NCBI RefSeq assembly: GCF_947495735.1
Contig: NZ_CANMAA010000007.1
Coordinates: 1 to 64,000 of the forward strand
Length of the DNA stretch: 64,000 nucleotides
Origin: an uncultured Pseudokineococcus sp.
Lineage (GTDB): Bacteria > Actinomycetota > Actinomycetes > Actinomycetales > Quadrisphaeraceae
Direction: 5' to 3'
Positions 1 through 64,000 of this stretch are shown here, in pieces. Every line of letters starts with the position of its first letter. Position 1 is the first letter of the stretch. The position numbers and the translations under genes were made by a program. A model generated the notes under the pieces. It was not told the origin of the DNA, ran no database searches, and saw only the letters and a program-made list of their open reading frames with translations.

Positions 1-480
1 CCGGGTACTTCCTCGGTGCTGCCATGACTCTCATCCTCCCGTGCGATGAGAGCCTCCATCAGACCCGGTACGAGACACAGACAGCGGGAGCTGTTGTACC
101 TCGCCTCCTCGTCGCCGACCACGGGCCCAGGTGTCCTGGGCTTCGCAGGCCTTCTGGCCGGCGGATTCGTCGCGGGAGGGCATGTGTGGAGGAACAGCCC
201 TCTGCTCAACGGCAGCGGTTGCTGGTCGCGGTGCATGACGGTCTTCTTCAGCGAGCGTCGGCTGGGACGAGCGCACCGCGAGACGGCGCGGTCGGCGCCA
301 GAGCCGCAGGGAGGCGGCCCGTGACGCATGAGCAGGTGACACGGTCCGGCCTCGCCACACGCCGATCCTCGACCGGACGCCAGGGCCGCGTGTCGCCAGC
401 TCGTGCAGCAGTCTCCCATCGACGATGTCGCCGCCAGCGCTCAAGCTCCTCCCCAGATGATCTTCGCTAGGTTCGTGGTC
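1..480. other. left edge without a supported gene
   Basis: I see no convincing gene here. Short open frames exist on both strands. The best, about 92 codons from 46 on the plus strand, has one hydrophobic patch but no clear ribosome-binding site and no family resemblance. No repeat, RNA gene or mobile-element end is evident. Confidence 0.4.
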
Positions 481-654
481 ATGCGCACAGACGCGACCTC
501 TCGATACGGCGGGTCGCTGCTCATCGCCGTGGTCTTCGGCCTCGTGCTCGGCTTCGCGGTGACTCCGACCGTCGGCGTGGTCGTCGGACTCGCCGCCGGC
601 TCCGCTTGGCTCGCCGTCGGACTGATCGGTCAGCGAGGCACGAGGCGCACCTGA
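481..654 (+). CDS. small hypothetical membrane protein (57 aa)
   Basis: Short protein with a charged N-terminus (residues 1-9), two adjacent hydrophobic segments (about 11-27 and 30-49) and a basic tail, so probably a two-helix inner-membrane protein. I chose ATG 481 because the segment upstream in the same frame is polar and unlike a membrane leader. No Shine-Dalgarno sequence is strong. No family is recognised and no function can be assigned. It lies alone, 111 bases before the next small membrane gene. Confidence 0.45.
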   Translation: MRTDATSRYGGSLLIAVVFGLVLGFAVTPTVGVVVGLAAGSAWLAVGLIGQRGTRRT

Positions 655-753
655 GCACAGCGACCGCCCCTCAGTGGATCCTCGTCCGGGAAGGACGGCG
701 CGGCGTCCTGGGTCCGGAGGCCCTGATGCACCCGCCCCGGCCACTGCCGTGCC

Positions 754-765
754 TACGGTGAGGCC
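754..765 (+). promoter_or_regulatory. leaderless-type promoter of the 766 gene
   Basis: A -10-like hexamer TACGGT (754-759) is followed by six bases and then ATG 766, the spacing expected if transcription begins at the start codon. The six bases include GAGG, so a leadered reading cannot be excluded. The same geometry recurs elsewhere in the window. Confidence 0.5.
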
Positions 766-1116
766 ATGCCCTCATCCCGCGACGCATCTCCGTGGGCGGC
801 CGTCGCCGTGCGCTTGATCGGCGCCCTCGTCCTGGTCACCGCCGTCGCGGGCGTCCTGGCACTGCTCGACGTCTCCGGTCTCGCCACCGCCTGGGGACTG
901 AGCGCCATCGTGATCGGCGCCCTCGTCGGCCTGACGGCCAGCGACCAGGTCACCCGCGGCGTGGGCATCGACCTCGGCACCGCCTTCGGAGGCGGCACGG
1001 CGATCGGCCCAGACCGGCGCAGGGAGCGCCACGCGAGTCCGCTGACGGGCTTCGGGGCCTTCCTGCTCGTGGGCCTCCCCCTCGCAGCGCTGGGCCTGGT
1101 CGTCCTCAGTCTCTGA
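766..1116 (+). CDS. hypothetical membrane protein (116 aa)
   Basis: Three to four hydrophobic segments (about residues 10-32, 40-57 and 95-115) with a glycine-rich, basic loop between the second and third predict an integral membrane protein. No catalytic motif or named family is visible. ATG 766 is preferred because a TACGGT hexamer ends exactly six bases upstream. The gene stands alone, with non-coding repeat-bearing DNA downstream. Confidence 0.65.
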   Translation: MPSSRDASPWAAVAVRLIGALVLVTAVAGVLALLDVSGLATAWGLSAIVIGALVGLTASDQVTRGVGIDLGTAFGGGTAIGPDRRRERHASPLTGFGAFLLVGLPLAALGLVVLSL

Positions 1117-1169
1117 CCCCTGCGCTCGCGCCGACACGCCCTACCTCGTCGACGAGGGCGCGCATCGGC

Positions 1170-1225
1170 TCCCGCAGACGGTCGCTGGACGGTCAGCGTC
1201 CCGCTGACGACGGCCGGCCGATCGG
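1170..1225. repeat. dispersed intergenic repeat, copies A and B
   Basis: Two degenerate copies lie back to back. Bases 1170-1184 are identical to 2586-2600 (15 nt). Bases 1199-1210 are identical to 4397-4408 (12 nt). The centre forms an inverted repeat, GTCAGCG (1192-1198) / CGCTGAC (1202-1208) with a 3-nt loop. All recognised copies lie between genes in the first 5.5 kb. Confidence 0.45.
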
Positions 1226-1343
1226 AGTTCCCCTGGCGACTCGCTACAAGCCCGTGCTGCACCGGTCGAGGCGCGCCCCCCGGGGGGAGCGATGAGCACG
1301 CGCCCGGCCGCCGGTCGAAGATGCAACCGACACGAGGAGCGTC

Positions 1344-1988
1344 ATGCCGCAGCTGCTGAAGGTCCAGAACTTCACCGTCTCCGCCGACGGCTACGGCGCT
1401 GGCGACGACCAGAGCCTGGAAAGACCCTTCGGCCATGCCGACCCAGGCACCCTGCTGTCCTGGGTCTTCCCCACCGCCAGCTTCCCTGGTCGCACCGCAC
1501 CCGGAGGCACGCGCGGGCTCGACGACCACCTCGCCCGCGACTTCCACCACGACATCGGCGCCGAGATCATGGGCGCGCACGAGTTCAGCCCCCACCGAGG
1601 GCCGTGGACCGACCACGAGTGGCAGGGCTGGTGGGGCGACGAGCCGCCGTTCCACACGCCCGTCTTCGTCCTCACCCACCACCACCGCCCCTCCTTCACC
1701 CTCGCCGACACGACCTTCCACTTCGTCGACGACTCCCTGGAGGACGTGCTCGACCAGGCGCGCACCGCCGCGGACGGCCGCGACGTCCGCCTCGGCGGAG
1801 GCGCCCAGACCATCCGCGCGTTCCTCGAGGCCGATCTGGTCGACACCCTCCACGTCGCCGTCGCCCCGATCGAGCTCGGCTCAGGCACCCGGCTCTGGGC
1901 CTCGACCGATGAGCTCGACGACCGGTACCACCACGACGTCATCCCCAGCCCCAGCGGAGTGGTCCACCACCTGCTCTGGCGACGTTGA
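1344..1988 (+). CDS. dihydrofolate reductase / RibD C-terminal family protein
   Basis: 214-aa protein of the RibD_C/DHFR-like fold, which uses NAD(P)H to reduce pterin- or pyrimidine-type substrates. Family features visible: N-terminal strand with a substrate loop (LLKVQNFTVSADGY), the segment around HDIGAEIMGAHEF, the nucleotide-binding GGG after residue 150 (LGGGAQTIRAFLEADLVD) and the LxIHVAPIELGSGTRLW-type strand. Start ATG 1344 has GAGGAG a few bases upstream. Stand-alone members of this family are common in actinobacteria and mostly uncharacterised, so the substrate is unknown. The intergenic stretch before it carries the dispersed repeat. Confidence 0.88.
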   Translation: MPQLLKVQNFTVSADGYGAGDDQSLERPFGHADPGTLLSWVFPTASFPGRTAPGGTRGLDDHLARDFHHDIGAEIMGAHEFSPHRGPWTDHEWQGWWGDEPPFHTPVFVLTHHHRPSFTLADTTFHFVDDSLEDVLDQARTAADGRDVRLGGGAQTIRAFLEADLVDTLHVAVAPIELGSGTRLWASTDELDDRYHHDVIPSPSGVVHHLLWRR

Positions 1989-2191
1989 GCGACCGCCGAC
2001 AGGTCGAGGACCCGGGCCCACAGGTCGTCCCATCGGTCGGTCCTCGACCGGTCACCTCGTCGCGACAGCACCGCTTCGCTGTCACTGGCTCCTGCAGCAC
2101 TCCCCCGCAGGAGCCCAGGAACGTGCGGGCGCGTCGAACGTCTCTGACGCATCACGGCTCCCCCACCTCGTCGCTGGGTCGATCCCGCGGC

Positions 2192-2569
2192 ATGGGTCCC
2201 GCTCGACGTGGCGCCGCGCTGGTCCTCGTGGCGGCTCTAGCGGGCTGTGGTGAGTCGGCGCCGACGACGCGAGAGGACGGCCTCGCAGTCGCCTACGACG
2301 AGCCCACGGGCGGTGGCGGGAACAGCGCCCTGCTCACCGGCGTCGTCGAAGACCTCGACGGCTGCCTGGTCGTGCAGCAGGACGGCGGTGGTCAGGAAGA
2401 GCCTTACGTGCCGGTGTTCCCCAGCAACGACAGCACGGCGCGCGACGTCACCGAGGGAAGCACCGTCGAGCTCGGCGGCGGATGGACTCCTGAGCTCGAT
2501 GCAGACGCGGACATCCCCGACGCCTGTCCGACGGACGGCCCCTTCTGGGTGGTCGCTCAGCCCGACTGA
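2192..2569 (+). CDS. putative lipoprotein (125 aa)
   Basis: Secreted lipoprotein: two early arginines, a hydrophobic stretch and a lipobox LAGC within the first 20 residues, followed by a Thr/Asp-rich linker. The mature part is acidic and has two cysteines (in LDGCLVV and DACPTDG) that could form a disulphide. The frame is open further upstream, but ATG 2192 places the signal peptide at the N-terminus. No family recognised. It sits between the reductase gene and a convergent pair of small genes. Confidence 0.65.
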   Translation: MGPARRGAALVLVAALAGCGESAPTTREDGLAVAYDEPTGGGGNSALLTGVVEDLDGCLVVQQDGGGQEEPYVPVFPSNDSTARDVTEGSTVELGGGWTPELDADADIPDACPTDGPFWVVAQPD

Positions 2570-2582
2570 GACTCGGTGGACG

Positions 2583-2610
2583 GCATCCCGCAGACGGTCG
2601 TCGACCGGCG
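2583..2610. repeat. dispersed intergenic repeat, copy C
   Basis: Shares 15 identical bases with copy A (2586-2600) and 16 identical bases with copy E (2593-2608 = 5477-5492). It lies between the lipoprotein gene and the end of the YdeI-like gene. Confidence 0.45.
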
Positions 2611-2659
2611 ATGGGCAGGCTGTTCGGGCCTGGGGCAGCGTGGAGCACGACCCGCAGAC

Positions 2660-2959
2660 CTACGTGCCGGTGCGCTCTCGGTGCGTGCACCCCGGCCAGC
2701 AGCACGGTCGCCGCTCGCCGCGCTGCAGCTCGTCCTCGGTGACGCGGATGCGACGTCGGCGGGTCTGGTCCTGCTCGGCGTCCTCGACCCAGCAGATGAA
2801 CTCGTTGCGGGCCAGTGGCGTGATGTCCCGCCATGCGGTGAGTGCGGTGTTGTCGTCGACGAGCATCCGGTGCAGGTCCTCCGGCAGTGGGTGCACCACT
2901 CCGCCGGGTACGTCGTGGACGCCCTGCTGGGCGACTACCTGGTTCATCGTGCTGCTCAC
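2660..2959 (-). CDS. YdeI/OmpD-associated family protein
   Basis: 99-aa protein matching the C-terminal region typical of the YdeI/OmpD-associated family: a proline-leading segment PLPEDLHRMLVDD, the hallmark LTPLARNEFICWVEDA-like block, a run of arginines and the cysteine-containing RRPCCWPGC end. The family is implicated in bacteriocin protection and stress tolerance in a few bacteria, but the biochemical role is unknown. The GTG at 2959 has GGGAG close upstream; ATG 2947 is an alternative. It follows the DUF1059 gene by 39 bases on the same strand, so the two are probably cotranscribed. Confidence 0.8.
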   Translation of the reverse strand: MSSTMNQVVAQQGVHDVPGGVVHPLPEDLHRMLVDDNTALTAWRDITPLARNEFICWVEDAEQDQTRRRRIRVTEDELQRGERRPCCWPGCTHRERTGT

Positions 2960-2998
2960 GCGCTCCCTGTCCGCAGGTGATGGCCTGTGCCCGGTGGG

Positions 2999-3235
2999 TC
3001 AGCTGTCCGGAAGGCCGGCGAATGTCCTGTGGACGTCGCGGTACCAGCCGAGTGACTTCTTGGGGTGACGCCACCGGGCCCTCATCGCGTCCCGGGCGAG
3101 CTGGTGAGACGCGTCCCCGGCCTTCTCAGCCTCCTTCAGGTGTCGGTCGTTGGCGATGATGATGTCGTCGGCGGTCTTGCCCTGGTGCTCGACGTCGCAG
3201 GCGCCGCCCAGCTGGCGGCAGGTCATGGTCTTCAC
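2999..3235 (-). CDS. DUF1059 family small metal-binding-like protein
   Basis: 78-aa protein whose N-terminus (KTMTCRQLGGACDVEHQG) is the DUF1059 signature: two cysteines, C6 and C13, then an acidic patch. The rest is helical with a basic WRHPKK tail that resembles a partner-binding extension. DUF1059 proteins are annotated as predicted metal-binding; no activity is established. Start GTG 3235 has GGAGA seven bases upstream, while ATG 3226 lacks this. First gene of a likely two-gene unit with the YdeI-like gene. Confidence 0.8.
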   Translation of the reverse strand: MKTMTCRQLGGACDVEHQGKTADDIIIANDRHLKEAEKAGDASHQLARDAMRARWRHPKKSLGWYRDVHRTFAGLPDS

Positions 3236-3333
3236 AGCGGGTCTCCTTCAGCGCAGTCCTGCACGTGGTCGGGGTTCCGTGCTCTTGACGTTCCTGAGGG
3301 GTCGGGTGTGACCGGCCCCTCCAGTCCTCCTCC

Positions 3334-4176
3334 TCACTGGCGTCGCATCCCGCCGTCGCGGCGGACCACCTGGGCCAGCACGTCGGCGTCGGCGCGGAAG
3401 GTGATGCGCGCGACGACGCCGTCGATGACGGTGATGTCGAAGACCACCCGCGCGTGCCCGCGGTGGAACCAGGCGGCCACCGGCCGGTCCCGGAGCAGGA
3501 CCGGCAGCGCGGCGCTGGCGCTGCCGTTGAAGAAGGCGGCGACCTCCTGCCGTCCGTCGAGCCGCTCAGGGGTGCCGAGGCCGGCAGCGGCCGCGTCGGC
3601 GCGGACCCCGACGTCCGGAGCCAGCAGCTGCAGGAGTCGCTGGAGGTCCCCGCCGCGGGCGGCCGCCATGAAGGCGTCGACGACCTGCCAGTCGGCCAGC
3701 CCGTCCTGCGGGTCGGGCTGGCCGATCTTGGCGCGGGCCCGGGAGGCGAGCTTGCGCGCGGCCGCCGGCGTGGTCTCCAGCACCGCGGCGATGGTGGAGA
3801 AGTCGAACCCGAAGCTGTCGTGCAGGACGAACGCCACCCGCTCCCGCGGGAAGAGCCGCTCGAGCACGACCTGGAGGGCGATGCCCACGGTGTCGGCCAG
3901 AGCGACCTCGTCCGCCGGGTCTCCTGCGGCGCCCGCCTCGACCTCGATCCCCACGTCCTCAGCCAGGGGGGTGCGCGCCCGCAGGCGGTCGAGGCACAAC
4001 CTGGTCGTGACCGTCGTCAGCCACGCGGGCAGGCTCTCGATCTCTGCGGTGGTGCCGTGCAGACGCAGCCAGGCCTGCTGCACGACGTCCTCGGCCTCAG
4101 CCGGGTCGTCCAGCACGCGCGCCGCGATCCCGACCAGCCGAGGGCGTTCCCCCTCGAAGGCCTCCGTCACATCCAC
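3334..4176 (-). CDS. ECF RNA polymerase sigma factor, SigJ type with SnoaL-like C-terminus
   Basis: ECF sigma factor with regions 2 and 4 followed by a SnoaL-like (NTF2-fold) extension, the ECF41/SigJ architecture. Region 2 reads FEGERPRLVGIAARVL then AEDVVQQAWLRLHG; region 4 includes LFPRERVAFVLHDSFGFDFSTIAAVL, with A in place of the usual hydrophobic positions kept. The last ~130 residues form the SnoaL-like domain that in this group modulates activity in place of a separate anti-sigma factor. I prefer GTG 4176 because GAGAAGG lies about nine bases upstream; GTG 4185 and GTG 4170 are possible. The usual partner gene (a carboxymuconolactone decarboxylase-like or oxidoreductase) is not adjacent. 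Confidence 0.85.
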   Translation of the reverse strand: MDVTEAFEGERPRLVGIAARVLDDPAEAEDVVQQAWLRLHGTTAEIESLPAWLTTVTTRLCLDRLRARTPLAEDVGIEVEAGAAGDPADEVALADTVGIALQVVLERLFPRERVAFVLHDSFGFDFSTIAAVLETTPAAARKLASRARAKIGQPDPQDGLADWQVVDAFMAAARGGDLQRLLQLLAPDVGVRADAAAAGLGTPERLDGRQEVAAFFNGSASAALPVLLRDRPVAAWFHRGHARVVFDITVIDGVVARITFRADADVLAQVVRRDGGMRRQ

Positions 4177-4549
4177 CGACGACACCCCTTCTCGACGACC
4201 ACGCCTTGACGGGCACTGACGTCTGGACAGCGGCGAGTGTGACGGGACCATCGGCCCCATGACCGAGACGGTGGCCCTCGATCATGACGTCGAGGACTGC
4301 CGCACGAGGGTGGCACCTGGGTCGTGGCGTCCGAAGACGACCGCTGCCTGCACGCTGGTGGACGCCGGCGACGCCGCCGACGCCTGCACCTGAGCATCCC
4401 GCTGACGATGGTCATCCGGGGCGGCATGACGGTGGGAGAGCACGAGCGCACCTGGAGCCGTCGAGACCTGATGAGGAGCGCCCGCGAGCCCTGCGAGGTG
4501 AGCGGGCAGTTGGCGCAGCCTGCGCCGCCGGGCGGGGCCGGTGGGGCGC
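4177..4549. other. 373-base gap without a gene
   Basis: No supported coding region. It contains copy D of the dispersed repeat (4394-4419) and a short hairpin GGCGCA-GCC-TGCGCC near 4513, just downstream of the TauE/SafE gene, which may help terminate it. Confidence 0.4.
4394..4419. repeat. dispersed intergenic repeat, copy D
   Basis: Twelve bases (4397-4408) are identical to copy B. The flanks diverge but keep the GGTC-ATCCGG tail pattern. Intergenic. Confidence 0.35.
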
Positions 4550-5326
4550 TCAGGCGAAGGCTGAGATCACGGCGACCAGGGCCGCGAGGCAGAGCAGCGC
4601 GAGGACGAGGACCTCGTAGCGGCCTGGGTCGAGTGCGCGGAAGATGCGGTCGCCGGCGAAGAAGCCGGCGAGGGCGGACAGGACCAGCCAGCCGAGACCG
4701 GGGATGAGGACGAGCACGCCGCCGATGGCCAGTGCGGTCACGCTCAGCGGAAGACGGACGAGGTTGAGCGTGACGAGGGTGTCCCTGACCGTCGCCGGGC
4801 CGTGAGGCCGATGGGTGAGGTAGTAGACGGTCGGAGGGCCACCGAGCGTCGTCGAGGTCGCCAGGGCGCCGGACAGCAGGCCCGCCACGGCACCCCACCT
4901 GCGCGAGGCGGGCTTCGCCGCCTGGCCTGCGCGGCGGGAGGCGACCCGGAAGGCGATGGCGACCAGCACCGCGGCGGCGATGACGATCATCAGCAGCCGC
5001 TGGGGCAGGACGACGAGCAGGTACGCGCCCAGGGCCAGGCCGGGCAGCGAGCTGATCCCGAGGACGGCGACCTCGTCCCACCGGGGGGCAGGTGGGCGGC
5101 GCCGCAGGAGCAGGACCAGCAGGTCGACGGCTGTGCCGACGATCACCACGGTGGTCACGGCTGCGGCCGGGCTGTGGAGCAGCACGGCGCCGAGGGGGGC
5201 GCTGAGGATCGCGAAGCCGAACCCGGTGGCGGTCTGCAGCGCGGAGCTGACCGCCACGAGCAGGGACAGCGCGACCAGCAGGCCCGGGTCGGGGACCGCG
5301 AAGAGCGCCACGGGCTGCATCCTCAC
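4550..5326 (-). CDS. TauE/SafE family sulfite/anion exporter
   Basis: 258-aa integral membrane protein with about eight predicted helices in two halves. The first half shows the family-typical ATGFGFAILSAPLGAVLL segment and the second the related TTLGGPPTVYYLTH segment, the repeated half-motif of TauE/SafE transporters. Members export sulfite, sulfoacetate or related organic anions across the inner membrane. GTG 5326, ATG 5320 and GTG 5311 are all possible starts; 5311 has GAGGA at good spacing, so the first five residues are uncertain. It is monocistronic, with VOC and sigma genes on either side on the same strand, and the substrate cannot be read from context. Confidence 0.88.
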   Translation of the reverse strand: MRMQPVALFAVPDPGLLVALSLLVAVSSALQTATGFGFAILSAPLGAVLLHSPAAAVTTVVIVGTAVDLLVLLLRRRPPAPRWDEVAVLGISSLPGLALGAYLLVVLPQRLLMIVIAAAVLVAIAFRVASRRAGQAAKPASRRWGAVAGLLSGALATSTTLGGPPTVYYLTHRPHGPATVRDTLVTLNLVRLPLSVTALAIGGVLVLIPGLGWLVLSALAGFFAGDRIFRALDPGRYEVLVLALLCLAALVAVISAFA

Positions 5327-5450
5327 GCACGCACGAGCACCGGCGGCACTGGCCCATGGACGGCTGACACCGGACCCGTCGCGCCCGTGAGCCGACCCTG
5401 CGACTGCTCGACGACATCACCGACGAGAGCGCCGCAGCCGCCCACTCGAC

Positions 5451-5492
5451 GATCGCTGGCCGGTCGCCGTGCCGCTGACGGTCGTCGACCGG
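5451..5492. repeat. dispersed intergenic repeat, copy E
   Basis: Sixteen bases (5477-5492) are identical to copy C, and the whole segment aligns to copies A/B at about three quarters identity. It lies in the 271-base gap between the VOC gene and the TauE/SafE gene, where I see nothing else. Confidence 0.45.
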
Positions 5493-5597
5493 ACGATGAT
5501 CGACGACCGGCCACGCACCGTGGGTCCGTCGGCGGGCACGAGTGATGCTCGGGCGTCCGCCATGGAGCGCCGGTGGACGCCCGAGCGGCCCGGAGGA

Positions 5598-6020
5598 TCA
5601 GGAGGGCTGGTCGAGGCCGCCGGACTCGGCGGCGGCGGGGACGTCCATCCACGTGACCTCCCACACGTGGCCGTCCGGGTCGCGGAAGCTGGTGCCGTAC
5701 ATGAAGCCGAGGTCCTGCGCGGGACCGTAGGGCGATCCGCCGTGGGCCAGAGCCTTGGCCCTGAGGGCGTCGCACTCCTGGCGGCTGCCCGCCGACAGCG
5801 CGACCATGAACGCCGTCGTCCCTGCGGGCGCGGCCTCCGAGTGCAGGAACTCGCGCCACCTCGTCGGCTCGTGGACGAGGACGAAGATGTTCTCCTCGAC
5901 GACGATGCACGCGGTGGTGTCGCTCTCGAACTGCGGGTTCGGCGTGAAGCCGAGGGCGGAGTAGAAGGACTTCGAAACCTCCTTGTCCGCGACGGGCACG
6001 TTGATGAAGGCCATGCGCAC
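5598..6020 (-). CDS. VOC (glyoxalase/bleomycin-resistance) family protein
   Basis: About 140-aa vicinal-oxygen-chelate protein: N-terminal strand MAFINVPVADKEVSKSFYSALGF, a middle FVLVHEPTRW strand and the C-terminal FRDPDGHVWEVTWMD signature with His and Glu that usually bind metal. This lactoylglutathione lyase-like subgroup is common in actinobacteria and its substrates are unknown. GTG 6020 has GGGAG six bases upstream, and ATG 6014 is the next candidate. The frame stays open to 6095 but that extension is arginine-rich and unlike the family. Stands alone. Confidence 0.88.
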   Translation of the reverse strand: MRMAFINVPVADKEVSKSFYSALGFTPNPQFESDTTACIVVEENIFVLVHEPTRWREFLHSEAAPAGTTAFMVALSAGSRQECDALRAKALAHGGSPYGPAQDLGFMYGTSFRDPDGHVWEVTWMDVPAAAESGGLDQPS

Positions 6021-6478
6021 GGCGATCTCCCGGTCGGTCGGTCGGCCCCTCGCGGGCCGCCTGCTGCGTGGACGTGCGGCAGTCGCCGAAGTCATCGGTC
6101 CCCTGCCGTCGGGTGTGCGGGCTCAGGCAGGTCCACCGCACCGCGCCGCCGAACCCGATGCCGCGGCCGGGTCGAGGGGCCACGCCCGCCGTGCGACCCA
6201 CGCATCCGGTAGACGACGCCCCTTACCGGTGACGGCCGAGGTCGGAGAGCCGTCGTCCACGACGGCCCCCTCCTCGGAGGTCACGGGTCTGCGCGTGCGT
6301 CGGTTGCACCCCGTCGACGAGCGGCCCCACGCCTGGCGCGGCGACCGTCCGCGCAGCGACGTCGTCAGCGCCCGCCGACCGCCACGAGCACCCGCCCAGC
6401 AGCGCGCCACCGCCCGGCGGGCCTGCTGGGACGCCGGCGGGGCGCCGTCCCAGCAGGCCGCCACGGCGTGGCCCGAGA
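6021..6478. other. gap upstream of the VOC gene and downstream of GH3
   Basis: No gene supported in about 450 bases. Its right end holds the strong hairpin (6416-6462) that follows the GH3 gene. The base composition is coding-like, but every frame is either broken or a low-complexity Arg/Pro/Ala string. Confidence 0.4.
6416..6462 (-). terminator. hairpin terminator after the GH3 gene
   Basis: Arms 6416-6433 and 6446-6462 pair over 17 bases with one bulged G and a 12-base loop. It begins 17 bases beyond the GH3 stop codon. There is no U-tract, as is common for actinobacterial hairpins. Confidence 0.6.
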
Positions 6479-8806
6479 TCAGCCCGGGACCACGTCCACG
6501 CCGACGACGCGCCGGTCGGCGGTGGTGACGCGGTGCACGGCACCGGTGAGCTCGACGGCGGCGGTCAGCACCGGGTCCTGGCAGGAGGTGCCGACGGCCA
6601 GGTCGATCGCCCCCGGCTCGACGACCCGGGTCATCGAGCGGTCGGTGAACGCCAGCCGCGTCGTCGGGACGTCGAAGACGACCTCCGCGCTCTGCCCGGG
6701 CGCGAGCTCCACCCGCGCGTACCCGAGCAGCTGCGTGACGGGCCGGGTCACCGAGGCCACGGGGTCGCTCGCGTAGAGCTGCACGACGTCGGCGCCGGCC
6801 CGCTCGCCGGTGTTCTCCACGCGCACCGAGACCTGCAGCGCGCCGTCGGTGGGCACCTGCGCCGAGGCCACGCGCAGGTCCTCGTGGGCGAAGGTGGTGT
6901 AGGACAGGCCGAACCCGAAGGGCCGCACGGGCGCGGTGTCGATGTTGCTCACCGAGCTCTGCGCCCCCAGCTTCGGGTGCAGGTAGGAGTACGGCTGGGC
7001 CCCCACCGAGCGGGGCAGCGACACGGGCAGGCGCCCCGAGGGGTTGACCCGCCCCGACAGCACCCCCGCGACGGCCCCGGCGCCCTCCTGGCCCGGGAAG
7101 AACGCCTGGACGACGGCGGCGCAGCGCTCCAGCGCCCAGTCGACCGCGTAGGGCCGGCCGGTGAGCAGCACGGCCACGACCGGGGTTCCCGTGTCGAGCA
7201 GCGCCTCCAGCAGCTGGCGCTGCACGCCCGGCAGGTCCAGGGACTCGGCGTCGCAGCCCTCGCCCGAGGTGCCGCGGCCGAAGAGCCCGGCGCGGTCGCC
7301 CAGCACCGCCACGACGACGTCGGCGTCGCGCGCCGCGTCGACGGCCGCGGCGATCTGCGACGTGTCCGCCGTGTCGACGTCGCACCCGCGCGCGGAGGTG
7401 GTGGTCGCCCCGCTCAGCTCGGCGCGCACGGCCTCGAGCACGGAGGCGACGTCCAGACCCAGCTCGACGCCGGGGTGCTGGGCCAGCACGTGGTTGGCGA
7501 AGCTGTAGCAGCCGAACAGCGCGGAGGTGTCGTCGGCGTTGGGGCCGACGACGGCCACCCGCCGCGGCTCGGCCGCCGCGAGCGGGAGCACGCCGTCGTT
7601 GCTCAGCAGCACCACGCCCTCCTCGGCGATCTGCCGGGCGAGCTCGCGGTGCGCGGGCGGGTCGAGGTCGATCTCCCCGACGGCGTCCGGGTCGAAGACG
7701 GCGTCGAGCAGGCCCAGGCGCTCCTTCTGCGCCAGGACGCGCCGCAGCGCCCGGTCCACCAGCTCCTCGCCGGTGCGGCCGTCGCGGACGCGGGCGGCCA
7801 GGGGCTCGAGGTAGGTGGTGCCCGTGGGCAGCTCGACGTCGATGCCGGCGGCGAGCGCCTGCGCGGCCGCGTCGCCCGGGTCGCCGGCCACCCCGTGCAG
7901 CGACTGCAGGAACGCGACGGCGAAGTAGTCGGCGACCACCGTGCCGGTGAAGCCCCACTCGTCGCGCAGCAGGTCGGTGAGCAGGGACGCGTCCGCGGCC
8001 ACGGGCACGCCGTCGACCTCGGCGTAGGAGTTCATCACCGAGTCGACGCCGCCGTCGAGGACGGCCATCTCGAAGGGGGGCAGGAGCACGTCGGCGATCT
8101 CGCGCGGGCCCGCGTGGACCGGGGCGAGGTTGCGGCCGGCGCGGGAGTTCGAGTAGCCGACGAAGTGCTTGAGGGTCGCCACGACGCCGGTCGACTGCAC
8201 CCCACGGACGTAGGCGGTGGCCACGGTGCCCACCACGTACGGGTCCTCGGCGATGCACTCCTCGACCCGTCCCCAGCGGGCGTCGCGCACGACGTCGAGC
8301 ACCGGGGCCAGGCCCTGGTGCACGCCGAGGGACCGCATGGACTCGCCGATGGCCGCGCCCATGCGCTCCACCAGCTCGGGGTGGAAGCTCGCGCCCCAGC
8401 TCAGCGGCGCGGGGAACGTGGTGGCGCGCCAGGCCGCCAGGCCGGTCAGGCACTCCTCGTGCACGAGCGCGGGCAGGCCCAGCCGCGTCTTCTCCGTCAG
8501 CCACCGCTGCCGGGCGGCCAGCCCGCGCGCCCCCTCGACGGGGTCGAGCGGTGCCGTGCCGAAGGGGCGGGTCAGCTGCCCCAGCCCCTGGGTGGCGAAG
8601 GCCTCGAACTCCGCGTCCTCGGACTGCATGGCGTCCTGCATGGGCGCGACGTCACCGCCGTCGCCGTCGCCGCCCCTGCCCTCCCACAGGCCGACGAGCT
8701 GGGCCAGCTTCTCCTCCAGCGTCATCGACGCCAGGAGCTCCTCCACGCGCGCCGAGGCGGGAGCCGGGGCTCCGAGGCCGGTGGGCGGGGACAGGTCGGT
8801 GCTCAT
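6479..8806 (-). CDS. glycoside hydrolase family 3 (beta-xylosidase/beta-glucosidase type)
   Basis: 775-aa GH3 enzyme with the full three-domain plan: TIM barrel (about 20-340), alpha/beta sandwich (about 390-600) and C-terminal fibronectin-III-like domain (about 650-765). The retaining nucleophile is D293 in the VVADYF strand; KHF at 213-215 is the substrate-binding motif. There is no signal peptide, so it acts in the cytoplasm on imported oligosaccharides. SD AAGGA precedes ATG 8806. It is the last gene of an ABC-transporter operon and is followed by a hairpin. With a GH10 xylanase nearby, beta-xylosidase is the likeliest activity; beta-glucosidase or arabinosidase cannot be excluded. Confidence 0.93.
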   Translation of the reverse strand: MSTDLSPPTGLGAPAPASARVEELLASMTLEEKLAQLVGLWEGRGGDGDGGDVAPMQDAMQSEDAEFEAFATQGLGQLTRPFGTAPLDPVEGARGLAARQRWLTEKTRLGLPALVHEECLTGLAAWRATTFPAPLSWGASFHPELVERMGAAIGESMRSLGVHQGLAPVLDVVRDARWGRVEECIAEDPYVVGTVATAYVRGVQSTGVVATLKHFVGYSNSRAGRNLAPVHAGPREIADVLLPPFEMAVLDGGVDSVMNSYAEVDGVPVAADASLLTDLLRDEWGFTGTVVADYFAVAFLQSLHGVAGDPGDAAAQALAAGIDVELPTGTTYLEPLAARVRDGRTGEELVDRALRRVLAQKERLGLLDAVFDPDAVGEIDLDPPAHRELARQIAEEGVVLLSNDGVLPLAAAEPRRVAVVGPNADDTSALFGCYSFANHVLAQHPGVELGLDVASVLEAVRAELSGATTTSARGCDVDTADTSQIAAAVDAARDADVVVAVLGDRAGLFGRGTSGEGCDAESLDLPGVQRQLLEALLDTGTPVVAVLLTGRPYAVDWALERCAAVVQAFFPGQEGAGAVAGVLSGRVNPSGRLPVSLPRSVGAQPYSYLHPKLGAQSSVSNIDTAPVRPFGFGLSYTTFAHEDLRVASAQVPTDGALQVSVRVENTGERAGADVVQLYASDPVASVTRPVTQLLGYARVELAPGQSAEVVFDVPTTRLAFTDRSMTRVVEPGAIDLAVGTSCQDPVLTAAVELTGAVHRVTTADRRVVGVDVVPG

Positions 8807-8939
8807 GGGGTCCTTCCGGAGGGCGTGGTGGAGAGGAGGGCTCGCGGCGGCGGGCGGTGCGCCACCGCGAGGGGGCGGCTCGACGGTAGGCCGCTGCAGC
8901 GGGACGGAGGCAGGTCGGTGCAGAGGGATCGAGGTCCGC

Positions 8940-9833
8940 TCAGCCCTTGACGGCGCCCTGGAGGCCGTTGACGATCCGCCGCTGCATCGCGAGGAAGAAG
9001 ATCAGGGCCGGGATCATCGCCAGCGAGGTGAAGGCGAGGACGCCCGCCGTGTCCTGGGCGTACTGGCTCGAGAAGCTCGCCACGCCCAGGGGCAGGGTCT
9101 GCGAGGCGGGGTCGGAGAGCACGAGCAGCGGCAGCAGGTAGGCGTTCCAGGAGGCGACGAAGGCGAGCACGCCCACCGTGACCAGGCCGGGCCCGGACAG
9201 CGGCAGCAGGACCCGCCAGAAGAAGCCGAACCGGGACGCGCCGTCGATCATGGCCGCCTCCTCGAGCTCCTTCGGCAGCGCCGCGAGGAAGGGCCGGAGG
9301 ATGACGACCGTCAGCGGCAGGGCGAACGCGGCCTGCGGCAGGGCCACGCCCCAGACCGAGTTCGTCAGGCCGACGTCCCGCACGAGCAGGAAGAGCGGGA
9401 TGATCGCCACGGTCAGCGGGAACAGCAGGCCCAGGGTGAAGACCAGCGCCAGGGCCTCGCGGCCCTTGAACTGGTAGCGGGCCAGCGGGTAGGCCGCCAT
9501 GACGCCGAGGACGCACACGATGACGGTCGTGACGAGCGCCACGAGCGTCGAGTTGAGCGTGTAGCGCCAGAAGCTCGGCGACGTCAGCACGTCGACGTAG
9601 TTGTCGACCACCCACGGGTCGGGCAGGCCCGTCGGGTTCGCGGCCAGCTGCGCGTTGGAGCGGAAGCCGCCGAGGAAGGCGTAGGCGACCGGGGCCACGG
9701 TGACCACGACGACGACCGCCGCGATCGCGTAGACCAGCGGGCCGCCGCCCCCGAAGGCGGTGCGGCGACCGCGCCGCTCGGGCTGCAGCGGGACCGGTCG
9801 GCCCGGGGCGGGGGTGGTGGTGGGTGCGCTCAT
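8940..9833 (-). CDS. carbohydrate ABC transporter permease (MalG-like)
   Basis: 297-aa inner-membrane permease with six predicted helices and the cytoplasmic EAA loop (LPKELEEAAMIDGASRFGFFW), which contacts the ATPase. It forms the MalG-type half of a CUT1 importer with the neighbouring permease and binding lipoprotein. No ATPase gene is in this locus, so a shared MsiK-type ATPase encoded elsewhere is likely, as is usual for actinobacterial CUT1 systems. ATG 9833 overlaps the stop codon of the upstream permease by four bases (ATGA), suggesting translational coupling. Confidence 0.94.
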   Translation of the reverse strand: MSAPTTTPAPGRPVPLQPERRGRRTAFGGGGPLVYAIAAVVVVVTVAPVAYAFLGGFRSNAQLAANPTGLPDPWVVDNYVDVLTSPSFWRYTLNSTLVALVTTVIVCVLGVMAAYPLARYQFKGREALALVFTLGLLFPLTVAIIPLFLLVRDVGLTNSVWGVALPQAAFALPLTVVILRPFLAALPKELEEAAMIDGASRFGFFWRVLLPLSGPGLVTVGVLAFVASWNAYLLPLLVLSDPASQTLPLGVASFSSQYAQDTAGVLAFTSLAMIPALIFFLAMQRRIVNGLQGAVKG

Positions 9834-10814
9834 CGCACGGCCTTCCTCGGCGTCGGTGCGCTGTCGGTGTCGCGACGCAGGATGAACTGCTGGTACAGCA
9901 CGGCCAGCACCAGCGAGATGACGAAGAGGATGACGGCGACCGCCGAGGCGTAGCCGTACTGGCCGCGCTCGGTGCCCTGGTTGATGAGGTAGATCGCCAT
10001 CGTGACGGTCGAGTTGGCAGGACCACCGCCGGTGAGGATCCACACCATGTCGAACAGCTGCAGCGAGCCGATCATGGACAGGAAGCCCCAGGTGCGGATC
10101 GTCGGCCCCAGCAGCGGGATCGTGATCCGGCGCTGCACCTGCCACCACGACGCGCCGTCGAGCTGCGCGGCCTCGTAGACGTCCTCGGGCACGCCCTGCA
10201 GGCCGGCCAGGAACAGCAGCACCGCCAGGCCGAGGTACTTCCAGGTGAGCACCACCATCACGGTCCCGAGCGCGACCTCGGGGTCGCCGAGCCACAGCTG
10301 GGTCAGCCCGCCGAGCCCCACGCCCTCGACGACGGCGTCGACGAGGCCGTTTGGCTGCAGGAGCAGCACCCAGACGACGCCCGCCACGACCTCGGCGAGG
10401 ACGTACGGCATGAAGATGACGACCCGGAGGAAGCCCCGGCCGCGGATCTCCCGGTTGAGCAGGAGCGCGATCCCCAGCCCCAGCGGCAGCTGGATCGCGA
10501 TGGACAGCCCGATGATGAGGAAGTTGTTGAGCACCGCGCTCGTGAAGACGGTGTCCTGCAGCGCGCGGGCGTAGTTCGCCAGGCCCACGAAGTCGTCCAG
10601 GGGCCCCAGGCCGTTCCAGTCGAACACCGAGTAGCGCACGGCCTGGACGACCGGGACCACCACGAAGAGGGCGAGCAGGGCCAGCGCCGGGCCCGTGAAG
10701 ACGGCGATCTCCAGGCGCTGGCGCCCCGCCGAGGAGAGCCCGCGCCGGCCGCTGCCGCCCCCGGCCGCCGCGGGGTGGGGCCGCGACGTGCGCGCCCGTC
10801 GAGCGTCCGCTCAC
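9830..10814 (-). CDS. carbohydrate ABC transporter permease (MalF-like), 5' end apparently frameshifted
   Basis: MalF-type permease with an EAA loop (VPEDVYEAAQLDGASWWQV) and a normal C-terminus. The clear frame runs back through a standard first helix ([20 protein letters not shown]) into a Ser/Gly/Arg-rich leader, but no ATG, GTG or TTG exists in that frame before a stop at 10811-10813, other than GTG 10663/10660 inside helix 1. GTG 10814, with a GGCGGA-type site and 17 bases after the preceding stop, is a natural start but in another frame. A single-base indel in the G/C run near 10750-10770 would restore one intact protein. It could be a sequencing error or a real lesion. Confidence 0.8.
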
Positions 10815-10831
10815 GTCGTCCGCCCCCGGCC

Positions 10832-12118
10832 TCAGGCGGTGCCGGCCGCGGCCTGGACCGCGTCGACGACGTCCTGCGGCGTGGCCTGCCCGGCGAACAG
10901 CAGCGCGATCTCGTCGTTCATCGCCCCGCCGACGTTCTCGCCGAACGCCGTGTCGAAGTACAGCTGCACGTACGGCGCGCTGTCGCGGTACTCGATGAGG
11001 TCGGCCAGCGCCGGGTCGGACACCGCGTCGTTGGCCGCCGGGTTGGTCGGCAGGCCCATGTCGCGCTCGGCGAAGCCCTGCTGGACCTCGTCGCTCAGGA
11101 GGTGCTGGACGAAGTCCACGCACACCGGCGGGGCGTCGGCCGCGCAGGCCCAGGCGTCACCGCCGCCGAGCGCGGCGTCGGGCGCGCCGTCACCGCCCTC
11201 CACGGAGGGGAAGGGGAACCAGCCGGTCTTCTCGCCGAGGCCCTCGCCGTCCTCGGTGAGCCCCTGCATGACGCCGGGCTCCCAGTGGCCGGCCAGCTCC
11301 ATGGCCACCTGCTCGGTCGCGAGCAGGCCGGAGGCGCTGGCGGGGCCCTCCTGGGCGGGGGTGCCCAGGAAGCCCTCGTTGAAGGGCTCGGTGGCGACGA
11401 GGCCCTCGAGGTCCTCGCCGGCCGCGACGAAGCACGGGTCGGAGAAGTCGAGGGTGGTCACGGCGTCCTCGAGGACGTCCTGGCCGCACTCGCGCAGGGC
11501 GGTGTAGTACCAGTAGTGCGCCGCCGGCCACTTGTCGCCGGCGCCCACGGAGATCGGCTGGATGCCGGCGTCCTTGAGCGCCTGGACCGCGGCGTCGAGC
11601 TCCTCCATCGTCGCGGGCGGCTCGGTGATGCCGGCCTGCTCGAAGAGCTCGGTGTTGTACCAGAAGCCCACGACGCCGACCGAGAACGGCAGGGCGTACG
11701 TGGCGCCGTCGACCTGCCAGCCGTTGACCGAGCTGCCGATGGTCTCGATCGTGTCGGCGGCGGCCTCGGAGAGGTCCATCGTGAGCCCGGCCTCGACGTG
11801 GTCGGCGAGCTCGCCGCCGCCGCGCTCCATGTAGACGTCGGGCGTGTCACCGGTCTGGAAGGCGGCGTTGAGCCGCGTGAGCATGTCCTCGTGCGCCAGG
11901 GCGCTGATCTCGATCGTCGTGCCCGGGTTGGCCTCCTCGAAGTCCGCGGCGACCTGCTCGTAGTAGGCCTTGCCGGGGTCGCTGTTGGAGTTGTGCCACC
12001 AGGTCATGGTGCCGTCGGACTCGCCGCCGCCGGCGTCGGAGTCGCCGCCGCCGCAGGCGGTCAGGACGGACGCCGTCGCCAGGATCGCGACGGCGGAGAG
12101 GGCTCGGTTCCTCGCCAT
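10832..12118 (-). CDS. sugar ABC transporter substrate-binding lipoprotein (CUT1)
   Basis: 428-aa periplasmic-type binding protein anchored as a lipoprotein: signal helix, then lipobox LTAC at residues 19-22 followed by a GGG/Ser/Asp linker. The mature domain opens with TMTWWHNSNSDPGKAYYEQVAADFE, typical of extracellular solute-binding family 1. Start ATG 12118 with AAGGA eight bases upstream. It is first in the operon with two permeases and the GH3 gene, divergent from a LacI regulator. Context suggests xylo-oligosaccharide import; binding specificity is not readable from the sequence. Confidence 0.93.
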   Translation of the reverse strand: MARNRALSAVAILATASVLTACGGGDSDAGGGESDGTMTWWHNSNSDPGKAYYEQVAADFEEANPGTTIEISALAHEDMLTRLNAAFQTGDTPDVYMERGGGELADHVEAGLTMDLSEAAADTIETIGSSVNGWQVDGATYALPFSVGVVGFWYNTELFEQAGITEPPATMEELDAAVQALKDAGIQPISVGAGDKWPAAHYWYYTALRECGQDVLEDAVTTLDFSDPCFVAAGEDLEGLVATEPFNEGFLGTPAQEGPASASGLLATEQVAMELAGHWEPGVMQGLTEDGEGLGEKTGWFPFPSVEGGDGAPDAALGGGDAWACAADAPPVCVDFVQHLLSDEVQQGFAERDMGLPTNPAANDAVSDPALADLIEYRDSAPYVQLYFDTAFGENVGGAMNDEIALLFAGQATPQDVVDAVQAAAGTA

Positions 12119-12188
12119 GGGGAGTGTCCTTGTCGTCGTTGACGGAGGGGTGCGCCGCCGAGGATGCACACGCCCCATTCCGGGTGTC

Positions 12189-12215
12189 AAACGTTTTCGA
12201 CAACGGTTTCGAAAC
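12189..12215. promoter_or_regulatory. paired LacI-type operators between the transporter and lacI genes
   Basis: Two perfect palindromes: AAACGTTT (12189-12196) and GTTTCGAAAC (12206-12215). They lie 20-odd bases from the lacI start and on the upstream side of the transporter operon. LacI-family operators are short palindromes with a central CG, which both satisfy. Their position next to the lacI -10 hexamer suits autoregulation and repression of the operon. Confidence 0.7.
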
Positions 12216-12217
12216 GC

Positions 12218-12229
12218 TAGGCTCCTCGC
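12218..12229 (+). promoter_or_regulatory. leaderless-type promoter of the lacI gene
   Basis: TAGGCT (12218-12223), six bases, then GTG 12230. The hexamer starts two bases after the second operator palindrome, so a bound repressor would cover the polymerase site. Confidence 0.6.
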
Positions 12230-13276
12230 GTGGACGAACTCCGTCAGCGCGCGACGACGCCCGCTGACCCCCAGCGCGTGACCATCACCGACGTCGCCCG
12301 GCTGGCCGGGGTCTCCGCGGCGACCGTCTCGAAGGTGGTCAACGGCCGCTACGGGGTCTCCGCCCGGACCGTCGAGCACGTGCGGGGCGTCATCGAGGAG
12401 GTGGGCTACGAGTCGAGCCTGGTCGCGCGCAGCCTGCGCAGCCACCGCACCAACGTCATCGGGATCCTCGTGGCCGAGTTCGAGCCCTTCAGCACCGAGA
12501 TCATCAAGGGCACCGCGGCGGCCATCAGCGGCACGGGGTACGAGCTGCTGGCGTACTCCGGCGGCGGCCGCGCCGAGGAGGACGCGGGCTGGGAGCGCAG
12601 GTCGCTCTCGCGGCTGGGGGGCACCCTCATCGACGGAGCCATCCTCGTGACCCCCACCGTCGTCGGGGCCGCCGGCGCCGTGCCCGTGGTCGCGATCGAC
12701 CCGCACGCCGGCCCGAGCGACCTGCCCACCGTCGACGCCGACAACGTCCGCGGCGCCGTCCTCGCCACCGAGCACCTGCTCGGCCTGGGCCACCGCCGGA
12801 TCGCCTTCCTGGGCGGGCGCCCGGGCCTGGAGTCCTCCCGCCTGCGCGAGGAGGGCTTCCGCACCGCCATGGCGGCCGCCGGCGCGCCCGTCGACCCCGA
12901 CCTCGTGCGGGTGGGCGGGTACCGCCCCCAGACCGCCACGGGCCCGGCCCACGAGCTGCTGGCGCACCCGGACCGCCCGAGCGCCGTCTTCGCGGCGAAC
13001 GACGTCTCCGCGATCGCCACCATGGGCGTCGCCCGCGAGCTGGGCCTGTCCGTCCCGGGCGACCTGTCCGTCGTCGGCTTCGACAACGTCCCCGAGTCGG
13101 TGCTGGCGGAGCCGCCGCTGACCACCGTCAGCCAGCCGATGCAGGCGATGGGCACGTCCGCCGTGCAGCTGCTGGTCCAGCTGATGAACGGCTCGCCGGA
13201 GACCGCCCCGGACGGCGGCACGCACGTCCGGCTGCCCACCGAGCTCGTCGTGCGCGGGTCGACCCGGGCGCTGTAG
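12230..13276 (+). CDS. LacI family transcriptional regulator of the xylan locus
   Basis: 348-aa LacI/GalR regulator. The N-terminal helix-turn-helix spans about residues 17-40 (VTITDVARLAGVSAATVSKVVNG), then the hinge helix, and a periplasmic-binding-like sugar domain from about 75 to the end (DLPTVDADNVRGA, VFAANDVSAIATMGVARELGLSVPGDLSVVGFDN). Start GTG 12230 lies six bases after TAGGCT, so the mRNA is probably leaderless. It faces the transporter operon across two palindromes and precedes the GH10 gene on its own strand, so it likely represses both in the absence of a xylan-derived inducer. Confidence 0.94.
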   Translation: MDELRQRATTPADPQRVTITDVARLAGVSAATVSKVVNGRYGVSARTVEHVRGVIEEVGYESSLVARSLRSHRTNVIGILVAEFEPFSTEIIKGTAAAISGTGYELLAYSGGGRAEEDAGWERRSLSRLGGTLIDGAILVTPTVVGAAGAVPVVAIDPHAGPSDLPTVDADNVRGAVLATEHLLGLGHRRIAFLGGRPGLESSRLREEGFRTAMAAAGAPVDPDLVRVGGYRPQTATGPAHELLAHPDRPSAVFAANDVSAIATMGVARELGLSVPGDLSVVGFDNVPESVLAEPPLTTVSQPMQAMGTSAVQLLVQLMNGSPETAPDGGTHVRLPTELVVRGSTRAL

Positions 13277-13322
13277 CCCGACCACCCGCGCCGCGCCGGC
13301 GACCCGTCCGCGCCCGGTCCGG

Positions 13323-13381
13323 CCGCTCCCCCGGCCGCCGCTCCCCCAGCCACCGCTCCCCCAGCCACCGCTCCCCGACCG
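13323..13381. repeat. 15-bp tandem repeat between lacI and xylanase
   Basis: Four head-to-tail units beginning CCGCTCCCC: 13323, 13338, 13353 and a partial one at 13368. Units two and three are identical. It lies in the 124-base gap before the xylanase gene, about 20 bases upstream of its start, so unit number could alter its leader. Confidence 0.8.
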
Positions 13382-13400
13382 CCGACGAGAGGCGCACGCC

Positions 13401-14696
13401 GTGCCCCTGCCCCACCGCTCGCCCTCCCCCGACCCGCAGCTGGCCCACCGCACCGCGGACGCCGTGCTCGAGCTGCGCGGGCCCGACGGCGCACCGCTGG
13501 CCGGCACCGACGTCGTCGTCGAGCAGACGCGGCACGCGCTGTCGCTGGGCAACATCGGGTTCGACTTCGTCGGCCACGCGAACGGCGAGACGGAGGCCGA
13601 CCCGGACAGCGCCTTCGGCGGCGCCTCGCCCGGGCTCGCCGAGCGGCTGGCGGAGCTGTACGTGGACCTCTACAACACCACGACGCTGCCCTTCTACTGG
13701 GGCGGCTTCGAGCCCGAGCGCGGGAAGCCGGACACCGCTCGCCTGCTGCGCACCGCGCGGTGGTTCGCCGACCAGGGGGTCCGGGTCAAGGGGCACCCGC
13801 TCGTGTGGCACACCGTCACGGCGGACTGGCTGCGCGACCTGCCGACCGAGGAGGTGGAGGCCGCCCAGCGCGCCCGCATCCGGCGCGAGGTGGGCGCCTT
13901 CGCCGGCGTCGTGGACGTGTGGGACGCCGTCAACGAGGTGGTGATCATGCCGGTCTTCACCAACGAGGAGCGGATGAACGGCATCACCCGCCTGTGCCGC
14001 GAGCGGGGTCGCATCGCCGTGATCCGGATGGCGTTCGAGGAGGCCCGCGCCGCCAACCCCTCAGCCACCCTGCTGCTCAACGACTTCGACATGTCCCCGG
14101 CGTACGAGTGCCTGGTCGAGGGCGTGCTGGAGGCCGGCGTGCAGGTCGACGCCCTGGGCCTGCAGAGCCACATGCACCAGGGCTACTGGGGCGAGGAGAG
14201 GACGCTGGCCGTCCTCGAGCGCTTCTCCCGGTACGGCCTGCCGATCCACATGACCGAGAGCACGCTGCTGTCCGGGCCCCTCATGCCGCCGGAGGTCGAG
14301 GACCTCAACGACTACCGCGTCGAGTCCTGGCCGTCCACGCCCGAGGGCGAGGAGCGGCAGGCCGACGAGCTGGTGCGGCACTACCGCACCCTCGCCTCCC
14401 ACCCCTCCGTGGAGGCCATCACCTACTGGGGCCTGACCGACGACGGGGCGTGGCTCGGCGCGCCGGTCGGCCTCGTGCGGGCCGACGGCACGCCGAAGCC
14501 CGCCTACGACGCGCTGCGCGACCTCGTGAAGGGCGAGTGGTGGCTGGCGCCCACGACGCTGCGCACCGACGAGCAGGGCCGCGTGCGCGTGCGCGGGCTC
14601 CTGGGCGACTACCGCGCCACCGCGGGCGGCGCCACGGCGGCGTTCTCGCTGCAGGCGCCGGGCGAGGTGCGGGCGAGCGCCGTCCTGACGGGCTGA
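13401..14696 (+). CDS. endo-1,4-beta-xylanase, GH10, without signal peptide
   Basis: 431-aa GH10 enzyme that cleaves internal beta-1,4 xylosidic bonds with retention. Acid/base is E179 in the WDAVNEV strand and the nucleophile is E286 in HMTES; W136 and H137 of the GHPLVWH strand are conserved subsite residues. An N-terminal domain of about 60 residues precedes the barrel, and a short beta-rich tail follows. No signal peptide, TAT motif or carbohydrate-binding module is present, so the enzyme is probably cytoplasmic and acts on imported xylo-oligomers. It lies downstream of the LacI gene on the same strand. GTG 13401 is the chosen start; GAGAGG lies a short way upstream. Confidence 0.9.
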   Translation: MPLPHRSPSPDPQLAHRTADAVLELRGPDGAPLAGTDVVVEQTRHALSLGNIGFDFVGHANGETEADPDSAFGGASPGLAERLAELYVDLYNTTTLPFYWGGFEPERGKPDTARLLRTARWFADQGVRVKGHPLVWHTVTADWLRDLPTEEVEAAQRARIRREVGAFAGVVDVWDAVNEVVIMPVFTNEERMNGITRLCRERGRIAVIRMAFEEARAANPSATLLLNDFDMSPAYECLVEGVLEAGVQVDALGLQSHMHQGYWGEERTLAVLERFSRYGLPIHMTESTLLSGPLMPPEVEDLNDYRVESWPSTPEGEERQADELVRHYRTLASHPSVEAITYWGLTDDGAWLGAPVGLVRADGTPKPAYDALRDLVKGEWWLAPTTLRTDEQGRVRVRGLLGDYRATAGGATAAFSLQAPGEVRASAVLTG

Positions 14697-14724
14697 GACC
14701 GCCAGGAGGGCGCGGCCCCCGGCC

Positions 14725-15729
14725 TCAGCGCCCCCCGAAGGCCGCGTCGAAGGAGGCGGACGGCGGGTCGAACTGCTGGGCGCGCACGAAGGCCAGGGCC
14801 TCCGGCGCCCCGTGCAGCCGGTCCATCCCGGCGTCCTCCCACTCCACCGAGACGGGGCCCTCGTAGCCGATCGTCGTGAGCATCCGGAAGCACTCCTCCC
14901 ACGGCACGTCGCCGTGCCCGGTGGAGACGAAGTCCCACCCCCGGCGGGGGTCCGCCCACGGCAGGTGCGACCCGAGCCGGCCGTTGCGCCCGTTGCCCAC
15001 CCGGCGCTTCGCGTCCTTGCAGTCCACGTGGTAGATCCGGTCCCGGAAGTCCCACAGGAAGCCGACCGGGTCCAGGTCCTGCCAGACGAAGTGGCTCGGG
15101 TCCCAGTTCAGGCCGAAGGCCGGGCGGTGGTCGACGGCCTCGAGCGCCGCCACCGTCGTCCAGTAGTCGTAGGCGATCTCCGAGGGGTGGACCTCGTGGG
15201 CCCACCGGACGCCCACCTCGTCGAAGACGTCGAGCAGCGGGTTCCACCGGTCGGCGAAGTCCCGGTAGCCGGCCTCGACGAGGCCCTCGGGCACCGGGGG
15301 GAACATGGCGACGTACTTCCAGATGCTCGAGCCGGTGAAGCCGACGACGGTGTCGACGCCGAGCCGGGCCGCGGAGCGCGCCGTGAGCTCGATCTCGCGC
15401 GCCGCCCGCCGGCGCACGCCCTCGGGGTCGCCGTCGCCCCACACCCGCTCCGAGAGCATCGCCCGGTGGCGCTCGTCGATCGGGTCGTCGCAGACGGCCT
15501 GACCGGTGAGGTGGTTCGAGATGGCCCAGACCCGCAGGCCGTGGCGCTCGAGGACGTCGAGGCGGTCGCGGACGTAGGCGTCGTCCTCGGCGGCGCGGGC
15601 GACGTCGAGGTGGTCGCCCCAGCACGCGATCTCCAGGCCGTCGTAGCCCCAGCCGGAGGCGAGAGCGCACACCTCCTCGAACGGGAGGTCGGCCCACTGG
15701 CCGGTGAACAGGGTCACGGGACGGGTCAC
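14725..15729 (-). CDS. sugar phosphate isomerase/epimerase (xylose-isomerase-like TIM barrel)
   Basis: 334-aa AP-endonuclease-2/xylose-isomerase-like TIM barrel. Metal-binding residues expected of the fold are visible: the E in [13 protein letters not shown] in [12 protein letters not shown] and D in YHVDCKDA and E in VSVEWED. These enzymes isomerise or epimerise sugars or cyclitol intermediates. Start GTG 15729 has GAGGAG six bases upstream. It follows the dehydrogenase gene by 108 bases with a strong hairpin between, so it may be transcribed partly on its own. The substrate cannot be named. Confidence 0.9.
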
Positions 15730-15795
15730 GCGCGTCTCCTCGGGTCGGGCTCGTCGAGCCGGATCTCGGACTCGGGTTCTCCAGCAGCGGTTCTG

Positions 15796-15834
15796 GGTGC
15801 GGCCCGCCCGCCCCCCGCACGGGCGGGCCGCACC
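15796..15834 (-). terminator. 15-bp hairpin after the dehydrogenase gene
   Basis: Perfect 15-base arms 15796-15810 and 15820-15834 with a 9-base loop, three bases beyond the dehydrogenase stop. Either a terminator or an attenuating structure before the isomerase gene. Confidence 0.7.
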
Positions 15835-15837
15835 GGC

Positions 15838-17112
15838 TCAGCCGGCGGCGCGGCGCGGCGCGGCGTCCTGCGCGGGGGCGGGCACCTCGACCCACCGCCC
15901 CCCGGCCGCCGCGCTGCGCTCCACCGCGTCGAGGACCCGCTGCACCACCAGGCCCTCCCGGAAGGACGGCGAGGGGGCGCGACCGGCGGCGAGGTCGCCG
16001 AGCAGGTCCACGGCCTGGTGCGTGAAGGCGTGCTCCCACCCGAGGACGTGCCCGGGGGGCCACCAGCCCGACATCCAGGGGTGCCCCGGCTCCGTGACCA
16101 CCACGCGGCGGCGGCCCTCGACCAGGGCGTCGCCCCCGCGCTCGTGGACCTGGAGCTCGTTGAGCCGCTCGAGGTCGAAGACCACGCTGCCCAGCTCGCC
16201 GTCGACCTCCAGCCGGAGGGCGTTCTTGTGCCCCGTGGCCGTCCGCGACGCCTCGAAGGTGGCCAGCGCGCCGCCGTCGGTCCGCGCGAGGAAGACGGCG
16301 GCGTCGTCCACCGTCACCGGCGCCGTGGCCCCCCGGGCGCCGGTGCCGCCGGTCAGCCCCGAGGGACCGTCCACCACCGGGCGCTCGCGGACGAAGGTCT
16401 CGAGCAGCCCGGTGACCCCCGTCAGCCGCTGGCCGGTGACGTGCTGGGCGATGTCCACGGCGTGGGCCCCGATGTCGCCGAGCGCGCCGGAGCCGGCGCG
16501 CTGCTTGTCGAGGCGCCACGACATCGGCGCGTCGGCGTCGACGAGCCAGTCCTGCAGGTAGGCCACGCGCACGTGGCGCAGCGCCCCGAGACGCCCGGAG
16601 GCCACGAGCTGGCGCGCCAGCTCCAGCGCGGGCACCCGTCGGTAGGTGAAGCCGACCATGGAGCGCACGCCGCGCGCGGACGCCTCCTCGGCGACGGCCA
16701 CCATGGCCTCGGCCTCCTCGACGGAGTTGGCGAGCGGCTTCTCGCACAGCACGTGCTTGCCGGCGGCCAGTGCGGCGCAGGCGATCTCGGCGTGCGTGTC
16801 GCCCGGCGAGCAGATGTCGACGAGGTCGACGTCCTCGCGCTCGAGCAGGGCCCGCCAGTCGGTCTCCACGTCCGCCCAGCCCAGGCGCTGCGCCGCCTCG
16901 GCGGCCCTGGTCCCGTCCCGCCCCGCGAGCGCCGCGAGGCGGGGCAGCAGCGGCACGGGGAAGCTCGCCGCCGCCGAGGTCCAGGCGCGGCTGTGGGCGG
17001 CGCCCATGAACGAGTGGCCCACCATGCCCACCCCGAGGGCGGGCCGGTCGTCGGCTGCGCCGACCCGGGGGCCGGACGGGAGGGACCCCTGCTCGGCGGT
17101 GCGCGGGCTCAC
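15838..17112 (-). CDS. Gfo/Idh/MocA family oxidoreductase
   Basis: 424-aa NAD(P)-dependent dehydrogenase of the glucose-fructose oxidoreductase/inositol dehydrogenase family. Rossmann motif GVGMVGHSFMGAAHS near residue 30 and the catalytic-region CEKPLANSVEEA are visible, with the C-terminal alpha/beta domain containing GDIGAHAVDIAQHVTG (likely Asp and His). GTG 17112 overlaps the stop codon of the upstream binding-protein gene (GTGA), so it is translationally coupled. With a ribose-type importer and a TIM-barrel isomerase it probably oxidises an imported sugar or cyclitol; which one is not readable. Confidence 0.92.
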   Translation of the reverse strand: MSPRTAEQGSLPSGPRVGAADDRPALGVGMVGHSFMGAAHSRAWTSAAASFPVPLLPRLAALAGRDGTRAAEAAQRLGWADVETDWRALLEREDVDLVDICSPGDTHAEIACAALAAGKHVLCEKPLANSVEEAEAMVAVAEEASARGVRSMVGFTYRRVPALELARQLVASGRLGALRHVRVAYLQDWLVDADAPMSWRLDKQRAGSGALGDIGAHAVDIAQHVTGQRLTGVTGLLETFVRERPVVDGPSGLTGGTGARGATAPVTVDDAAVFLARTDGGALATFEASRTATGHKNALRLEVDGELGSVVFDLERLNELQVHERGGDALVEGRRRVVVTEPGHPWMSGWWPPGHVLGWEHAFTHQAVDLLGDLAAGRAPSPSFREGLVVQRVLDAVERSAAAGGRWVEVPAPAQDAAPRRAAG

Positions 17113-18185
17113 GACTCGAACGCCATCGGCAGGTAGTCGTCGACGTTCTCCGCCGTGACGACCGGGGCGTACAGCGTCATGGAGCGGGGCACCTCGTTCT
17201 CCACGAGGTCCGAGAGCCCCTTGCCCTGGGCGATCAGACGGGCCAGGCGGATGCCGTCGGCCGCCTGGGTCGAGGGGTAGACGACCGTGGCCTGCACGAC
17301 CGAGCCGCCCTCCTGGATGTCCCGCATCACGTTCGCGGACCCCGCCCCGCCGACCATGATGAACTCGTCCCGACCGGCCGCCTCGATGGCGGCGAGCACG
17401 CCGACGCCCTGGTCGTCGTCGTGGTTCCACAGGGCGTCGATCTCCGGCGCCGCCTGGAGCAGGTTCGCGGTCACCGCCTCCCCCGACTCCACGGTGAACT
17501 CGGCCGCGACGCGGTTGTCCACGTCCAGGCCGCAGTCGGCGAGCGCGTCGGCGAAGCCCTGGCTGCGGTCCTGCGTCAGGGGCAGCGAGTCGATGCCGGC
17601 CACCTCCGCGACGACGGCGTCGGGCTGGTCGCCGAGCTGCTCGCAGATGTAGGTGCCGGCCGAGACGCCCATGCCGTAGTTGTCGCCGAGGACGGTGGAG
17701 CGCGCGGCGAAGGGGCTCGAGAACTCGCGGTCCACGTTGATGACGGGGATGCCCTCCTCCATGGCGCGCAGGGCGATCGGCGTCAGCGCGGCCCCGTCGA
17801 CCGGGAGCAGCACGATGGCGTCGACGCCCTCGTTGATGAAGGTCTCGACCTGGCTGATCTGCAGGCCGACGTCGTTGGTGCCCTCGGCCTGCCGGAGCTC
17901 GACGTCCTCGTAGCCGTCGGCCTCCGCGACGGCGGCGGTGCTGACCGCGGCCATCCAGCCGTGGTCGGCGGCCGGTGCGGTGAAGCCGATGACGACCTCG
18001 TCGCCGGGGGCGTCGTTGCCGCTGCCGGCGGCGGGCGCCGCCGCGGCCTCGGCGCTCTCCTCCTCGGGCGCGGCGTTGCTGACGCAGCCGGGGAGCAGCA
18101 CGGCGACGGCCAGGGCGGTCGGCAGGGCGAGCGCACGGCTGCGGCTGCGGCGGGCGGCGGTGCGGGGGGTGCGGGTGGTCGACAT
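17109..18185 (-). CDS. ribose-type sugar ABC transporter substrate-binding lipoprotein
   Basis: 358-aa binding protein of the periplasmic-binding type 1 (RbsB) family. The leader is Arg-rich, then a hydrophobic core and lipobox LPGC, then an acidic Glu/Ala linker. The binding domain starts VVIGFTAPAADHGWMAAV and includes the RbsB-like NVDREFSSPFAARSTVLGDNYGMG. ATG 18185 has AGGAG upstream. It follows the permease gene by 117 bases on the same strand and is coupled to the dehydrogenase. The operon order ATPase-permease-binding protein is the common CUT2 order in actinobacteria. Confidence 0.93.
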   Translation of the reverse strand: MSTTRTPRTAARRSRSRALALPTALAVAVLLPGCVSNAAPEEESAEAAAAPAAGSGNDAPGDEVVIGFTAPAADHGWMAAVSTAAVAEADGYEDVELRQAEGTNDVGLQISQVETFINEGVDAIVLLPVDGAALTPIALRAMEEGIPVINVDREFSSPFAARSTVLGDNYGMGVSAGTYICEQLGDQPDAVVAEVAGIDSLPLTQDRSQGFADALADCGLDVDNRVAAEFTVESGEAVTANLLQAAPEIDALWNHDDDQGVGVLAAIEAAGRDEFIMVGGAGSANVMRDIQEGGSVVQATVVYPSTQAADGIRLARLIAQGKGLSDLVENEVPRSMTLYAPVVTAENVDDYLPMAFES

Positions 18186-18302
18186 CGTCGTCTCCTGGGG
18201 GTGGTGGCACGGGGTGCGCGGTCGGGTGGTGCCGGGGGGCGCGGCGGTGCGCGGGGTCGCGGGGAGGGCCGGCGGGACGGGTGCGGGACGCGGAGGCCGG
18301 CG

Positions 18303-19382
18303 CTAGTGCCGCCCGCTGCCGGAGCTCGCCCTCCCGGCGACCCGCTGCTGCAGGAGGACCGCGCCGACGATGACCGCGCCGCTGGCCACGGCCTGCACGG
18401 ACGTGGAGAGGTTGTTGAGGACGAAGACGTTGGTCAGCGTCGTGAAGATCAGGACGCCCAGGACCGTGCCCGTGATGGTGCCGCGGCCACCGGCCAGGAG
18501 GGTCCCGCCGATGACGACGGCCGCGATGGCCTCGAGCTCGAGCAGGGTGCCGTGGGTGGAGCTGCCCGTCGTGGTGCGGGCCATGAGCATCACCGCGGCG
18601 ATGCCGCAGGTGAGGCCGCTCAGGGTGTAGAGCATCAGCGTGTGCCGCTGCACGCGGATGCCGGCGAGGCGGGCGGCCTCGGGGTTGCCCCCGACGGCGA
18701 AGGTGCGCCGCCCGAAGGTGGTGCGGTTCAGCAGGACCCAGCCCGCGGCGGCCACCAGCCCGAAGACGAGCACGAGGACGGGGACGCCGAGGACCGACGC
18801 GCCGAAGAAGTCGGCGAAGCCGGGCACGCCGTCGATGATCTGGGTGCGGCGGCCGGCGATGATCTCGGCGAGGCCGCGCGAGGCGACCAGCATGGCCAGC
18901 GTCGCGATGAAGGCGACGACCCTGCCGTAGCTGATGACCACGCCGTTGACGAACCCGGCCGCGGTCCCCACGGCGAGGGCCGTGAACACCATGACGCCCC
19001 AGTGCAGGTCCGCGGCCAGGGCCTGGGTCGCCAGGGTGGTGGCCCACACCGAGGACAGCGCCACGAGGCCCCCGACGGACAGGTCGATGCCGCCGCCCGT
19101 GATGACGAAGGTCATGCCCACGGCCACGATGCCGACGACGGCCGCGGCGCGCAGCACCGTGACGAGGTTGTCCACCGACGCGAAGCGCTCCCCCGCCGTG
19201 AGCGCGCCGACGGCGCACAGCACGAGCAGGGCGAGCACCAGGCCCGCGCTGCGCCCGGCCGAGCCGGACAGGAGCCCCGCCCGCCGGCGTCCGCCGGAGG
19301 CCCCGGGCTCGGGCGACGGCTCGGGCAGGCCCAGGGCCGCCCCCGGCTGCGCCGTCGTGCTGCTGCTGCTGCTGACGCTCAT
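18303..19382 (-). CDS. ribose-type sugar ABC transporter permease
   Basis: 359-aa RbsC-like permease: a Ser-rich leader, eight to ten predicted membrane helices, the family segment MTFVITGGGIDLSVGG near residue 95 and the loop AVGGNPEAARLAGIRV. ATG 19382 overlaps the upstream ATPase stop (ATGA). Works with the double-domain ATPase and the lipoprotein as a CUT2 importer in the cytoplasmic membrane. Confidence 0.94.
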   Translation of the reverse strand: MSVSSSSSTTAQPGAALGLPEPSPEPGASGGRRRAGLLSGSAGRSAGLVLALLVLCAVGALTAGERFASVDNLVTVLRAAAVVGIVAVGMTFVITGGGIDLSVGGLVALSSVWATTLATQALAADLHWGVMVFTALAVGTAAGFVNGVVISYGRVVAFIATLAMLVASRGLAEIIAGRRTQIIDGVPGFADFFGASVLGVPVLVLVFGLVAAAGWVLLNRTTFGRRTFAVGGNPEAARLAGIRVQRHTLMLYTLSGLTCGIAAVMLMARTTTGSSTHGTLLELEAIAAVVIGGTLLAGGRGTITGTVLGVLIFTTLTNVFVLNNLSTSVQAVASGAVIVGAVLLQQRVAGRASSGSGRH

Positions 19383-21049
19383 GCCGCGCTCCCGTGCGTC
19401 GTGGGGGCTCCGGGCCCCGGTGCGGTCGTGCTGGGCGGTGCCGTCGGGCCGGGCGGGGCGGACGTCCCCGGCGAGGAGGTGGAGGCCCTGCTCCCCCGCC
19501 TCGCGCCGCCCCCCTGCATCACCAGGTCCAGGACCCGGTGCTCGTCGAGCTCGCCGGCGGGCCCCTGGTGCACGACCTCGCCGTCGGCCACCACGAGCAC
19601 GCGGTCGGACAGGCCGAGGACCTCCTCGATCTCGCTCGAGACGACGACGACCGCCACGCCCGAGTCCGCCAGCGCCCGCACCAGGGCGTACAGCTCGGAC
19701 CGGGCGCCGACGTCCACGCCGCGCGTCGGCTCGTCGAGCAGGAGCACGCGGCAGCCGCGCAGGAGCCAGCGCCCCAGCAGGACCTTCTGCTGGTTGCCCC
19801 CCGAGAGGTCGCCCGCGGGCCGCTCGGGGTCGCGGGGCCGCACGTCGAGCGCGGCCACCTGCTCGTCGGCCGCGGCGCGCTCACGCCCCCGGTCGACGAG
19901 GCCGCCACGGGCGAAGCGGCCCAGGCTCGAGAGGCTGATGTTGCGGACGACGGACTCGCCGAGGACCAGGCCCTGGCTCTTGCGCTCCTCCGGGCACAGC
20001 CCGACCCCCGCGCGGACGGCGCCGGCCACGTCCCCCGGGCGCAGCGGCCGGCCGTCCACCTCCACGACGCCCGAGGTGGCTCGGCGTGCGCCGTAGACCG
20101 TCTCGACGATCTCGGACCGGCCGGCGCCCACGAGCCCGGCGAGGCCGACCACCTCGCCCGCGCGGACGTCGAAGCTGACGCCGGTGAACTCCCCCCGCCG
20201 CGCGAGGTCCCGCACCGAGAGCACCGGGGCGGCGTCCTCGACCGGCGCCGGGCGCGGTGGGAAGACGTTCTCCACGGAGCGCCCGGTCATCAGCCGGATG
20301 ACCTCGTGCGTGGGGGTGTCCCGGACGTCGAGCGAGGAGGCCACCGTCCGGCCGTCCTTGAGGACGGTGATGCGGTCCCCGATCTCGCGGACCTCCTCCA
20401 GCCGGTGGGAGATGTAGACGACGGCCACGCCCTGGGCCGTGAGCTCGCGCACGACGGCGAACAGCCGCTCGACCTCGCCGGAGTCGAGCACGGCCGAGGG
20501 CTCGTCCATGATCATCAGCTGCACGTCCCGCGAGAGGGCGCGCGCCATGCTGACCACCTGCTGCGCCGCCGCGGGGAGCGAGCCCACCTCCGCCGAGGGC
20601 GAGATCTCGGGGTGCCCGAGCCGGGCGAGCAGCGCCGAGGCCCGCTGCCTGGCCTCCCTCCGCCGGGAGAGCCCGGCGCGCGAGCGCTCCTGCCCCAGCT
20701 CGACGTTGTCCGCGACGGTCAGGCCGTCGACGAGGTCGAGCTCCTGGTAGATCGTGCCGATGCCGAGGTCGATGGCGGCCTGGGGGGTCGTGACCCGCAC
20801 GGGCTCCCCCCGCCACACCAGCTCCCCCTCGTCGGGGGCGTGGGCCCCCGCCAGGACCTTGATCAGCGTGGACTTGCCGGCGCCGTTCTGGCCCAGCAGG
20901 CAGTGCACCTCGCCGGGGAGGACCTCGAGGTCCACGCCGTCGAGGGCGCGCACGCCCGGGAAGGCCTTCACGAGACCGGTGCACCGCAGCAGCGGCGCAC
21001 CCGCCGCGGGCCGCGGCGCCGGGGGCGCGGTGCTCGGCTCAGCTGGCAC
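19379..21049 (-). CDS. sugar ABC transporter ATP-binding protein (double ATPase, RbsA/XylG type)
   Basis: 556-aa ATPase with two ABC domains, as in all CUT2 importers. Domain 1 has Walker A LLGQNGAGKST, Walker B LMIMDEPS and a Q-loop. Domain 2 has a degenerate Walker A GLVGAGRSE, signature LSGGNQQKV and Walker B VLLLDEPT. The frame is open to 21193, but GTG 21049 has GAGGAGG five bases upstream and gives the family-like N-terminus; the earlier part would overlap the promoter. First gene of the operon driven by the promoter at 21129-21157. Confidence 0.94.
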   Translation of the reverse strand: MPAEPSTAPPAPRPAAGAPLLRCTGLVKAFPGVRALDGVDLEVLPGEVHCLLGQNGAGKSTLIKVLAGAHAPDEGELVWRGEPVRVTTPQAAIDLGIGTIYQELDLVDGLTVADNVELGQERSRAGLSRRREARQRASALLARLGHPEISPSAEVGSLPAAAQQVVSMARALSRDVQLMIMDEPSAVLDSGEVERLFAVVRELTAQGVAVVYISHRLEEVREIGDRITVLKDGRTVASSLDVRDTPTHEVIRLMTGRSVENVFPPRPAPVEDAAPVLSVRDLARRGEFTGVSFDVRAGEVVGLAGLVGAGRSEIVETVYGARRATSGVVEVDGRPLRPGDVAGAVRAGVGLCPEERKSQGLVLGESVVRNISLSSLGRFARGGLVDRGRERAAADEQVAALDVRPRDPERPAGDLSGGNQQKVLLGRWLLRGCRVLLLDEPTRGVDVGARSELYALVRALADSGVAVVVVSSEIEEVLGLSDRVLVVADGEVVHQGPAGELDEHRVLDLVMQGGGARRGSRASTSSPGTSAPPGPTAPPSTTAPGPGAPTTHGSAA

Positions 21050-21128
21050 GGGTGCCTCCTCGTCGACGTCGACGCCGTCGTCTCCGCCACCCCGGGGGGT
21101 GACCCGGCTCCTTCGCCGGGCACGACGG

Positions 21129-21157
21129 ACGCTAGGGAGACTTCTGACGCCCGTCAA
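21129..21157 (-). promoter_or_regulatory. promoter with overlapping operator for the second sugar operon
   Basis: Minus-strand -35 TTGACG (21152-21157) and -10 TAGCGT (21129-21134) are separated by exactly 17 bases. The palindrome TGACG-CC-CGTCA (21145-21156) overlaps the -35. It is about 80 bases before the ATPase start and faces the ROK regulator, so it is the probable operator. Confidence 0.75.
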
Positions 21158-21252
21158 GCAAAAGTTCTCCGTCGACGGTGTGAAAGGCCTCACGTCCCGC
21201 CGCGTAGTGTCGGTCGGCGGTCACCTGGCACCGCGGCAGAGCAGGAGGACCC

Positions 21253-22503
21253 ATGGCGCAGCAGACCCCCGCCGCCGGGACGGCCGAGGCCGTGCCGCCC
21301 CCCGCCGGGGCGCCCGCGAGCCGCTCGGGCGCCGCACGCCCGCGGCCGGCCGTCGCCGGGGTCGGCGACCTGTTCCAGCACCTGCGCGACGGCCGCGCCC
21401 GCACCCGCGCCGAGCTCGCGGAGACGACCGGCCTGTCGCGCTCCTCCATCGCCTCCCGCGTCGACCGCCTGCTGGAGTCCGGGCTCGTCGCCGCGGTGGG
21501 AGAGGCGGTCTCCACGGGCGGGCGGCCACCGGCCCGCTTCGCCTTCGCCCCGGGGTCGCGCGTCGTGCTGGGCGCCGACCTCGGGGTCACCCACGGCGTC
21601 GTGGAGCTCACCGACCTCGCCGGCGAGGTGCTCGCGGCGCACGCCGCGCCGCTGCGCATCGCCGACGGCCCGGAGCCCGTGCTCGAGTGGGTCGTCCGGA
21701 CGGCCTCGCACCTGCTCGAGCGCGCCGGGCGCGGCCCCGAGGAGCTGGTGGGCACGGGGATCGGCCTGCCGGGCCCCGTCGACCACGGCAGCGGGCGCCC
21801 CGTGCGGCCGCCGATCATGCCCGGCTGGGACGACGCCGACGTCCGCGGCCTCGTCGGCGCGCACCTGCCCGGCGTCGTCCTGGCCGACAACGACGTCAAC
21901 CTCATGGCGCTGGGAGAGCACGTCCACGCGTGGCGCGGGGCGGACCACCTGCTCGTGGTCAAGGTCTCGACCGGCATCGGCCTGGGCATCATCAGCGGCG
22001 GCCGGCTCGACCGCGGCGCCCGCGGCGCAGCGGGCGACCTCGGCCACGTCCAGGTGCCCGGCCGCGACGACGCCCCGTGCGCGTGCGGCCACACCGGGTG
22101 CCTCGAGGCGGTCGCCGGGGGCGGGGCCCTCGCGCGGGCGCTGGCGGCGGACGGCGCGCGGGTCGAGGGCGTCGGGGACGTCGTGGAGCTGGTGCGCGGC
22201 GGGGACGCCCGGGCCGTGGCCGCCGTCCGCACCGCGGGTCGCGACCTCGGTCGCGTCCTCGCCACCTGCGTCAACATCCTCAACCCGTCGGTGGTCGTCC
22301 TGGGCGGCTCCCTGGCCGAGGTGGACGAGCACCTGCTGGCCGGCGTGCGCGAGGTCGTCTACGCGCGCTCGCTGCCCCTCGCGACCGCGGACCTGCGGGT
22401 GGTCCGCTCGCAGATGGGCGACCGGGCGGCGGTCGCGGGCGCCAGCGCGATGGTGGCCGAGCACGCCCTCTCCCCCGAGGGCGTGGACGCCGCCTGCGGG
22501 TGA
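21253..22503 (+). CDS. ROK family transcriptional regulator
   Basis: 416-aa ROK regulator: N-terminal winged helix (about residues 38-95) and a sugar-kinase-like fold. The ROK zinc signature is complete, with C276, C278 and C283 in the CACGHTGCLEA segment and H265 as fourth ligand. The N-terminal DNA-binding extension marks it as a regulator, not a kinase. ATG 21253 has AGGAGG upstream. It is divergent from the ABC operon and next to a palindrome that overlaps the operon -35, so it most likely represses the operon until a sugar binds. Confidence 0.93.
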   Translation: MAQQTPAAGTAEAVPPPAGAPASRSGAARPRPAVAGVGDLFQHLRDGRARTRAELAETTGLSRSSIASRVDRLLESGLVAAVGEAVSTGGRPPARFAFAPGSRVVLGADLGVTHGVVELTDLAGEVLAAHAAPLRIADGPEPVLEWVVRTASHLLERAGRGPEELVGTGIGLPGPVDHGSGRPVRPPIMPGWDDADVRGLVGAHLPGVVLADNDVNLMALGEHVHAWRGADHLLVVKVSTGIGLGIISGGRLDRGARGAAGDLGHVQVPGRDDAPCACGHTGCLEAVAGGGALARALAADGARVEGVGDVVELVRGGDARAVAAVRTAGRDLGRVLATCVNILNPSVVVLGGSLAEVDEHLLAGVREVVYARSLPLATADLRVVRSQMGDRAAVAGASAMVAEHALSPEGVDAACG

Positions 22504-22546
22504 CCGGGGGCGGGTGACGGGCGGCCGCCGCCCCGGCACCCGGCGC

Positions 22547-24373
22547 TCAGTCGCCCCGCAGCGCCCCCGCGACGGCGCGCCCGGCGGCGCCGACCGACTG
22601 GCGCAGGCCCTGGCGCAGGACGCCGGCGGCAGCCGGGTCCCCCTTGAGCTGGCTCTTGAGGGTGTTCCACGCCTGCTCGGCGCTGGGGTGCGGCGGGATC
22701 ATCGGCACGTCCTCGTCCACGACCGCGTCCAGCACGAAGGGGCGGTCCCACGCCCACGCGGCGTCGAGGGCCGACCCGACCTGCTCGGGCCCGTCGAGGC
22801 GCCGCCCGGCCAGCCCGAGCAGCTCCGCCCAGCCCGCGTAGGGGACGTCGGGGACGCGCTGGGCGTCGGCGTAGGGCACCTCGCCCTGCTGCGCCCGCGC
22901 CTCCCAGGTGACGAAGGACAGGTCGCGGTTGTTGAGCACGAGGACGACGAAGCGCGGGTCCGCCCACCCGCGCCAGCGCTGGGCGACGGTGATGAGCTCG
23001 TTGACGCCGTTCATCTGCATGGCCCCGTCCCCGATGATCGCGAGGACGGGCCGGTCGGGGTGGGCCTCCTTGGCGGCGAGGGCGTACGGCATCCCGCCGC
23101 CCATCGACAGCAGCGTGCCGGACAGCGAGGCGAGCATCCCCGGGCGCATCGACAGGTCCCGGGCGAACCAGGCGGTCGCCGTGCCGCAGTCGGCAGCCAC
23201 CATGACGTCGTCGGGCAGGCGGTCGGACAGGCCGCGCACGACCAGCTGGGGGTTCAGCGGCTCCGCCTTCGCCGTCGCGCTCTCCAGGCTCCAGGCGTCC
23301 CACGCGCGGTTCCAGCGCGCGACGTCCTCGCGCCAGGACGGGTCGGGCTGCGCCCCGCCGTCCTCCTCCAGGAGCGGCAGCAGCGCCGCCAGGGTGAGCG
23401 CCGCGTCGCCGACGAGGTTGACCTCCGTCGGGTAGCGCAGCCCGCAGCGGGCGCCGTCGACGTCGATCTGCACGGCCCGCGCCGCCCCGGGCGCCGGGTA
23501 GTACTCGCTGTAGGGCATCGTCGAGCCGACGATGAGGAGGGTGTCGCAGCCGTCCATGAGCTCCCACGACGGCCGCGTCCCGAGCAGCCCGATGGCGCCG
23601 GTGACCCACTCGAGGTCGTCGTCGAGCACCGTCTTGCCGAGCAGCGCCTTCGCGACCCCCGCGCCCAGCCGGTCGGCCACGGCCGTGAGCTCCTCGCGAG
23701 CGCCCGCGGCGCCGACGCCGGCCAGGACCGCCACCTTCTTGCCCGCCCGCAGCACCTCGGCGGCGGCGCGCAGGCTCTCGGCCGGCGGCGTCCCGACCGG
23801 GCTGCTCGGCACGGACGAGGTGTGCACGTACCCGTGCGCGTACGGCGGGTGCTCGACGGCGTCGGCGTCCTGGAGGTCGCTCGGCAGGACCAGCACCGTG
23901 ACCGTCCGGTGCGCCAGCGCCGTGCGCGCCGCGCGGTCCACCGCGTGCTGCACCTGCGAGGCGTCCGACAGGACGTGCACGTAGTCCCCGGCGACGTCCT
24001 TGACGAGGTTCGCCAGGTCCACCTCCTGGTAGAACGACGTCCCCAGCGCCGAGGTGGCGGTGTGCCCCAGCAGCGCGACCACGGGGACGTGGTCCATCTT
24101 CGCGTCGTACAGGCCGTTGAGGGCGTGGATCGCCCCGGGGCCCGAGGTGACGGCCACGACGCCGAGGTCGCTGCCGCCGTACTTGACGTCCGCGCACGCC
24201 GCGAAGGCGGCCGTCTCCTCGTGCCGGACCTGGACGAACTGCGCCGCGCCCCGCTGGGCCGCGCGGTCGACGGCGGACATCACGCCGCCGATGCCGTCCC
24301 CGGCGTAGCCGTAGTACCGGTGGGCGCCCCAGGTGGCCAGGCGCGAGACGAGGTGGTCGCCGACGGTGGGCAT
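22547..24373 (-). CDS. pyruvate oxidase / pyruvate dehydrogenase (quinone)-type ThDP enzyme
   Basis: 608-aa thiamine-diphosphate enzyme with three domains: PYR (1-170), central (190-330) and PP (375-550). The catalytic Glu is E52 in the RHEETAAF segment; the ThDP/Mg site is the GDGAMQM...NN block near residue 445-475. The PoxB/acetolactate-synthase-like organisation fits a FAD-binding decarboxylase, giving acetate or acetyl-phosphate from pyruvate; a closely related oxoacid cannot be excluded. ATG 24373 has GGAGGT upstream. Monocistronic, convergent with the ROK gene and divergent from the two-component genes. Confidence 0.9.
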   Translation of the reverse strand: MPTVGDHLVSRLATWGAHRYYGYAGDGIGGVMSAVDRAAQRGAAQFVQVRHEETAAFAACADVKYGGSDLGVVAVTSGPGAIHALNGLYDAKMDHVPVVALLGHTATSALGTSFYQEVDLANLVKDVAGDYVHVLSDASQVQHAVDRAARTALAHRTVTVLVLPSDLQDADAVEHPPYAHGYVHTSSVPSSPVGTPPAESLRAAAEVLRAGKKVAVLAGVGAAGAREELTAVADRLGAGVAKALLGKTVLDDDLEWVTGAIGLLGTRPSWELMDGCDTLLIVGSTMPYSEYYPAPGAARAVQIDVDGARCGLRYPTEVNLVGDAALTLAALLPLLEEDGGAQPDPSWREDVARWNRAWDAWSLESATAKAEPLNPQLVVRGLSDRLPDDVMVAADCGTATAWFARDLSMRPGMLASLSGTLLSMGGGMPYALAAKEAHPDRPVLAIIGDGAMQMNGVNELITVAQRWRGWADPRFVVLVLNNRDLSFVTWEARAQQGEVPYADAQRVPDVPYAGWAELLGLAGRRLDGPEQVGSALDAAWAWDRPFVLDAVVDEDVPMIPPHPSAEQAWNTLKSQLKGDPAAAGVLRQGLRQSVGAAGRAVAGALRGD

Positions 24374-24440
24374 GGGGGACCTCCGAGGTGGGGGGGTGGG
24401 CGCCCCACCCTCGCCGCCGGGGCGGCCGGGCGCACGCCGC

Positions 24441-24459
24441 GGGGCCTCGGCGAGGCCCC
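24441..24459. promoter_or_regulatory. 8-bp inverted repeat in the pox / response-regulator gap
   Basis: GGGGCCTC (24441-24448) and GAGGCCCC (24452-24459), loop GGC, midway between divergent genes. Could be an operator or a leader hairpin. GC-rich context makes chance occurrence plausible. Confidence 0.3.
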
Positions 24460-24549
24460 CCAGGACGGGGCCGGCCGGACAGCCGGCGCCCAGCGACCTC
24501 CCAGGCGAGGGGCAGACGCGGGCCAGGCTCGGCGCGCACACTGGCCGAC

Positions 24550-25278
24550 ATGACCGACTCACCGGAGGCCCGCCTCCTCGTCGTCGACGACGAGCCGAAC
24601 ATCCGCGAGCTGCTGTCCACCTCGCTGCGCTTCGCGGGCTTCGAGGTGCACACGGCCGCGGACGGGCACGAGGCGCTGCGGCAGGCCGAGCGCGTGCGCC
24701 CGGACCTCCTCGTCCTCGACGTGATGATGCCGGACCTCGACGGGTTCGCCGTGACGCGCCGCCTGCGCGAGCGCGGGCGCGACACGCCGGTCCTCTTCCT
24801 CACGGCGAAGGACGACCTCGCCGACCGCGTGCAGGGCCTGACGGTGGGCGGCGACGACTACGTCACCAAGCCCTTCAGCCTCGAGGAGGTCGTCGCCCGG
24901 ATCCGCGCCATCCTGCGGCGCACCGGGGGCGGGGCGGCGCCGGCGCCGGGCCACCTGGTCTTCGCCGACCTGGAGATGGACGAGGACAGCCACGAGGTCC
25001 GCCGCGGCGGGCGCGACGTCGAGCTCTCCCCCACCGAGTTCAAGCTGCTGCGCTACCTGATGCTCAACCCGAACCGGGTGCTGTCCAAGGCGCAGATCCT
25101 CGACCACGTGTGGAACTACGACTTCAACGGCGAGGCCGGGATCGTCGAGTCCTACATCTCCTACCTGCGCCGCAAGGTCGACACCGGGACGGGCCTCGAC
25201 GGCCAGCCGGTGCACCCGCTGATCCACACCCGCCGCGGCGTCGGCTACGTGCTGCGCCTGCCCCCCGAGGCGGCGTGA
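24550..25278 (+). CDS. OmpR-family response regulator
   Basis: 242-aa OmpR/PhoB-type regulator. Receiver: acidic DD at 13-14, phospho-acceptor D57 in LLVLDVMMPD, T85 and K107 of the TAK...DDYVTKPF region. Winged helix from about 145 (ELSPTEFKLLRYLMLNPNRVLSKAQIL). ATG 24550 is preferred; no good Shine-Dalgarno site is seen and CACACT lies seven bases upstream, so translation may be leaderless. Followed by its kinase with a 4-base GTGA overlap. The sequence resembles MprA/TcrX-type actinobacterial regulators, but the stimulus is unknown. Confidence 0.95.
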   Translation: MTDSPEARLLVVDDEPNIRELLSTSLRFAGFEVHTAADGHEALRQAERVRPDLLVLDVMMPDLDGFAVTRRLRERGRDTPVLFLTAKDDLADRVQGLTVGGDDYVTKPFSLEEVVARIRAILRRTGGGAAPAPGHLVFADLEMDEDSHEVRRGGRDVELSPTEFKLLRYLMLNPNRVLSKAQILDHVWNYDFNGEAGIVESYISYLRRKVDTGTGLDGQPVHPLIHTRRGVGYVLRLPPEAA

Positions 25279-26879
25279 GCCCCACCCGCTACGCCCGGGT
25301 CACGCGCCGGCTGCCCGAGCCGGTGCGCCGGCGGCTGCCGGCCGAGCCACCGCCGCCCGAGGTGGGCCCGGACGGCACCGAGCGCCGGCCCCCCGCGTCC
25401 CGCTGGGTCGACCAGGTCCCGCTCAGCACCAAGCTCGTCGTGCTCGTCGCCGGGCTGCTCCTGCTCGCGCTGCTCGTCACCGGCGTGACGACGACGTCGC
25501 TGCTGCGGTCGGTGCTCGTGGGCAGCGTCGACGACCAGCTGGTGGCTCAGAGCGCCACCCCGCGCGACATCAGCAGTCTGCTCCAGCGCCAGGCGGCCGG
25601 CGAGGACGCAGCGGTGCCCACCGACTACGTCGTCGTCGTGACCGACGACGACGGGCGCGTCAGGTACCCGCCGGAGACCCCGGGGGCAGACCTGCCGGAC
25701 CTCAGCGGCCTCGACGTCGAGGTCGCCGTCGAGCGCGAGGGCGCTCCCTTCGGCGACGACGACTGGCGGGTCGTGGCGGTGCCCTTCCCCGCCCAGGGCG
25801 AGGTCCTGTCCATCGCCTACCCGCTCGACCAGGTCGACGCGGCCGTGTCGACCGTGCGGACCCTCTTCTGGCTGGTGGCGCTGGCCGTCCTGGTCGTCGC
25901 CGCCCTCGCCGGGCGCGTGGCGGTGCGCCGCTCGCTGCGCCCGCTGCGCGAGGTGGAGGCGGTGGCCGTCGCCTACGGCGCCGGGGACGCCAGCCGGCGG
26001 GTGCCCGACGCGTGGCCGGGCACCGAGGTGGGGCGCCTGGGCGAGGCCGTGAACGCCATGCTCGAGCGCATCGAGACCTCGCTGGCCGCGCGCGAGGCGT
26101 CCGAGGCGCGCATGCGGCGCTTCGTCGCCGACGCCAGCCACGAGCTGCGGACGCCGCTGGCCGCCATCCGCGGCTTCGCCGAGCTGCACCGGCAGGGCGC
26201 CGTGCGCGAGCCCGCCGACGTCACGGCCGCCTTCAGCCGCGTGGAGACCGAGGCGTCCCGCCTGGGCGGGCTCGTCGAGGACCTGCTCGCCCTGACCCGC
26301 CTCGACGAGCAGCGACCGCTGCGCCGCGACCCCGTCGACCTCCTCGTCCTGGCCGGCGACGCCGTCCACGACCTGGGCGCGCTGGCGCCCGACCGCGCCG
26401 TCCGCCTGACCGGGCTCGACGGCTCCCCGGCGCCCTCGCCCGCCCCCGTCACCGGCGACGACGCCCGGCTGCGCCAGGTGCTCACCAACCTGGTGGGCAA
26501 CGCCGTCCGGCACACGCCCGCGGGCACCCCGCTGGAGATCGGCGTCGGCGTCCGGCGGCACGAGGGCGGGGCCTGGGCCACGTGGCAGGTCGTCGACCAC
26601 GGCGCCGGCATCCCCCCGGACGAGGCCGAGCGGGTCTTCGAGCGCTTCTACCGCTCGGACACCTCGCGGACCCGGGGCAGCGGGGGCGGCAGCGGGCTGG
26701 GGCTCGCCATCGTCGCCGCCCTGGTCCGGGCCCACGGCGGCGCGGCGCGGGTCGTCCCGACGCCCGGCGGCGGGGCGACCGTCGAGGTGGCGCTGCCCGC
26801 GGAGGAGCTGCCGGACGACGACGCCGCCTACGACGACGAGGTCGACGACCTCGACGGCGAGGGCCCGCTCGAGCGCTGA
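25275..26879 (+). CDS. sensor histidine kinase (HAMP, HisKA)
   Basis: 534-aa kinase: two membrane helices (about 52-75 and 197-215) flank an extracytoplasmic domain of about 120 residues, then HAMP (about 216-268), HisKA with phospho-acceptor H289 in DASHELRTPLAAI and a HATPase domain with N-box LTNLVGNAVRHTP and G-boxes. GTG 25275 overlaps the regulator stop. The N-terminal 45 residues are Pro/Arg-rich and cytoplasmic. The C-terminus ends in a very acidic tail. Partner of the preceding regulator; the HtrA gene lies 189 bases downstream and could be a target. Confidence 0.94.
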   Translation: MSPTRYARVTRRLPEPVRRRLPAEPPPPEVGPDGTERRPPASRWVDQVPLSTKLVVLVAGLLLLALLVTGVTTTSLLRSVLVGSVDDQLVAQSATPRDISSLLQRQAAGEDAAVPTDYVVVVTDDDGRVRYPPETPGADLPDLSGLDVEVAVEREGAPFGDDDWRVVAVPFPAQGEVLSIAYPLDQVDAAVSTVRTLFWLVALAVLVVAALAGRVAVRRSLRPLREVEAVAVAYGAGDASRRVPDAWPGTEVGRLGEAVNAMLERIETSLAAREASEARMRRFVADASHELRTPLAAIRGFAELHRQGAVREPADVTAAFSRVETEASRLGGLVEDLLALTRLDEQRPLRRDPVDLLVLAGDAVHDLGALAPDRAVRLTGLDGSPAPSPAPVTGDDARLRQVLTNLVGNAVRHTPAGTPLEIGVGVRRHEGGAWATWQVVDHGAGIPPDEAERVFERFYRSDTSRTRGSGGGSGLGLAIVAALVRAHGGAARVVPTPGGGATVEVALPAEELPDDDAAYDDEVDDLDGEGPLER

Positions 26880-27068
26880 GCGAGCCGCCCGCCCGCCCGC
26901 GTCGGCCGGCAGCGGGAGCGTGCGGGTGCGGGCGGTCCGGCGCACGGGCCCGCCTTCGGAGGCAACGTCCAGGCTGCACCCGGGGTGCGCGCATCCGCGG
27001 GGTCTCTACTGGTCGCATCGCCCGGAGCGTCCCGCTCCGCGCCTCGCACCACCCGCAGGAGGAACGAC

Positions 27069-28619
27069 GTGACCCACCCCGCCCCGCCCCAGGCCGGCGT
27101 CCCCGGTGACCGGCTCCCCCCGCGCGACGGCTCCGACCGGGACCCGCACGGCCCCTACGACGTGCACGGCCACCACGACGGGGCGCCCGCTGCGCGCTAC
27201 GCGGGGCAGCCGGTGGGTGGCGGCGCACCGTCCTCGTGGGAGCGCCCCCGGGCGAGCTCCCCGCAGACCGGCTCCGCCCAGGCCAGCCCCTCGCAGACCA
27301 GCCCCTGGCCCTCGGACCCGTGGGCGGCGCCGACCACCGGTGCCCGCCACGGCGGCGAGCAGCCGACCGCCTGGTACGGCGCGGCTCCGCCGCCCCAGGG
27401 CCCCGGGGGCAGCGCCCCGACCGACGGCGCGCGCCCGTCCCGCCAGCGCCGCGGGCCCGGCTGGGGCTCCCTGGTGGCCGTCGGCCTCGTCGCCGCGCTC
27501 GTCGGCGGGGGCGCCGCCCTCGGCGTCGACGCGCTGACCGACCGCGGCGCGTCCACGACGTCCGCGGCGGCCCTCGCGCCGTCCTCCAGCTCGTCGTCCG
27601 CCTCCGGCTCCGCCGGCGCCCCGGCCACCACCGGCGCCGTCGACTGGCAGCGCGTGTCCCGGGAGGTCGCCCCCAGCGTCGTCGCGATCCAGGTGGCGAG
27701 CCAGGCCGGCTCGGGCGAGGGCTCCGGCGTCGTGCTGGACGACCAGGGCCGGATCCTGACGAACTACCACGTCATCAACGGCGCGGGCCCGGGCGCGCAG
27801 CTGCGGGTGGTCCTGTCCGACGGCCGCGTCCACGACGACGTGACCGTCGTCGGGGAGGACGCCGCCACGGACCTCGCCGTGCTCCAGATCGCCGACCCGC
27901 CGGCCGACCTGCCCGCCGCGACCCTCGGCGACTCCGCCGCCGTCGAGGTGGGCCAGCCCGTCATGGCCGTCGGCAACCCGCTCGGCCTCACCGACACCGT
28001 GACGACCGGCATCGTCTCGGCGCTCGACCGCCCCGTGACGACCACGCAGCAGACCGCGCAGGAGCAGCCGCAGCAGCAGCTGCCCTTCGGCACCTCGCCG
28101 CAGCAGCAGCAGACGGAGCAGGTGGTGACCAACGCCATCCAGACCGACGCCGCCATCAACCCCGGCAACTCCGGCGGCGCGCTCGTGGACGCGAGCGGCG
28201 CCGTGATCGGCATCAACTCCTCGATCGCCAGCACGGGCGAGGCGGCCGGGTCCATCGGCCTCGGCTTCGCCATCCCCTCGGACGAGGCGCGGCGGATCGC
28301 CGACGAGCTCATCGCGGACGGGACGGCGGACCACGCCTGGCTCGGCGTCTCGCTCACCGACGCGACGGCCACGGCCGACGGCACGACGCGCCTGGCCGCC
28401 GGCATCCAGGAGGTCACGGGCGGGACGCCCGCCGAGGAGGCCGGCCTGAGGGCCGGGGACGCCGTGACGGCCGTCGACGGCCAGCCGGTGGTCGGCGCCG
28501 AGTCCCTCACCGCCCAGCTGCGGGAGCGGGCGCCCGGCACCGAGGTGGAGCTCACGGTCGTGCGCGACGAGCAGCAGAGCGCCGTGCCGGCCGTGCTCGG
28601 CACCCGCGCCGTCGGCTGA
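27069..28619 (+). CDS. HtrA-like S1C serine protease with PDZ domain
   Basis: 516-aa membrane-anchored protease. A long Pro/Gly/Ser-rich cytoplasmic segment (1-130) precedes one helix (about 133-153), then a Ser/Ala linker and the trypsin-like domain with catalytic H234 (TNYHVI), D268 (ATDLAVL) and S368 (GNSGGAL); a single PDZ domain follows from about 420. A Gln-rich insert (324-350) lies between strands. GTG 27069 has AGGAGG upstream. It degrades misfolded envelope proteins. Lies downstream of a two-component pair, as MprAB-pepD does in mycobacteria. A hairpin follows the stop. Confidence 0.93.
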   Translation: MTHPAPPQAGVPGDRLPPRDGSDRDPHGPYDVHGHHDGAPAARYAGQPVGGGAPSSWERPRASSPQTGSAQASPSQTSPWPSDPWAAPTTGARHGGEQPTAWYGAAPPPQGPGGSAPTDGARPSRQRRGPGWGSLVAVGLVAALVGGGAALGVDALTDRGASTTSAAALAPSSSSSSASGSAGAPATTGAVDWQRVSREVAPSVVAIQVASQAGSGEGSGVVLDDQGRILTNYHVINGAGPGAQLRVVLSDGRVHDDVTVVGEDAATDLAVLQIADPPADLPAATLGDSAAVEVGQPVMAVGNPLGLTDTVTTGIVSALDRPVTTTQQTAQEQPQQQLPFGTSPQQQQTEQVVTNAIQTDAAINPGNSGGALVDASGAVIGINSSIASTGEAAGSIGLGFAIPSDEARRIADELIADGTADHAWLGVSLTDATATADGTTRLAAGIQEVTGGTPAEEAGLRAGDAVTAVDGQPVVGAESLTAQLRERAPGTEVELTVVRDEQQSAVPAVLGTRAVG

Positions 28620-28643
28620 CCACCGCCCTGCCGGCACCTCCGA

Positions 28644-28674
28644 CGACGCCCCGGCGCACCGCGCCGGGGCGTCG
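28644..28674 (+). terminator. 14-bp hairpin after the htrA-like gene
   Basis: Perfect arms 28644-28657 and 28661-28674, loop ACC, 25 bases beyond the stop codon. Confidence 0.75.
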
Positions 28675-28792
28675 CGCCGTCCGCGCCCGCGGCGGCGCCC
28701 GGGGCCTGTGGACGAGCGCTGCGGAGGCGCGGCGCGGCGACCTAGCGTCCCGCGCAGCGGGACCGCACCGGTCCCCGAGACGAGGAGGTGCC

Positions 28793-29083
28793 GTGAGCAG
28801 GTTCGAGGTCGACAGCGGCCAGGTGCAGCAGGCGAGCGCGGCGGTGCGGGCGTCGTCCGCCGCCCTGGCCGGCGAGGTGGACCGGATGATGCGCTCCCTG
28901 CTGGACCTGCAGGGCAGCTGGAAGGGGCAGGCCTCCAGCCAGTTCCAGGCCGTCGTGGCCGACTGGCGCGGCACGCAGGAGCGCGTGCGCTCCTCGCTGG
29001 ACCAGGTGAACGGCGCGCTCGCGGCCGCGGGCACGTCCTACGCCGAGGTCGAGGAGCGCAACGCGCGGATGTTCGCCCTCTGA
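28793..29083 (+). CDS. WXG100 family protein
   Basis: 96-aa ESAT-6-like protein: two helices joined by the turn GSWKGQA, with the WXG motif at W43-G45. Length and lack of cysteines match the family. WXG100 proteins are usually type VII secretion substrates that form helical hairpin dimers. No EccC ATPase or other ESX gene is in the window, so this is an orphan copy. GTG 28793 has GAGGAGG upstream. A TAGCGT hexamer at 28743 is a candidate -10. Confidence 0.9.
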   Translation: MSRFEVDSGQVQQASAAVRASSAALAGEVDRMMRSLLDLQGSWKGQASSQFQAVVADWRGTQERVRSSLDQVNGALAAAGTSYAEVEERNARMFAL

Positions 29084-29126
29084 CGGTCCGCCCACGCCCT
29101 CGGGCGTCCGCCCTCCGGAGCCCGGT

Positions 29127-29154
29127 CACCGGCCCGCCCCCCGTCGGGCCGGTG
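29127..29154 (+). terminator. 10-bp hairpin between WXG100 and moaA
   Basis: Arms CACCGGCCCG (29127-29136) and CGGGCCGGTG (29145-29154), 8-base loop, about 43 bases after the WXG100 stop. Likely ends that transcript. Confidence 0.6.
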
Positions 29155-29212
29155 GCCGACCGGGACCTCGGTCGGGGGCGGGCGCCCTGCCGCAGACGTA
29201 CCCTGGTGGGCG

Positions 29213-30391
29213 ATGAGCGTCCCGCAGGCACCCACGGCACCGACCGGTGCCGTCGCGCTCGGCATGCCCCCCGTGCGGCGCCCGCCGCGGGACGCCCGCG
29301 ACCCCGCCGCCGTGGCCGCGGCCACGGCGGGGCGGCCCGCCGTCCCCGGGCTGGTGGACCGCTCCGGGCGCACGGCGGTCGACCTCCGCGTCTCGCTGAC
29401 GGACCGCTGCAACCTGCGGTGCGGGTACTGCATGCCGCCCGAGGGCCTGGACTGGATGCCGGACGACCAGCGCCTGTCCGACGACGAGGTCGTCCGCCTC
29501 GTGCGCCTCGGGGTGGAGCGCCTCGGCGTCCAGGAGGTCCGCTACACCGGCGGTGAGCCGCTGCTGCGGCGCGGCCTCGAGCGCATCGTCGCCGAGACGA
29601 CCGCCCTGCGGACGGCCGACGGCGCCGCCGTCGAGGCGTCCCTGACCACCAACGCCCTCGGCCTGGACCGACGGGCCGCCGGGCTCGCCGCCGCCGGGCT
29701 GCGCCGGGTCAACGTCTCCCTCGACACCCTCCGCCCCGACCGCTTCGCGCGGATCACCCAGCGCGACCGGCACGCCGACGTCCTCGCCGGCGTGGCCGCG
29801 GCCGCCGCCGCGGGCATCGGGCCGATCAAGGTCAACGCGGTGCTCCTGCCCGGGGTCAACGACGACGAGGCGCCCGAGCTCCTCGCGTGGGCCCTGGAGC
29901 ACGGCTACGAGCTGCGCGTCATCGAGCAGATGCCGATCGACGCCCAGGGGGCCTGGACGCGCGAGGGCCTCGTCACGGCCGACGACGTCCTCGCCCGCTT
30001 GCGCAGCGCCTACGACCTCGAGGCCGAGGACCCGGCGGTGCGGGGCGGCGCCCCCGCGCAGCGGTGGTGGGTGCGCCCCCTGGGCGCCGACCCGGCGTCG
30101 CCGCCGCTGGGCCGCGTCGGCGTCATCGCCTCCGTCACCCGCCAGTTCTGCGGGCCGTGCGACCGCACCCGGCTCACCGCCGACGGCCAGGTGCGCAGCT
30201 GCCTGTTCTCGACGTCCGAGACCGACCTGCGCGGGCTCCTGCGCTCGGGGGCGAGCGACGACGAGGTCGCCGACGTCTGGCGCGCGGCGATGTGGGGCAA
30301 GGCCCCGGCGCACGGCATCGGCGAGGCCGAGCCGCTGACGACGAGCGGCTTCGCGCGTCCGTCGCGGTCCATGAGCGCGATCGGTGGATGA
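29213..30391 (+). CDS. moaA: GTP 3',8-cyclase MoaA
   Basis: 392-aa radical-SAM enzyme that makes 3',8-cyclo-7,8-dihydro-GTP, the first step of molybdenum-cofactor synthesis. N-terminal 4Fe-4S cysteines are C66, C70 and C73 (CNLRCGYC); the second cluster site is FCGPCDRTRL plus the Cys in RSCLF near the C-terminus. The chain ends in the conserved GG, needed for activity. An N-terminal 45-residue Ala/Pro-rich extension precedes the usual start, so ATG 29213 may be early. TACCCT lies eight bases before the start. moaD follows with 7 bases between stop and start. Confidence 0.96.
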   Translation: MSVPQAPTAPTGAVALGMPPVRRPPRDARDPAAVAAATAGRPAVPGLVDRSGRTAVDLRVSLTDRCNLRCGYCMPPEGLDWMPDDQRLSDDEVVRLVRLGVERLGVQEVRYTGGEPLLRRGLERIVAETTALRTADGAAVEASLTTNALGLDRRAAGLAAAGLRRVNVSLDTLRPDRFARITQRDRHADVLAGVAAAAAAGIGPIKVNAVLLPGVNDDEAPELLAWALEHGYELRVIEQMPIDAQGAWTREGLVTADDVLARLRSAYDLEAEDPAVRGGAPAQRWWVRPLGADPASPPLGRVGVIASVTRQFCGPCDRTRLTADGQVRSCLFSTSETDLRGLLRSGASDDEVADVWRAAMWGKAPAHGIGEAEPLTTSGFARPSRSMSAIGG

Positions 30392-30398
30392 GGAGCGC

Positions 30399-30728
30399 AT
30401 GACCACGCACGACACCGCGCGCAGCGGCACCGCCGTGGACGGCGCCCGCCTGCGCGTCCGGCTCTTCGCGGGCGCCGCGGCGGCCGCGGGCACCGAGGAG
30501 GACGTCGTCGACGTCCTCGCCGGCGAGGCGGGGGCGGTCCCGGTGGTCGCCGACCTGCGCCGCGCGCTCGCCCGGCGCCACCCGGCCCTGGGCCCGGTGC
30601 TCGAGGTCGCCACCGTGCTCGTCGGGGAGGTGGCCGCCGGGCCGCAGGACCCGGTCGTCGTCGGGCCGCAGGACCCCACGGCACCGCTGCCCGTCGTCGA
30701 CGTGCTGCCCCCCTTCGCCGGTGGCTGA
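30399..30728 (+). CDS. moaD: molybdopterin synthase small subunit MoaD (ubiquitin-like)
   Basis: 109-aa ubiquitin-fold protein ending in FAGG, the diglycine that is thiocarboxylated to donate sulfur in molybdopterin synthase. The core reads LRVRLFAGAAAAAG ... VADLRRALARRHPALGPVL, as in MoaD/ThiS. ATG 30399 has AGGAG upstream; a GTG at 30384 gives five more residues. Longer than the usual 80-85 aa, because of an Ala/Glu insert. It overlaps the GNAT gene by 8 bases. Its partner moaE lies beyond, in the opposite orientation. Confidence 0.88.
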   Translation: MTTHDTARSGTAVDGARLRVRLFAGAAAAAGTEEDVVDVLAGEAGAVPVVADLRRALARRHPALGPVLEVATVLVGEVAAGPQDPVVVGPQDPTAPLPVVDVLPPFAGG

Positions 30729-31230
30729 CGCCGGGCGGGGTGGCGTCGAGGTCCGCGTCGTGCCCGGTGACGACCCGCGCCACGCCCGGCTGGTGCGCGC
30801 CGCCGAGGCGGAGCTGCGCCGGCGCTACGGCGACGGCTCGCTCGAGCCGCCCGAGGGCCTGCCCGCCCCAGAGGCCGGTGACGTCGTCCGCCTGCTCGCG
30901 TCGGCGCCCGACGACGCGGAGCCCCTGGGCTGCGCGGTCGTCGCGCCGCTGCCGGTCGCGGGCCCGGGCGTCGGCGAGCTGAAGCGGCTCTTCGTGCCCG
31001 CGTCGGCCCGGCGGCGCGGCGTCGCGACGGCGCTGCTCGCCGCCGCCGAGGACGCCGCCCGGCAGCGCGGGTTCCGGGCGCTGCACCTGGTCACGGGCAC
31101 GCTGCAGCCCGAGGCGATCGCCCTGTACGAGCGCGAGGGATGGCGCCCGGCCCCGGCCTACGCCTGGGCGGACGACGAGATGACGCGGACCTACGGCAAG
31201 GGCCTGGTCGCCGCACCCGCCGAGCGCTAG
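30721..31230 (+). CDS. GNAT family N-acetyltransferase
   Basis: 169-aa acetyltransferase. The acetyl-CoA loop is visible as LKRLFVPASARRRGVATALLAAAEDAARQRG, the R/Q-x-x-G-x-G/A motif A region, followed by the terminal YEREGWRPAPAYAW strand. The substrate is unknown. GTG 30721 lies inside the moaD 3' end (8-base overlap), so it is probably cotranscribed with moaAD, although acetylation has no known part in cofactor synthesis. Convergent with moaE over the tandem repeat. Confidence 0.9.
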   Translation: MADAGRGGVEVRVVPGDDPRHARLVRAAEAELRRRYGDGSLEPPEGLPAPEAGDVVRLLASAPDDAEPLGCAVVAPLPVAGPGVGELKRLFVPASARRRGVATALLAAAEDAARQRGFRALHLVTGTLQPEAIALYEREGWRPAPAYAWADDEMTRTYGKGLVAAPAER

Positions 31231-31310
31231 GGCCCGGCTCGAGCTCCACCCCCGTCCCGGCCAGGCCGAGGCACGTCGGCGGAGCGCCGCCGCGGGGCGG
31301 TCGTGGCATG

Positions 31311-31400
31311 CCGGCCCGCTCGTCGGGCGGTCAGGGCGTGCCGGCCCGCTCGTCGGGCGGTCAGGGCGTGCCGACCCGCTCGTCGGGCGGTCAGGGCATG
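31311..31400. repeat. 30-bp tandem repeat copying the moaE 3' end
   Basis: Three 30-base units (31311-31340, 31341-31370, 31371-31400), with partial copies at both edges. The unit matches the last codons and stop of moaE, so further TGA codons recur every 30 bases in the same frame downstream of the moaE stop at 31391-31393. Units differ at single bases only. No spacers, so not CRISPR. Confidence 0.85.
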
Positions 31401-31885
31401 CCGACCCACTCGTCGCCGCCGTCGGACAGGAGCTGGTGCTTCCAGACCGGCAGGCGGGCCTTGACCTCCTCGACGACGACCTCGCAGGCGGCGAAGGCCT
31501 CGCGGCGGTGCGCGGCGGACACGGCGACGGCGAAGGCGACGTCCCCGACCTCCAGGGCGCCGGTGCGGTGGCTCACAGCCAGGGCGTCGACCGGGTGCGC
31601 CGCCAGCACCTCACGCGCCACCTCCTCGACGACGCGACCGGCGGTGGGGTGCGCGGAGTACTCCAGCCGCGCCACGCCGACCCCGTGGTCGTGGTCGCGC
31701 ACCACGCCGCCGAAGGTGACGACCGCCCCCGCCGCGGCGTCCTCGACGGCGGCGGCGTGCTCGGCGACGTCCAGCGGCTGCTCCGTGACGACGGCGCGGG
31801 CCAGGCGCCGAGCCGGTGCCGAGACGCGCGAGGAGTCGCGCTCCCGGGCTGGGCCGCGGGGTGCGGAGACGTCCGAGGTGCTCAC
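31391..31885 (-). CDS. moaE: molybdopterin synthase large subunit MoaE
   Basis: 164-aa catalytic subunit that, with MoaD, converts the cyclic precursor to molybdopterin. Motifs: GAVVTFGGVVRDHDHG near residue 55, LEYSAHPTAGRVVEEVAREV, a HRTGALEVGD strand with the conserved His-Arg, and the C-terminal catalytic KARLPVWKHQLLSDGG (Lys117-type lysine). The N-terminal 30 residues are a family extension. GTG 31885 is preceded at exactly six bases by TACCGT. The 3' end is tandemly repeated downstream. Placed head-to-tail with the DUF4031 gene on the minus strand. Confidence 0.92.
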   Translation of the reverse strand: MSTSDVSAPRGPARERDSSRVSAPARRLARAVVTEQPLDVAEHAAAVEDAAAGAVVTFGGVVRDHDHGVGVARLEYSAHPTAGRVVEEVAREVLAAHPVDALAVSHRTGALEVGDVAFAVAVSAAHRREAFAACEVVVEEVKARLPVWKHQLLSDGGDEWVGMP

Positions 31886-31897
31886 GCGCCCACGGTA
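31886..31897 (-). promoter_or_regulatory. leaderless-type promoter of moaE
   Basis: Minus-strand TACCGT (31892-31897), six bases, then GTG 31885. No Shine-Dalgarno-like sequence is present. Confidence 0.55.
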
Positions 31898-31911
31898 GGC
31901 CTGCGCCGAGG

Positions 31912-32625
31912 TCAGCGCCGCGCGGCCACGACCGCCTCGAGCGAGTGGACGACGAGCGGCCACCAGGGCGGCGCGCCGCACACCTGGGCGGCGCTGGTCA
32001 CCGGGACGCGACGCAGCTCGTCGAGCGCCCCCGCGACGACCTCCGACGGGGCCGCGTCGACGAGCGCGAGGTGGCGCCAGGACGACGACGGCGCCCGACG
32101 CCCCCCGGCGGCGGGGTCCGCCGGCGGCCGGTGGCGGGTGAAGCCGAGCGGCCGGCCCACGACCGGGACCACCACGGGCAGCGCCCAGCGACCGTCCTGC
32201 GAGCCCGCCAGTCGGCGCAGCAGCAGGCACCGGTCGTCGTCGAGCACGAGCCCGCGGACGCCGCGGGTCGTGGGGGCCGGGGGCGGGTGGGAGCTGGCGA
32301 CGAGGTCGACGTGGACGGCCGCGCCGTCGGTCCTGCGCTCGAGCCAGCTGTCGAGCACCCGCTGCCCGCGGCGCTTGGGCACCCGCAGGCCGCTCGCGAC
32401 GAGGCGTCGCAGCAGCTCGCCCGCCGGCACGAGGACCGCGCCGGCGGCCAGCAGGTCCTCGAGGCGCTCCGCCGGCACGTCGTAGTGGTCGCCCTCGAAG
32501 CCCCGCGCGGGGATGCCGACGCGGCGCGCGAACGCGTGCAGCTCCTCGAGGGAGACGTCGCTCACGAGGTGCGACCACTCGCGCCCGTGCGCGGGCCAGC
32601 GCGGGGGGTCGACGAGCACGGCCAC
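31912..32625 (-). CDS. DUF4031 domain-containing protein
   Basis: 237-aa protein whose first ~90 residues are the actinobacterial DUF4031 domain, starting AVLVDPPRWPAHGREWSHLVSD and continuing to GDHYDVP. A middle Arg-rich segment has PKRRG. The last 140 residues look mostly unstructured or strand-like and I recognise no domain. GTG 32625 follows TAGGGT by six bases, so a leaderless transcript is likely. Upstream of moaE on the same strand with 26 bases between; a shared role is not established. Confidence 0.75.
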   Translation of the reverse strand: MAVLVDPPRWPAHGREWSHLVSDVSLEELHAFARRVGIPARGFEGDHYDVPAERLEDLLAAGAVLVPAGELLRRLVASGLRVPKRRGQRVLDSWLERRTDGAAVHVDLVASSHPPPAPTTRGVRGLVLDDDRCLLLRRLAGSQDGRWALPVVVPVVGRPLGFTRHRPPADPAAGGRRAPSSSWRHLALVDAAPSEVVAGALDELRRVPVTSAAQVCGAPPWWPLVVHSLEAVVAARR

Positions 32626-32637
32626 CGCCCGACCCTA
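32626..32637 (-). promoter_or_regulatory. leaderless-type promoter of the DUF4031 gene
   Basis: Minus-strand TAGGGT (32632-32637), six bases, then GTG 32625. Confidence 0.55.
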
Positions 32638-32757
32638 CGTCCGGGCGCGCCCGCTCCCGCCGGCCGACGTGGCCGCGCGCCGCCGTCCCCGGCGCCCCTC
32701 GCCCGACGTGGCCGCAGGTCGGGGTCTCGACGGCACGGCGAGCGGGCACGGGGACGC

Positions 32758-32794
32758 CACGAGGGCGGCACCCCGGTGGGGTACCGCCCTCGTG
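32758..32794 (-). terminator. 17-bp hairpin after groEL
   Basis: Arms 32758-32774 and 32778-32794 pair along 17 bases with one G-U or mismatch pair, loop GGT. It lies about 50 bases past the groEL stop. Confidence 0.75.
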
Positions 32795-32844
32795 GGACGT
32801 GCAGCTCGGTCAGGAGCGGTGCCGGGCGAGCCCGGCGGGCGGAC

Positions 32845-34548
<1,704 letters not shown>

Positions 34549-34598
34549 TCACGTCCCGCCGCGCGCACGGCCCTCACCTGACGACCGAGGTCCGTTGT

Positions 34599-34616
34599 CA
34601 CTCTCGTGCGAGAGTG
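34599..34616 (-). promoter_or_regulatory. CIRCE-like inverted repeat, proximal to groEL
   Basis: CACTCTCG (34599-34606) / CGAGAGTG (34609-34616) with a 2-base centre. It resembles a CIRCE with closer arms than the canonical N9 form. Confidence 0.6.
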
Positions 34617-34632
34617 CCAGTCCCCATGATGA

Positions 34633-34653
34633 GCACTCCTCCCCCTCGAGTGC
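34633..34653 (-). promoter_or_regulatory. CIRCE element, distal to groEL
   Basis: GCACTC (34633-34638), exactly nine bases, GAGTGC (34648-34653): the CIRCE core bound by HrcA. Together with the second repeat it makes heat-shock control of the solo groEL very likely. Confidence 0.85.
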
Positions 34654-34722
34654 AAACGACCCGGCCCCCGGATCTGCGGCCGCGCGGGCGCCGGCGCCCC
34701 GGCCCCGGGACCCCGACGCACG

Positions 34723-34757
34723 ACGACGCCGCCGCCCGGTGCGGGCGACGGCGTCGT
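34723..34757 (-). terminator. 15-bp hairpin after the cold-shock gene
   Basis: Arms 34723-34737 and 34743-34757 pair over 15 bases with one mismatch, 5-base loop, about 30 bases beyond the cold-shock stop. It separates that gene from groEL. Confidence 0.7.
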
Positions 34758-34788
34758 GGGTGGCAGCCCGGCTCGGGCGCCGTGAGGG

Positions 34789-34995
34789 TCAGGAGGCGAG
34801 TCGCACGGCCTCCGCCTGGGGGCCCTTCTGGCCCTGGCCGACCTCGAACTCGACCTGCTGGCCCTCCTCGAGGGAGCGGTAGCCGTCCATCTGGATGGCG
34901 GACCAGTGCACGAAGACGTCCGGGCCACCGCCGTCGACGGTGATGAAGCCGTACCCCTTCTCGGCGTTGAACCACTTCACGGTTCCCTGAGCCAT
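34789..34995 (-). CDS. cold-shock protein CspA family
   Basis: 68-aa cold-shock domain: [30 protein letters not shown] with RNP1 KGYGFI and RNP2 VFVHW, then [23 protein letters not shown]. It binds single-stranded nucleic acid and acts as an RNA chaperone. ATG 34995 has a GGAGTAGC-type site. The 225 bases before it hold no gene, so the leader may be long, as is typical for cold-shock mRNAs, but I cannot show a structured thermosensor. Confidence 0.96.
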
Positions 34996-35220
34996 GGTGC
35001 TACTCCTGTGTCGCTGTGTGCGGGTTCGCGGCGCCGTCGGGCACCCCGGGTCTCACGCTCGCGGAGCTCGCGATGGTTGCGACGCGCGGGTCGTCCGTCC
35101 GGGCGCGCCCGGGACCGGTGCTCGTCGAACTGCTCGACCGGCGCCGAGAGTAGCCGCTCGCTCCCCGCGCTGGCGAGGAACGGAGGAGGTCGCTGCGCCC
35201 CCTCAGCGGCGCGGAGGAGC

Positions 35221-35397
35221 TCAGCGACCCAGGTCGAACCAGAGGGTGACGACCAGCGCGGCGAGCACCGCCAGCGCGAGGACGAGCAGCACGGGGGCGA
35301 CCCGGCGCAGCGCGCTCGGCCGGGCCCGGTGCGCCCCCTGGCGGCGGGGGTCCTCGGGCAGGTCGTCGAGCTCGTCGCGCGGCGGGCCGGACGCCAC
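35221..35397 (-). CDS. small membrane protein downstream of DUF3263
   Basis: 58-aa protein with an acidic, Pro/Arg-rich front half and one membrane helix (about 33-54), ending WFDLGR. Probably a single-pass protein with its N-terminus in the cytoplasm. GTG 35397 lies three bases beyond the DUF3263 stop, implying cotranscription. In relatives a LytR C-terminal-domain protein often sits here; this product is too short to be one, so truncation cannot be excluded. Confidence 0.5.
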   Translation of the reverse strand: MASGPPRDELDDLPEDPRRQGAHRARPSALRRVAPVLLVLALAVLAALVVTLWFDLGR

Positions 35398-35399
35398 GC

Positions 35400-35708
35400 C
35401 TAGCCCCGCGCGCCGAGCCGGCGCTCGGTGCGCGAGCGCTGGCGCTGGCTGCGCATGCGCCGCAGCCGCTTGACGAGCATGGGGTCGTGCGCCAGGGCCT
35501 CCGGGGAGTCCAGGAGGGCGTTGAGCACCTGGTAGTAGTGCGTCGCCGAGAGGTCGAACAGCTCGCGGACCGCCTGCTCCTTGGCCCCGGCGTAGCGCCA
35601 CCACTGGCGCTCGAAGGCGAGGATCTCCGCGTCGCGCTCGGACAGCGCGCCCACCGGCGGGCCGGGGACGGCGGGCGCGTGGTCGGCGCCGGCGGCTGCC
35701 TCGTCCAC
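35400..35708 (-). CDS. DUF3263 domain-containing protein
   Basis: 102-aa actinobacterial DUF3263 protein: LSERDAEILAFERQWWRYAGAKEQAVRELFDLSATHYYQVLNALLD, a helical, probably HTH-like domain, then a basic tail rich in Arg. GTG 35708 has GAGGAG upstream. A function is not established; the helix-turn-helix look suggests DNA binding. Divergent from ung, and followed by the small membrane gene. Confidence 0.88.
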   Translation of the reverse strand: MDEAAAGADHAPAVPGPPVGALSERDAEILAFERQWWRYAGAKEQAVRELFDLSATHYYQVLNALLDSPEALAHDPMLVKRLRRMRSQRQRSRTERRLGARG

Positions 35709-35865
35709 GGGGTCTCCTCTCGAGCGCGGCGCGGCGCGCGTCCGCGCCGCTCGGGCACCCTACGCCGCGGATGACACCGGTGTGGTTCGTCGCAGGAGCA
35801 CCACCCGACCGGCGCCCGCGCGGCCCCGGGGGCCGCCCGGGCGCCGGGCCGTCGCGGGCCGCGCC

Positions 35866-35877
35866 TAGCGTGGACGG
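35866..35877 (+). promoter_or_regulatory. leaderless-type promoter of ung
   Basis: TAGCGT (35866-35871), six bases, then GTG 35878; no Shine-Dalgarno-like sequence. Confidence 0.6.
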
Positions 35878-36714
35878 GTGCCGAGGCCGCCGTCCCAGTC
35901 CCCGTCGCCGTCGTCCTCCCCGCCCCCGGTCCCGGACGACCAGCTCGCGCTCCTGCCCGAGCCGCCGGCACCGGCGCCGGAGGGCCCGTCGGCGGAGGTG
36001 GGCCCGTCGGCGGAGGTCGCGCGCGCCGCGGAGCGCGCCGGCGTCGACCTGGGTGTCGTGCACCCCGGGTGGTGGCCCGCGCTGGGCGCGGCCCGGCACG
36101 CCCTCGTGCGCGCGCTGGACGCGCTGGCGGACGACGTCGCCCGCGGCCTCGAGGTGCTGCCGCGCGGCGGCCGGGTGCTGCGCGCCCTCGCCCAGCCGCC
36201 CGGGGACGTGCGCGTCCTCGTGGTCGGGCAGGACCCCTACCCGACGCCGGGCCACGCGGTGGGCCTGTCCTTCTCCGTCGAGGCGCACGTGCGCCCGCTG
36301 CCGCCCACGCTGCGCAACCTGCTCGCCGAGCGCGACGCCGACACCGGCCTGGCCCCGGCCGCCACGGGCGACCTCTCCCCCTGGGCCGACCGCGGGGTCC
36401 TCCTGCTCAACCGCGTGCTCACCGTGGAGGCGGGCCGCTCGGCCGCCCACCGGGGCCGCGGCTGGGAGCAGGTCACCGAGGAGGTCGTGCGGGCCCTGGT
36501 CGCCCGGGACCTCCCGCTGGTGGCCGTGCTCTGGGGCCGCGACGCCCAGGCGCTGCGCCCGGTGCTCGGCGTCACGGCGGTCGTGGAGAGCGCGCACCCC
36601 AGCCCCCTGTCCGCCCGGCGGGGGTTCACCGGCTCCCGGCCCTTCTCGGCCGTCGACGCGGCCCTGGCGGCGCAGGGCGCGGGCCCGGTCGACTGGTCGC
36701 TCCCGACGTCCTGA
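35878..36714 (+). CDS. ung: uracil-DNA glycosylase (family 1)
   Basis: 278-aa enzyme that excises uracil from DNA. The water-activating loop GQDPYPTPGHA starts at 117 (D119 catalytic), the uracil-binding segment LLLNRVLTV follows near 175, and the DNA-intercalation loop HPSPLSARRGF starts at H240. An N-terminal Pro/Ser-rich extension of about 45 residues is not part of the fold. GTG 35878 is preceded at six bases by TAGCGT. Monocistronic, divergent from DUF3263. Confidence 0.96.
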   Translation: MPRPPSQSPSPSSSPPPVPDDQLALLPEPPAPAPEGPSAEVGPSAEVARAAERAGVDLGVVHPGWWPALGAARHALVRALDALADDVARGLEVLPRGGRVLRALAQPPGDVRVLVVGQDPYPTPGHAVGLSFSVEAHVRPLPPTLRNLLAERDADTGLAPAATGDLSPWADRGVLLLNRVLTVEAGRSAAHRGRGWEQVTEEVVRALVARDLPLVAVLWGRDAQALRPVLGVTAVVESAHPSPLSARRGFTGSRPFSAVDAALAAQGAGPVDWSLPTS

Positions 36715-36853
36715 GCGCCGCCTCGACCAGCGGACCGGCGCGCCGTCGTCGGCGGGCGCTGGTAGGACTGCCTCCCCCCGGTCGGGCACCCTGGGGGCGC
36801 GTCGGCGCCAGCTCCCCGCCCGCCGCTCGACCCAGCAGAGACGGGACCCCGCT

Positions 36854-36928
36854 GTGACCACGCCGCCCACCGGCCCCGCGCCGACAGCGCCCGCGCCCGC
36901 GGCGACGGCGCGGACGGCCGCCGCCTGA
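36854..36928 (+). CDS. 24-codon leader frame coupled to mrpA
   Basis: GTG 36854 opens a 24-codon Thr/Pro/Ala-rich frame whose TGA overlaps the mrpA ATG as TGATG. No recognisable motif and no strong Shine-Dalgarno site of its own. It may be a leader peptide that couples translation to mrpA, or simply an accident of composition. Confidence 0.3.
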   Translation: MTTPPTGPAPTAPAPAATARTAAA

Positions 36929-39741
36929 TGCCCCTGGTCGTCCTGCTCGCCGGCCTCGTCGCGCTCGCCGCGGCGGCCCCGGTCCTGGGCCGGGCCCTGG
37001 GCCGCAGCTCCTGCCTGGTCCTCGCCGGGGGCCTCGCGGCCGCCTCCGCGCTCGCGCTCGCGCTCGCGCCCGGCGTCGTGGCCGGGCGGGACGTGGTCGT
37101 CTCCGCGCCCTGGCTGCCGTCGCTCGGGGTCAGCGCGGCGCTGCGCCTGGACGCCGTCGCCCTGGTCTTCGTGCTCGTCGCCCTGCTGGTGGGCGTGCTC
37201 GTGCTCGTCTACTGCGCGCGCTACCTCGACGACGAGGAGGCGCGCGGGCCGGTGCCCGCCCTCCTCGTGCTGTTCGCGGCGTCCATGACGGGTCTCGTCC
37301 TCGCCGACGACCTGGTGCTCCTCTACCTCTGCTGGGAGCTCACGACGCTGTGCTCCTTCCTCCTGATCTCGACCGCCGGGGCGGACGCGACGGCGGCCGG
37401 GCGGCAGGCCCTGCTCGTCACCGTGGCGGGCGGGCTCTGCCTCCTGCTGGCCGTCGTCCTCGTCGCCGCGGCGACCGGCACGACGAGCGTCTCGGAGCTG
37501 ACCGCGCAGCCCGAGCGCCTGCTCGGCTCGCCCCTGGCCCTCCCGGTGGCCGCCCTCGTCGTCGTGGCCGCCGCCACCAAGTCGGCGCAGCTGCCCGTGC
37601 ACTTCTGGCTGCCCGGCGCCATGGTCGCCATGACGCCCGTCAGCGCCTACCTGCACGCCGCGACGATGGTCAAGGCCGGCATCTACCTGCTGGTGCGCAC
37701 CAGCAGCGTCTTCGCCGGCGAGCCAGCCTGGACGGCCGTGCTCGTCACCCTCGGCCTCACCACCGCCCTCGGCGGCGCCCTGCTGGCCCTGCGCGACCAC
37801 GACCTCAAGGGCGTGCTCGCCTACTCGACGGTGAGCCAGCTCGGCCTGCTCGTGGCGGCCGTCGGGGTGGGCACGCCCGAGGCCCTCGCCGCGGCGCTCC
37901 TGCACACGGTCGCCCACGCCCTCTTCAAGGCCACGCTCTTCATGCTCGTCGGGATCGTCGACCACGAGACGGGGCAGCGCGACGTCCGCGACCTCGCCGG
38001 CCTGCGGAAGGTCATGCCCTGGACGGCGGCCGCCACGGGCGTGGCCGCCCTGTCCCTCGGGGGCGTGCCGCCCCTGCTCGGCTTCGTCAGCAAGGAGTAC
38101 CTCTTCGAGGGCTACCTGACCGCCGGGCCCGCCGCGTGGGCCGGGCCGCTGGCGGTCGGCGCGGCCGTGGCCGCCTCAGCCCTGACCTTCGCCTACGCGG
38201 CGCGCGTGGCCCACGGCGCCTTCGGCGGCGGGGAGCTCTCGCACCCCGGCCTGCACGAGCCCGCCCGCCTCTTCGTCGCCCCCGCGGCCGTGGCGGCGCT
38301 CGCCGGCCTCGTGCTCGGTCCGGCCGTGTCGTGGCTGTCCCCCCTGGTGGCGGCCGCGACGGCGGACGCCCTGCCCGGAGAGGAGCCGCCGGAGGTCTAC
38401 CTCTGGCACGGCCTGACCCCCCAGCTCGGGCTCTCGGCGCTGACGCTCGCGCTCGGGGTCCTGCTCTTCTGGCGGCGCGACGACGTGGACCGCCTGCTCC
38501 AGCGGCCCCGGCTGCCGTCCGCGGCCGACGCCTTCGAGCGCGCGCACTCCGGGCTCGTCCGCCTGGGCGACGCGGTCGGGGCGCCCGACCGGGCCGGCGG
38601 CGCGCCGGCGCAGCTCGCCCGCCTGCTCGTCGCACTCGTGGTGCTCGCCGGGGTGGGCGCGGCCGTCCTCGGCCCCCAGCCGGCGCGCGTGGCGCTCGAC
38701 GACCCCGTGGGCTGGGCCGTCCTCGCGCTCGTGGCCGCCGTCGTCGCGGTCGCGGTGGTCGTGCGCTCCTCGCTCGTCCTCGTCGCGGTGACCGGGCTGG
38801 TCGGCCTGCTCGTCACGCTGTGGCTGCTGCTGCAGGGGGCGCTCGACGTCGCCATGACGCTGCTGCTCGTCGAGGTGCTGACCGCCGTGGTCGTCGTCCT
38901 CGTCCTGCGCGGCTCCCCGCGCCGGCTGCCGCGGACCCCGCCGCGCCGCGCCGTCCCCACGGCCGCGCTGGCCCTCGGCGTCGGGCTCGCGGCGGGGGCC
39001 GGCACCTACGCGCTCACGGGACGGCGGGAGCTGTCCGACACCGGCGCCACCGTCCTGGCCCGGGCGGAGGAGCTCACGGGCGGGCTGAACGTCGTCAACG
39101 TCGTGCTCGTCGACCTCCGCGGCCTGGACACCCTCCTCGAGTCGGTCGTCGTGGGGGTCGTCGCCGTCGGGCTCGTCGTGCTCGGGCGCGGGCCCGCCGG
39201 ACGCCGCGCCGGCCCGCCCGGCCCCGACCCCGTGACCGAGGACCTGGTCCTGCGCGTCGGCACCCGCCTGCTCGTGCCGCTCATGCTCGCCCTGTCGGCG
39301 TTCCTGCTGTGGCGGGGCCACGACCAGCCGGGCGGCGGGTTCATCGCCGCCCTCGTGACCGGCACCGCGGTGGGTCTCGGCCACCTCGCCGGCGGGCGCT
39401 CGCCCCTGGCCCGCACCCCGCGGGTCATGCGGCCCAGCACCCTCGTCGGCGCCGGCCTCCTCGTCGCGGTCACCACCGCGCTGGTGCCGGTCCTGGGCGG
39501 CGGCGCGCTCTTCGAGCCCTTCGACCCGCCGCTGCTCAGCGCGCTGGGCGTCACGTCCGCGCTGCTCTTCGACGTCGGCGTCTACCTGCTCGTCCTCGGG
39601 CTCGCGGTGGCCGCCGTCAGCTCGCTGGACGCCGGGGCGCCGAAGGTCGACGGGGCGCGGCACCAGCGGGCGGCGACGGCGCCCGGCCCGTCCGGCGAGG
39701 CGCCGGCGCCCGAGCCGGCCGGCGAGGGGGCCCCGAGGTGA
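36928..39741 (+). CDS. mrpA: Na+/H+ antiporter subunit MrpA fused to MrpB
   Basis: 937-aa membrane protein. The first ~500 residues form the complex-I NuoL-like antiporter core (TMTGLVLADDLVLLYLCWELTTLCSFLLI, HFWLPGAM, KAGIYLLVR and a Lys/His-bearing channel, ending with SHPGLHEPARLF). A C-terminal MnhB domain follows from about 770 (DLVLRVGTRLLVPLMLALSAFLLWRGHDQPGGGF). Fusion of A and B is usual in actinobacteria. With C-G it forms a Na+(K+)/H+ antiporter for pH and salt homeostasis. ATG 36928 overlaps the stop of the small leader frame. Confidence 0.95.
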   Translation: MPLVVLLAGLVALAAAAPVLGRALGRSSCLVLAGGLAAASALALALAPGVVAGRDVVVSAPWLPSLGVSAALRLDAVALVFVLVALLVGVLVLVYCARYLDDEEARGPVPALLVLFAASMTGLVLADDLVLLYLCWELTTLCSFLLISTAGADATAAGRQALLVTVAGGLCLLLAVVLVAAATGTTSVSELTAQPERLLGSPLALPVAALVVVAAATKSAQLPVHFWLPGAMVAMTPVSAYLHAATMVKAGIYLLVRTSSVFAGEPAWTAVLVTLGLTTALGGALLALRDHDLKGVLAYSTVSQLGLLVAAVGVGTPEALAAALLHTVAHALFKATLFMLVGIVDHETGQRDVRDLAGLRKVMPWTAAATGVAALSLGGVPPLLGFVSKEYLFEGYLTAGPAAWAGPLAVGAAVAASALTFAYAARVAHGAFGGGELSHPGLHEPARLFVAPAAVAALAGLVLGPAVSWLSPLVAAATADALPGEEPPEVYLWHGLTPQLGLSALTLALGVLLFWRRDDVDRLLQRPRLPSAADAFERAHSGLVRLGDAVGAPDRAGGAPAQLARLLVALVVLAGVGAAVLGPQPARVALDDPVGWAVLALVAAVVAVAVVVRSSLVLVAVTGLVGLLVTLWLLLQGALDVAMTLLLVEVLTAVVVVLVLRGSPRRLPRTPPRRAVPTAALALGVGLAAGAGTYALTGRRELSDTGATVLARAEELTGGLNVVNVVLVDLRGLDTLLESVVVGVVAVGLVVLGRGPAGRRAGPPGPDPVTEDLVLRVGTRLLVPLMLALSAFLLWRGHDQPGGGFIAALVTGTAVGLGHLAGGRSPLARTPRVMRPSTLVGAGLLVAVTTALVPVLGGGALFEPFDPPLLSALGVTSALLFDVGVYLLVLGLAVAAVSSLDAGAPKVDGARHQRAATAPGPSGEAPAPEPAGEGAPR

Positions 39742-40193
39742 CCACCGCGCTGCTCGTCGCCGTCCTCGCCGCCGGCGGGACCGCCCTCGTCCTCCAGCGC
39801 GGGCCGCTGAGGCTCGTCATCGGCTTCGTGCTGCTGGGCCACGTGGGCACCGTCCTCGTGCTCGCCTCGGGCGGCGGCGACCGGCGCGGCGTGCCCCTGC
39901 TCGGCCAGGGGCCGGAGGACGTCCCGCTCGGCGACCCGCTGCCGCAGGCCTTCGTGCTGACGGCCGTGGTCATCGCCTTCGCCATCACCGTGCACCTCCT
40001 GGGCGTCCTGCGCGCCGAGGAGTCCGCCGCCGAGGACGACGAGGAGGACGCCGACGTGGAGGTCGAGCAGGAGCGCCGCGCGCGCAGCCGCCGCGCCGAG
40101 CAGGGCGCCGACGGCCCGTCGAGGGCCCGCGAGGTCGCCGCGGACGAGGCGGGCACGCCCGCCCCGGGCGACGACGGGACGGGCGCGTCGTGA
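39738..40193 (+). CDS. mrpC: Na+/H+ antiporter subunit MrpC
   Basis: 151-aa NuoK-like subunit with three helices (about 3-18, 24-43 and 72-93) in the first 95 residues, then an acidic-basic cytoplasmic tail rich in Glu/Asp and Arg that is not conserved. GTG 39738 overlaps the mrpA stop by four bases. MrpC is required with A and D for the core. Confidence 0.93.
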   Translation: MTTALLVAVLAAGGTALVLQRGPLRLVIGFVLLGHVGTVLVLASGGGDRRGVPLLGQGPEDVPLGDPLPQAFVLTAVVIAFAITVHLLGVLRAEESAAEDDEEDADVEVEQERRARSRRAEQGADGPSRAREVAADEAGTPAPGDDGTGAS

Positions 40194-41905
40194 GCGGCGA
40201 GGTGCTCGTCGTCCTGCCCGTCGTGCTGCCCCTGCTCGTCGCCGGGGCCCTGGTCCTGGTGCGCGGGGCCACGCGCGGCGGGTCGCCGGCGCTGGCGCGC
40301 TGGGCCGGCGTCGTGACGACCGGCGCGGTCGGCGTCGTCGCCGGCGCCCTGCTGGCGACCACCCTCGGCGGCGAGGTGCCGGCGGTGCGGGTGGGCGGGT
40401 GGGCGCCGGGCATCGCCATCGCGCTGGCCGCGGACGTGTTCTCCTCCGCGGTGCTGCTGGCCGTCTCGCTCGTCGTGCTGGCCGGGCTCGTGCACGCCCG
40501 CGGCACGGGCGAGGACCGGGCGCCGGCGCTCGTCCCCCTCGTGCTCGTCATGGCCGCCGGCGTGCACGGCGCGCTGCTCACGGCGGACCTGTTCAACCTC
40601 TTCGTCTTCGTCGAGCTGATGCTCGTGCCCAGCTACGTGCTGCTGCTGCTCGGCCGGCGGCGCACGAAGCGGCGGCTGGCGGCGGCGCGGCTCTACGTGT
40701 CGGTGAACCTGCTCGCCTCGACCGTCTTCCTCGTCGGCGTGGGCCTCGTCTACGCGGCGACGGGGACCGTCGCCCTCGGCGAGCTCGCGCAGGGCGAGCC
40801 GACGCCCGCCCGCCAGGCCGCGGTGTGGCTCCTGCTGCTGTCCATGGGCGCCAAGTGCGCCGCCGTCCCCCTGCACGGGTGGCTCTCGCGCTCCTACGCG
40901 GTCGCCGGCCCGGCGGTGGTGGCCATCTTCTCCGGCCTGCTCACCAAGACCGGCGTCGTCGTGCTGGTGCGCCTGGACGCGCTGCTCGTCCCGGAGGGCT
41001 CCGCCGTGCCCGCGGTCGTGCTCGTCGTCGGGCTCGTCACCGCGGTCGTCGGCGTGCTCCTGGCGGTCGGCGAGCACGACGTCACCGCCGTCCTCGTGGC
41101 GCACATGGTCAGCCAGGTGGGCTACCTGCTCACCGGCCTGGGCCTGGCCACGACGGCGGGCACGGCGGCGGTCGTGGTCTTCCTCGTGCAGTACGTCCTG
41201 GTCAAGGCGGCCCTGCTGATGGTCGCCGGGGCGCTCGAGACGCGCTACGGCACCGGTCGCCTCGACGACCTCGGGTCCCTCGCCCACCGCGAGCCCGTGC
41301 TCGCCGCCGCCTTCGCGCTCTCGGCCGCGGCGCTCGTGGGGCTGCCGCCGACCTCCGGCTTCGTCGGCAAGCTCGGGCTGGTGACCGCGGCCGGCGAGGA
41401 CGGGCGGTGGGTCACCGCGGCGGTGCTGGTGGCGGTCAGCCTGCTCACGCTCGTCTCGATGCTCAAGCTGTGGGACCGCGTCTTCTGGGGCCCCGCGGAG
41501 GCCGCCCCGGCGCTCGCCATGGCGCCGAGCGGGTCCGGCGCCGCCGACGACGCCGACCCGGGCCGCACGGCCGGCGTCACGCCGCAGGCGCCCGCGGGCC
41601 GGGCCGGGGCCGGGAGGCCGGACGCCGGCCCCGACGCCGGAGCCGGCTCGGGCCCCGGCCCCGGGAGCGCCCGGGCGCCGGGAGCCGACGGGTCCGGGTC
41701 GGACGCCGCGGGCTCCGACGTCGCCGGCGGCCGCGGCGGCCACCGCGAGCGGGTCGCGCTCGTCGGACCCCCGCTCGTGCTGGGGGCGCTGGCCCTCGTG
41801 GCCGGCGTCGGGGGCGAGGCGCTGCTCGTCGTGGGCGCGGCGGCCGCGCAGGGGCTGGCCGACCCCTCGGCGTGGGTGGCCGCGGTGACGGGCGGCGCCC
41901 CGTGA
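40190..41905 (+). CDS. mrpD: Na+/H+ antiporter subunit MrpD
   Basis: 571-aa NuoN/NuoM-like antiporter subunit with about 14 predicted helices. Family segments: LFNLFVFVELMLVPSYVLLLLG (with the conserved Glu), SMGAKCAAVPLHGWLSRSY, FSGLLTKTGVVVLVRL and the channel HMVSQVGYLL. An Ala/Gly/Asp-rich insert (about 450-520) lies before the last helices. GTG 40190 overlaps the mrpC stop. Proton-pathway subunit of the Mrp complex. Confidence 0.95.
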   Translation: MSGEVLVVLPVVLPLLVAGALVLVRGATRGGSPALARWAGVVTTGAVGVVAGALLATTLGGEVPAVRVGGWAPGIAIALAADVFSSAVLLAVSLVVLAGLVHARGTGEDRAPALVPLVLVMAAGVHGALLTADLFNLFVFVELMLVPSYVLLLLGRRRTKRRLAAARLYVSVNLLASTVFLVGVGLVYAATGTVALGELAQGEPTPARQAAVWLLLLSMGAKCAAVPLHGWLSRSYAVAGPAVVAIFSGLLTKTGVVVLVRLDALLVPEGSAVPAVVLVVGLVTAVVGVLLAVGEHDVTAVLVAHMVSQVGYLLTGLGLATTAGTAAVVVFLVQYVLVKAALLMVAGALETRYGTGRLDDLGSLAHREPVLAAAFALSAAALVGLPPTSGFVGKLGLVTAAGEDGRWVTAAVLVAVSLLTLVSMLKLWDRVFWGPAEAAPALAMAPSGSGAADDADPGRTAGVTPQAPAGRAGAGRPDAGPDAGAGSGPGPGSARAPGADGSGSDAAGSDVAGGRGGHRERVALVGPPLVLGALALVAGVGGEALLVVGAAAAQGLADPSAWVAAVTGGAP

Positions 41906-42441
41906 GCGTCCTGCGGCAGCTCGGGCGGCTCGTCGCCTTCACCGCCTGGTACCTGGGCCGCTTCCTGAGCTCCAACCTCGTGGTCACCCGCGAGGTCGTC
42001 TCCCCCGGCACCGACGTGGCCCCGGCGGTCCTGGACCTCCTGCTGCGGTGCCGCACCGACGTCGAGGTCGCCTCCTACATCGCGCTCGTCGGGCTCACCC
42101 CGGGCACCCTCGTCCTGAGCAGCGACGACCAGCGGGAGCGGGGCGGCGGGGCGCGCGTCGGGGTCCACGTCATGCACGCGGCGGACGCCGGGCAGGCGCG
42201 CGCGGAGCTGCGCGATCTCGAGGCGCGCCTCCTGCGCGCCCTGCGCCGCCACCCCGACCCCCTCCCGCCGGAGCCCGACGAGAGCGGCCGCGACCAGGAC
42301 CCCAGGGCCCCGGACGGACCGCCCCCGGCCGACCCGGACCGGAGCGGAGCGGTCCGGACCGAGCCGGCCCGTCCCGCCCGGAACCACCCCGCCCGGAACG
42401 ACTCCGCCCGGACCGACCCCGCCCGGACCGAGGAGGACTGA
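41902..42441 (+). CDS. mrpE: Na+/H+ antiporter subunit MrpE
   Basis: 179-aa subunit. The MrpE domain covers the first ~115 residues: FTAWYLGRFLSSNLVVTREVVSPG, VASYIALVGLTPGTLVLS and VHVMHAADAG. The remaining tail is Pro/Arg/Asp-rich, built by a 15-bp repeat, and is not part of the family. GTG 41902 overlaps the mrpD stop. MrpE helps stabilise the complex. Confidence 0.93.
   Translation: MSVLRQLGRLVAFTAWYLGRFLSSNLVVTREVVSPGTDVAPAVLDLLLRCRTDVEVASYIALVGLTPGTLVLSSDDQRERGGGARVGVHVMHAADAGQARAELRDLEARLLRALRRHPDPLPPEPDESGRDQDPRAPDGPPPADPDRSGAVRTEPARPARNHPARNDSARTDPARTEED
42373..42432. repeat. 15-bp tandem repeat in the mrpE 3' end
   Basis: Four units at 42373, 42388, 42403 and 42418 beginning CCGCCCGGA. 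The unit is a multiple of three, so each adds a PAR-type five-residue step to the MrpE tail without changing frame. The mrpF start codon follows just after. Confidence 0.75.
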
Positions 42442-42695
42442 TGGTCGTCGAGACGGCCCTCGTGGTCATGGCCCTGTCCCTGGCGGTGGCCGCCTGGCGC
42501 GTCGTCGTGGGCCCCAGCGACGCCGACCGGGTGCTCGCCGTCGACCTCGGCTTCATCGTCGTCGTGTGCTCCATCGCGCTCCTGGCGGTGCGCGCGCGCA
42601 CGCCGGCGCTGCTGGACCTCGTCCTCGTCGCCACGCTCGTGGGCTTCCTCACGACCGTGGTGCTCGCCCGCCTCGTCGCCGGGAGGGGCCGGTGA
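42441..42695 (+). CDS. mrpF: Na+/H+ antiporter subunit MrpF
   Basis: 84-aa protein with three helices and the family segment AWRVVVGPSDADRVLAVDLG, where the Asp is conserved. ATG 42441 overlaps the mrpE stop by one base (TGATG), with GGAGG upstream. Part of the Mrp complex. Confidence 0.94.
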   Translation: MVVETALVVMALSLAVAAWRVVVGPSDADRVLAVDLGFIVVVCSIALLAVRARTPALLDLVLVATLVGFLTTVVLARLVAGRGR

Positions 42696-43123
42696 GCGGG
42701 GACGCGCTGGGAGAGGTCGTCGCCGTCGCCGCGGACGTCCTCGGCCAGGGGCTGCTGCTCGCGGGGTCGCTGCTCGTCGGGGTGGCGGCCCTGGGGCTCG
42801 TGCGCCTGCCGGACGTCTACTCCCGCATCAACGCCGGCACCAAGGCGGCCGCCCTCGGGCTCGTGCTCGTGCTGCTGGGCGGCGTGGTCCTCGCGCCGAC
42901 GGCCGGCTCGGTCCTCGTCCTCCTCGTGGCCATCGCGCTGCAGCTGTTCACCGTGCCGATCGCCGGCTTCGAGATCGCCCAGGCGGCGCGCCTGACCGGC
43001 ACGCCGGTGACCGGCCGGACGCACCACGACGAGCTCGGCCTACCGGGCGCCGGCGCCACGGGCGCCGCCGACGAGGGCCCCGACGGGGAGCCCCCCGGGG
43101 CCGGGCGCGGCGCCCGGCCCTGA
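42692..43123 (+). CDS. mrpG: Na+/H+ antiporter subunit MrpG
   Basis: 143-aa protein with the MnhG segment LLAGSLLVGVAALGLVRLPDVYSRINAGTKAAALG and two further helices; a Gly/Pro/Ala-rich tail follows. GTG 42692 overlaps the mrpF stop. Last gene of the operon, ended by the hairpin overlapping its stop. Confidence 0.94.
   Translation: MSGDALGEVVAVAADVLGQGLLLAGSLLVGVAALGLVRLPDVYSRINAGTKAAALGLVLVLLGGVVLAPTAGSVLVLLVAIALQLFTVPIAGFEIAQAARLTGTPVTGRTHHDELGLPGAGATGAADEGPDGEPPGAGRGARP
43098..43120 (+). terminator. hairpin overlapping the end of mrpG
   Basis: GGGCCGGGCG (43098-43107) pairs with CGCCCGGCCC (43111-43120) over ten bases with a three-base loop. It is inside the last codons and abuts the stop codon. 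Convergent with the ThrE-like gene. Confidence 0.5.
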
Positions 43124-43163
43124 CGAGGGCCGCGGCGGCGCGACGGGCGCGGGCCGCGGGGGC

Positions 43164-44744
43164 TCAGCTGGTGAGCGGCGCCTGCCGCCGGCGACGACCC
43201 ACCTGGTCCAGGCCGCGCTCGACGGGCGCCGCCAGGGAGTCCCCGAGGGAGACGCCCGCGCCGATCGCCAGGGCCACGGCTCCCGCCTCCGCGAGCAGGA
43301 CCAGCCCCGTGATGACCGTGCCGGTCGTGAACTCCACCAGCGAGGTGTAGATGGTCAGGCCGGGCAGCAGCATGATCGTGCCCGGGACGACGACGGCCAG
43401 CGGCGTCGCGCGGCGCCGGAGCGCGGCGACCCGGCCCACGGCGCCGATGGTGATGGCCGCCACGAGGGTGCCGGCCGCCCGCGGCCCGGCCGCGTCGTCG
43501 GACAGGCTCAGCGCCACCTGGCCGGCCATCGCGGCGACGGCCGTGGCCGCCAGCAGCCGCGGCGGCGTCCGGTAGGCCACGGCCGCCGCGGAGGCGCCGA
43601 GGGCGGTGGACAGCAGGAGCACCGGGAACGGCGTCAGGGCGCCCCCGACGGCGGCGGCCGCGGCCTGCGGGTCCACCCCGGGCACGCCCGCCCGTCGCGC
43701 CAGGTCGAGCGACAGCACGACGCCGGCGATGATGGCCGCCGCCGTCATGAGGACCGTGACGAGGCGCGCGGCCGCCGTCACGGGGAAGCTGCGCAGGGCG
43801 TCCTCCACCGCCGCCACGAGGGTGGCGCCCGGGAGCAGGACGATGATGCCGCTGGCGACGACGAGCGCCGAGGGCGGCACCTGGCCGGCGAGCGAGGGCG
43901 GCAGCAGGTCGGCGACCAGCGTCAGCACCGACGACAGCGCCCCCGCCACGAAGGCGCCCGCCCCGACCGTGAAGAAGGCCGGGGCCCCCGCCCTCGACAT
44001 CGCCCGGGCCCCGGCGTCCACGGCCACGGCGAGGCCGAAGCCCGTGAACAGCGCGAGCGGACCGCCGCCGAAGCGGACGACGACGGCGACGGCGAGCAGG
44101 CCCCAGGCCACGCGGACCATCCATCGCCGGTAGGGACGCGGGCTGCTCTCCACCTCGGCCAGCCGCACGGCCACGTCGCTGCGGTCCAGGCGCCCCTCGA
44201 CGAGGTCCAGCACGAGGGCGTGGGCCTGGCTGAGGCGCGCGTACTCCGTGCCGGCGGAGCGCACCACCTGCAGCCGCACCACCGGCAGCACGCCCTCGGG
44301 CGCGTAGGCGACGGTCACCGAGGAGTACGTGAGGTCGACGTCGAGGTGCTGCTCCTGCAGGCCCAGCGCGACCGCGGCGGCGACGACGCTGGACTCCACC
44401 TCGGCGGTGCCGGACCCCGAGCGCAGCAGGAGGACCGCCAGGCGGAGCACCAGGTCCACCGACCGCTGCGGGTCGACCGGCGCGGCCATCCGGTACGGGG
44501 AGGAGAAGGGCGTGCCCCGCAGCCGGTCCACGATGAGGACCGGTCGGGTCTGCTCCTCCGAGCCGATGACCCGGCGCCTCCAGCCGGCCGTGCGCGGCTG
44601 GCCCGCGACGCGCGGCACCCCGGACGGCGTCACCGGGGCCGACGGCGTCACCGGGGCCGACGACGTCACCGGCGTCGTCGGCGACGCCGGTGCCTCGGCC
44701 GCGGGGCGCCGCAGGGCGCCGTCGAGGTCGTCCTGGTCGGTCAC
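43164..44744 (-). CDS. ThrE-type threonine/serine exporter
   Basis: 526-aa protein with an N-terminal soluble DUF1212 (ThrE_1) domain (about 75-220: LRLAVLLLRSGSGTAEVESSVVAAAVALGL) and about ten membrane helices in ThrE_1 plus ThrE_2 parts. Exports small amino acids in Corynebacterium. The first 60 residues are a Pro/Thr/Ser-rich tail built from an 18-bp repeat. GTG 44744 overlaps the VWA gene stop by four bases. Last gene of the moxR operon by position; a functional link is not obvious. Confidence 0.88.
   Translation of the reverse strand: MTDQDDLDGALRRPAAEAPASPTTPVTSSAPVTPSAPVTPSGVPRVAGQPRTAGWRRRVIGSEEQTRPVLIVDRLRGTPFSSPYRMAAPVDPQRSVDLVLRLAVLLLRSGSGTAEVESSVVAAAVALGLQEQHLDVDLTYSSVTVAYAPEGVLPVVRLQVVRSAGTEYARLSQAHALVLDLVEGRLDRSDVAVRLAEVESSPRPYRRWMVRVAWGLLAVAVVVRFGGGPLALFTGFGLAVAVDAGARAMSRAGAPAFFTVGAGAFVAGALSSVLTLVADLLPPSLAGQVPPSALVVASGIIVLLPGATLVAAVEDALRSFPVTAAARLVTVLMTAAAIIAGVVLSLDLARRAGVPGVDPQAAAAAVGGALTPFPVLLLSTALGASAAAVAYRTPPRLLAATAVAAMAGQVALSLSDDAAGPRAAGTLVAAITIGAVGRVAALRRRATPLAVVVPGTIMLLPGLTIYTSLVEFTTGTVITGLVLLAEAGAVALAIGAGVSLGDSLAAPVERGLDQVGRRRRQAPLTS
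44623..44676. repeat. 18-bp tandem repeat in the 5' part of the ThrE-like gene
   Basis: Three 18-base units (44623, 44641, 44659); first two identical, third with three changes. Encodes a Pro/Val/Thr/Ser-rich cytoplasmic tail of the exporter, in frame. Confidence 0.7.
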
Positions 44745-45748
44745 TGCGAGATCCTCCCGAACCACATGAGCGAGCCGAGCGCGGAGAGGACGACGAGCGC
44801 GAGCGCGAGCCCCGTCCACCGCGCCGTCGTCTCCTCCTCCTCCACCACCGTGCCGATGGAGGAGCCGATGTCCTGGTACACCTCGTCGAGCTCGCCCGCC
44901 GACTCGGCCTCGTACGCCTGGCCGCCGGTCGTCTCGGCGATCTCCGCGAGCTCGCGCTCGTTGACCGGCACGGGCGTGCGCACGCCCTCCTGCACGATGA
45001 CGCCGCCCGGGGTGCCGAAGGCGATGGTCGAGACGGGCACGCCCGCCTCGGCGGCCGCGCGGGCGGCGTCGGCGTTGGTGCGGCCGACGGTCGTCTCCCC
45101 GTCCGAGAGCAGCACGACCGCGGCCGGGACCGGGGCGGTGGGGTCGTCGGGGTCCGGCGGGGCCTGCTCGACCGCGGACAGGGCGGTGTAGAGACCCTCG
45201 CCGATGCCGGTGTAGGAGGCGAGCTCGAGGCCCTCGACGCCCCGGGCCACGAGGCTGCGGTCGGTCGTGGGCGGCACGAGCACCTGCCCGGCGCCGGCGA
45301 AGGCCACGAGGCCGACGTTGAAGCGCGGCGGCAGCTCCTCGACGAAGGCCAGCGCCGAGCGCTGGGCGGCCGTGAGCCGGTCGGGCTCGACGTCGGTGGC
45401 GCGCATCGAGATCGAGACGTCGACGGCGAGGACGACCGTGGCGCGCTCGCGGGGCACCTCCACCTCGCCGAGCGGGCGCGCGAACCCGACGGCCGCGGCG
45501 CCCACGCCGGCGACCAGCCCGGCCGCGACGACGTGGCGCCGCCAGGCAGCGCGGCGCGGCGCCACCGCGCTGAGCACCGGCAGCGCGGAGAACCGCAGCG
45601 CGTTGCTGCGGCGCCGCCGCTGGGCCAGCACGTGCGCGGCCACGAGGAGCGGCACGAGCAGCAGCAGCCACAGGCGCTCGGGGGCGAGGAAGCCCGTCAC
45701 CAGGCCGTCGAGCGGACCGCCGTCCGCCGCGGCGAGCACCCGGCTCAC
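44741..45748 (-). CDS. VWA domain membrane protein (BatA-like)
   Basis: 335-aa protein: two helices near the N-terminus (about 26-45 and 71-88), then a von Willebrand A domain with a MIDAS-type DVSISMRATD and later SDGETTVG, and a C-terminal helix (about 310-330). It matches the BatA/VWA partner of MoxR-DUF58 operons, which insert metal or refold proteins. GTG 45748 overlaps the DUF58 stop, so translation is coupled. Confidence 0.92.
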   Translation of the reverse strand: MSRVLAAADGGPLDGLVTGFLAPERLWLLLLVPLLVAAHVLAQRRRRSNALRFSALPVLSAVAPRRAAWRRHVVAAGLVAGVGAAAVGFARPLGEVEVPRERATVVLAVDVSISMRATDVEPDRLTAAQRSALAFVEELPPRFNVGLVAFAGAGQVLVPPTTDRSLVARGVEGLELASYTGIGEGLYTALSAVEQAPPDPDDPTAPVPAAVVLLSDGETTVGRTNADAARAAAEAGVPVSTIAFGTPGGVIVQEGVRTPVPVNERELAEIAETTGGQAYEAESAGELDEVYQDIGSSIGTVVEEEETTARWTGLALALVVLSALGSLMWFGRISQ

Positions 45749-46812
45749 GACCGGCCCGCCATCCGGTCGACGGCGCGCGCGGTCCGCCGCTGCGCCAGCA
45801 CGAAGCGCGCGGTGGCGGCCACCCAGTCCTCGTCGGTGGCCAGGCGCAGGTGCGCCGCGCCGCACCGCCGCAGCGCGGCGGCGACCCGCTCCCGGTGCTC
45901 GGCGCCCGCGGCGGCGAAGGCCGAGCGGACCTCGGCGCGGCCGGTGTCCACCTCGACGACCTCGCCCGTCTCGGGGTCGACGAGGTCGACGACGCCGACG
46001 TCGGGCAGCTCGGACTCGCGGCGGTCGACGACCTCGACCGCGAGCACCTGGTGACGGGCGGCGAGGCGGCGCAGCGCCCGCTCCCACGGCGGGGGCGGGC
46101 CCCCGGGGAGCCCCTCGCCGTCGAGGAAGTCCGAGACGACGACGCGCAGCCCGCGGCGCCGGTGGGCCGCGCCGAGCCGCTCGACGGCGGCCGCGAGGTC
46201 CACGACGGGGGCGCCCGGCGCGGCGGGCGCGCCGCGCCGGGCGCGACGGGGCGGCTCGGGCAGGGGCGCGGGCTCGGCCAGGGAGCGGACCAGCAGCTCG
46301 CGCAGGGCGGCGTGCAGGGCCGTCCGCCCCGTGCGCGAGGGACGGCGCACGACCCCCTCCTCGTCCAGCACCCACGCGCCGAACCGGTCCCCGAGCCGCG
46401 TCGTCAGGTGCCCGACGACGGCCGCGGCCGTCACCGCGAGCTGGCGCTTGTCGCTGGTCGCGGTGCCGAAGGCCATCGAGGGCGACAGGTCCACCAGCAC
46501 CCACGTCTCCAGCTCGCGGTCGGCCACGACCTCGCGCACGTGCGGCTCGCCGGTCCGGGCGGTGAGCGGCCAGTCCATCCGGCGGACGTCGTCCTCGCCC
46601 GCGCGGTAGGGGCGGCTGTCGGCGGGCTCGCTGCCCGGGCCGGTGCGCACGCCGAGGTGCTCCCCGCGCAGGAAGCCCTCGAGCCGGCGCACGACGGCGA
46701 GCTCGAGGCCGCGCAGCGCGCGGGCCCGGCCGAGGACCGCGGTGGCCGCTGCGCGCTCGTCGGGGGCGCCCGTCGTCGCACCGGTCGTCGCCCCCCGGAG
46801 CTGGGGGCTCAC
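45745..46812 (-). CDS. DUF58 domain-containing protein
   Basis: 355-aa protein with the DUF58 block: RPYRAGEDDVRRMDWPLTARTGEPHVREV followed by a VWA-like fold (LVDLSPSMAFG). The C-terminal half holds a second segment LRVVVSDFLDGEG. Standard partner of MoxR ATPases; no membrane helix, so it is cytoplasmic. GTG 46812 overlaps the moxR stop. Confidence 0.92.
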   Translation of the reverse strand: MSPQLRGATTGATTGAPDERAAATAVLGRARALRGLELAVVRRLEGFLRGEHLGVRTGPGSEPADSRPYRAGEDDVRRMDWPLTARTGEPHVREVVADRELETWVLVDLSPSMAFGTATSDKRQLAVTAAAVVGHLTTRLGDRFGAWVLDEEGVVRRPSRTGRTALHAALRELLVRSLAEPAPLPEPPRRARRGAPAAPGAPVVDLAAAVERLGAAHRRRGLRVVVSDFLDGEGLPGGPPPPWERALRRLAARHQVLAVEVVDRRESELPDVGVVDLVDPETGEVVEVDTGRAEVRSAFAAAGAEHRERVAAALRRCGAAHLRLATDEDWVAATARFVLAQRRTARAVDRMAGRS

Positions 46813-47915
46813 CGGCGCGGACCGCCGACGGGGACGGGAGGGGGCACCGCGGCGACGAGGCGGGCGACGACCTCCTGGGCGGCGACGCCGTCGGCCAGCG
46901 CGTCGAGGGACAGGACGAGGCGGTGCGCGACGACCTCGACGGCCAGCTCGCGGACGTCCTCGGGCAGCACGTGGTCGCGCCCGCGCACGAGCGCCAGGGC
47001 GCGGGCGGCGGCGAGCAGGCCCAGCGAGGCGCGCGGGCTGGCGCCGGACTCCAGCAGCGGCGCGACGTCGGGGGCCCCGTAGGCGGCCGGCGCGCGCGTC
47101 GCCATGACCAGACGCACCACGTAGTCGCTGACGAGGGGGTGCACGTAGACGCCGTCCGCGGCCGCCTGCAGCTCCAGGACGCGCGCGGGCTCGAGCACCT
47201 GCCGCGCGCGCGGGGGCTCGACGCTCATCCGGCGCAGGATCTCCGCCTCGTCGGCGGCGCCGGGCAGGGGCACGTCCACCTGCAGCAGGAAGCGGTCGCG
47301 CTGCGCCTCGGGCAGCGGGTACACGCCCTCGGACTCCACGGGGTTCTGCGTGGCGATGACGGTGAAGGGCTCGGGCACGGCGTGGGTCTGGCCCGCGAGG
47401 GAGACCTGGCGCTCGCCCATCAGCTCGAGCATCGCGGCCTGCACCTTCGCCGGCGCGCGGTTGATCTCGTCCGCGAGGACGACGTGGGTGAAGACGGGCC
47501 CCAGCTCGACGCTGAAGCGCTCCGTGGCGGGCGACCAGATGCGCGTGCCCACGATGTCGGAGGGCACCAGGTCCGGCGTGAACTGGATGCGCGTGAAGCT
47601 GCCCCCCAGGACGGTGGCGAACGAGCGCGCCGCCAGCGTCTTGGCCGTGCCGGGGACGCCCTCGAGCAGGACGTGGCCGCGGGCCAGGACGGCCACGGCG
47701 AGCCGCTCGACCATGCCGCGCTGCCCGACGACGACCCGCTGCGCCTCCGCGACCGCCTCCGCCAGCCCAGCGGCGGCGGGGCCGGAGCCGGTCGAGGTGG
47801 AGCCGGTCGAGGTGGAGCCGGTCGAGGTGGAGCCGGTCGAGGTGGAGCCGGTCGAGCCGGAGCCGGTCGGGCTGGCCGGCGCGGTCCCGGTCGGGTCGAG
47901 GTCGGCGGTCGGCAC
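46809..47915 (-). CDS. MoxR family AAA+ ATPase
   Basis: 368-aa MoxR ATPase: Walker A GVPGTAKT at 86-93, Walker B VVLADEIN, sensor 1 TQNPVESEG and the MoxR lid domain. A 45-residue Gly/Ser/Thr stretch before the AAA domain is encoded by five 15-bp repeats. It acts as a chaperone-like ATPase with the two VWA-type partners that follow. GTG 47915; TGCAAT lies six bases upstream. Confidence 0.95.
   Translation of the reverse strand: MPTADLDPTGTAPASPTGSGSTGSTSTGSTSTGSTSTGSTSTGSGPAAAGLAEAVAEAQRVVVGQRGMVERLAVAVLARGHVLLEGVPGTAKTLAARSFATVLGGSFTRIQFTPDLVPSDIVGTRIWSPATERFSVELGPVFTHVVLADEINRAPAKVQAAMLELMGERQVSLAGQTHAVPEPFTVIATQNPVESEGVYPLPEAQRDRFLLQVDVPLPGAADEAEILRRMSVEPPRARQVLEPARVLELQAAADGVYVHPLVSDYVVRLVMATRAPAAYGAPDVAPLLESGASPRASLGLLAAARALALVRGRDHVLPEDVRELAVEVVAHRLVLSLDALADGVAAQEVVARLVAAVPPPVPVGGPRR
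47791..47865. repeat. 15-bp tandem repeat in the 5' part of moxR
   Basis: Four identical units plus one variant: 47791, 47806, 47821, 47836 and 47851. Each encodes GSTST-type residues in the MoxR N-terminus, in frame. Copy number changes would only lengthen the linker. Confidence 0.85.
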
Positions 47916-48010
47916 CCGCCCATTGCACCACCTCGGCGGGGCGGCACCCGGGGGTGGCGGCGCCGCCCTCCGCGCCGGCGCCGGGGAGGGCGGCGCGGCG
48001 CTGTGGTCTC

Positions 48011-49372
48011 ATGGCCCGCGTGAGCGCGGAGCCCGACGCAGCGGCCGGGTCGCCGTCCGGCGGGGAGCCGGGCGACGCGGCTCCCGGCGGCGCCCGGGCC
48101 GAGCACCCGGAGGACCTCCCGGCCGAGCAGGGGCCCGGCGGCGCGGCCCCCGGCCACGTGCTCCCCCTCCAGCCCGGCGACCCCGCGCGGCTGGGCCCCT
48201 ACGCCGTCGTGGGCCGCCTGGACCCGGGCGAGGGCACGACCCGGGCTCTCGACCGGCGGGGCCCGGACCTCGTGGGCGCCCCCCGGCCCGACGCGGCCGA
48301 GGCCGCAGCGGTCCTGGCGGCGCACGCGCCCGACGGCACGCCCGTCCGGGTGGTCCTGCTGGGGTCGGGGCCCTCGGGCGACGCCGCGGCGCGCGACCGC
48401 TTCGGCGCCGCCGTCGCCGACCTCGGCGCGCAGGGGCGACTGCTCGGCTCCTCGCTCGCGGGCCCCTGGCCGTGGGCCGCGACGAGGGCCTCCGACGCCC
48501 GCTCAGCCGCGCACCTGGCCCGCTCGCCGCTCGCGGCCCCCGGGCTCGCCGGGGACCCGCCGCGCGGCCCCGCCTTCGCGCCGCACTGGTCGGGCGGGAC
48601 GAGGCCCGAGCCGTCCGCCGCCGTCCCCGCGCCCCCGACCGGGGCTCCCGCCCGGGACCGCCGCCCGTGGCTGCTGTCGGCCCTGCTGGGGCTGCTCCTG
48701 CTGGCCGCCGTGGTGCTGCTGCTCACGGGCGCCTGCGAGCCCTCGGCGCAGGAGCCCGAGCCCGCCCCGAGCAGCTCCCGGCCCGCTCCCGAGCCATCCC
48801 CGCAGCCGAGCCCCGAGCCGACGGCGCCCCGGGCCCCGACGCCCGGGGACGGCGAGCCGGCACCGGGCGAGGAGGGCTCCCCGCTGCTGCTCGGCCCGGG
48901 CGTCGTCGGGCCCTCGTTCGGACCGGGCGAGGACACCGAGACCCTCACGCTCGAGGACCTGCCGTTCTCCTTCCGGGTGCCCGCCGGGTGGTCGTGCGAG
49001 CGCGCCGACCTGCCCTCGCCCGTCGTCCGCTACGACTGCGCCTCCCCGGACGGGGCGTCCGGCGGCGCCGTCCAGCTGCAGCCGTGCCCGGTCCCCTGCG
49101 GGCAGCAGGCCTGGGAGGCGCTGCAGGACGTCCTGGCGCCCGGGGCCACCTGGTTCGAGGTCGACCCGACCACCGTCGCGGCCGAGGACTCCCTCCCCGG
49201 CCGCGAGGACTCCTACCGGCTGCGGATGAGCCACCTGCTGGTGGCCGGGGAGCGCGAGGAGTCCGACCTGGCCGCGCTGGACTCGCACCTGTACGCCGAG
49301 TTCTGGTCGCCCGCGTCCGACCGCGGGGACGTCCAGGGCGTCGTCAACGACCTGCGGGCCAACACCCCCTGA
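48011..49372 (+). CDS. membrane protein with possible degenerate kinase-like N-terminus
   Basis: 453-aa protein. Residues about 60-115 read GPYAVVGRL, then GTPVRVVLL and RDRFGAAV, which follow the spacing of the glycine loop, ATP-lysine strand and helix C of bacterial Ser/Thr kinases, but the glycines, the lysine and any catalytic loop are missing. A helix at about 220-240 leads to a Pro/Glu-rich linker and an extracytoplasmic domain with four cysteines. ATG 48011 or GTG 48020 may start it. I infer a pseudokinase remnant; the alternative is an unrelated new family. Confidence 0.6.
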   Translation: MARVSAEPDAAAGSPSGGEPGDAAPGGARAEHPEDLPAEQGPGGAAPGHVLPLQPGDPARLGPYAVVGRLDPGEGTTRALDRRGPDLVGAPRPDAAEAAAVLAAHAPDGTPVRVVLLGSGPSGDAAARDRFGAAVADLGAQGRLLGSSLAGPWPWAATRASDARSAAHLARSPLAAPGLAGDPPRGPAFAPHWSGGTRPEPSAAVPAPPTGAPARDRRPWLLSALLGLLLLAAVVLLLTGACEPSAQEPEPAPSSSRPAPEPSPQPSPEPTAPRAPTPGDGEPAPGEEGSPLLLGPGVVGPSFGPGEDTETLTLEDLPFSFRVPAGWSCERADLPSPVVRYDCASPDGASGGAVQLQPCPVPCGQQAWEALQDVLAPGATWFEVDPTTVAAEDSLPGREDSYRLRMSHLLVAGEREESDLAALDSHLYAEFWSPASDRGDVQGVVNDLRANTP

Positions 49373-49437
49373 GCCACCGGACGGGCCGGCGGGGCGGGGC
49401 CCCGGGGGAGCTCGCACGCGCCGGGCGGTCGGCGACC

Positions 49438-49449
49438 TACGCTGGCCCC
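49438..49449 (+). promoter_or_regulatory. leaderless-type promoter of the GGDEF/EAL gene
   Basis: TACGCT (49438-49443), six bases, then ATG 49450. Confidence 0.6.
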
Positions 49450-51696
49450 ATGGGCGCAGGGGGGTCGGCGCCGGCGGCGCGGCGCCCGGGTGCCCCCGCC
49501 GGGGCAGCGGTGGTCGTCGGCGCCCTGGGCGTGGTCGCGACGCTCCTGTCCCCCGCCGCGGTGCGCGGGTGGGTGGTGCTCGCGGTGCTGCTGCCGTCCG
49601 GGCCGCTCGTGGCCCTGGCCGTGCGCCGCTTCGCCCCGCAGCGACGGACGCAGTGGCTGCTCGTCGCCGCCGCCGGTGCCGCGCTGTCGGCCGCGTGGCT
49701 CGGCGTCCTCCTGACCTGGATCCCCCTGGCCTCGGCCGCGATGCTCGTCGTCTACCTCTGCCTGGGCACCTCCGCGCACCTGGCGCTCGGCACCGAGGGC
49801 CGCCGCGGGTGGGTGCTGGCGGTCGACGTCGCCGCCATCGCCGTCGTGGGCGCGGCGGGCGCGCTGTGGGTCCGCGGCCTGGTCGGCGGACCGGCCGCGC
49901 TCCAGGCCGCGCTGCTGGCCGCGGGCGACCTCGTCCTGCTCGCCTACCTCGTGGCGCTCCTGCACTCCCGGGCGCGCGTCACCGCCTCGGTGGCCGCGCT
50001 GGTCGGCTCCCTCGCCGCGCTCGAGCTCCACCACGTGGGCATGTGGATCGACCCCGGCGACGACGGCGCGTCCCCGTGGTCCAGCGCCCTGGTGGTGGCC
50101 GCCGTCCTCGCCGTGACCGCCGCGTGGCACCCGAGCATGGCCGCCTTCGGCGACGTCGTGAGCCCGCTCGTCGCCCCGCGGCGGCAGGTCCTCGTCATGG
50201 TCCCCGCCGTCGTCGGCCTGCTGGCGGCCGTCGCCCTGGCCGCCCTGGGCGTCCTGCCCCCGCCCCCGCCGGCCGTCGTCCCGGTCGTCGCCGTCGCCGC
50301 CCTCGCCGCCGTGCTGCTCATGACGACGAGCTTCACGCTCTCGGCGGAGGTCGACCGGGAGCAGCTGGAGACCGACCCGCTCACGCGCGCCGGCAGCCGC
50401 GTCGCCCTCGAGCGCCTGCTGGGCGCCCAGATCCACCAGGGCACCGCGCCCGTCCACCTGGTCGTCGTCGAGCTCGACGAGGTGTCGGTGCTCGCGCGCC
50501 GCCAGGGGCGCCAGGCCGCCGACGAGCTGCTCGTGCGCAGGGTCCGCGACCTGGCGGAGGGCCTGCCGGACGCCGTGGTCTGCCGGACGGGGCCGCAGAC
50601 GCTCGCCGTGGTCGCCCCCACGGCCTCGCGCGTCCGCCGCGACGAGACGCCGCTCGGGCTCGTCGCCGCCGTGCGGGCGCAGCTCGGCGCCCCCGTCGGC
50701 GAGAGCGGCCGGGCGCCCTCCACGACCGCGGCCGTCCTCACGGTGCCGCCGCGGGCGGAGGTCTCCCCGGGCGGGCTGTCCACGCGGGAGATCGTCTCGG
50801 CCCTGCTGCGGCACGCCGAGCTGTCGCTGCTCGTGGCCCGCGACCGCGGGGTGCCCGTCGAGGCCGACGTCGCCCGCGACGGCGCCTACGAGCGCGCGCG
50901 CCGCCTGGACAGCGACCTGGCCGCCGCGCTCGCCGGCGTCGAGCAGATCGCCGTCCACTACCAGCCGCTCGTGGACCCGCGGACGGGCGCCGTCCGCTCG
51001 CTCGAGGCGCTGGTGCGCTGGGAGCACCCCGAGCTCGGCCCCGTGCCCCCGGACGACTTCCTGTGGGCCGCGAGCCTGCAGGGGCGCGCGCGCGACCTGG
51101 ACGACCTCGCGCGCCGACGGGCCCTGGAGGACTTCGCGGGGTGGCGGGCGGCCGGCGTGGAGCCGGAGCACGTCGCGGTCAACCTCTCCGCGCAGAGCCT
51201 GGAGTCCCCCGACCTCGTCGAGCGCGTCACCGCCGACCTGGCCGCGAGCGGCGTCGAGCCCGAGCACCTCGTCCTGGAGGTCGTCGAGCAGGAGGAGCTG
51301 CGCGACCTGCGCGCGGTGGCGGAGCGGCTGGTGCGGCTGCGCCGGCTCGGGCTGGGCGTCGCGGTGGACGACTTCGGCGTCGGCCACGCCGCGCTGCAGT
51401 ACCTCCTGCACCTGCCGGTCACCGCCGTGAAGCTCGACCGCTCGCTCGTCGCCGAGGTGCTGACCCCCGCCGGGCGGGCCCTGCTCGGCTCGGCCGTCGC
51501 GCTCTCCTCCTCCCTGGGCGCCGAGGCCGTCGCCGAGGGGGTCGAGTCCGCGGAGCAGATGCGCGCGGTCGCCGACCTCGGCTTCGCCCTGGCCCAGGGC
51601 TACTACTGCGGGCGCCCCCGGCCGGCCGACGAGACGGCGGCCCTGCTGGCCACGCACGGGGCGGGTCGGGGCGCCGCCGCCCCGACGCCCCTGTGA
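49450..51696 (+). CDS. membrane c-di-GMP phosphodiesterase with degenerate GGDEF
   Basis: 748-aa protein. About eight helices occupy the first 300 residues. A GGDEF-type domain follows but the signature is replaced by RTGPQTLAVV, so cyclase activity is unlikely. The C-terminal EAL domain keeps EAL (RSLEALVRWEHP), VNLSAQ, the second Glu (LEVVEQ), DDFGVGHAALQYL, KLDRSLV and AEGVES, consistent with an active phosphodiesterase that hydrolyses c-di-GMP to pGpG. ATG 49450 follows TACGCT by six bases. An RsiG homologue, a c-di-GMP effector in Streptomyces, lies 0.7 kb downstream. Confidence 0.92.
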   Translation: MGAGGSAPAARRPGAPAGAAVVVGALGVVATLLSPAAVRGWVVLAVLLPSGPLVALAVRRFAPQRRTQWLLVAAAGAALSAAWLGVLLTWIPLASAAMLVVYLCLGTSAHLALGTEGRRGWVLAVDVAAIAVVGAAGALWVRGLVGGPAALQAALLAAGDLVLLAYLVALLHSRARVTASVAALVGSLAALELHHVGMWIDPGDDGASPWSSALVVAAVLAVTAAWHPSMAAFGDVVSPLVAPRRQVLVMVPAVVGLLAAVALAALGVLPPPPPAVVPVVAVAALAAVLLMTTSFTLSAEVDREQLETDPLTRAGSRVALERLLGAQIHQGTAPVHLVVVELDEVSVLARRQGRQAADELLVRRVRDLAEGLPDAVVCRTGPQTLAVVAPTASRVRRDETPLGLVAAVRAQLGAPVGESGRAPSTTAAVLTVPPRAEVSPGGLSTREIVSALLRHAELSLLVARDRGVPVEADVARDGAYERARRLDSDLAAALAGVEQIAVHYQPLVDPRTGAVRSLEALVRWEHPELGPVPPDDFLWAASLQGRARDLDDLARRRALEDFAGWRAAGVEPEHVAVNLSAQSLESPDLVERVTADLAASGVEPEHLVLEVVEQEELRDLRAVAERLVRLRRLGLGVAVDDFGVGHAALQYLLHLPVTAVKLDRSLVAEVLTPAGRALLGSAVALSSSLGAEAVAEGVESAEQMRAVADLGFALAQGYYCGRPRPADETAALLATHGAGRGAAAPTPL

Positions 51697-51740
51697 CGCA
51701 GCGGCCGGTGGTCCGCCGCGGTCGCGGCGGGCAGGGCTGA

Positions 51741-51759
51741 GCCCGCCCCCGGGGCGGGC
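51741..51759. terminator. hairpin between convergent genes
   Basis: GCCCGCCCC (51741-51749) and GGGGCGGGC (51751-51759) form a near-perfect palindrome between the convergent EAL gene and the 51777 gene; it probably ends both. Confidence 0.5.
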
Positions 51760-51776
51760 CCGATGCCCGGTCCGGG

Positions 51777-52097
51777 CTACAGGTCGTAGGCGCCGGTCGA
51801 GCGCACGAGGTCCACGCGCGCCTCGTCCTCGGCCCAGCCGGCCCGCACGAGCGCGGCGCCGGCCGCGTCCTGCACGACGTCGCGGGCCGCGACGTCGGTC
51901 TCGGCCTCCACGAGCAGCACCAGGTCCGCCCCGCGGCCGTCCTCGTCGACGCGCACGTCGCGCGCAGCGGGGTCCTCCTGCCCCGTCTCGAGGGCGGGCT
52001 CGGGCAGGTCCAGGTCGCTGCGCAGCTGCTCGACCGCCTCCCGGGACACCGGGGCGGCGAAGGACAGGACGACGTCGACGCGGTAGAGCGTGGGCAT
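51777..52097 (-). CDS. hypothetical protein (106 aa)
   Basis: Acidic, strand-helix-patterned protein opening MPTLYRVDVVLSFAAPVSREAVEQL, then a long Asp/Glu-rich stretch and a final AALVRAGWAEDEARVDLVR helix. No family recognised; possibly a ferredoxin-like or BMC-like fold. ATG 52097 is chosen; ATG 52106 is also possible with GGAGGGG just upstream. Convergent with the EAL gene, divergent from the RsiG gene. Confidence 0.6.
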   Translation of the reverse strand: MPTLYRVDVVLSFAAPVSREAVEQLRSDLDLPEPALETGQEDPAARDVRVDEDGRGADLVLLVEAETDVAARDVVQDAAGAALVRAGWAEDEARVDLVRSTGAYDL

Positions 52098-52160
52098 GCG
52101 GCTCAGCATCCCCTCCCGCGCGGGCCGGCGCCCGTCGTCCCGCACGGCGTCGTGCCCCAC

Positions 52161-52224
52161 CGCCCTCCTCCGGCGCCGCCCTCCTCCGGCGCCGCGCTCC
52201 TCCGGCGTCGCCCTCGTCCGGCGT
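52161..52224. repeat. 16-bp tandem repeat upstream of the RsiG gene
   Basis: Four units of 16 bases (52161, 52177, 52193, 52209) with pattern CGCCCTCCTCCGGCGC; the first two are identical and the region then decays. It lies in the intergenic space between divergent genes, about 160 bases before the RsiG start. Confidence 0.75.
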
Positions 52225-52386
52225 CGCCCTCGGACGTCGCGGGGGGATCACCCGTCCGGCCCTGTCGCCCCGCGTCGTCGCACATCGAGGACATCTGCGG
52301 CGACACCCGCCGATACCCTGGTCGGCACTGGTGGTCGGCGTGCGCTGCGCCGGCCACCCCGGCGCAGGACGGGCGAGGTGGGGCAG

Positions 52387-53028
52387 ATGACCGGGCAGAC
52401 GACCGGCGGGACGACCGGGCAGGCTCCGGGGACGACGAGCGCTCCGGGAGCGGCCCTCACCGGGTACCGCGAGGGCGGCTCGCGGCGCATCGACCGGGTG
52501 CTCTCGCCGCCCTTCGTCCAGGGCCTCGCCGACCTGCCGGACGCCGAGCTGCGCGAGCGCCGGGACCTGGCGATCGCCGAGGAGGCCGACCTCGCCTACA
52601 CCCGCCGCCTCGTCGACGGCCGGCTCGCGCTCCTGCTCTCCGAGCGCGCTCGCCGGGAGCGCTCCGAGCGCAGCGCCGACCTCGGCCAGCGCAGCGACGA
52701 CGAGATCGTCGCCGGCCTCGTCGCCGCGCTGCTGAGCCCCGCGCCGGACGGCGCCGGGGGCAACCAGGACGACGCCGCCCGCGAGGTGGTCGACGCGCGC
52801 GACATGCCCGTCGTGCCGAGCAACGCGGGCATCTACCACCGCGACGCGGAGCGCGCCTTCGCCGACATCCGCTTCAGCGACCTCGGCTCCCTCGAGGACG
52901 CCGACCTGGTGGAGCACGCGGCGCTGCTGTCCACGCTCGAGCAGCGCCTGACGGGCGACCGCGGGCGCGTCCTGGAGGTCCTGCGCCTGCTGCGCCGCGA
53001 GGCGGACGCGCGCGCGCACACCCGCTGA
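52387..53028 (+). CDS. rsiG: RsiG-like anti-sigma factor (aerial mycelium formation protein family)
   Basis: 213-aa helical protein resembling Streptomyces RsiG, the anti-sigma factor that binds WhiG with c-di-GMP. Two helices carry the EX3SX2RX3QX3D motif there. Here the first reads E66-A70-R73-D77-A81 and the second E185-T189-R192-L196-R200, so only Glu and Arg are kept in both. A disordered Gly/Thr N-terminus (1-30) precedes SRRIDRVLSPPFVQGLADLPDAELRERR. ATG 52387 has GAGGTGGGG upstream. The partner sigma factor is not in the window. Confidence 0.8.
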   Translation: MTGQTTGGTTGQAPGTTSAPGAALTGYREGGSRRIDRVLSPPFVQGLADLPDAELRERRDLAIAEEADLAYTRRLVDGRLALLLSERARRERSERSADLGQRSDDEIVAGLVAALLSPAPDGAGGNQDDAAREVVDARDMPVVPSNAGIYHRDAERAFADIRFSDLGSLEDADLVEHAALLSTLEQRLTGDRGRVLEVLRLLRREADARAHTR

Positions 53029-53034
53029 CGTCCG

Positions 53035-53080
53035 CCCGGACGGGGAGCAGGTGCTCGCCCGGACGGGGAGCGGGTGCTCG
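53035..53080. repeat. 23-bp direct repeat carrying palindromes upstream of the XRE gene
   Basis: Two units (53035-53057 and 53058-53080) differing at one base. The first contains GAGCA-GG-TGCTC, the second the weakened GAGC-GGGT-GCTC. They lie 45-90 bases before the XRE start. Confidence 0.65.
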
Positions 53081-53085
53081 CAGCC

Positions 53086-53103
53086 TGCTTGCCAGAGCAA
53101 GCA
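53086..53103. promoter_or_regulatory. operator-like palindrome at the XRE promoter
   Basis: TGCTTGC (53086-53092), CAGA, GCAAGCA (53097-53103): perfect 7-base arms. It contains the likely -35 TTGCCA (53089-53094); CACGAT (53113-53118) with six bases to ATG 53125 is the -10. Position suits autorepression by the XRE protein. Confidence 0.65.
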
Positions 53104-53124
53104 CCCCGGGCGCACGATGGGTCC

Positions 53125-54015
53125 ATGACCAAGGTGCTGGGCGTGGACGTGGGCCGGGTCGGCGAGCTGGGCGGCGCGGTGGGCGACCTGGGCGGCTTCC
53201 TGCGCGAGCAGCGCGAGTCGGCCCAGATGTCCCTGCGGCAGCTCGCCGCGGCCGCCGGTGTCAGCAACCCCTACCTGAGCCAGGTCGAGCGCGGCCTGCG
53301 CCGTCCCAGCGCCGAGGTCCTCCAGCAGATCGCCCGCGGCCTGCGCATCTCGGCCGAGGCGCTCTACGTGCGCGCCGGCATCCTCGAGGAGCGCCCGGGC
53401 GACGGCGGGGAGGTCCGCGCCGCGGTGCTGGCCGACCCCTACCTCTCCGAGCGCCAGCGCGAGGTGGTCCTGGAGATCTACACGACCTTCCGCGCCGAGA
53501 ACGCGCGCTCGGAGGTGCCGCCGACGGCCCCCTCCCCCGCCGCGGACGCCCCGGGCGGCGAGCGCCCCTCGGCCCCCGCGGGCGCGGCGGACGAGAGCGG
53601 CGCGCCCGGCGACGAGCCCGCGCCGCCGCGCCGCCGGACGCCGCGTCGCACCGCTCCCCGCGCCACCGGCACCGCGCCCCGTCCGTCCGACGACCACGCG
53701 CCCGAGGGCGGCGCCGCAGGCGGCGCGGACGAGGACGGCGCCGCGAGCGGCCCGGACGACAGCGAGGCGGGTCGACGGGCCCCCGCCCCCGCCCCCGCCC
53801 CCGCCCCCGGCCGGGCGCGCTCGGCGCGCTCCCGGCGCCCCGGCGCCGCCGCCCGCGGCGAGGAGCCCCCGGCGGAGCAGGCGCTCGCCCCCCGAGCGGC
53901 GACCGAGGAGGCCGCGACGGGCGCGCCGACCGAGCCCTCCCCCGAGGACGTCGGAGCCCCGCGCGCCCCGTCCGCACCCCCGCAGGTCCCCAGCCAGGAC
54001 CCGCGCTCGACCTGA
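53125..54015 (+). CDS. XRE family transcriptional regulator
   Basis: 296-aa protein. HTH_3 domain at about 25-80 (LREQRESAQMSLRQLAAAAGVSNPYLSQVERGLRRPSAEVLQQIARGL), then a helical segment (LADPYLSERQREVVLEIYTTFRAE) and a long Ala/Pro/Glu/Arg disordered tail of about 160 residues. The first ~130 residues resemble mycobacterial Rv0474, next to hbhA. ATG 53125, with CACGAT six bases upstream and a palindromic operator just before. Downstream is the HbhA-like gene. Confidence 0.9.
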   Translation: MTKVLGVDVGRVGELGGAVGDLGGFLREQRESAQMSLRQLAAAAGVSNPYLSQVERGLRRPSAEVLQQIARGLRISAEALYVRAGILEERPGDGGEVRAAVLADPYLSERQREVVLEIYTTFRAENARSEVPPTAPSPAADAPGGERPSAPAGAADESGAPGDEPAPPRRRTPRRTAPRATGTAPRPSDDHAPEGGAAGGADEDGAASGPDDSEAGRRAPAPAPAPAPGRARSARSRRPGAAARGEEPPAEQALAPRAATEEAATGAPTEPSPEDVGAPRAPSAPPQVPSQDPRST

Positions 54016-54097
54016 CCCCCCTCCGCGGGGGCTCCGGCGCCCGCGAGCAGCCCGTCCCTCGCCCTGCGCCCGTGCTCCACGACCCGGAAGGACCTCC

Positions 54098-55285
54098 ATG
54101 GCTCTGTCCCACGACCTCCGCAAGACCGCTGCCGACCTCGGGTACACGCTCGCCGGCGTCGCCGACGTCGCCGCGGAGCAGGCGAAGGGCCTGCAGGAGC
54201 GGGCGCGCACGCGCCGCGACGAGGTGGTCTCGCGCGACTACGTCGCCGAGGCCCGCGCGGCCGCCGGGCGGCTCCAGAGCGCGCCCGCCCTGGCTGTCGC
54301 CAAGGGCCTCGAGGTGGCCAGCCGCACGCAGGGAGCCGTGGACGGCCTGTCGGCCCGCGGCCGCCGGCTCGTGGAGCGCAGCCAGGCCTCGGAGACCGTC
54401 GAGGAGGTCGTGGAGCAGGCCGAGGTGACCCTCGACCGAGGCCGCCGCACCGCGCGCACCGCCCAGCAGGGCGCGGAGGACGCCGCCCGCACCGCCACGC
54501 GTCGCACCCGCCGCACCGCCGCCGAGGCCCTGGACCCCGAGGCCTCCGACGAGGGCGGCCCGAGCACCAGCGCGGCCGCCGCCGCCGGGCGGCGCAGCGG
54601 GACGGCCCGCCGGACCACGACGGCGCGCACGACGACCGCGGACGGCGGGAGCACCGGCGCCCCCTCCACCGGCGCGAGCACCAGCACCGGCACCGGCACC
54701 AGGAGGACCACGGCGGCCGGGGGCGGCGGGACGCGGCGCGGCGCGGGCGAGGCCGGCGGGACCAGCGGCGTCGCGGGGACGGACGGCGGGGCCACGAGCG
54801 GGGACGCGGCGAGGGCTGGGACGCGGAGCGGCACGGCCACGGGCCGTGCGAGCGCCGGTGAGACCGACGGCCGCGGCGCGCCCGTCGCCGGCACCCGGCG
54901 ACGCGCCTCGGGCGGGACCGCAGGGCGGAGGAGCGCCGCCGCGGGCGCCACGTCGAGCGGTCCCTCGTCCAGCGGCTCCCCCTCGGGGACCACCGCGTCG
55001 GAGGGCGCGGTGTCCGGTGCCCCCGGCAGCGAGGGCACCGCGGCGGCCACCCCCGGGACGACGTCGGGGAGCGCCACCTCGGCTGCGGGTCCCCGCACGG
55101 GGCGCCGCGGCGGCACCGGCGCGGGCGAGGCCCGGGCCACCACGAGCGTCGCGCGGCGCCGCGCCGAGGCGGCCCGCGCGGCGGCGGCCGGCACGGCCGA
55201 CGCCGCGCAGGAGACGGCGGAGGCCGCGGGCGACGCCGTCCGCCGCACGGCCCAGGAGGCTGGGCCCGAGACCTCGGGGTCCTGA
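54098..55285 (+). CDS. HbhA-like coiled-coil protein
   Basis: 395-aa protein. The N-terminal ~150 residues form a helical, coiled-coil domain like mycobacterial HbhA (heparin-binding hemagglutinin), followed by a very long low-complexity Thr/Gly/Ala/Arg tail with ART and TAR steps. The mycobacterial tail is Lys/Ala/Pro-rich; here Arg replaces Lys, so a cationic tail is preserved. ATG 54098 has GGAAGGA upstream. It follows an XRE regulator as in mycobacteria; whether it is surface-exposed cannot be told (no signal peptide). Confidence 0.75.
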   Translation: MALSHDLRKTAADLGYTLAGVADVAAEQAKGLQERARTRRDEVVSRDYVAEARAAAGRLQSAPALAVAKGLEVASRTQGAVDGLSARGRRLVERSQASETVEEVVEQAEVTLDRGRRTARTAQQGAEDAARTATRRTRRTAAEALDPEASDEGGPSTSAAAAAGRRSGTARRTTTARTTTADGGSTGAPSTGASTSTGTGTRRTTAAGGGGTRRGAGEAGGTSGVAGTDGGATSGDAARAGTRSGTATGRASAGETDGRGAPVAGTRRRASGGTAGRRSAAAGATSSGPSSSGSPSGTTASEGAVSGAPGSEGTAAATPGTTSGSATSAAGPRTGRRGGTGAGEARATTSVARRRAEAARAAAAGTADAAQETAEAAGDAVRRTAQEAGPETSGS

Positions 55286-55430
55286 GCTCGGTCGGCTTCC
55301 CGCCGGTCGGCCCGGCCCCCGGCTGCCGTGCCGACCAGCGGGTCTCGGCCCCACGTCCCCGTCGTCGGGGGCGGCGCGGGGCCGCTGGTGACCCCGGGGG
55401 ACGAGTCCTTCGCTCAGCCGCCGACGGGCG

Positions 55431-56261
55431 TCACCGCCAGGTCAGCAGGTCCTCGGGGACCAGGTCCTCCGGCAGGAGGTCGTCGGGGACAAGGTCCTGG
55501 GGGACCAGGTCCTCGGGCAGCTGGTCGCCCAGGTCGCGCAGACGCTCCTGCACCTCGTCGGGCAGGACGCCGCGGTCCAGCTCGCGGAGCTGCTCGAGCG
55601 AGCCCTGCAGCCCCTCGGCGGAGGACAGCGACCCCAGGGAGCTCAAGGACCCCAGCGAGGCCAGCCCGGGCAGCGACACCGTGCCGAGCAGCTCCTCCGC
55701 CCGCTGGGCGAGGTCCAGCTGCTCCCGGAGGTCGTCGCGCGCCGCCTCCACCTGGGGCAGCAGGTCCTCGCCCTGGATGTCGGCGAGCCGTCCGCGCGCG
55801 GCCTCGCTGGCCGTCCGCACCTCGCCGAGGCCGTCGAGCGCCCGCCGCAGGGCCGCCAGGTCCAGGCCCCGCCCCGTCGTGAGGGACGTCCGCGCGTCGT
55901 CGACGCCCCCGACGACGCGCTCGAGCCCGGGGAGGCCCTCGTCGGCCAGCCGGTCGACGGCCACCGACGCGGTGGTGAGGGCGGTGAGGTTCTCCCCGCC
56001 GAGGGGGAAGCGGCTGGCGAGGCGCCAGAGCGGGTCGTCGGTGGCCTCGAGCGCGCGCTGGCTGCGCTCCCGCACGCGCGCCACCGAGACCGCCAGGGCG
56101 TCCGGGTCCACGGACGTCACCGCGGACGTGATCGCCGGCACCTCCTCGCGCACGTCCTGCAGCGCCGAGTACGCCACCCAGCCCCGCGAGGCGGTCCAGG
56201 CGCCCGCCGCCAGGACGAGCACGACGCCGACCAGCAGCACCCACCCGACGGCGCGGCGCAT
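55431..56261 (-). CDS. membrane-anchored protein resembling a truncated DUF4012 protein
   Basis: 276-aa protein: one N-terminal helix (about 5-25), then a helical segment with DPLWRLASRFPLGGENLTAL and DDARTSLTTGRGLDLAALRRAL that match the N-terminal part of DUF4012 proteins. The large C-terminal domain of that family is missing; instead the chain ends in a PEDLVPQDL-type repeat from five 15-bp units. Start ATG 56261 overlaps the last base of the nitrobindin-like gene. Either a real shortened protein or a truncation remnant. Confidence 0.65.
   Translation of the reverse strand: MRRAVGWVLLVGVVLVLAAGAWTASRGWVAYSALQDVREEVPAITSAVTSVDPDALAVSVARVRERSQRALEATDDPLWRLASRFPLGGENLTALTTASVAVDRLADEGLPGLERVVGGVDDARTSLTTGRGLDLAALRRALDGLGEVRTASEAARGRLADIQGEDLLPQVEAARDDLREQLDLAQRAEELLGTVSLPGLASLGSLSSLGSLSSAEGLQGSLEQLRELDRGVLPDEVQERLRDLGDQLPEDLVPQDLVPDDLLPEDLVPEDLLTWR
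55447..55521. repeat. 15-bp tandem repeat at the 3' end of the DUF4012-like gene
   Basis: Five in-frame units (55447, 55462, 55477, 55492, 55507) beginning AGGTC. They encode the Pro-Asp-Leu-Val repeats at the protein C-terminus. Confidence 0.75.
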
Positions 56262-56770
56262 CAGACCTTCTTCAGCCTCGCGGAGGCGTACGAGCGCATC
56301 GGGGTCGTGGGCGTCGCCACGTCCAGCGCCCAGAGCAGGTCGCCGTCGACCGCCCCGTAGATGCGCTGGCCGGCGGTGTACGTCCCCGTCGAGGTCGACG
56401 TGCGCGCCACGAGGTCGGTGGTGAGCTCGACCTTGGTGCCCGAGGCGCGGCCGACGTAGATCTCGACGGCGCCCTCGGGCTGGGCCAGCAGCAGCTCGAC
56501 CTGGACGCCGCCGCTGCCGTCGTCCCCCGTGCGCCAGACGCCCGACTCGGACGTCATCGGCTCGGTGGGAGTGCCGTCGTCGTCGAGGTACCAGCTCTGC
56601 GCGCGGTAGGCGAGCCCCCCGCGCCCGTCGTGGGCCAGGACGACCTCCTGCCCGAAGCGGCGCTCGGGGACGTCGTCGTAGCCGACGACGCCGGCGCCCT
56701 CCCAGCGGCCCTCCATCCAGGCCAGGGGCACGAGGGAGGCGGGCAGGTCAGCGCGGATCTCGAACGGCAT
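56261..56770 (-). CDS. nitrobindin-like (FABP family) protein with altered heme ligand
   Basis: 169-aa beta-barrel of the nitrobindin/THAP4 family. The GxWxGxG motif is present at 21-27 (GRWEGAG), followed by FGQEVVLAHDG and the SESGVWR strand. In the characterised members a C-terminal histidine (H155 in M. tuberculosis Rv2717c, DHLAAVL) binds heme; here the aligned residue is Y161 (RSYASARL). Start ATG 56770 has GGAGG upstream. Gene adjacency to ygfZ is a common actinobacterial arrangement. Heme binding therefore needs checking. Confidence 0.85.
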   Translation of the reverse strand: MPFEIRADLPASLVPLAWMEGRWEGAGVVGYDDVPERRFGQEVVLAHDGRGGLAYRAQSWYLDDDGTPTEPMTSESGVWRTGDDGSGGVQVELLLAQPEGAVEIYVGRASGTKVELTTDLVARTSTSTGTYTAGQRIYGAVDGDLLWALDVATPTTPMRSYASARLKKV

Positions 56771-56896
56771 GCGGGCTCCTCCGTGGTGTCGGTCTCCCCG
56801 GGCCGGGGCGGCCGGGGGCGGGCGCCCGGGTGCGTGCGGCTCCGCCGGGCGGCCAGATCGTGCCCCGTCCACCCGGCGGGAGCGAGCGGAGCCAGG

Positions 56897-57025
56897 TCAG
56901 CGCTGACCGGTGAACAGCTTGTAGACGACGTAGACCGAGAACCACCCGATGACCAGCGAGGACAGCACCAGCAGGGACGTGTAGAAGACCTCGAGCGCGT
57001 GGAGGTCGTCCTGGGTCAGCTCCAT
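56897..57025 (-). CDS. 43-aa single-helix membrane protein
   Basis: Short protein starting MELTQDDLHALEV with one helix (about 16-36) and a basic KLFTGQR end. ATG 57025 follows TACCCT by exactly six bases, so it is likely leaderless, which argues that it is real. Similar tiny proteins near ygfZ occur in actinobacteria but I recall no function. Confidence 0.6.
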   Translation of the reverse strand: MELTQDDLHALEVFYTSLLVLSSLVIGWFSVYVVYKLFTGQR

Positions 57026-57037
57026 GCGCGAAGGGTA
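57026..57037 (-). promoter_or_regulatory. leaderless-type promoter of the 43-aa gene
   Basis: Minus-strand TACCCT (57032-57037), six bases, then ATG 57025. Confidence 0.6.
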
Positions 57038-57086
57038 GCCCTGCCGCGCCGCGAGCTCGCCCGGGGCCGCCAGCGCCCCGGGGCCG

Positions 57087-57416
57087 TCAGCGGGAGGGGC
57101 GCCCGGCACCCGCCGGACGGCCGAGGCCGTGCGCGGCGGCGCGGCGCCTCGCGCGCAGCCAGGCCGCCGCCGCGACGGCCGCGAGCGGGGGCACGAGGAG
57201 GTCCGCCACGGTCACGCCGCGACCGGGGGCGAGCTCGACGAGCACGGCGCCCTCGACCGGTCCGTTGACGAGCCACCACGCCACGCCGGCCGCGAGCACC
57301 GCCCCGACCGACCAGGCGGCCGGGCACCAGAGCGCCACGGCCGTCGCGCCGAGCAGCGACAACAGCACCACCCCGACGACCACCGCACGACCGTAGTGCT
57401 CTGCGGCCCAGCGCAC
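57087..57416 (-). CDS. small membrane protein downstream of ygfZ
   Basis: About 109 aa with three hydrophobic segments and a basic tail. GTG 57416 is the best start; the frame extends to a CTG overlapping the ygfZ stop, which would give about 18 more residues. Probably cotranscribed with ygfZ. No family recognised. Confidence 0.55.
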   Translation of the reverse strand: MRWAAEHYGRAVVVGVVLLSLLGATAVALWCPAAWSVGAVLAAGVAWWLVNGPVEGAVLVELAPGRGVTVADLLVPPLAAVAAAAWLRARRRAAAHGLGRPAGAGRPSR

Positions 57417-57463
57417 CTCGCCGACCGGGCGGCCGTCACCCGCGCTGGTCGCCCGGTCGGCGG

Positions 57464-58603
57464 TCAGGGAGCGACCACGAGCTCCTGGGCGGCGGTGACC
57501 GCCCCTCCCGCGGGGAGCGCGGCCAGCAGCACGGCGTCGGCCGGGGTCGAGCGCTTGACCACGGCCAGCGCCACCGGACCGAGCTCGTGGTGGCGGGCCG
57601 CGGTGGTCACCGCGCCCACCGCGCGCCCGGGGGCGCCGTCCTCGCCCGTCAGGGAGACGACGCTGCCGGCGGGCGGCAGGTCGTGCCCGTAGCCGTCCAG
57701 GTGGAGCGCCACGAGCCGGCGGGGCGGGCGGCCGAGGTTGTGCACGCGCGCCACCGTCTCCTGGCCGCGGTAGCAGCCCTTGCGCAGGTGCACCGCCGTG
57801 CGCAGCCAGTCGAGCTCGTGGGGGATGGTGCGGTGGTCGGTCTCCGCCCCCGCGCGGGGGCGCCAGGCCTCCACGCGCAGGGCCTCCGCCGCCCAGGTCC
57901 CGGCCAGGTCGCGGTCGGCGGTGAAGCCCACCAGCTCCTCGCGCGGCACGAGCACCTCGCGCCACGCGCGCGAGGCCCCGGGGTGCTCGGCGTCGGGGAC
58001 GGCGGCGTACGCCACCCCGGACGGCGCCGTCGCCGGCCACGGGTCCACCCAGGCCAGGGGCTCCCCCGGGGCGCTCTCGCGCCGCACCGGCTCGCCGACC
58101 ACGGCCACGCGGTCGGTGACGTCCTCGACCTCCACGCGCAGCATGAACCGCATCCGGTCCAGGAAGGTCACGAGGGCGGCCTGCGCGCCGGGCTCCACGG
58201 TGATCCACGTCGCCTCGCCGTCGTCGACGACGTGCATGGCCTGCTCGACGTGGCCCTTCGGGCTCAGCAGGAGGGCCTCGGCGCTGGTGCGGGGCGCCAG
58301 GTCGGCGAGCGCCTGGGTGGTCAGGGAGTGCAGCCACGAGAGGCGGTCCGGCCCGGCGACGCGCACGACCCCGCGCGTGGACAGGTCCACGAGCGCCAGG
58401 CCCTGCTGCAGGAGCCGCTGCTCGCGCACCGGGTCCCCGTAGTGCCAGGCCGTGCCCGCGTCGACCCCCTCGGCCGGCACGGCGCCGGGCAGGTCGAGCA
58501 GGGGGGACGCCGGCTGCGCGGGTGCCGCGTCCGGCCCGGCTCCGGTGCTGTCCCCGGGGGCGGGTGAGGCCTCGGGCGGGGCGGAGGGGGTGCTCGCCGT
58601 CAT
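57464..58603 (-). CDS. ygfZ: YgfZ/GcvT domain folate-binding protein
   Basis: 379-aa protein of the GcvT-like YgfZ family, which helps repair or assemble Fe-S clusters with folate. The signature KGCYRGQETV with the reactive Cys lies near residue 281, and the GcvT-like first domain begins after a 40-residue Pro/Ala tail. ATG 58603. Its 3' neighbour is a small membrane gene; the nitrobindin-like gene is 0.7 kb further on, as in relatives. Confidence 0.92.
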   Translation of the reverse strand: MTASTPSAPPEASPAPGDSTGAGPDAAPAQPASPLLDLPGAVPAEGVDAGTAWHYGDPVREQRLLQQGLALVDLSTRGVVRVAGPDRLSWLHSLTTQALADLAPRTSAEALLLSPKGHVEQAMHVVDDGEATWITVEPGAQAALVTFLDRMRFMLRVEVEDVTDRVAVVGEPVRRESAPGEPLAWVDPWPATAPSGVAYAAVPDAEHPGASRAWREVLVPREELVGFTADRDLAGTWAAEALRVEAWRPRAGAETDHRTIPHELDWLRTAVHLRKGCYRGQETVARVHNLGRPPRRLVALHLDGYGHDLPPAGSVVSLTGEDGAPGRAVGAVTTAARHHELGPVALAVVKRSTPADAVLLAALPAGGAVTAAQELVVAP

Positions 58604-58668
58604 GGCCGTGCCAGCGCTCGCCGGTCCGCGGCTGTTCCCCGCGCCCGCCCGGGCCGGGCGCGGGCGGC

Positions 58669-59340
58669 TCAGCGCCGCGGGTCCTCCGGGCGCTCGGCGT
58701 CCACCTCGACGGCCCACCCGTCCCGCTGGCCCACCTCGTACCAGTCGATCCGCCCCTCGATCCGCACCCCGCGGTCGGCGTACTTGCGGCGCGCGCGCTG
58801 CAGGTAGGTGCGCACCGTCGCCTCCCCGACGCCCATCTGCCGCGCGACGGTGCGCAGCAGCAGGCCCGAGCCGAAGAGCACCAGGGCCCGGCTCTCCTGC
58901 GGGCTCAGCGCCGGCCGCCACTCCTGGCCGGCGGCGAGGACCTCGGCCAGGGCGGGCGTCACGTACGACTCGCCGGCGGCGGCCGCCCGGACGGCCGCGA
59001 GCAGCTCGGCCCGCCCGCTGACCTTGGGCACGTACGCGAGGGCGCCGGCCTCGACGGCGCGCTGGACGGACGCCGGCTCGGCGTCGGCGCTGATGACCAC
59101 GACGGCGCAGCCCTCGGCGACCAGGCCGGCGACGCCCGCTCCCGGGGAGGACCCGTCGTCGAGGACGAGGTCGAGCACCACGACGTCGGCCGGGTGGGCC
59201 GGCGAGGCGCGCAGCGAGGCCAGGTCGCCGTGCGTGCCGACCAGCTCGACCTCGTCCTGGGCCGCGCCCATCCAGGCGGCGATGCCGTCGAGGATGACGG
59301 GGTGGTCGTCGACGACCGCCACGCGCGCGCGCCCGCTCAC
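58669..59340 (-). CDS. LuxR-type (NarL family) response regulator
   Basis: 223-aa regulator: receiver with DD at 11-12, phospho-acceptor D57 ([10 protein letters not shown]) and K in AYVPK; C-terminal helix-turn-helix around 145-200 ([43 protein letters not shown]). GTG 59340 overlaps the upstream membrane gene's stop, so it is coupled. It is the last gene of a five-gene operon; the target is unknown. Confidence 0.93.
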
Positions 59341-60530
59341 GGGGCGCCCTCCACCGCCGGGGCGCCGACCTCGAGGACGAGGAGCTCCTCCTCCTCGATC
59401 CAGGCGGCGCCGAGCTCGTCCAGCAGGTCCGCCGCGAGCCCGTCGCCCGCCAGCTGCGGCGCCCCGCGCACGGCCACCACGGCCCCGCCCGCGAGGAGGA
59501 CCACCGACACCTCGCCCCCGAGCGCGCCGGCCCGGCGCACGAGCGCGACGAGCGGGCCGCGCAGGCCGGCGCCCAGGTCGTCCTCGCCGTCGACGGCGCG
59601 CACCACCACCGCGGGCGCGGCGCCGCCCCCGACCTCGCCGGCCAGGGCGTCGTCCAGCCAGGAGCGCGCGTCCCCGCGCAGCAGCCGCGCCCGCAGCCGG
59701 CGGCTGCTGGCGACCGCCGCGGCGGCGTCGGCCGGCTCCAGCGGCACGGGCGCCCCGGCGACGACCCGCTCCAGCAGCGGGCCGACCTCCGCCCGCGCCG
59801 CCGCGAGCCGCACGGCGCCCTCCTGGGCGGCGGCGGCCGCGGCCCGGCGCTCGCCCTCCTCGCGCGCCGCCGCGGCGTCGGAGGCGCGACCGGACTCCAC
59901 GAGACGGGCGACGAGCACGAGGTAGGTCGCCCACGCCACGACGGGCACCGCCCCGACCGCCGCCATCTCCGTCCCCCGGGCGAGCGCGAGCCCGGGCGCC
60001 GCCGTCTCGTGGCGCAGCGAGCCCCCCAGCATCACGAGCGCGTGCAGCCCCCCGGCGACGACGACCACGCCGAGCGGCCGGACCGCCAGCAGGCACAGGA
60101 CCGCCACGCCGACCCCGGTGGCGGCGAACAGCCCCTCCCCGTAGACGCCGCGGTGGGCGGTCTGGGCGATCACGACGACGTCCACGCCCAGCAGCACGGC
60201 GACCACCGCCACGACCACCGGGCGCGAGCGCACGAGCCGGTGGGAGGACAGCGCCACGAGCAGGCCCGGGACGGCGACGAGCACGGCCAGCGCCCCCGCG
60301 GCGACCGCGGCCGAGGCGTAGGTGCCGGGCGGGGAGACGAGAGCGCGGAGCACCGCCTGCAGGGCGACGACCGCGACGAGGACGAAGAGCGTGGGCCGGG
60401 CGCCGGGCAGGACCTCCTCCTGCCGGACCCGCCACCAGCGGCCCTCGCCGGGGACCGCGGCCGCGGCGCCCCGCGACCACGAGCGCCCGGCCCCGCGGGC
60501 CCCCCGCGCCGCGGCGTCCGCGGCGCTCAC
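59337..60530 (-). CDS. membrane protein between the kinase and response regulator
   Basis: 397-aa protein: about eight helices in the first 210 residues, then a coiled-coil-like segment rich in Ala/Arg/Glu (about 218-260) and a C-terminal alpha/beta segment of about 120 residues. The layout copies a membrane kinase, but I see no phospho-acceptor His, N-box or G-box, so it is not an active kinase. GTG 60530 overlaps the kinase stop and its own stop overlaps the regulator start. A kinase-derived accessory or sensor protein is my inference. Confidence 0.75.
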
Positions 60531-62023
60531 GCCCCGCACCCCCTCGGGCCGGGGCGCGGGGCGGGAGAGGTGCCGCGCGCCCGCACGGGCCGCAGCGGCG
60601 CCTCCACCTGCACGACGGTCCCGCGCCCGGGGCGCGAGCGCACGGAGGCGCTGCCCCCGACGTCCTCCAGGCGCCCGCGCACCGACCGGGCCAGGCCCAG
60701 GGAGCCGGCCGGGACGGCCGCGGGGTCGAAGCCCGCCCCGGCGTCGACGACGAGCACCCGCGCGCTCCCCGGCCCCGCCGCCCACACCAGCAGCGCCGAG
60801 CTCGTGCCCGCGTGGCGCTCGACGTTGCGCAGGCACTCCCCGACCGCGCCGAGCAGCGCCTCGACGACCTCGGGCTCGGGCTCCGGCTCGGGGACCGCGG
60901 GGCGGACGGCGCCCGAGCAGGCGTCACCGGCCCGGACCGGGGCGGCACCGGGCTGCGCGGCGGCCTCGTGCCGCAGCTCCACCACGAGCCCGGTCTCCGC
61001 GGCGCGCGCCACGAGCCGGACCAGACCCGCCTCCAGCGCGGAGAGCGGCTGGTCCGGGGCGGTCGGGGCGTCGACGTCGCGCCCGGCGCCCTCGGCGGGC
61101 TCCCGCCGCCCGGGAGCCCGCACCGGGGCGTCCGCGGCGTCCGGCCCGGCGGCCACGAGCAGCGCGAGGGCCTCGGCCGCGAGCTCCCGGACGGCGGGGG
61201 CACGGGCGGCGTCGGCGGTGACCATCGTGGCGAGCGAGCCCAGGACGATGTCGTGCAGGCGCACGTCGAGCCGCCGCCGGGCGGTGGCGAGCTCGCGGGC
61301 GACGAGGAGGTCGACGGCGGCGACGCGCCGCGCCGCGAGCGAGCGCTCGGCCCGGGCGGCGCACCCGTGCGCCACCAGCAGCGAGGCGACGGCGAGCAGC
61401 GCGGTGACGAGGGGGCCCACGACGTCCAGGCGCCCGAGTCCCACGAGCCCCGCCGACACCGAGGCCAGGGCGAGGGCCGCGGCGCCGACCACGACGGCGC
61501 GCACGAGCACCGGGGCCACGCGCCCCGGCGTCCCGGCGAGCAGCCACAGCACCGCCGAGGCGGTGGTGGGCAGCACGCGCAGGACGCCCTCCTCCTCGAC
61601 GGGGGTGCCCGCCGCGACCAGCGGGGGCAGCGCGGCCGCGCAGACGAGGCCCACGAGCACGAGCAGCGGGACGGGCAGCCCTCGCACGAGGTGGGCGACG
61701 GCGAGGGCGAGCCACCCCGCCGCCAGCGCGGCCCCGACCACCACCGACGGGCTCCCCCCGCCCGGGGCGAGGGCCGCCCCGGTCAGGGCGGCGACGACGA
61801 CGAGCAGCTGCAGCACCACGACGACCGCCGTGTAGACCCGGCGCCCCCGCTCCAGGACCTCCCGGAGCTGCCGGGACCCGGTGTCGAAGCCGGTGTCGGG
61901 GTCGCTCCACCCCCCGCGGCCGGGAGCGGGACCTGCGCCGGGACCGGGGGCCCCTCGACCTGCCGGCGCGCCCGGAGCCCGGTCGGCGTTCGTCGCGGGC
62001 GCGGCGGCCTCGCGGGTGACCAC
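60527..62023 (-). CDS. NarL-type sensor histidine kinase
   Basis: 498-aa kinase: a Gly/Pro-rich cytoplasmic N-terminus (1-60), six helices in about 65-220, HisKA_3-like region with H257 in [18 protein letters not shown] and a HATPase domain with N-box [11 protein letters not shown] and [18 protein letters not shown]. The conserved GAGFDPA segment fits the family. An acidic Pro/Glu linker splits the catalytic part. GTG 62023; the phosphatase stops ten bases upstream. Partner of the response regulator two genes further on. Confidence 0.92.
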
Positions 62024-62032
62024 GGCCGCGGC

Positions 62033-62650
62033 TCAGCCGCGGTCGGCGCCCGGTCGCCGCCGCAGCGGCTCGGGCGGTCCGGCGTCCGGGCCCAGGACCC
62101 GCGCGAGCACCTCCACCGCGGCGGCCACGACCGCGGCGCTGTCGGCGAAGCCTCCCGCGGGGCCGGCCAGCGGGTCGGGCACGTCGTCGTCCTCGGGGCG
62201 CCGGGGCGGCGGGGCCCCGGCGCGCAGCCGTGCCGCCGTGCCGGCGGCGGCGCGCACCCGCGCCGACGGGTCGCGGCCGGGCACCCGGGCGCCGTCGAGC
62301 ACCCGCGCGAGCTCGCGCAGCGTGAACGTCCACCGCGCCGCCCGCGGTGCGGTGCGGGCCACGTCCGCGGCGTGCACGCGGGTCAGGGCGATGACGAGGT
62401 CGGCGCCGAGCAGGGAGCTCGCGTCCACGCGCCGGGAGCGGAAGTCCTCGACGGAGCCGCCGTGCTCGAGGACCTGGCCGACCGCACCCGGTGCCATGGC
62501 GGACCCCGGCGCGGCGCGCATGCCCGCGCTGGACACCTGCACCCCCGGGCCGAGGGCGGGCGCCAGCAGCCGCTCCACCATGGGCGAGCGGCAGGTGCCC
62601 TCGCCGCAGACGGCGAGGACCCGGGCCGTGCCGGTCAGCGTCGGGCTCAC
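62033..62650 (-). CDS. low-molecular-weight protein tyrosine phosphatase
   Basis: 205-aa phosphatase of the LMW-PTP/arsenate-reductase family. The P-loop C15-x5-R21 is intact ([10 protein letters not shown]), and the catalytic Asp lies in the DVPDPLAG segment near residue 160. Unusual: the canonical asparagine-glycine in the loop is replaced by E-G, and the middle has a long Pro/Arg/Ala insert. Usually dephosphorylates tyrosine-phosphorylated proteins in envelope polysaccharide systems. GTG 62650 overlaps the upstream membrane gene stop. In operon with a sensor kinase. Confidence 0.88.
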
Positions 62651-63435
62651 GGGCGCACCACCTGGGCGAGGAGCTGGACGGGGACGGCGGAGAGGCTCAC
62701 GGCCACCAGCCCGATGACGCCCGCGAGCCGTCGCGACGTCGACCGCGGGAGCGCCACGAGGAGGCGGTCGACCGAGCCGACGACGACGGCGAGCACGACG
62801 CCGAGCACGGCGCCCTCGACCGCGGTGACGGCCTCGACGAGCCCGCCGACCACCGCCGCCGCCGCACCGGCGGCCACGAGCGCGAGCGCCCCGGTGAGCC
62901 GCTGCGGCCACGGCAGGGCCGTGACGAGCAGGGCCGCCGCCAGGCCCCCGACGCCGACGAGCACGGCGTCCGGCTGCACGGCCGCGGCCGACACCCAGCC
63001 GGTGGCCACGCCGGCGACGGCGGCGCCCGCCACCGTCGCCGCCACGGACTCGGCCAGCCGCGGGCGACCGTCGCGGCGCAGGATCTGGTGCACGAAGGCG
63101 AGGACGACCGACAGGCCCAGGGCGGCGAGGACGGCCTGGGCGGCCCCCGCGGGCCCGAGGACGTCGGCCACCCCGGCACCACCGGCGTCGCCCGCCCCCG
63201 CAGGACCCGGGGGTCCCGCCACGGCGACGGCGGCCGTGGCGGCGAGGCCGGCCACCACGACGACGGCGGTCGTCCCCGAGGGCGACGGCAGCGCGAGGAG
63301 GCGGGGCCAGCCGAGGGCCACGAGGACGGTGACGACGGCGACCACGGGGGCGACGGCGACGGGCAGCCACAGGACGCCGGCCGCGAGGAGGCCGGCGGAC
63401 GCGATTCCGGCCGCAGCGGGCAGGACGCGGCTCAC
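62647..63435 (-). CDS. polytopic membrane protein, first gene of the PTP/kinase operon
   Basis: 262-aa protein with about eight hydrophobic segments over nearly its whole length; short polar loops include [14 protein letters not shown]. No family recognised. GTG 63435 has GAGGAG nine bases upstream; a longer start in the same frame would add an Arg/Ser-rich part and is less plausible. Divergent from glnR. Role perhaps in the same envelope-sensing system. Confidence 0.7.
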
Positions 63436-63483
63436 CGCCCGGGTCTCCTCACGCGGGGCATCCTCGCAGACACCTCCCAGGGA

Positions 63484-63500
63484 GTCCCGCTCCGCGGGAC
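63484..63500. promoter_or_regulatory. palindrome in the divergent glnR / membrane-gene gap
   Basis: GTCCCGC (63484-63490) / GCGGGAC (63494-63500), 3-base loop, between the divergent genes. A short CTCCC-A-GGGAG palindrome precedes it near 63475. Operator or chance. Confidence 0.3.
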
Positions 63501-63527
63501 CGCAGCGGCGGGAGGCGCCCCTCCCCC

Positions 63528-63533
63528 TATCCT
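63528..63533 (+). promoter_or_regulatory. candidate -10 for glnR
   Basis: TATCCT at 63528-63533 is the best -10-like hexamer before GTG 63641. A matching -35 is weak. It would give a leader of about 100 bases. Confidence 0.35.
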
Positions 63534-63640
63534 TCGTCCCGGACGGAGCCCCCGCCGCTCGGCGGCCCGCCGCGGGCGCCGGCCCCGGTGCGCCGCGCCG
63601 GCGCGGGCGCGAGGGGCCGCGAGGTCCGAGGGAGGTCGCC

Positions 63641-64000
63641 GTGGCGCAGCTGCTGATGCTCACCAACGCCCTGGCCCCCTCGGCGGAGGTCCTCCCCGCG
63701 CTCGGCCTGCTGCCCCACCACGTGCGGGTGCTGCCCGCGGAGCCGTCGGTGCTGGTCGACGCGCCCTCCGCCGACGCCGTCCTGGTCGACGGCCGGCGCG
63801 AGCTCGTGGCGGCCCGGTCGCTCACCCGGCTCCTGCGCACCACGGGCGTGTCCTGCCCGCTGCTGCTGGTCCTGACCGAGGGGGGCCTCGCCGCGGTCGC
63901 CGCGGACTGGGGCGCCGACGACGTCCTGCTGGACACGGCGGGGCCCGCCGAGGTCGAGGCCCGCCTGCGGCTCGCGACCGGGCGCGCGCGCCTGGCCGAG
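63641..64000 (+). CDS. glnR: GlnR-type orphan response regulator (5' part, cut by window edge)
   Basis: The first 120 codons are present. The chain opens [33 protein letters not shown] and continues VLVDGRREL and [20 protein letters not shown], which closely match the receiver-like domain of Streptomyces GlnR, the global nitrogen regulator. This domain lacks the normal phosphorylation pocket layout and works without a cognate kinase. GTG 63641 has GGGAGG upstream. The winged-helix part lies beyond the window. Confidence 0.9.

Follow-up and report, generated by a model that had tools for sequence, protein, structure and literature searches.

A reading-frame break in the leader of a Pseudokineococcus sugar permease gene, and hairpins at the binding-protein/permease junction of its relatives

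In Escherichia coli, a stem-loop lies between malE and malF. It occupies the operon position of the actinobacterial hairpins described below but is intergenic, and we liken the two by position, not by sequence. Wu et al. (PMC9045158) show that in clostridia, premature termination of transcription at stem-loops following the binding-protein gene reduces the level of permease transcripts, and they also predict such loops in E. coli. The clostridial loops were sought in intergenic regions and described as internal intrinsic terminators whose U-rich tracts contain less U than is usual. The hairpins of actinobacteria resemble them in being long, G+C-rich stem-loops that closely follow the binding-protein gene and lie ahead of, or at, the first permease gene. 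They differ from the clostridial loops in lying mostly downstream of a possible permease start and in having no T run. Judged from titles and the openings of abstracts, none of the papers listed in the literature searches reports an actinobacterial permease gene with a hairpin within its coding region. Stem-loops between binding-protein and permease genes are already known, and a location within the reading frame of the permease may be new as a variant. As to broken reading frames, Antonov et al. (PMC3711429, section 'Singletons') expect that singleton frame breaks validated by BLASTp come from sequencing errors and not from genuine indels. The gene described here is like the singletons of that section in that homologues have an unbroken frame, the product is conserved in other respects and there is no conserved frame transition, and unlike them in coming from a single draft genome without reads, whereas complete genomes were used there.

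The window, that is, the whole stretch of DNA that was analyzed, corresponds to the initial 64 kb of contig C7 in a draft genome of an uncultured Pseudokineococcus (59 contigs). Its minus strand hosts, in this order, a sugar-binding protein gene (10832-12118; PF01547, E-value 1.2e-38 when scored over 10832-12124, with the first ATG at 12118), a first permease of the BPD_transp_1 family (9830-10810, open from stop to stop, with the core from 10663; PF00528, E-value 9.7e-18), a second permease gene (8940-9833; PF00528, E-value 1e-19) that overlaps the first by 4 nt, and a GH3 beta-xylosidase/alpha-L-arabinosidase gene (6479-8806; NF052329, 1269.3 bits against a cut-off of 1050). A divergent LacI-family regulator lies on the plus strand (12230-13276; PF13377, E-value 1e-41; PF00356, E-value 2.7e-14). 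We infer that the operon encodes an ABC importer of the xylo-oligosaccharide type, with a putative substrate. The first permease passes the Pfam gathering score for PF00528 (65 bits against a cut-off of 26.4), and its gene has one full-length copy genome-wide.

According to the original prediction, the frame of this first permease, which ends at 9830, has no start codon back to a stop at 10811-10813, and GTG 10814, 17 bases past the preceding stop, lies in a different frame. The sequence confirms both points. TGA at 10813-10811 closes the permease frame upstream, no ATG, GTG or TTG occurs in this frame between 10810 and GTG 10663, and the GTG at 10814-10812, separated by 17 bases from the binding-protein stop (10834-10832), is offset from the permease frame by one base. 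It had also been noted that a start at GTG 10663 would cut helix 1, and this holds when the helix is assigned by eye: it sits before and across that codon. With the canonical in-frame starts of the deposited sequence, helix 1 is not translated whole.

Alignment to relatives identifies the GTG at 10812-10814 as the conserved start codon of the permease, which is out of frame in the copy analyzed here and not in five relatives with the same aligned ACGTGA. In these, the start and the permease core share one frame, with the start at -207 in L002 and L003, -198 in L004, -192 in L005 and -180 in L034; L002, L003 and L005 belong to the same genus, L004 to the same family and L034 to Georgenia. All five distances are divisible by three, whereas the 151 nt between GTG and core in the window are not. 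Since GTG and permease share a frame in the relatives, joining the two frames seen here yields the N-terminus of the relatives, which an alignment to homologous permeases had been proposed to check. The upstream 240 nt are identical between L003 and L032 (Pseudokineococcus marinus), and between L002 and L033 (uncultured Pseudokineococcus). Compared to L032/L033, L004 and L005, the stretch from GTG to core is shorter here by 56, 47 and 41 nt, respectively, and none of these differences is divisible by three. Overall, an in-frame start lies 25 codons or more ahead of the core in 107 of 109 relative loci (six of which are duplicates of others). The two exceptions are L042, which is cut by a contig end, and L035, which has a frame break too. 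These comparisons bear on the reading that the gene simply starts at GTG 10663, the first canonical in-frame start, with the N-terminal part of helix 1 being dispensable. Such a start would cut a helix that the relatives retain, and 107 of the 109 start further upstream, which makes this reading highly improbable.

Codon preference passes from the GTG-10814 frame to the permease frame, with the best switch at 10778 and all switch points from 10757 to 10784 within about 4 log units of the best. Over codons 17-50, the codon preference score is +28.5 for the permease frame and -27.7 for the GTG frame. Homology to congeners runs in the GTG frame down to about 10770 and resumes in the permease frame from about 10740, and the approximately 30 nt in between have no unique alignment to congeners. 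By these sequence comparisons, the placement of the frame change within the zone 10740-10770 of the minus strand appears robust.

The original prediction had ascribed the frameshift to a one-base indel at 10750-10770. The frame break stands, and a one-base indel in that place is possible but is not proven by gap models. Among two-gap models aligned to P. marinus L032, one surplus base combined with a 57-nt in-frame loss is the best (118 matches, next 116). Against L033 it ties with three others (113); against L004 it reaches 119 compared to 120, level with another model and with the base placed near 10741; against L005 it falls outside the twelve best. One surplus base is therefore a possible reading; it is the best simple model when P. 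marinus is the reference, but this does not hold for every relative. At first, this model had a lead of 10 matches over a single 56-nt deletion, which none of 500 simulations reached. Its uniqueness was lost with two-deletion models and two more relatives, and we have withdrawn the claim that it was proven; the early preference was strong because fewer models were tested then. The original explanation is largely right in kind and partly supported, with its detail unproven.

The best reading of the break is an ordinary one, in which the gene is a working one and its sequence is either erroneous or very recently mutated. We consider an error of sequencing or assembly in an otherwise working gene the most likely origin, with appreciable room left for doubt, and the weighting of error against real mutation is a matter of judgement. 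If so, the permease gene would begin at GTG 10814 and continue into an N-terminal tail that is poorly conserved and very G+C-rich. The frame would be broken in the draft sequence, at about 10770-10740, by a net change in length that is not a multiple of three, and the living cell would presumably have an intact frame.

To survey frame breaks, we compared translated ORFs of 544 kb of this genome and 518 kb of the congener G003, accepting or dropping candidates by inspection; the survey is blind to breaks in variable tails, and the present one at 10770-10740 was unflagged. This genome returned four candidate breaks in 137 ORFs (157,833 aligned bases), two of which were accepted, and the reverse survey of G003 returned none in 138 ORFs (155,328 bases). 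Two smaller surveys yielded the first and second of these candidates, and their reverse comparisons yielded none. Two accepted breaks against none are too few to prove an error-rich assembly. One accepted break, in a conserved gene at G000:C7 ~91,902 (L113, outside the window), has a longer G run than G003. The other, at G000:C2 ~102,880 (L147), is one base short and lies in a gene that, from a motif, we take to resemble a DNA/RNA non-specific endonuclease. The candidate at C7 ~35,040 was dropped as the leader of a putative cold-shock gene and that at C2 ~130,450 because its ORF was judged antisense, both by eye. We also rejected an assembly-wide artefact of hairpin dropout. Stems of at least 12 pairs are nearly as frequent in this assembly (7.0 per 100 kb) as in G003 (8.4 per 100 kb), so there is no general dropout at hairpins.

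A real and recent frame-breaking mutation in the strain, after which the permease would not be made or only from a poor internal start, is a serious if doubtful alternative. Leader length does change readily, being 151 nt here and 180 to 207 nt in the five near relatives, and Georgenia L035 has a separate frame break in the same leader (around 2376-2500). There, the GTG lies 125 nt from the core compared to 180 nt in L034, a net loss of 55 nt where L034 has an 18-pair hairpin, which fits a hairpin-linked deletion. However, this parallel itself comes from a draft assembly, and neither the permease gene nor its neighbors show signs of decay. Compared to G003, the first permease core (277 codons) has a dN/dS of 0.14, and the second permease, the binding protein and GH3 have 0.09, 0.21 and 0.17, respectively. 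Constraint on the permease gene is not measurably relaxed, with 0.14 inside the 0.09-0.21 of its neighbors, a comparison in which a very recent break leaves no trace.

It is also conceivable, but improbable, that the sequence is right and the cell copes with it, either by +1 ribosomal frameshifting in the C-rich leader or by a non-canonical start such as the CTG in CGCCTGGAG. Joining the two frames means skipping one base, which is the direction of +1 frameshifting, but relatives with a continuous frame have no need of it and nothing is therefore conserved. The conserved frame transition of a programmed frameshift is absent from the relatives, 107 of 109 of which have an in-frame upstream start, and L035 is broken in its own way. 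A start at the CTG, which precedes helix 1, would keep this helix whole. Against it, L032 and L033 have CTC at that codon, and no Shine-Dalgarno-like site is seen by eye ahead of the CTG.

By itself, the frame break matters for annotation only: the appropriate label is a probably intact gene of doubtful sequence, and not a gene that starts at 10663 or is dead. The leader is more important than the break. In 59 of 84 near orthologues, the window counted, the stretch from the binding-protein stop to permease helix 1 contains a stem of 12 or more pairs. The 84 have an identity of 63% or more and a binding-protein stop that could be placed; at most two G-T or A-C mismatches were allowed, and 11 loci were dropped as duplicates, at contig ends or with a stop impossible to place. 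All but one of the 59 hairpins lie downstream of a possible start codon, the exception being that of L005 in the intergenic gap. When all rows are considered, 68 of 99 have the junction stem, compared to none of 99 in the permease interior. In L032, L033, L004, L034, L043 and others, the hairpin lies about -160 to -80 from the permease core.

In a scan of 102 distinct loci, the window included, 61 have upstream of the core a stem with 12 or more Watson-Crick pairs, G-T being allowed inside the stem. The permease interior gave 0 of 102, and shuffled sequences reached 12 pairs in 7 of 102 (best of 20 each). A stricter count of unbroken Watson-Crick stems of at least 11 pairs returned 39 of 103 rows, fewer than with G-T allowed. 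Upon synonymous recoding of the tail, 2.8 stems are expected while 54 are observed in 89 rows (12 of 101, in which the stretch is not open, were excluded). In G003, 8 of 315 coding-like ORFs have such a stem in the first 200 nt, and 1 of 257 has it in the middle of the ORF. In 60 hairpin-bearing rows, no start codon occurs inside or after the hairpin in 30, whose hairpin should therefore lie in the reading frame; a possible start is found inside the hairpin in 16 and after it in 12, and none upstream in 2.

We examined the pairing in an alignment of 14 rows (13 distinct), picked by leader length and not by hairpin, with the near-duplicate L090 omitted from an original 15. In 96.4% of the cells the bases pair, and 6 of 15 pairs changed on both sides, compared to at most one in slid controls. 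By our own reading of the alignment, four of these six two-sided changes come from L106, which belongs to another genus and was shifted by the aligner. The ratio of G-T to A-C mismatches is 49:16 over all hairpins and 10:8 in 22 dissimilar representatives, so that it decides nothing on strand, and we rejected it as proof of an RNA strand. We likewise rejected a canonical terminator. None of 68 hairpins has at least five T in the 10 nt after the stem, and no terminator-like site was found within 8800-12400 of the window. Rfam at gathering thresholds returned no match in four loci.

Substitutions in 17 pairs fall on codon positions 1, 2 and 3 as 14, 6 and 11 in the tail upstream of the hairpin, 12, 15 and 11 in the hairpin, 9, 6 and 22 after it, and 19, 8 and 53 in the core. 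GC by codon position is nearly flat in the tail. We do not take the tail upstream of the hairpin as strongly supported to be coding, given its little codon-position bias.

At the junction of the window, no stem of at least 12 pairs was found, the longest having 7 pairs. When the 150 nt after the start are folded as single-stranded DNA, the z-score is -8.4 in L032, -7.0 in L033, -4.5 in L034 and -3.3 in L004, compared to -1.8 in the window, -1.2 in L005, whose hairpin is before the start and not after it, and +0.5 in L035 (125 nt). Both frame-broken copies, in the window and in L035, have no junction hairpin, which is suggestive. The same is true of 23 others of the 84 near rows, and with 25 of 84 rows lacking it the coincidence has a chance of about 0.09; we therefore do not tie the frame break to hairpin loss. 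In Promicromonospora (L066, L071, L073, L076 and L081), the binding-protein stop lies 112-127 nt from the core and there is no hairpin, as though tail and hairpin were gained and lost jointly.

By analogy, the actinobacterial hairpins are likely a variant of the clostridial stem-loop device, with a putative function. We tentatively entertain, as a possibility short of the likelier outcome, that a stem-loop setting the ratio of binding protein to permease moved into the permease frame in many high-GC actinobacteria. Much of the N-terminal tail would then be a translated hairpin, free in sequence and prone to deletion, and loss of the hairpin would have broken the frame here and in L035. If the hairpin is an expression element within coding sequence, it would explain the long, unconserved, Pro/Ala/Arg/Gly-rich tails of these permeases and offer a testable route to excess binding protein in actinobacteria with nearly overlapping genes.

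The fetched Pseudokineococcus stretches contain 17 permease junctions, counting the one described here; a stem of 12 pairs or more is present at 5 of them and absent from 12. In a second sugar operon, this genome carries a hairpin of 16 bp at the corresponding junction (G000:C7:125558-125593; L115:1558-1593). Its counterpart in the congener is a 15-bp hairpin with paired differences, and in both genomes a possible start GTG lies in the loop.
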